Part shown: in pieces, positions 1 to 14,397 of the stretch
Layout: each line of letters opens with the position of its first letter
Numbering within the stretch: the stretch's first letter is position 1
Assembly (NCBI GenBank): GCA_030646595.1
Contig: JAUSKS010000218.1
Coordinates: 1 to 14,397 of the forward strand
Reading direction: 5' to 3'
From: Gallionellaceae bacterium
Lineage (GTDB): Bacteria; Pseudomonadota; Gammaproteobacteria; Burkholderiales; Gallionellaceae
DNA length: 14,397 bases
The notes under the pieces: model-generated
What the model was told of the DNA's origin: nothing
The model's input: only the letters and a program-made list of their open reading frames with translations
Databases searched by the model: none
Program-made: the position numbers and the translations under genes

Positions 1-770
1 TGGTTGAGCAGGTGGGTGGCGAAGGCATGGCGCAATGTGTGGGGGGACAATGCTTTATTTAATCCACCCTGCTTGCCGTGGCGTTTGATGAGATACCAGA
101 ACATTTGCCGCGTCATGGCCTGTCCGCGCTGGGTAACAAACATAGCGTCACTTAATTTGCCCGCTAGTAATATCGGGCGCGCCTCTTTCAGATAACGGCG
201 CAGCCAGTCCAATGCTTCTTCGCCCAATGGTACCAGCCGCTCTTTGCTGCCCTTGCCCATCACGCGTACTACACCCATGTCCAGGCTGATTTGCGCAATG
301 CTCAGACCTATCAATTCGGATACGCGCAAACCCGTGGCATAAAGCACTTCCAACATAGTGCGGTCGCGCATGCCCAGCGCGGTATCCACCTGCGGCGCTT
401 GCAGCAGGCGTTCTACATCCTGTTCGGTTAATCCTTTGGGCAGATTGCGCGGTAACTTGGGGGTGGCAATTTGCAGGGTGGGGTCGGTGCTTACTTTGTT
501 TTGCCGCAACAAATAACGGAACAAACGCTTAAGGCTGGAGATGGCGCGAGAAGTAGAAGATGCTTTGGCTTTTTGCTCGGTGACCAGGTAACCGAGAAAG
601 CCCTGGATATCACCATAGGTGGCTTGCAACATGGATGCGGCGCGCTGTTTTTCCAACCAGATGGAAAACTTGATCAGATCACCCCGATAACTTTCCAGGG
701 TGTTGCGCGACAAGCCATCTTCCAGCCACAGGCTGTCACAAAACTCATCGAGGAGGTCGCTATTGTTCAC
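1..770 (-). CDS. xerD: Site-specific tyrosine recombinase XerD (partial, C-terminus beyond left edge)
   Basis: The first 256 residues of a XerC/XerD-type recombinase, which resolves chromosome dimers at dif with its partner and FtsK. The N-terminal SAM-like core-binding domain covers about residues 1-105. The catalytic domain shows the conserved Arg in TGLRVSEL (R149), the Lys in GKGSKERLVPLG (K173) and the H-x-x-R pair in SPHTLRHAFATHLL (H244, R247). The last catalytic His/Trp and the Tyr nucleophile lie outside the window. The family is about 300 residues long, so some 40 are missing. The start is GTG at 770, directly after an in-frame TGA, with no strong ribosome site. It begins 9 bases after the ogt stop, so it is probably co-transcribed with ogt. 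The wording around LYATGLRVSEL and VRVMGKGSKERLVPLGEEA is closer to XerD than XerC, but XerC is not excluded. Confidence 0.9.
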   Translation of the reverse strand, partial: MNNSDLLDEFCDSLWLEDGLSRNTLESYRGDLIKFSIWLEKQRAASMLQATYGDIQGFLGYLVTEQKAKASSTSRAISSLKRLFRYLLRQNKVSTDPTLQIATPKLPRNLPKGLTEQDVERLLQAPQVDTALGMRDRTMLEVLYATGLRVSELIGLSIAQISLDMGVVRVMGKGSKERLVPLGEEALDWLRRYLKEARPILLAGKLSDAMFVTQRGQAMTRQMFWYLIKRHGKQGGLNKALSPHTLRHAFATHLLN

Positions 771-779
771 TCAAATTTT

Positions 780-1304
780 TTAAAGAGGAGCGGCACTCCA
801 CTTTTCCATATTCTGCGCTGCCCTTAATGGGAGTGGAGAGGAAGTAATCGCCTCATGCGCCAGTAACCAACGCTTGATGTCCAGCGCGTAACCGCTGCTG
901 TGGTGCATAAACCCGCCCATACCCGCCTTGCTGGTGACACGATGACAGGGAATGATGATGGGAATGGGATTAGAGCCACATGCCTGCCCAACTGCGCGCG
1001 GGCTGGAATTCAATTGCACAGCCAGGTCGCCATAATGACAGGTCTGCCCGGCTGAGAGTGCGCGCATGGCCTGCCATACTTTGGTTTGATGAGGTGTGCC
1101 GTTAAGCTGGAGCGGTAAATCGAAATGAAATTCTGCGTCGGCGCAATAAGCCTTTAACTGCTCACAGATCGTCTGCGCCAAAGCATGATCGGGTGGCTGT
1201 GGCGCTGTGCCGGGTGCCAGAAATTCAATGTGGGTTAAGGCATGTGCTGTGCAGCGTATGCCCAATATGCCGAATGGGGTTTGCAGTTTTGCCTGATAGT
1301 CCAT
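780..1304 (-). CDS. ogt: Methylated-DNA--protein-cysteine methyltransferase
   Basis: A 174-residue suicide DNA repair protein that moves the alkyl group from O6-alkylguanine (and O4-alkylthymine) to its own cysteine. The acceptor site is IPCHRV with C120. The family's other landmarks are visible: the Asn in SNPIPIIIPC (N112), the arginine finger in SPRAVGQA (R103), Tyr90 in the HYGDLA segment, and the closing GGF...KRWLLAHE helix. The N-terminal 70 residues form the usual less conserved ribonuclease-H-like domain. The length fits a stand-alone Ogt rather than Ada, as there is no AraC domain. The ATG at 1304 has a GGAG ribosome site about 7 bases upstream. It is separated from rplS by a terminator hairpin and lies 9 bases before xerD. 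The last 20 or so residues (SSPLPLRAAQ...) extend past the conserved core. Confidence 0.95.
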   Translation of the reverse strand: MDYQAKLQTPFGILGIRCTAHALTHIEFLAPGTAPQPPDHALAQTICEQLKAYCADAEFHFDLPLQLNGTPHQTKVWQAMRALSAGQTCHYGDLAVQLNSSPRAVGQACGSNPIPIIIPCHRVTSKAGMGGFMHHSSGYALDIKRWLLAHEAITSSPLPLRAAQNMEKWSAAPL

Positions 1305-1359
1305 ATTCGCTCCTGAATAGCACTTCTACCAAACGCATCATAACCCAAAACGTCCATGC

Positions 1360-1387
1360 AAATGGGGAGCCTAAGCTCCCCATTTTT
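1360..1387 (-). terminator. Hairpin terminator after rplS
   Basis: An 11-base-pair perfect stem (AAATGGGGAGC at 1360-1370 paired with GCTCCCCATTT at 1375-1385) with a 4-base loop. It sits 20 bases after the rplS stop in the rplS-ogt gap. On the minus strand it is followed only by TTTG, while on the plus strand it runs into five T. It should work for the ribosomal operon, perhaps partially, and would be the better terminator for any plus-strand transcript. Confidence 0.75.
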
Positions 1388-1406
1388 AACCAGCTACCAC
1401 GCCAAA

Positions 1407-1778
1407 TTAAACGGCAACTTTGCGCGCGGCCAGTTTTTCCTTGATCCGTGCCGATTTGCCGGAACGATCACGCAGATAATACAGCTTGGCGCGACGTACA
1501 TCGCCACGGCGTTTCAGCTCTATGCTGGCAATCGAAGGAGAGTAAGTCTGGAAGGTGCGCTCCACGCCTTCGCCGGAAGACACCTTGCGCACGATGAAGG
1601 ATGAGTTCAACCCAGCATTACGCTTGGCAATGACTACGCCTTCAAAGGCCTGCGCCCGCTTGCGCTCGCCTTCGACTACATTCACGTTAACCACCACGGT
1701 ATCGCCAGGGGCGAAATTGGGAACCACTTTACCCAGGCGGGCGATTTCTTCTTGCTCCAGTATTGCGATCAGATTCAT
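1407..1778 (-). CDS. rplS: 50S ribosomal protein L19 (bL19)
   Basis: A 123-residue ribosomal protein at the 30S-50S interface. It opens with [17 protein letters not shown] and carries the family segments [24 protein letters not shown] and the C-terminal [25 protein letters not shown]. The length is typical. The frame stays open upstream to 1919, but that extension is the trmD region read in another frame. The true start is ATG at 1778, with AGAGGA upstream, and it overlaps the trmD stop as ATGA, which suggests translational coupling. It is the last gene of the rpsP-rimM-trmD-rplS operon and is followed by a hairpin terminator. Confidence 0.98.
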
Positions 1779-2545
1779 TTTGTTTCCTCTTGTTGTACGG
1801 ATGCTTGTTCCTGCTGGTACTCTGCCAGTAGCCGAGCTTCCTCTTTTGTTAACTGGCGTTGTGCCAGCAAATCCGGGCGGCGTTGCCAAGTACGTCCCAG
1901 CGACTGCTTCAACCGCCACTTCTCTATTTCGGCGTGGTGTCCCGATAACAACACTTGCGGGATACCTTCACCTTGAAAAACTTCCGGACGCGTGTAGTGC
2001 GGACAATCCAGCAAGCCATGCACAAATGAATCCTGCTGTGCTGAATCGGCATCGCCCAACACATCGGGCAATTGCCGCACTAAACTGTCTATCAACACCA
2101 TCGCTGCCAACTCGCCACCGGATAATACATAGTCGCCAATGGAAAATTCTTCATCCACTTGCTGCCGCAACAGGCGCTCATCCACGCCCTCATAGCGGCT
2201 GGCCAATAAAATCCAGGCTTCATCACGCGCCAGCAATTCCTGCACGACTGTGTGCGTCAATGGTCGGCCTTGTGGCGACAAATGAATCACACAACTTTTT
2301 TTTACTCCAGCTTGCGCTTGCTTGACTGCGCTGATGGTCCGTTGCAATGGCTCTGCCAGCATCACCATGCCGGGGCCACCGCCATAAGGGCGATCATCCA
2401 CACTGCGATGATTATCCGTAGTGAAATCACGCGGATTCCACGTCTGCAACACAAACTTTCCTTGCTCCGCTGCGCGCCGCGTGATGCCATATTGCGTAAT
2501 CGCCTCGAACATCTCCGGAAACAAGGTAATAACATCGAAGCGCAT
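1775..2545 (-). CDS. trmD: tRNA (guanine-N1-)-methyltransferase TrmD
   Basis: A 256-residue SPOUT methyltransferase that makes m1G37 in tRNAs reading CNN and other codons, which prevents +1 frameshifting. It starts [13 protein letters not shown]. The AdoMet-binding trefoil-knot segments are present: [12 protein letters not shown] (about residues 51-62), [11 protein letters not shown] (115-125) and [14 protein letters not shown] (136-149). The conserved QDSF...[16 protein letters not shown] segment (171-192) contains the presumed catalytic Asp. The C-terminal tRNA-binding domain carries the HHAEIEKWR motif. The length is normal. It starts 3 bases after rimM ends and its stop overlaps the rplS start by 4 bases. 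Confidence 0.98.
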
Positions 2546-2548
2546 GAT

Positions 2549-3088
2549 TCAGTGCTTATCAGCCCAATCGGCCGACCAATCGACGCGTATTGTTTTTTCC
2601 GCCAAATTCACTTGCTGGATGGCGCTGGCAATGAAGGGAATCAGCACCTCACCGCCTTTACCCCGCACACACAGCACCTGATTCGCGCCGGTGTCCATCA
2701 GGTTATCCACGATCCCCAGGCTTGCGCCAGCCACATTGACCACTTGCATGCCGATCAAATCGGCCCAGTAATATTCATCTTCCGTTTGTTGCGGCAGACT
2801 GCTGCGCGGCACGGCCACCAACAAACCTTTATATTTTTCGGCAGCGCTGCGATCATTGCAGCCCGGAAATTTGGCGATCAAACCTTTGCTCTGCACCGCA
2901 AATTTTTCCACACTGATTTCGCGCCACGGATGCTTCTCATCTCCCAACCACCACACCGGATAATCAGCCAGACTATCCACGGTTTCAGTGTAGGTTTTAA
3001 TTGCCACCCAGCCGAGTATGCCCTGCGCCGCTGCCACCCGCCCCATGATAATCATGGGGTCTGCTTGCTCAGACTTTTGCTGCGCCAC
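2549..3088 (-). CDS. rimM: Ribosome maturation factor RimM
   Basis: A 179-residue 16S rRNA processing factor that binds ribosomal protein S19 and helps mature the 30S head. The N-terminal beta-barrel domain begins at [21 protein letters not shown] (the family's G-x-V/I...G-I-x-G-W pattern). The PRC-barrel domain follows with [29 protein letters not shown] and the closing VLIPFI and I-x-V-D-W segments. The GTG at 3088 overlaps the 3' end of rpsP by 20 bases; an internal ATG at 3055 is an alternative that would remove the overlap. Family members usually carry a short polar leader before the first strand, so I keep the GTG. Translation is probably coupled to rpsP and to trmD, 3 bases downstream. 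Confidence 0.96.
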
Positions 3089-3344
3089 CCGAACCCTTGG
3101 CTGCGGTACTGGCGCGCTTGACCAGCTTGGCCACGGCGTCGCTCAGTTGCGCGCCTTTTTCCTGCCAATGTGCTACGCGATCCAGTTGGATGCGCATACC
3201 ATCCGGGCCTTCCGGAGTAACCGGATTATAGAAGCCGATGCGTTCAATGAAGCGGCCATCACGGCGATTGCGTGAATCAGCAACCACTACATTAAAGAAT
3301 GGACGATTCTTGGAGCCACCGCGAGCAAAGCGAATAATAACCAT
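3069..3344 (-). CDS. rpsP: 30S ribosomal protein S16 (bS16)
   Basis: A 91-residue ribosomal protein of the 30S body that also helps 16S rRNA assembly. It has the family start [16 protein letters not shown], then [22 protein letters not shown] and [22 protein letters not shown] two codons upstream (3350) is open, but AGG lies 1 base from that TTG and 7 bases from the ATG at 3344, so the ATG is chosen; it also matches the usual N-terminus. The tail ([13 protein letters not shown]) is an alanine/glycine-rich extension common in beta- and gammaproteobacteria. It is first in the operon, behind the promoter at 3387-3416. Confidence 0.97.
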
Positions 3345-3386
3345 AATCAAACCTGTTTTTCGTTAGCAAATGCCAAAAGGGCGCGA

Positions 3387-3416
3387 ATTCTACGACAATT
3401 TGGGGGGTTATGGCAA
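3387..3416 (-). promoter_or_regulatory. Sigma-70-type promoter of the rpsP operon
   Basis: On the minus strand, TTGCCA (3411-3416) and TAGAAT (3387-3392) are separated by 18 bases. The -10 box is followed by a GC-rich stretch typical of growth-controlled ribosomal promoters, and the leader to the rpsP ATG is only about 35 bases. It lies between the upstream transporter-heme gene and rpsP, so the ribosomal operon does not depend on upstream transcription. Confidence 0.7.
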
Positions 3417-3451
3417 GGAAGATATTTAGGCGGCCAAGCCAAGGTCATGGC

Positions 3452-4897
3452 TTAAAGAGAATTTAAAAACTGATAAAGCGCCTGTTGCTCGTTTTCATCG
3501 AGTTTCATAAAACGCTGCTGGATAATTTCTGCTTCCCCACCATGCGCGATTATGGCTGCACGTAATGAAGTGGCACGCCCATCGTGCAGATAGCGCACCC
3601 GCAGACCCAGCCCGCGCAGCGGGGTGGTGCGCCAGTCACGGCCACGCGCGTCGCCCTGTTCAAACTTGTCATCCAGTGCAGGCCCCATATCATGCAACAA
3701 TAAATCGGAGTACAAATAAATCTGTCGATTTTCTGCGGGCAAACTGGCCACATGACATTTTCCGCAGCCGATTGTATCGAACAATTGTTGGCCCAAGGCT
3801 ACCCCTGGTGGGGTATTGATCTTGGTCGTGTAAGGCGCGGTGAGGTGGTCAGAGAGCAGCATTTCATCCAGCGATCCCACACCATTCCGCACCAGGGCAT
3901 AGCCTATGCCAATGGCAAATACGAAACCTGCCAGTGCTGCCAGCAAAGGCTTTACGATCCAGCCATGAGTATGTGATTTCCCGATATGGGTTTCCAAACC
4001 GAAGGCAACCATGACCATGGTGATTAGAAATACATCAACTTGGCTCAGCGCACTCAGCACTGGGGCAGGCAAAGCTAGCAGCGAATTGATGATGACCACT
4101 GCCAAAAATCCAAACACAAATAGCGGCAATGGAATACGACTATGGGTATGTTGCCCGTCGCTGCGGCGCAGCCATGCGCCGAGCAGAAAAAGCCCGGGTA
4201 CCATCAGCACTACTTTGCTGAGCTTGACTACAGTTGCGGTGATGCCTGCCAGATCGGACACGGCGTAGCCAGCGCCGATGACTTGGGCCAATTCATAAAT
4301 GGTAGCACCAGTAAATACTCCGAAATCAGCGGGATCAAACTCTGGCGGATAACCCAGCGCATAAGCCAGCGGATAAAAAAACAGTGCCACCGTACTGAGC
4401 AAGGTAATGATGGTCACTGCCAGGCTGACCTGTTGCGGCCGCGCATGCAGCAAGGTGGCAGTGGCCAAAATAGCGGACGCTCCACAAATGGAACTGCCTG
4501 CTGCCAGCAATAAAGCCAAGGTACGGTCAATACGGAAAATTTTCTGCGCTGACCAGGTAATGAATATAAAGGTGCTGGCCATCACTATCGCGGCAACTGC
4601 GATGGGACCAAAACCTATGCCCGATAAATCCTGCCAGGTAACGCGAAAGCCGAGCAGAATAACAGCCAGGCGGAGCAACCATTTGATAGTGAATTGCAGC
4701 CCGGGCTGTAGCATTTGCGGACGCCCGAATACATTACCAATGAATAAACCCAGCAACACTGCGATCAACAACTGGCTTTTGCTCAGGCTACCGCCCAGTC
4801 CAGTAGAAATAGCCACCGCCATACCGGCAAGCAAGGCGGCAATAGCAATTCCGGGCAGACGCTTGATGAAAGTTATAGGAGGAATGGTGGGTATCAT
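3452..4897 (-). CDS. YeiH/UPF0324 family membrane transporter fused to the C-terminal heme half of a di-heme (DHOR/DUF1111) oxidoreductase
   Basis: 481 residues in two parts. Residues 1-338 are a polytopic membrane protein with about ten hydrophobic segments and YeiH/UPF0324 hallmarks (LLGLFIGNVFG, LLGFRVTWQDL, GSSICGASAI, FGVFTGATIYELAQVIGAGY); the family is annotated as putative sulfate exporters on thin evidence. After a linker (339-362) comes a c-type heme domain: GQQLFDTIGCGKCH (CxxCH at 378-382), YSDLLLHDMGPALDD (M404 a possible axial ligand), WRTTPLRGLGLR, YLHDGRA and HGGEA. These are the conserved blocks of the second heme domain of DHOR/DUF1111 di-heme proteins. The first heme domain is missing here but ends the upstream gene. 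The ATG at 4897 overlaps that gene's TGA (ATGA), so translation is probably coupled. Heme attachment requires the C-terminus in the periplasm. No signal peptide precedes the heme domain. The domain calls are firm; the function is inference. Confidence 0.85.
   Translation of the reverse strand: MIPTIPPITFIKRLPGIAIAALLAGMAVAISTGLGGSLSKSQLLIAVLLGLFIGNVFGRPQMLQPGLQFTIKWLLRLAVILLGFRVTWQDLSGIGFGPIAVAAIVMASTFIFITWSAQKIFRIDRTLALLLAAGSSICGASAILATATLLHARPQQVSLAVTIITLLSTVALFFYPLAYALGYPPEFDPADFGVFTGATIYELAQVIGAGYAVSDLAGITATVVKLSKVVLMVPGLFLLGAWLRRSDGQHTHSRIPLPLFVFGFLAVVIINSLLALPAPVLSALSQVDVFLITMVMVAFGLETHIGKSHTHGWIVKPLLAALAGFVFAIGIGYALVRNGVGSLDEMLLSDHLTAPYTTKINTPPGVALGQQLFDTIGCGKCHVASLPAENRQIYLYSDLLLHDMGPALDDKFEQGDARGRDWRTTPLRGLGLRVRYLHDGRATSLRAAIIAHGGEAEIIQQRFMKLDENEQQALYQFLNSL
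3752..3766 (-). other. Heme c attachment site CGKCH (second heme)
   Basis: Codons for Cys-Gly-Lys-Cys-His, residues 378-382 of the transporter-heme fusion, in the context LFDTIGCGKCHVASLP. This is the only CxxCH in that protein and corresponds to the second heme of DHOR/DUF1111 proteins. Confidence 0.9.
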
Positions 4898-7800
4898 GGT
4901 ACAGCAATGGGTGCCAGTGCCAAGGCACGCAGATAATTCTTGAGGGCATGAATCAAGGTACCATCATCATCCAGTGAGCCCTTGGAGTCAGTCTTCTTGC
5001 CCGTTTGTTGCGTGTGCTGCTTGAGTGCCTCTGCTACGGGGTTGGTGATGCCAAGCTCGTTGTCAAGCGCGCTGGCAATCATGTCTTGCAGCCCCGCAAT
5101 ATCGGCTTTCCAGCCATATTTTCCGATACGGCGTACGCCTGCAGAATCGGTAATCATATTAACCCGCCCATGCACACCGTCGCCTTTGTCCACTGCTTGC
5201 GCGCTTATCACTTCATCACTGATTTCATCCAGATCAGCCATACCATACAGACTGGGCGCTAAACGAATCGAGGTGATATTGGCTTGTGGCGGAAAACCTG
5301 CTGGGGACGAAATGAAGCCTGCGCCAGCCAAAAAATGTTTGTGCGCAATCGGCCCGCCGCGATCAACCAACGTATCAAATCGGCCATTGCTGGGGTCAAA
5401 ATGGGCAATGCGTACCACAAAGTCCTCATCGTTAATCCCCATGCCACCCAGGGTGGGATATCGGTGACAGCTGGCGCAGGATGAACCGTTGAATAATGGC
5501 CCCAGACCATGCGCCGCATCCAGCGCGGTATTGAATAGCGTCTTGCCTAGTTTCGCGTCTGGCGTGTCCAGCTTTTCTACCACCCAGTAATTAGGTCGAT
5601 CTGCCAATGGGCCTTCACGGTCAAAAGCACTCACTTCGATGAGAGCACCGGGAGATTGTGGAAACTGCGGCAAGGTTCCTTGCAGTGTAATCCATATTTT
5701 CCGGCCATCTTCCGACACCGCCAGCCCTGCCACCCGACCATCTTCTGCGCGTGACAAATTTGGAATGCGCAAGGCAGCACGGGCCACGACTACACCCTCG
5801 CGATTAATGCGCAACAGTGTGGCATTAGCCCGGTTCAGCACATAAAGATCCGACCGACCAGCCAAGGTAGTGTGGCTGGCAAAACGGGAATTGGCAATTT
5901 CCGGCATGGTGGCTGCGAGGTCCACAGGATAGGCAAATTCGCTATGCTGCAAATACTGAATTTTGCGTAATACAAAATGTTTGCCATCGTCACCCAGATG
6001 CAGCGCAGCAATACGGTTACGCGGGCCATCCACCACATACAGGATACGTTCCGGCGTCCACTCAAATGCAGCCCCGATTAATCCCGCACTTTCCGCGCTG
6101 GATAGCGCAGGATTAAAAGTATTCACTGCGGAGACTGTACCCGGCGGGGCCAGACCATCCACCCCATCGCGCACATGAACTTGCACGATGCTGCCATCGG
6201 CTTTGATTACCGCGAATACAGCAGGCCCTGTCCCATCCGGCGATGCGCCTAGGAATACCGTACCCAATGCGCCACCAAACAAATCACCCTGAGAGTATTG
6301 CGTTGTCTGGCGGTTGGTAACTGATCCGCTAAATACTCCACCTGCAAAATCGCTGGGGGCGTGTGCCAAGGGTTCACCAGTCGGATCCAGCACAGTGCTA
6401 CTGCCTGCACCCGCCATCCCTGAAGGCGCATTGGCAACCCAAGGGCGGCCAAAAGCGTTATTGATGGAAATATAGCGCGGATTAGAAATAGCAGGCTCAT
6501 GCGCGGTCTGTGCTTGAGGATTGTTTATTTGGTTAAGAAACTGCGGGGTTTGTGCAGCGAATAACTGCACATTGCCATTGAATATACTTTGCTGGCCGTC
6601 CTCAGTGGCAAAATCCGCAGGAATGACCAAGGCATCACTTGCTTTGGTGTTGATTGACAATACCGCCCCGGAACTTTGATTGGCCACCCCCAAGGGTGCA
6701 CCAAAGTTTGACAAACTCGCTACCAAGACGCGCTCCGGATCCAGTATTTTGCCGGGCCGGGTACGCATGCGAAACGCAGGATTGTTGCGCATTGGGCCGC
6801 CGGGATGAAAAAAACCAACTTGCCGCACACCTGCGGCACCGGGGATGCCCACCGCGACCACACGCGCCGACAACTCATAGCTGGGTACAGCTCGCTGCGA
6901 CAAAAGTGCAGGCGGAATTTTATCTGCGCTTAACAAATGGGCTGATACAACTGCCACACCGGGTATGCGAATTTTTGTTCGTAATTTTTGCACAAGCTCA
7001 CGTTCAAATCCCGCCGGATGCGCAGTGATATCCGCCAGACTATCTCTTGCCAGCACGGCTTCCTGTGCGCTACGGTAAATTGCCGGTGTCAAAAATTCAC
7101 GTTGCAATGTGCGCACGTCTCCCACCTCGGCCACCAGTCGGGCGGCCTCATTGGGATTTATTTGCATGACCAAGCGCAACTCTAATTGCGCGCGCTGGCC
7201 TTGCACCGTAACAGGGATCGCTGCACCCATTACTTCATCGGGCAGAAAGGTATCGTTGCTGGGCAACCGTTCCAGAATTCTGCCTTGGGTATCGCGCACG
7301 ATAGCCACTTCATTGTGGCGATTGCTGTTGCTGTATAGCAAAGACTGAGCACGGGTAGGGATCAGCGTAGCCTGAAATATATTGGGATTGAGGTTATATA
7401 ACCCCGGCAGTAAAGGCGTCTTCCAAATACCTGCACACCCTTGTGCAACCAGGGTAGTGGTAGCCGTTGTTTTATTGGCTGCGCTGGCGCATGTAGCTAA
7501 GGAATTGACATTAGATTTGACCACCGCCACAAAACCGGCAGGAACATCCAGCACTGGATAATAAGTGACATCGAACAGGTAACGATTTATGGCATATACG
7601 CCGGGAGTGAGCACGGTAAGCTGCACACCTTTTTGGCCACCGTGGGCCAAAAAATAGGCGGCATCAAGCATCTTAGCTGCCTGGCCTTGCGGCCATGCTG
7701 GTGCAAACATTTCTGAGGCTGCAAGTGGTGCCCCATCTTTGGCGCTCAACACTGCAAACTGGCCACTGGGCACTGATACCACAGGGAAGTCTTCTACTGC

Positions 7801-8103
7801 ATAAAGGATTTTAAGAAAAGGAATGAAATGGAAACCCGGCCCGATCACCTCAAGCTGCGGCCCATTTTGTCCTGCTTTTGCCAGAATAGCACCGGGCGGC
7901 AGAGATGCTCCAAAGTAAACACGCTGCAAGTGCCCCACCTGTCCCGGCAGCACCACATAGCACGATGCCCATAACAGCAGCAACAGGGCCACCCCACCGC
8001 CCACTATCATACTGCGTCGCGCCTGTGACCTTGATTGTGCGTATAGCTTGGGCAGCCATACACCGGCCAGAATGCACAGTAGCGCCAATATTATTACGTA
8101 CAA
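4894..8103 (-). CDS. Membrane-anchored SPFH/Band 7 - beta-propeller - cytochrome c protein carrying the N-terminal heme half of a di-heme (DHOR/DUF1111) oxidoreductase
   Basis: About 1069 residues. Two hydrophobic segments (YVIILALLCILAGVW and IVGGGVALLLLLWASCYVV) flank a basic loop, which predicts both ends in the periplasm. Three repeat-like blocks beginning PGFHFI, PGVYAI and PGLYNL follow, then an SPFH/Band 7 core (IPVTVQGQRAQLELRL to LLSADKIPPALL). About 400 residues rich in short strands (ERVLVASLSNFGAPL, AVFAVIKADGSIVQ, RILYVVDGPRNRI, LYVLNRANATLLRI, GLAVSEDGRKIWI) look like a beta-propeller. The last 218 residues match the first half of DHOR/DUF1111: KTLFNTALDAAHGLGPLFNG, CASCH, HGRVN, IGKYGWKADIAGLQDM and NELGITNP, ending in a helix and LRALALAP. 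The frame is open to GTG 8184, but that start lies just before the degP terminator and has no ribosome site. TTG 8103, with a GGGGG run 6-7 bases upstream, is preferred; ATG 8010 is also possible. The function is unknown. Confidence 0.82.
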   Translation of the reverse strand: MYVIILALLCILAGVWLPKLYAQSRSQARRSMIVGGGVALLLLLWASCYVVLPGQVGHLQRVYFGASLPPGAILAKAGQNGPQLEVIGPGFHFIPFLKILYAVEDFPVVSVPSGQFAVLSAKDGAPLAASEMFAPAWPQGQAAKMLDAAYFLAHGGQKGVQLTVLTPGVYAINRYLFDVTYYPVLDVPAGFVAVVKSNVNSLATCASAANKTTATTTLVAQGCAGIWKTPLLPGLYNLNPNIFQATLIPTRAQSLLYSNSNRHNEVAIVRDTQGRILERLPSNDTFLPDEVMGAAIPVTVQGQRAQLELRLVMQINPNEAARLVAEVGDVRTLQREFLTPAIYRSAQEAVLARDSLADITAHPAGFERELVQKLRTKIRIPGVAVVSAHLLSADKIPPALLSQRAVPSYELSARVVAVGIPGAAGVRQVGFFHPGGPMRNNPAFRMRTRPGKILDPERVLVASLSNFGAPLGVANQSSGAVLSINTKASDALVIPADFATEDGQQSIFNGNVQLFAAQTPQFLNQINNPQAQTAHEPAISNPRYISINNAFGRPWVANAPSGMAGAGSSTVLDPTGEPLAHAPSDFAGGVFSGSVTNRQTTQYSQGDLFGGALGTVFLGASPDGTGPAVFAVIKADGSIVQVHVRDGVDGLAPPGTVSAVNTFNPALSSAESAGLIGAAFEWTPERILYVVDGPRNRIAALHLGDDGKHFVLRKIQYLQHSEFAYPVDLAATMPEIANSRFASHTTLAGRSDLYVLNRANATLLRINREGVVVARAALRIPNLSRAEDGRVAGLAVSEDGRKIWITLQGTLPQFPQSPGALIEVSAFDREGPLADRPNYWVVEKLDTPDAKLGKTLFNTALDAAHGLGPLFNGSSCASCHRYPTLGGMGINDEDFVVRIAHFDPSNGRFDTLVDRGGPIAHKHFLAGAGFISSPAGFPPQANITSIRLAPSLYGMADLDEISDEVISAQAVDKGDGVHGRVNMITDSAGVRRIGKYGWKADIAGLQDMIASALDNELGITNPVAEALKQHTQQTGKKTDSKGSLDDDGTLIHALKNYLRALALAPIAVP
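5464..5478 (-). other. Heme c attachment site CASCH (first heme)
   Basis: Codons for Cys-Ala-Ser-Cys-His in the context GPLFNGSSCASCHRYPTLGG, near the C-terminal end of the SPFH-propeller protein. This is its only CxxCH and corresponds to the first heme of DHOR/DUF1111 proteins. Confidence 0.9.
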
Positions 8104-8141
8104 TATTTTCCCCCGCTGGTTGACCAACTTTGTTACTGGCC

Positions 8142-8173
8142 AAAAAAGTATCCCGCCAGCAGGGGCGGGATAC
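8142..8173 (-). terminator. Rho-independent terminator of the rpoE-rseA-rseB-degP operon
   Basis: On the minus strand, a perfect 10-base-pair stem (GTATCCCGCC at 8173-8164 with GGCGGGATAC at 8157-8148), a 6-base loop and six T (8147-8142). It begins 22 bases after the degP stop. It is a strong intrinsic terminator, so the following SPFH gene should need its own promoter or read-through. Confidence 0.93.
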
Positions 8174-8195
8174 GCTGCTACCACTTATTCAGAAA

Positions 8196-9602
8196 TTAAT
8201 CCTTATCGAGTTTCTCATCCAGCTTGATCGCTATGTAAGAAGCAACATCCTCACGACGCACCAATAAAGCGACGTTTCGTCCTTTAGGAATTTTTTTCAA
8301 CAGCTCATTAAATTGGTCCAGTGTATGCACTTCGACATTACCGACTGAGAGAATAATATCACCCGGACGCAATTCTGCACGCGCAGCAGCACTTTGCACA
8401 TCTTCCACCAATAATCCGCCATTTATTTTTAGTTCTTGCTTCTGCGCCTCACTTAATTCGCTTAACACCAATCCCAAGCGCGCAACCGTTTTGCCTGCGC
8501 TGGGAGCCTCGCTATTATTGTTACGCCCTTGGGCCACACGGTTCTCATCTGGCATTTCCCCTACGACCAGGCTGACCTCTTTGGTTCCTCCCTTGCGCCA
8601 TAACTGCACAGTGACTTTGGTACCGGGGGTAGTTGCTGCCACAATGCGGGGAAGGTCATTAGAGGAACTCACTACTTTACCGTTGAATTTGAGTATGACA
8701 TCACTAACCTGAATACCAGCCTTGTCTGCGGCCCCCCCTTTTTCTATGCTGCTGACCAAGGCCCCCGTCGGTTTGTTTAAGCCGAATGACTCAGCCAAAT
8801 CACGCGTGACTTCCTGAATGACTACGCCGATACGCCCGCGCGTAACTTTACCGGAAGCGCGTAACTGTTTAACCACGTCCATCGCAACGTCAATCGGAAT
8901 GGCAAAAGACAGGCCCATGGAGCCACCACTACGCGTGTAAATTTGAGAATTGATACCGATTACTTCGCCCTTGGTATTGAATAGCGGCCCACCCGAGTTG
9001 CCCGGATTAATGGCTGCATCAGTCTGAATAAAGGGAACATAATTTTCCTGCGGTATGGAACGCCCCTTGGCGCTGACGATACCGGCTGTGACACTGTTTT
9101 CAAAACCAAAGGGTGAACCTATCGCTAATATCCATTCGCCTACCTTGAGTACATTGGGGTCACCCAAGGTGACCTTGGGCAAACCACCGGCCTCTATCTT
9201 GATCAGGGCTACGTCCGTGCGTTTGTCGGCACCAATCACTTTGGCTTTATATTCGCGCTTATCGGTCAGACGCACAGTAATGCCATCGGCATTGCCAACC
9301 ACATGCGCATTGGTCATGATATAGCCATCCTCACTGATGATGAAGCCGGAACCTAGCGATTGTAGTGCCCGCTCTTTTGGTACCAGTGGTTCGAACCGTT
9401 TAAAAAATTCAAAGAATGGGTCGTTGGGTAAGTGAGGAAGACCGGGAAGCTCTTGTTGCTGCCGAACAATTTGGGTGGTACTGATGTTTACCACAGTTTC
9501 TCCCTGCTGTTCCACCAAGTTAGTGAAATCAGGTAGTTCCACGGCCAACGCATACTGGGAAAATACACACACCAGCATGCTAGTAAACAGGTTCTGCAAC
9601 AT
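8196..9602 (-). CDS. degP: Periplasmic serine endoprotease DegP/HtrA (MucD type)
   Basis: A 468-residue protease/chaperone that degrades misfolded envelope proteins and belongs to the sigma-E response. The signal peptide ends in SQYALA before VELPDF. The trypsin-like domain has the full catalytic triad: His in MTNAHVV, Asp in KRTDVALIKI and Ser in GNSGGPLF (about residues 100, 130 and 203). PDZ1 runs from about GRIGVVIQEV to VTVQLWRKGG and PDZ2 from LGLVLSELSE to ALLVRRED. A perfect TAAGGAGG (9610-9617) lies 7 bases before the ATG at 9602 but only 1 base before the ATG at 9608. I choose 9602, although the longer form would add a lysine that suits a signal peptide. It lies 52 bases after rseB as the last gene of the rpoE operon, and a terminator follows. 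Confidence 0.96.
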   Translation of the reverse strand: MLQNLFTSMLVCVFSQYALAVELPDFTNLVEQQGETVVNISTTQIVRQQQELPGLPHLPNDPFFEFFKRFEPLVPKERALQSLGSGFIISEDGYIMTNAHVVGNADGITVRLTDKREYKAKVIGADKRTDVALIKIEAGGLPKVTLGDPNVLKVGEWILAIGSPFGFENSVTAGIVSAKGRSIPQENYVPFIQTDAAINPGNSGGPLFNTKGEVIGINSQIYTRSGGSMGLSFAIPIDVAMDVVKQLRASGKVTRGRIGVVIQEVTRDLAESFGLNKPTGALVSSIEKGGAADKAGIQVSDVILKFNGKVVSSSNDLPRIVAATTPGTKVTVQLWRKGGTKEVSLVVGEMPDENRVAQGRNNNSEAPSAGKTVARLGLVLSELSEAQKQELKINGGLLVEDVQSAAARAELRPGDIILSVGNVEVHTLDQFNELLKKIPKGRNVALLVRREDVASYIAIKLDEKLDKD

Positions 9603-9654
9603 CTTCATCCCTCCTTAAAAGCAGAAAAATTAATATGAAGTATTTTACTTTTGC

Positions 9655-10620
9655 TTACTGCCCTTTATAGCGCACCGAATCGGCTACCTGCATCATGGCA
9701 TGCGGAGGAACTTCGCCCACCACTGTGATGGCATGCTCACCATCCACTTTGCTATAAATCTGAATGGCTCCCTGACTGGATAGCCCGCTTTTCATATTAG
9801 GGTGATCCGCTACATTTTCAATGAAGACAGAAATTCCGGCCAATCCATCGGAAAAAACCAAATGGGTAACTGGCATTTTGTTGCCCCGCAAGGAGCGGCG
9901 CATTTCCATGGTTTTTTTAAATCCCCACGGCAGCGCATGGACTTGCCAGCCGCTGACCTGATTCATTTCATCTGTGTGAGCTGAGGAGACTTGCTGTGCC
10001 GAAGTATCAGGAGCAGATTTACCTGCCAGCCATTTGCGATCTATGTTTCCACCTATGGTTAATTGAGTAAAGGCGTATTGTTCAACGATACGGCCTCGAT
10101 CATCCAGTATCGCCGCTTTCACCAATAAACCTGAATCATTATGTGCCCACATTTTATGGGTATAGCGCAAGGTATCGCGAGGCTGAAGAATAAACGCATG
10201 GGTTTCCATCCCTGCCACCCTCATTTTCTCTGGCTGTTTGATGCGGTAATTTTGGGTTAGTAATGAGAGCTGTTCCGGCAATAACACAGGAAATCCGCGT
10301 CGGCCCTGGCGATTAACCATACTCACCATACGCCCACCGACATAGCACCATACTTTATTATTGTTATGTATGATTTCGCGCTGGTTACCATCCAAACCCT
10401 CCAGCCTGCCATATTCCCCATGCTGGTCTGTAATGTGCGTGATGCGGGAAGTCTCGACATGATTGTCGTATTGATAGACGAAAGTGCCGGTATATTCGGT
10501 TTGATGGGTGGCAAAGGCCATGGTCTTCAACCAGTTTAGTTCGTTCTGGTCGGGTGGATCGGCAAAAGCACTAGCGATAGCTGCCCAGAGTAGGGCAGCC
10601 AATAAATATTTCGACGTCAT
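9655..10620 (-). CDS. rseB: Sigma-E factor regulatory protein RseB/MucB
   Basis: A 321-residue periplasmic protein that binds the periplasmic part of RseA and shields it from the site-1 protease; it senses mislocalised lipoprotein or LPS signals. The signal peptide MTSKYLLAALLWAAIASAFA is followed by DPPDQNELNWLKTM. The N-terminal LolA-like fold carries TEYTGTFVYQYDNHVETSRITH and the RLEGLDGNQREIIHNN segment typical of the family. The C-terminal domain includes LPWGFKKTMEMRR and HLVFSDGLAGISVFIE. The length is normal. The ATG at 10620 has GAGGGG 7 bases upstream and lies 20 bases after the rseA stop. Confidence 0.95.
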   Translation of the reverse strand: MTSKYLLAALLWAAIASAFADPPDQNELNWLKTMAFATHQTEYTGTFVYQYDNHVETSRITHITDQHGEYGRLEGLDGNQREIIHNNNKVWCYVGGRMVSMVNRQGRRGFPVLLPEQLSLLTQNYRIKQPEKMRVAGMETHAFILQPRDTLRYTHKMWAHNDSGLLVKAAILDDRGRIVEQYAFTQLTIGGNIDRKWLAGKSAPDTSAQQVSSAHTDEMNQVSGWQVHALPWGFKKTMEMRRSLRGNKMPVTHLVFSDGLAGISVFIENVADHPNMKSGLSSQGAIQIYSKVDGEHAITVVGEVPPHAMMQVADSVRYKGQ

Positions 10621-10640
10621 TTACAAACCCCTCAAGCGCA

Positions 10641-11144
10641 CTATTGACCTGCCACGGTACGGATATAAGGAGCTGCCCCTTGTACATTGGCACTAGGGGA
10701 AAACTCCTGATGTGCCATGAGGTAATCATTCAGTTCATGATTTACGGCAGACTTATTTACCTGGACGCGGGCAGCCCTCACTGCATCAGATGGTCGCTGC
10801 GCAGCAGCCATTTGCACTTCACTTTGTGATCCCACCTGCACCGATAACCACGCTACCATGGTTAATGCCAGTACCGATGCAGTGGCAGACAAGGCAAACC
10901 ATTTCACCTTTTGGCCACTGGTCCTGCGTGGCGCAAGTACAGTAGGCTCAGCTTGCAAGCGCTCTTTCATGGTAGCGCTTATATTGGCCCGAACATGGCC
11001 CGGCTGGCGCAACACATCGCGAATCAGGTGGTACATTTTCCATTCCTCCTGAGCATCGGGATGACGCTTCAATTGATCAAGCGCGGTTTCTGCTTCATCC
11101 TCAAACAATTCGCCGTCCATTAATGTTGAAATATGTTGTTTCAT
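10641..11144 (-). CDS. rseA: Anti-sigma-E factor RseA/MucA
   Basis: A 167-residue single-pass inner membrane protein that holds sigma-E inactive. The cytoplasmic sigma-binding part begins KQHISTLMDGELFEDEA (the family's S-x-LMDGEL pattern) and continues through EEWKMYHLIRDVLR. One membrane segment lies at about residues 82-104 (WFALSATASVLALTMVAWLSV). The periplasmic part, for RseB binding and cleavage, covers 105-167. The ATG at 11144 has AAGGTG 5 bases upstream and begins 27 bases after the rpoE stop. The periplasmic part is short, as is common in betaproteobacteria. Confidence 0.94.
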   Translation of the reverse strand: MKQHISTLMDGELFEDEAETALDQLKRHPDAQEEWKMYHLIRDVLRQPGHVRANISATMKERLQAEPTVLAPRRTSGQKVKWFALSATASVLALTMVAWLSVQVGSQSEVQMAAAQRPSDAVRAARVQVNKSAVNHELNDYLMAHQEFSPSANVQGAAPYIRTVAGQ

Positions 11145-11171
11145 ATAGTCACCTTATTCATTTACGAGTCC

Positions 11172-11771
11172 TTACCATCGATTTTCTTCACTGGTGCCCA
11201 ACAATGGGCGTAAATTTTCTGCAATCGCCTCACGCGCCCGGAAAATACGGGAACGCACCGTGCCAATTGGGCAATTCATCACGGCGGCAATTTCTTCATA
11301 ACTCAAGCCTTCTATCTCGCGCAATGTTAAGGCAATGCGCAAATCATCCGGCAAATGCTGCAAGGACGAGCTCACTACTTCCACAACCTGCTTGCTCATC
11401 AATTCATTTTCCGGGGTATTAACTTCCCGCAGCAACCCACCATCTTCAAAACCTTCAGATTCGTCTGCATCAAAAATAGTGGTGGTCGGTACACGGCGCT
11501 TAAATGCCAGCAAATAATTTTTCGCGGTGTTAATGCCAATACGGTAGAGCCAGGTATAAAATGCGCTTTCCCCACGAAAACCGGGCAAGGCACGATAAGC
11601 TTTAATAAATGCTTCCTGGGTTACATCTTCCACTTCAGCCCCATCACGTACAAAGCGCGAAATCAGGCGAGCTAACCTGCGCTGGTACTTGATTATTAAT
11701 AATTCGAAGGCATGTTTATCGCCGCGTTGCGCGCGCTCAACCAACTGCTGATCGACTTCCCTATCACCCAT
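11172..11771 (-). CDS. rpoE: RNA polymerase sigma factor RpoE (sigma-E/AlgU)
   Basis: A 199-residue ECF sigma factor that switches on envelope stress genes. Region 2 covers about residues 20-90 with FELLIIKYQRRL, DVTQEAFIKAYRALPGFRGES and FYTWLYRIGINTAKN. Region 4 with its helix-turn-helix is LREIEGLSYEEIAAVMNCPI followed by GTVRSRIFRAREAI (residues 150-183). The length and sequence style are those of the RpoE/AlgU group. The ATG at 11771 is preceded by a weak GGATAACGGGAC. It is the first gene of the operon with rseA, rseB and degP. The upstream region carries both a sigma-70-like promoter and a sigma-E-like promoter, consistent with self-activation. Confidence 0.97.
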   Translation of the reverse strand: MGDREVDQQLVERAQRGDKHAFELLIIKYQRRLARLISRFVRDGAEVEDVTQEAFIKAYRALPGFRGESAFYTWLYRIGINTAKNYLLAFKRRVPTTTIFDADESEGFEDGGLLREVNTPENELMSKQVVEVVSSSLQHLPDDLRIALTLREIEGLSYEEIAAVMNCPIGTVRSRIFRAREAIAENLRPLLGTSEENRW

Positions 11772-11795
11772 GTCCCGTTATCCTGACTCTATGGC

Positions 11796-11813
11796 AGCAG
11801 CTAAAATGCTGCT
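11796..11813. other. Small inverted repeat in the rpoE leader
   Basis: AGCAGC (11796-11801) and GCTGCT (11808-11813) flank a 6-base A/T-rich loop. It lies within the presumed 5' untranslated region of rpoE, about 25 bases upstream of the ATG, and could form a short hairpin in the leader. A function is not established. Confidence 0.35.
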
Positions 11814-11824
11814 TATTTGGCACT

Positions 11825-11854
11825 AGTATAACCGGACCTGCCCGAAAGCGTCAG
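11825..11854 (-). promoter_or_regulatory. Candidate sigma-70 promoter for rpoE
   Basis: On the minus strand, CTGACG (11849-11854) and TATACT (11825-11830) are separated by 18 bases; the -10 is near consensus and the -35 matches four of six. It would give a leader of about 45 bases. A 6-base inverted repeat, AGCGTC and GACGCT (11847-11852, 11860-11865), covers the -35 box and could be an operator. Confidence 0.5.
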
Positions 11855-11867
11855 TCTGAGACGCTAA

Positions 11868-11894
11868 ATTGACAGAGCGCCACAAAATAAGTTC
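11868..11894 (-). promoter_or_regulatory. Candidate sigma-E autoregulatory promoter for rpoE
   Basis: On the minus strand, GAACTT (11889-11894), 16 bases, then TCAAT (11868-11872). This resembles the sigma-E consensus (GGAACTT, 16-17 bases, TCTGA/TCAAA) with the AACTT core intact. Its place upstream of rpoE fits self-activation of the operon, as known in other proteobacteria. Confidence 0.5.
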
Positions 11895-11945
11895 AGTGGC
11901 AAGAAGAACATTTCTCAAGCATTTAACAGGGTCCGGGCCGGTATT

Positions 11946-11954
11946 TGCTATAGT
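11946..11954 (+). promoter_or_regulatory. Candidate extended -10 promoter element for nadB
   Basis: TGCTATAGT on the plus strand, an extended -10 (TG-N-TATAGT), about 30 bases upstream of the nadB start. There is no good -35 at 16-18 bases; TTAACA (11923-11928) is 20 bases away. Confidence 0.4.
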
Positions 11955-11984
11955 TCAGCCTCATTTTTAAAGTGGGCAAAGAAT

Positions 11985-13556
11985 GTGTTGCAATTTGATA
12001 CTTTAATTATTGGCAGCGGCTTGGCTGGACTGTCCCTGGCATTGAAGCTGGCCGATCAGCAAAAAGTGGCAGTCATTACCAAAAAATCGCTGCTGGAGGG
12101 GGCAAGCGCGTGGGCGCAAGGAGGAATTGCAGCCGTGTTGTCGGCTGAAGATTCTCTGGCTGAACATATACAGGATACTTTAATTGCCGGGGCTGGTCTG
12201 TGCGACCCGGCTACTACTCATTATGTAGTTGAACATGCCAAGCCAGCCATTGAGTGGCTTATCGCTCAAGGCGTACCATTCACACGCGATGCCACAACCG
12301 ATACCGGCTATCACCTGACGCGCGAAGGGGGCCATAGCCATCGCCGTATCATGCATGCCGCTGATGCCACTGGCCATGCGGTGCAGGACACGCTGGCCAG
12401 CAAAGTACTGGCGCACCCAAACATTACTCTGCTGGAACATACTATCGCCATAGATCTGATTACTGGCCATAAGCTGGGCTATCACGACAATCGCTGCTAT
12501 GGTGCTTACATCTTGAATAGCTTGAGCGGGGAAGTCAGCACCATCGCCGCGCACGATACGATCCTTGCTGCGGGCGGAGCAGGTAAGGTTTATCTGTATA
12601 CCACCAATCCTGACACTGCTACCGGTGATGGCATCGCCATGGGCTGGCGCGCGGGATGCCGCGTAGCCAATATGGAATTCATTCAGTTCCACCCCACTTG
12701 TTTATATCATCCGCATGCCAAATCTTTTTTGATTTCGGAAGCAGTACGAGGCGAAGGTGGGCTGCTGAAGTTGCCGGATGGCACACGTTTCATGCCCGCC
12801 CATGATGAGCGGGCCGAGCTTGCGCCGCGTGATATCGTGGCACGGGCCATAGACTTCGAAATGAAAAAGCGCGGCCTGGATTGCGTTTATCTGGATATTT
12901 CACATCAGCCAGCAGAATTTCTGCAAGCCCATTTCCCCACTATTTATGCCCGCTGCCTGGCGTTGGGCATAGATATTACGCAGCAGCCCATCCCGGTCGT
13001 GCCTGCCGCTCATTACACCTGTGGCGGCATCATGACTGATCTGGCTGCGCGCACTGACCTCGACCATCTTTATGCGGTAGGCGAGACTGCGCACACTGGC
13101 CTGCACGGTGCCAATCGTCTGGCCAGTAACTCCTTGCTGGAGTGTATGGTATTTGCTGAAGCGGCTGCGCGCGATATTCTGGCCAAGCCGCGCAGTTCGT
13201 TCATTCCGCTGCCGGATTGGGACGAAAGCCGGGTAACAGATGCCGACGAACAAATTGTCATCTCACATAACTGGGCCGAGCTGCGCCGTTTCATGTGGGA
13301 CTATGTTGGCATCGTGCGCACCACCAAACGCTTGCAACGCGCACAACATCGGATACGCTTGCTGCATGAAGAAATCAATGAGTATTACACTAATTTCCAT
13401 ATCACTGCTGATTTACTGGAGCTGCGCAATCTGGTATTAAGTGCCGACCTCATCGTGCAAAGCGCCTTGGCGCGGCATGAAAGCCGTGGCTTGCATTACA
13501 GCAAGGATTATCCCGCAATCTTGGATCAGGCTAGACCCACCATACTCAAGCACTAA
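11985..13556 (+). CDS. nadB: L-aspartate oxidase
   Basis: A 523-residue FAD enzyme that oxidises L-aspartate to iminoaspartate, the first step of de novo NAD synthesis with quinolinate synthase NadA. The FAD-binding GSGLAG lies at residues 10-15, followed by [14 protein letters not shown]. Other family blocks are [56 protein letters not shown] (about 250-258), [10 protein letters not shown] and the substrate/FAD segment [16 protein letters not shown] (about 370-386). The C-terminal helical domain ([29 protein letters not shown]) separates it from fumarate reductases. The start is GTG at 11985; a TTG directly follows. No strong ribosome site is visible. It is divergent from rpoE, and its 3' end overlaps convergent ygfX by 11 bases. 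Confidence 0.97.
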
Positions 13557-13968
13557 CACGCCACTTCAACCATACTCGTAATTGGCGGAAAGATTCAGTA
13601 TCCAGGCTATCAGGGAAAATAATAATGCGGCGAGTGCAGGTCGCACCACGAGGTACGCTATTCAGCACAGTCAGCCAGGGAGAGACCATGCTGTGATTCA
13701 AGAGTTGTGCCGCCTCTGGCTTGCCATTGCGAGTAGTCAGCACAACATCATCCCCGTTCAGTGCCAGCGTGATAACAGAAGAAGGTGCACTTAAGCGCGC
13801 ATCGCGGCGCACATAAAAAAACAGACTCGCTAACAACAATAAAGTCAGCGCAATTTTGGCCCACGTTGGCAAAGGCAGCACATAGAGAGCAAAAAGTACC
13901 GCACCATGCGCCATGAGCAATAAAATTGCCAAATACCAGGACGGCTGAAATTGAAATTGCCGCTGCAT
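13546..13968 (-). CDS. ygfX: YgfX family membrane protein
   Basis: A 140-residue small inner membrane protein. Two adjacent hydrophobic segments ([22 protein letters not shown] at about 12-33 and [15 protein letters not shown] at about 38-53) are followed by a soluble domain with short strands: [22 protein letters not shown]-like [34 protein letters not shown]. The closing pattern [20 protein letters not shown] is typical of YgfX. In Escherichia coli the family (CptA) is encoded after sdhE and was described as a toxin acting on the cytoskeleton; I do not assign that role here. No sdhE precedes it. It begins 5 bases after the kinase-like gene, probably in one transcript, and overlaps the nadB 3' end by 11 bases. 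Confidence 0.75.
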
Positions 13969-13973
13969 ATGAC

Positions 13974-14397
13974 TCAGAGCGCAAAGACTGCCAGTGCGCC
14001 GATTAATATCAGCGACACTAATACGATCAATAGCAAATTTCTTTCTTGGTTATTTTGCCTGGGTGGTGGCAACACAGGCGGCGTATTGACAAAGGGCTGA
14101 GCCACATTAGGGACAGTCGCCTGAAAAGCATGCAGCTTTAATGTTTTGGAAAGTTCGGCGACTTCATCGCTGGAGCTGATCATGGCTGCCAGGCGCAAAG
14201 TGGCGCTGGCAGAATCGAAAGCGGGGGATAAGCCTATAGTCGGAATGGATTGAGACCCATCCGTATCCTCGCTCGGCTGACCGGAAACCGGGATGGCGTC
14301 TGCTAACTGCCTCTTGCCAGAGGAAACACGGTCACTGGATAGGCTATCGCGGCAGATATGTAAATCATTGGCCAGGTCACGCGCATTGTGATAACGG
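13974..14397 (-). CDS. Probable serine/threonine protein kinase, C-terminal end (partial)
   Basis: An open frame of 140 residues running in from the right edge. It starts RYHNARDLANDLHICRDSL, which matches the last helix of bacterial Hanks-type Ser/Thr kinases (the R-Y-x-x-A-x-D-L-A-x-D-L pattern after the APE and DxW regions). A low-complexity polar region follows (SSGKRQLADAIPVSG, SEDTDGSQS), then a proline-rich stretch (NTPPVLPPPRQNN) and a final hydrophobic segment (LLLIVLVSLILIGALAVFAL) that ends the protein. Ending at the membrane segment, without an extracellular sensor domain, would leave the kinase tail-anchored on the cytoplasmic side. The catalytic part lies outside the window, so the kinase call rests on the short helix and the layout. 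It lies just upstream of ygfX. Confidence 0.6.
   Translation of the reverse strand, partial: RYHNARDLANDLHICRDSLSSDRVSSGKRQLADAIPVSGQPSEDTDGSQSIPTIGLSPAFDSASATLRLAAMISSSDEVAELSKTLKLHAFQATVPNVAQPFVNTPPVLPPPRQNNQERNLLLIVLVSLILIGALAVFAL

Follow-up and report, generated by a model that had tools for sequence, protein, structure and literature searches.

Why should the two halves of a di-heme enzyme of the DHOR family be encoded by two overlapping genes, with a complete transporter at the break between them, and do the two products still form one enzyme? This question is raised by genes A and B (Table 1), which reside on a stretch of 14,397 nucleotides from a Gallionellaceae bacterium, here termed the window.

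Domain Architecture of Genes A and B

The coordinates and domain contents that a sequence-only reading had assigned to both open reading frames are in agreement with their translations and with Pfam analysis; the SPFH domain and the propeller of gene A, its probable start codon and the wide occurrence of the architecture go beyond that reading. For gene A, a longer reading frame is present (4894-8184 on the minus strand, GTG start at 8184, 1096 aa), but as this GTG sits just before an intrinsic terminator, the TTG at 8103 is probably the true start. The SPFH domain (residues 256-417 of the 1096-aa frame) scores above the cut-off for PF01145 and, among the matches listed, is present in three of 120 proteins containing the first half (half-1 proteins), the window included. 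With regard to the propeller, Foldseek, the results of which were drawn on for the propeller and YeiH parts, matched the corresponding part of a weak model for an unsplit homologue with the propellers of SMP30, Drp35 and DFPase. The first-heme half (heme1) features the motifs CASCH, HGRVN, IGKYGWKAD and NELGITNP and has LRALALAPIAVP as its C-terminal end; the DHOR profile PF06537 matches here at residues 885-908 (profile positions 54-77) with 18.3 bits, below the cut-off of 22. A membrane anchor in the window protein and signal-like N-termini in its relatives suggest that the gene A product is exported.

Table 1. Features of the gene A/gene B locus; positions refer to the window.
Feature	Position	Strand	Basis
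Gene B, YeiH transporter + second-heme half (481 aa)	3452..4897	-	ORF call, Pfam domains
heme2, second-heme half of DHOR enzyme	3455..3814	-	PF06537 profile 363-499
heme2 attachment motif CGKCH	3752..3766	-	Sequence motif
YeiH/PSE transporter domain (PF03601)	3941..4852	-	248.8 bits
ATGA overlap, stop of A/start of B	4894..4897	-	Sequence
Gene A, membrane anchor + SPFH + beta-propeller + first-heme half	4894..8103	-	Probable CDS of 1069 aa with TTG start, like P0121 in the database
heme1, first-heme half of DHOR enzyme	4909..5568	-	HMM, trees
Trp of GWK	5110..5112	-	Aligned with cytochrome c peroxidase Trp
heme1 attachment motif CASCH	5464..5478	-	Sequence motif
Beta-propeller region of gene A	5590..6882	-	HMM census; Foldseek
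SPFH/Band_7 domain of gene A	6934..7419	-	PF01145, 33.1 bits (cut-off 23.6)
Intrinsic terminator in the mucD-gene A interval	8148..8173	-	-19.5 kcal/mol, z -3.17

Gene B encodes a full PF03601 domain (residues 16-319, profile positions 2-302 of 304, cut-off 24.5 bits), while its score for the subfamily TIGR00698 (204.1 bits) falls below the cut-off of 232.6. The YeiH part of the model for one homologous locus (L005) retrieved NHA2 (E 5.8e-4) and CitS (E 1.6e-3 and weaker) in Foldseek. The PF06537 match at residues 366-481 (90.3 bits, cut-off 22) is limited to profile positions 363-499 of 499, and PF03601 and PF06537 occur together in all 120 proteins among the matches listed for the gene B search (window included). 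According to a crude charge check, a K/R-rich loop precedes the last helix, which fits a periplasmic C-terminus. The C-terminus of Salmonella YeiH is likewise predicted to be periplasmic (PMC12880088), and a topology of nine helices with the N-terminus inside is given (PMC8396727).

The Junction Is Conserved Across Genomes

In the DHOR alignment, intact homologues that combine propeller, heme1 and heme2 in a single chain run without a break across the point at which the window proteins are divided, and this point corresponds to the inter-heme linker. The earlier description of two reciprocal DHOR halves, in order and coupled by ATGA, with YeiH at the break, is thus borne out. The A+B pair possesses two c-type CxxCH sites in the order of the DHOR family, CASCH in A and CGKCH in B. 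Among the matches listed for gene A (window included), 110 of 120 half-1 proteins stop before heme2 and ten are unsplit. The two-gene arrangement is a widespread, conserved family that occurs in Betaproteobacteria/Burkholderiales, Mesorhizobium and Nostoc; Roseateles and Mesorhizobium muleiense (L007) are among the carriers.

Decay, a frameshift or an assembly artefact affecting one DHOR gene might be suspected from the fact that the split was found in the window's own genome but in none of 60 relatives, and from individual copies with a stop inside half 1 (L012) or a change of frame (L005). On the other hand, the same junction recurs in many genomes and metagenomes, and both heme sites are retained throughout: the CxxCH residues are present in 130 of 130 split half-1 rows for heme1 and in 140 of 140 rows for heme2 (rows not all distinct in either case). 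This explanation was therefore rejected as highly improbable. As the longest contigs for P0002 and P0122 (89% and 86% identical) are equal in size (5489) and the junction recurs elsewhere in the genome records, the split is not an accident of the window assembly.

Pairing of the Two Halves

The propeller-heme1 half is located directly upstream of the fusion in all 20 loci for which upstream DNA is available, one more locus being cut by a contig end, and a four-base overlap (ATGA/GTGA) characterizes 17 of 19 separate-frame pairs elsewhere. Twenty-five half-1/half-2 pairs (window included) match in the size of the longest contig, compared with 0.6 expected. In a survey of 81 genomes of the Mesorhizobium muleiense genus, half 1 was sought at E<=1e-40, and in many genomes the scoring covered a subset of the first-look candidates for either half; within this scope, both halves were present in the same seven genomes (Fisher p 3e-10, kinship ignored), and neither was found without its partner. 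Ten split genomes likewise contained no spare lone second half, the sole exception being an 84-aa fragment that G070 has at the end of one contig, with a cut fusion on another. Neither survey showed a half reused independently with a different partner. Two of the conditions that the sequence-only reading had named as refuting it, halves occurring apart and a split unique to one assembly, thus fail. Two of the split genomes (G063 and G064) also have a complete DHOR and a third (G068) a match below the cut-off.

Standalone YeiH was present in none of the seven split genomes of the Mesorhizobium muleiense genus vs. 63 of the 74 others (p 9e-6, kinship ignored). Judged from these sequences, fused and ordinary YeiH are mutually exclusive in the one genus tested. 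Ordinary YeiH as a stepping stone beside unsplit enzymes was not encountered in the flanking DNA examined, and a YeiH match elsewhere in the genome (five of six unsplit genomes vs. six of 14 control genomes) is indistinguishable from background. Pfam scans of 26 neighboring ORFs from six split loci yielded no shared operon partners, and conserved sulfur genes beside the pair were likewise absent among the 26 ORFs; the scans also covered four ORFs beside one unsplit locus.

Descent, Covariation and Conservation

Quick trees, with unsplit DHORs serving as the outgroup for heme1 and heme2, placed the split form in one clade for heme1 (SH-aLRT 99), heme2 (98) and YeiH (99). Both halves share descent with unsplit DHOR members, while the fused YeiH clade is separate from the 19 standalone YeiH proteins sampled. 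The single clade recovered for each part, together with the adjacency of the halves and their co-occurrence in the same genomes, suggests that one fission, with the transporter at the break, probably produced an arrangement that has moved as a unit ever since. Its inheritance as a unit in several bacterial groups in turn makes assembly of the enzyme on the transporter probable.

Distance partial correlations for 33 of 45 pairs, close duplicates left out, were strongest between propeller and YeiH (0.52); the value for heme1 and heme2 (0.28) was lower than that for heme1 and YeiH (0.47). The covariation of propeller and YeiH would suit a redox-gated transporter, in which YeiH is opened or driven by a di-heme unit that detects or uses an oxidant, e.g., peroxide, the unit regulating the anion's passage rather than converting the anion. 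Such a function would also conform with the Pfam entry, which labels DHOR a putative peroxidase, and with the mutual exclusion of fused and ordinary YeiH, by which transport seems to be the function they share. We nevertheless regard it as improbable, since to our knowledge no redox sensor of comparable size is attached to a transporter and since a propeller of about 430 residues points to substrate binding or catalysis.

While 34 of 36 heme2 columns conserved in unsplit proteins are also retained in the split form, this holds true for 36 of 56 heme1 columns, and the losses include two Cys, an Arg and an Asp. By this comparison, the heme1 half has changed relative to the unsplit form. The Trp of the GWK motif is present in 99% of the 130 split rows and in 100% of 17 unsplit rows; the Trp of cytochrome c peroxidase with which it aligns lies between the two hemes. 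The profile of the unsplit enzyme aligns weakly with cytochrome c peroxidase 3o5c (E 3.7e-5) over positions 90-290, across the break; the match spans the end of heme1 and heme2, and the score is -3.3 bits for the segment that holds the first CxxCH. In the structure model of a natural single-frame version, block pLDDT values ranged from 25 to 47 in heme1 and from 35 to 72 in heme2; in that of the unsplit reference (18 rows), pLDDT was mostly <60 in the heme part. In the alignment behind the single-frame model (A5), the YeiH part was well aligned, but about a quarter of heme1 strayed into YeiH/heme2 columns in ten of 16 half-1 rows.

The 20 lost heme1 columns, the low confidence of the models in both heme parts, which gave no predicted interface, and a heme1-heme2 covariation that is not the strongest would all be compatible with two separate mono-heme proteins. 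Heme2 would then cap YeiH as an electron-transfer module, with A as a free periplasmic propeller cytochrome in passing contact and the old two-heme site gone. The strict pairing and adjacency of the halves, the single clade found for both and the persistence of the peroxidase-aligned Trp render this reading unlikely.

Proposed Mechanism

Taken together, A and B are likely to be two subunits of one propeller-DHOR di-heme enzyme that reassembles at the periplasmic exit of a YeiH-type exporter and perhaps acts on sulfite. The di-heme enzyme would have been divided at the inter-heme linker and a YeiH-type transporter fused ahead of the second half. With YeiH crossing the inner membrane, its periplasmic C-terminus would place heme2 at the outer mouth of the transporter, where the gene A product could dock its heme1 domain onto heme2. 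The conserved Trp would then lie between the two c-hemes, which would form one redox unit as in cytochrome c peroxidase/MauG, and the overlapping stop and start codons may favor matched synthesis of A and B. The anion that YeiH is proposed to export, most likely sulfite, would be oxidized or otherwise handled by the propeller/di-heme unit, with electrons passing to periplasmic carriers. Counting against this reading are the altered heme1 half, the limited extent of the peroxidase match, the very low confidence of both models in the heme domains, the modest heme1-heme2 covariation and, for the substrate, the lack of conserved sulfur genes among the 26 ORFs.

Sulfite as substrate is a guess by analogy with YeiH, which published studies link to sulfite (PMC12880088, PMC12423496) and which is needed for sulfite resistance in Salmonella. 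More tentatively, the active site may be completed only on the transporter: with one half of the catalytic di-heme unit mounted at the outer mouth of the exporter itself, an anion such as sulfite would be oxidized on leaving the cell. If true, catalysis would here be coupled to export, through the insertion of a transporter into the middle of an enzyme gene. Fusions usually unite whole proteins, whereas here one enzyme is cut between its two redox centers, with a whole transporter at the cut and the halves still together. We know of no DHOR protein that oxidizes sulfite. The arrangement offers a testable way to connect sulfite export with a large di-heme family.

Comparison With Known Systems

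A literature search, the reach of which excluded most subscription papers and bioRxiv preprints, found no description of this split. The large di-heme family bears the name of a peroxidase, and no substrate is shown in the text consulted (PMC3143127). The closest counterpart is the propeller-bearing unsplit subgroup of DHOR/DUF1111 proteins (P0170, P0162 and L024 from Calidithermus), which the split forms adjoin in the trees of both halves and which has the same propeller, heme1 and heme2 in the same order as A+B. The unsplit enzymes consist of one chain, whereas here two chains occur with the transporter between the halves, and the two Cys conserved in unsplit DHOR are missing. With YeiH/Putative Sulfate Exporter proteins (PF03601, TIGR00698), gene B shares the full transporter domain but differs by its C-terminal heme domain. 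Di-heme cytochrome c peroxidase and MauG are not known to possess a propeller or a transporter; the alignment with the profile of the unsplit enzyme begins at the inter-heme Trp of 3o5c. Sulfite dehydrogenases of the SorAB type, with their cytochrome c subunit, are molybdenum enzymes and are not known to be attached to an exporter. Provided that the substrate proposed here is right, they would share with A+B the task of oxidizing sulfite in the periplasm.

Gene pair in the window

The two halves of a di-heme oxidoreductase (DHOR/DUF1111, PF06537) are encoded by two overlapping minus-strand genes with the stop of gene A and the start of gene B in a common ATGA and, in agreement with the sequence-only reading, a YeiH transporter at the break: gene B matches PF03601 at 248.8 bits and PF06537 at 90.3 bits, the latter over profile positions 363-499 of 499. 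Gene A has a hydrophobic N-terminal anchor and probably starts at TTG 8103, as does its database counterpart P0121, since its longer GTG start sits directly ahead of the strong terminator after mucD. The SPFH/Band_7 domain, perhaps a membrane scaffold, is present in three of the 120 proteins listed from the half-1 search (P0121, which is the window's protein, and database proteins P0122 and P0123) and is a gain of the first chain in the window's lineage. The window's own genome (about 84% complete) yielded neither a second PF06537 match nor a YeiH besides gene B.

Features of the gene pair and its upstream flank in the window
Feature	Position	Strand	Remarks
Gene A (ORF)	8184-4894	-	Anchor, SPFH/Band_7, beta-propeller, first-heme half of DHOR/DUF1111
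SPFH/Band_7 domain of gene A	6934-7419		Fused to propeller-heme1 protein
Gene B	4897-3452	-	YeiH transporter, then second-heme half
Strong intrinsic terminator	8148-8173		Follows rpoE-rseA-rseB-mucD; just past gene A's longer GTG start

Occurrence and pairing of the two halves

Among 8000 candidates scored, the gene B search returned 1711 proteins at E<=0.001, and all 120 listed matches, window included, combined PF03601 with PF06537. Residues 600-1096 of gene A gave 244 matches; of the 120 listed, again with the window, 107 exhibited the propeller-heme1 architecture and 10 were unsplit propeller-heme1-heme2 proteins of 760-808 aa. Longest contigs of identical length linked 25 half-1/half-2 pairs, including that of the window, vs. 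0.6 expected with jittered lengths.

A scan of genome contigs, from which 80 of 92 loci were retained, revealed the YeiH-heme2 fusion in 21 loci (HMM census) from Mesorhizobium, Betaproteobacteria/Burkholderiales, an alphaproteobacterial MAG and Nostoc, so that the split is not peculiar to one assembly. The propeller-heme1 half lies immediately upstream in all 20 loci with upstream DNA, the remaining one (L020) being cut by a contig end. ATGA or GTGA overlaps join 17 of 19 separate-frame pairs, while the others have a 3-base gap (L017) or a longer overlap (L019). At a further locus, L005:5667-9380, a frame change close to the end of half 1 creates a single open frame of 1237 codons covering both halves and YeiH, either a natural fusion or an error. 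At least one copy is not intact, as a stop codon interrupts the half-1 propeller in Mesorhizobium mediterraneum (L012:6486-6487) through decay or sequencing error. Pfam scans of 26 neighboring ORFs at six split loci revealed no gene common to these loci. At L002:4043-9392, the pair adjoins trmD as in the window (1775-8184), in opposite orientation; an integration site near rpsP-rimM-trmD common to both is possible.

The proposed co-occurrence was borne out in the genus of Mesorhizobium muleiense (81 genomes, evenly drawn from a larger group): half 2 occurred in seven genomes and half 1 (E<=1e-40) adjoined it in the very same seven, the sole further match there being one complete DHOR (Fisher p = 3e-10, kinship ignored). 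None of these seven contained a standalone YeiH, vs. a strong match in 63 of the 74 non-split genomes (p = 9e-6, kinship likewise ignored; the Mesorhizobium copies form one close clade). The other 11 had no YeiH among the matches listed, one of them (G120) having a second match beyond those. This exclusion, together with the fused gene being the sole YeiH match in 7 of 10 split genomes, indicates that the fused protein may substitute for YeiH in function.

Descent of the split form

In unsplit homologues the heme1 helix continues directly into the heme2 motif GxxLFxxxGCxxCH, which places the break in the inter-heme linker, exactly where the family had been claimed to run straight on. In the heme trees, 20 rows represented the split form (the window plus 19 loci), alongside 17 unsplit propeller rows and 25 DHOR-labelled rows; 27 of the 80 loci, L020 and L021 among them, were excluded for too short a heme piece, as were proteins P0200 and P0206. 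In these quick trees without bootstrap, the split form was monophyletic for heme1 (SH-aLRT 99, with long branches for the window, L017 and L019) and heme2 (SH-aLRT 98), and unsplit propeller proteins were nearest to it in both. Rooting on unsplit DHORs makes the split the derived state, although this outgroup is impure: the protein of L026, which bears the DHOR label owing to truncation by the contig start, groups with the unsplit propeller rows. The 34 rows of fused YeiH formed one clade vs. 19 standalone YeiH sampled (SH-aLRT 99). A single fission/fusion event is the simplest account of these sequences. In none of 60 genomes related to that of the window, 18 of which belong to its genus, was the fusion seen, and its patchy distribution suggests transfer of the pair.

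Reassembly, topology and proposed function

Heme domains were unusable in the two predicted structures, partly on account of shallow alignments with 10 of 16 half-1 rows misplaced in part. Reassembly of the halves is probable, as judged from pairing, descent and conservation rather than a structural model. Partial correlations of distances over 33 half-1/half-2 pairs were 0.28 for heme1-heme2, 0.47 for heme1-YeiH, 0.52 for propeller-YeiH and 0.11 for YeiH-heme2, though the last two domains share one chain; this fits a general A-B interaction not specific to the hemes.

Attachment of c-hemes takes place outside the cytoplasm. Signal-peptide-like N-termini were recognized by eye in five of six SPFH-less half-1 proteins. 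A crude test of the YeiH part, based on a loop rich in K/R that precedes its final hydrophobic stretch, places the C-terminus outside, in agreement with published predictions: 9 helices for one form of the YeiH family and 11 for the other, both N-in (PMC8396727), and, in YeiH of Salmonella, a C-terminus located in the periplasm (PMC12880088).

Taken from sequence, the architecture is real and conserved, namely a single di-heme enzyme divided into two coupled chains, the break being occupied by a transporter; the literature searched yielded no description of it. Most likely, the enzyme would assemble at the outer mouth of the YeiH exporter and serve in redox handling of the exported anion. By analogy with YeiH alone, we infer that sulfite may be the substrate of the split system.

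Conservation of heme sites and comparison with cytochrome c peroxidase

CxxCH is kept in 130/130 half-1 and 140/140 half-2 rows, sets that are partly redundant and each contain the window twice. Split rows retain 34 of the 36 heme2 columns that are at least 90% conserved across 17 unsplit rows and only 36 of 56 such heme1 columns, those lost including two Cys, one Arg and one Asp. The Cys pair conserved in unsplit propeller-DHORs (residues 539 and 643 in the unsplit homologue P0170), possibly a disulfide, is absent from all 130 half-1 rows.

The alignment of the unsplit-enzyme profile to positions 90-290 of cytochrome c peroxidase 3o5c (E 3.7e-5) starts where heme1 ends, spans the break and continues through heme2 to its end; the profile stretch holding the first CxxCH obtains no score. 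The Trp of GWK, present in 99% of the split rows and 100% of the unsplit ones, aligns with a peroxidase Trp positioned between the two hemes.
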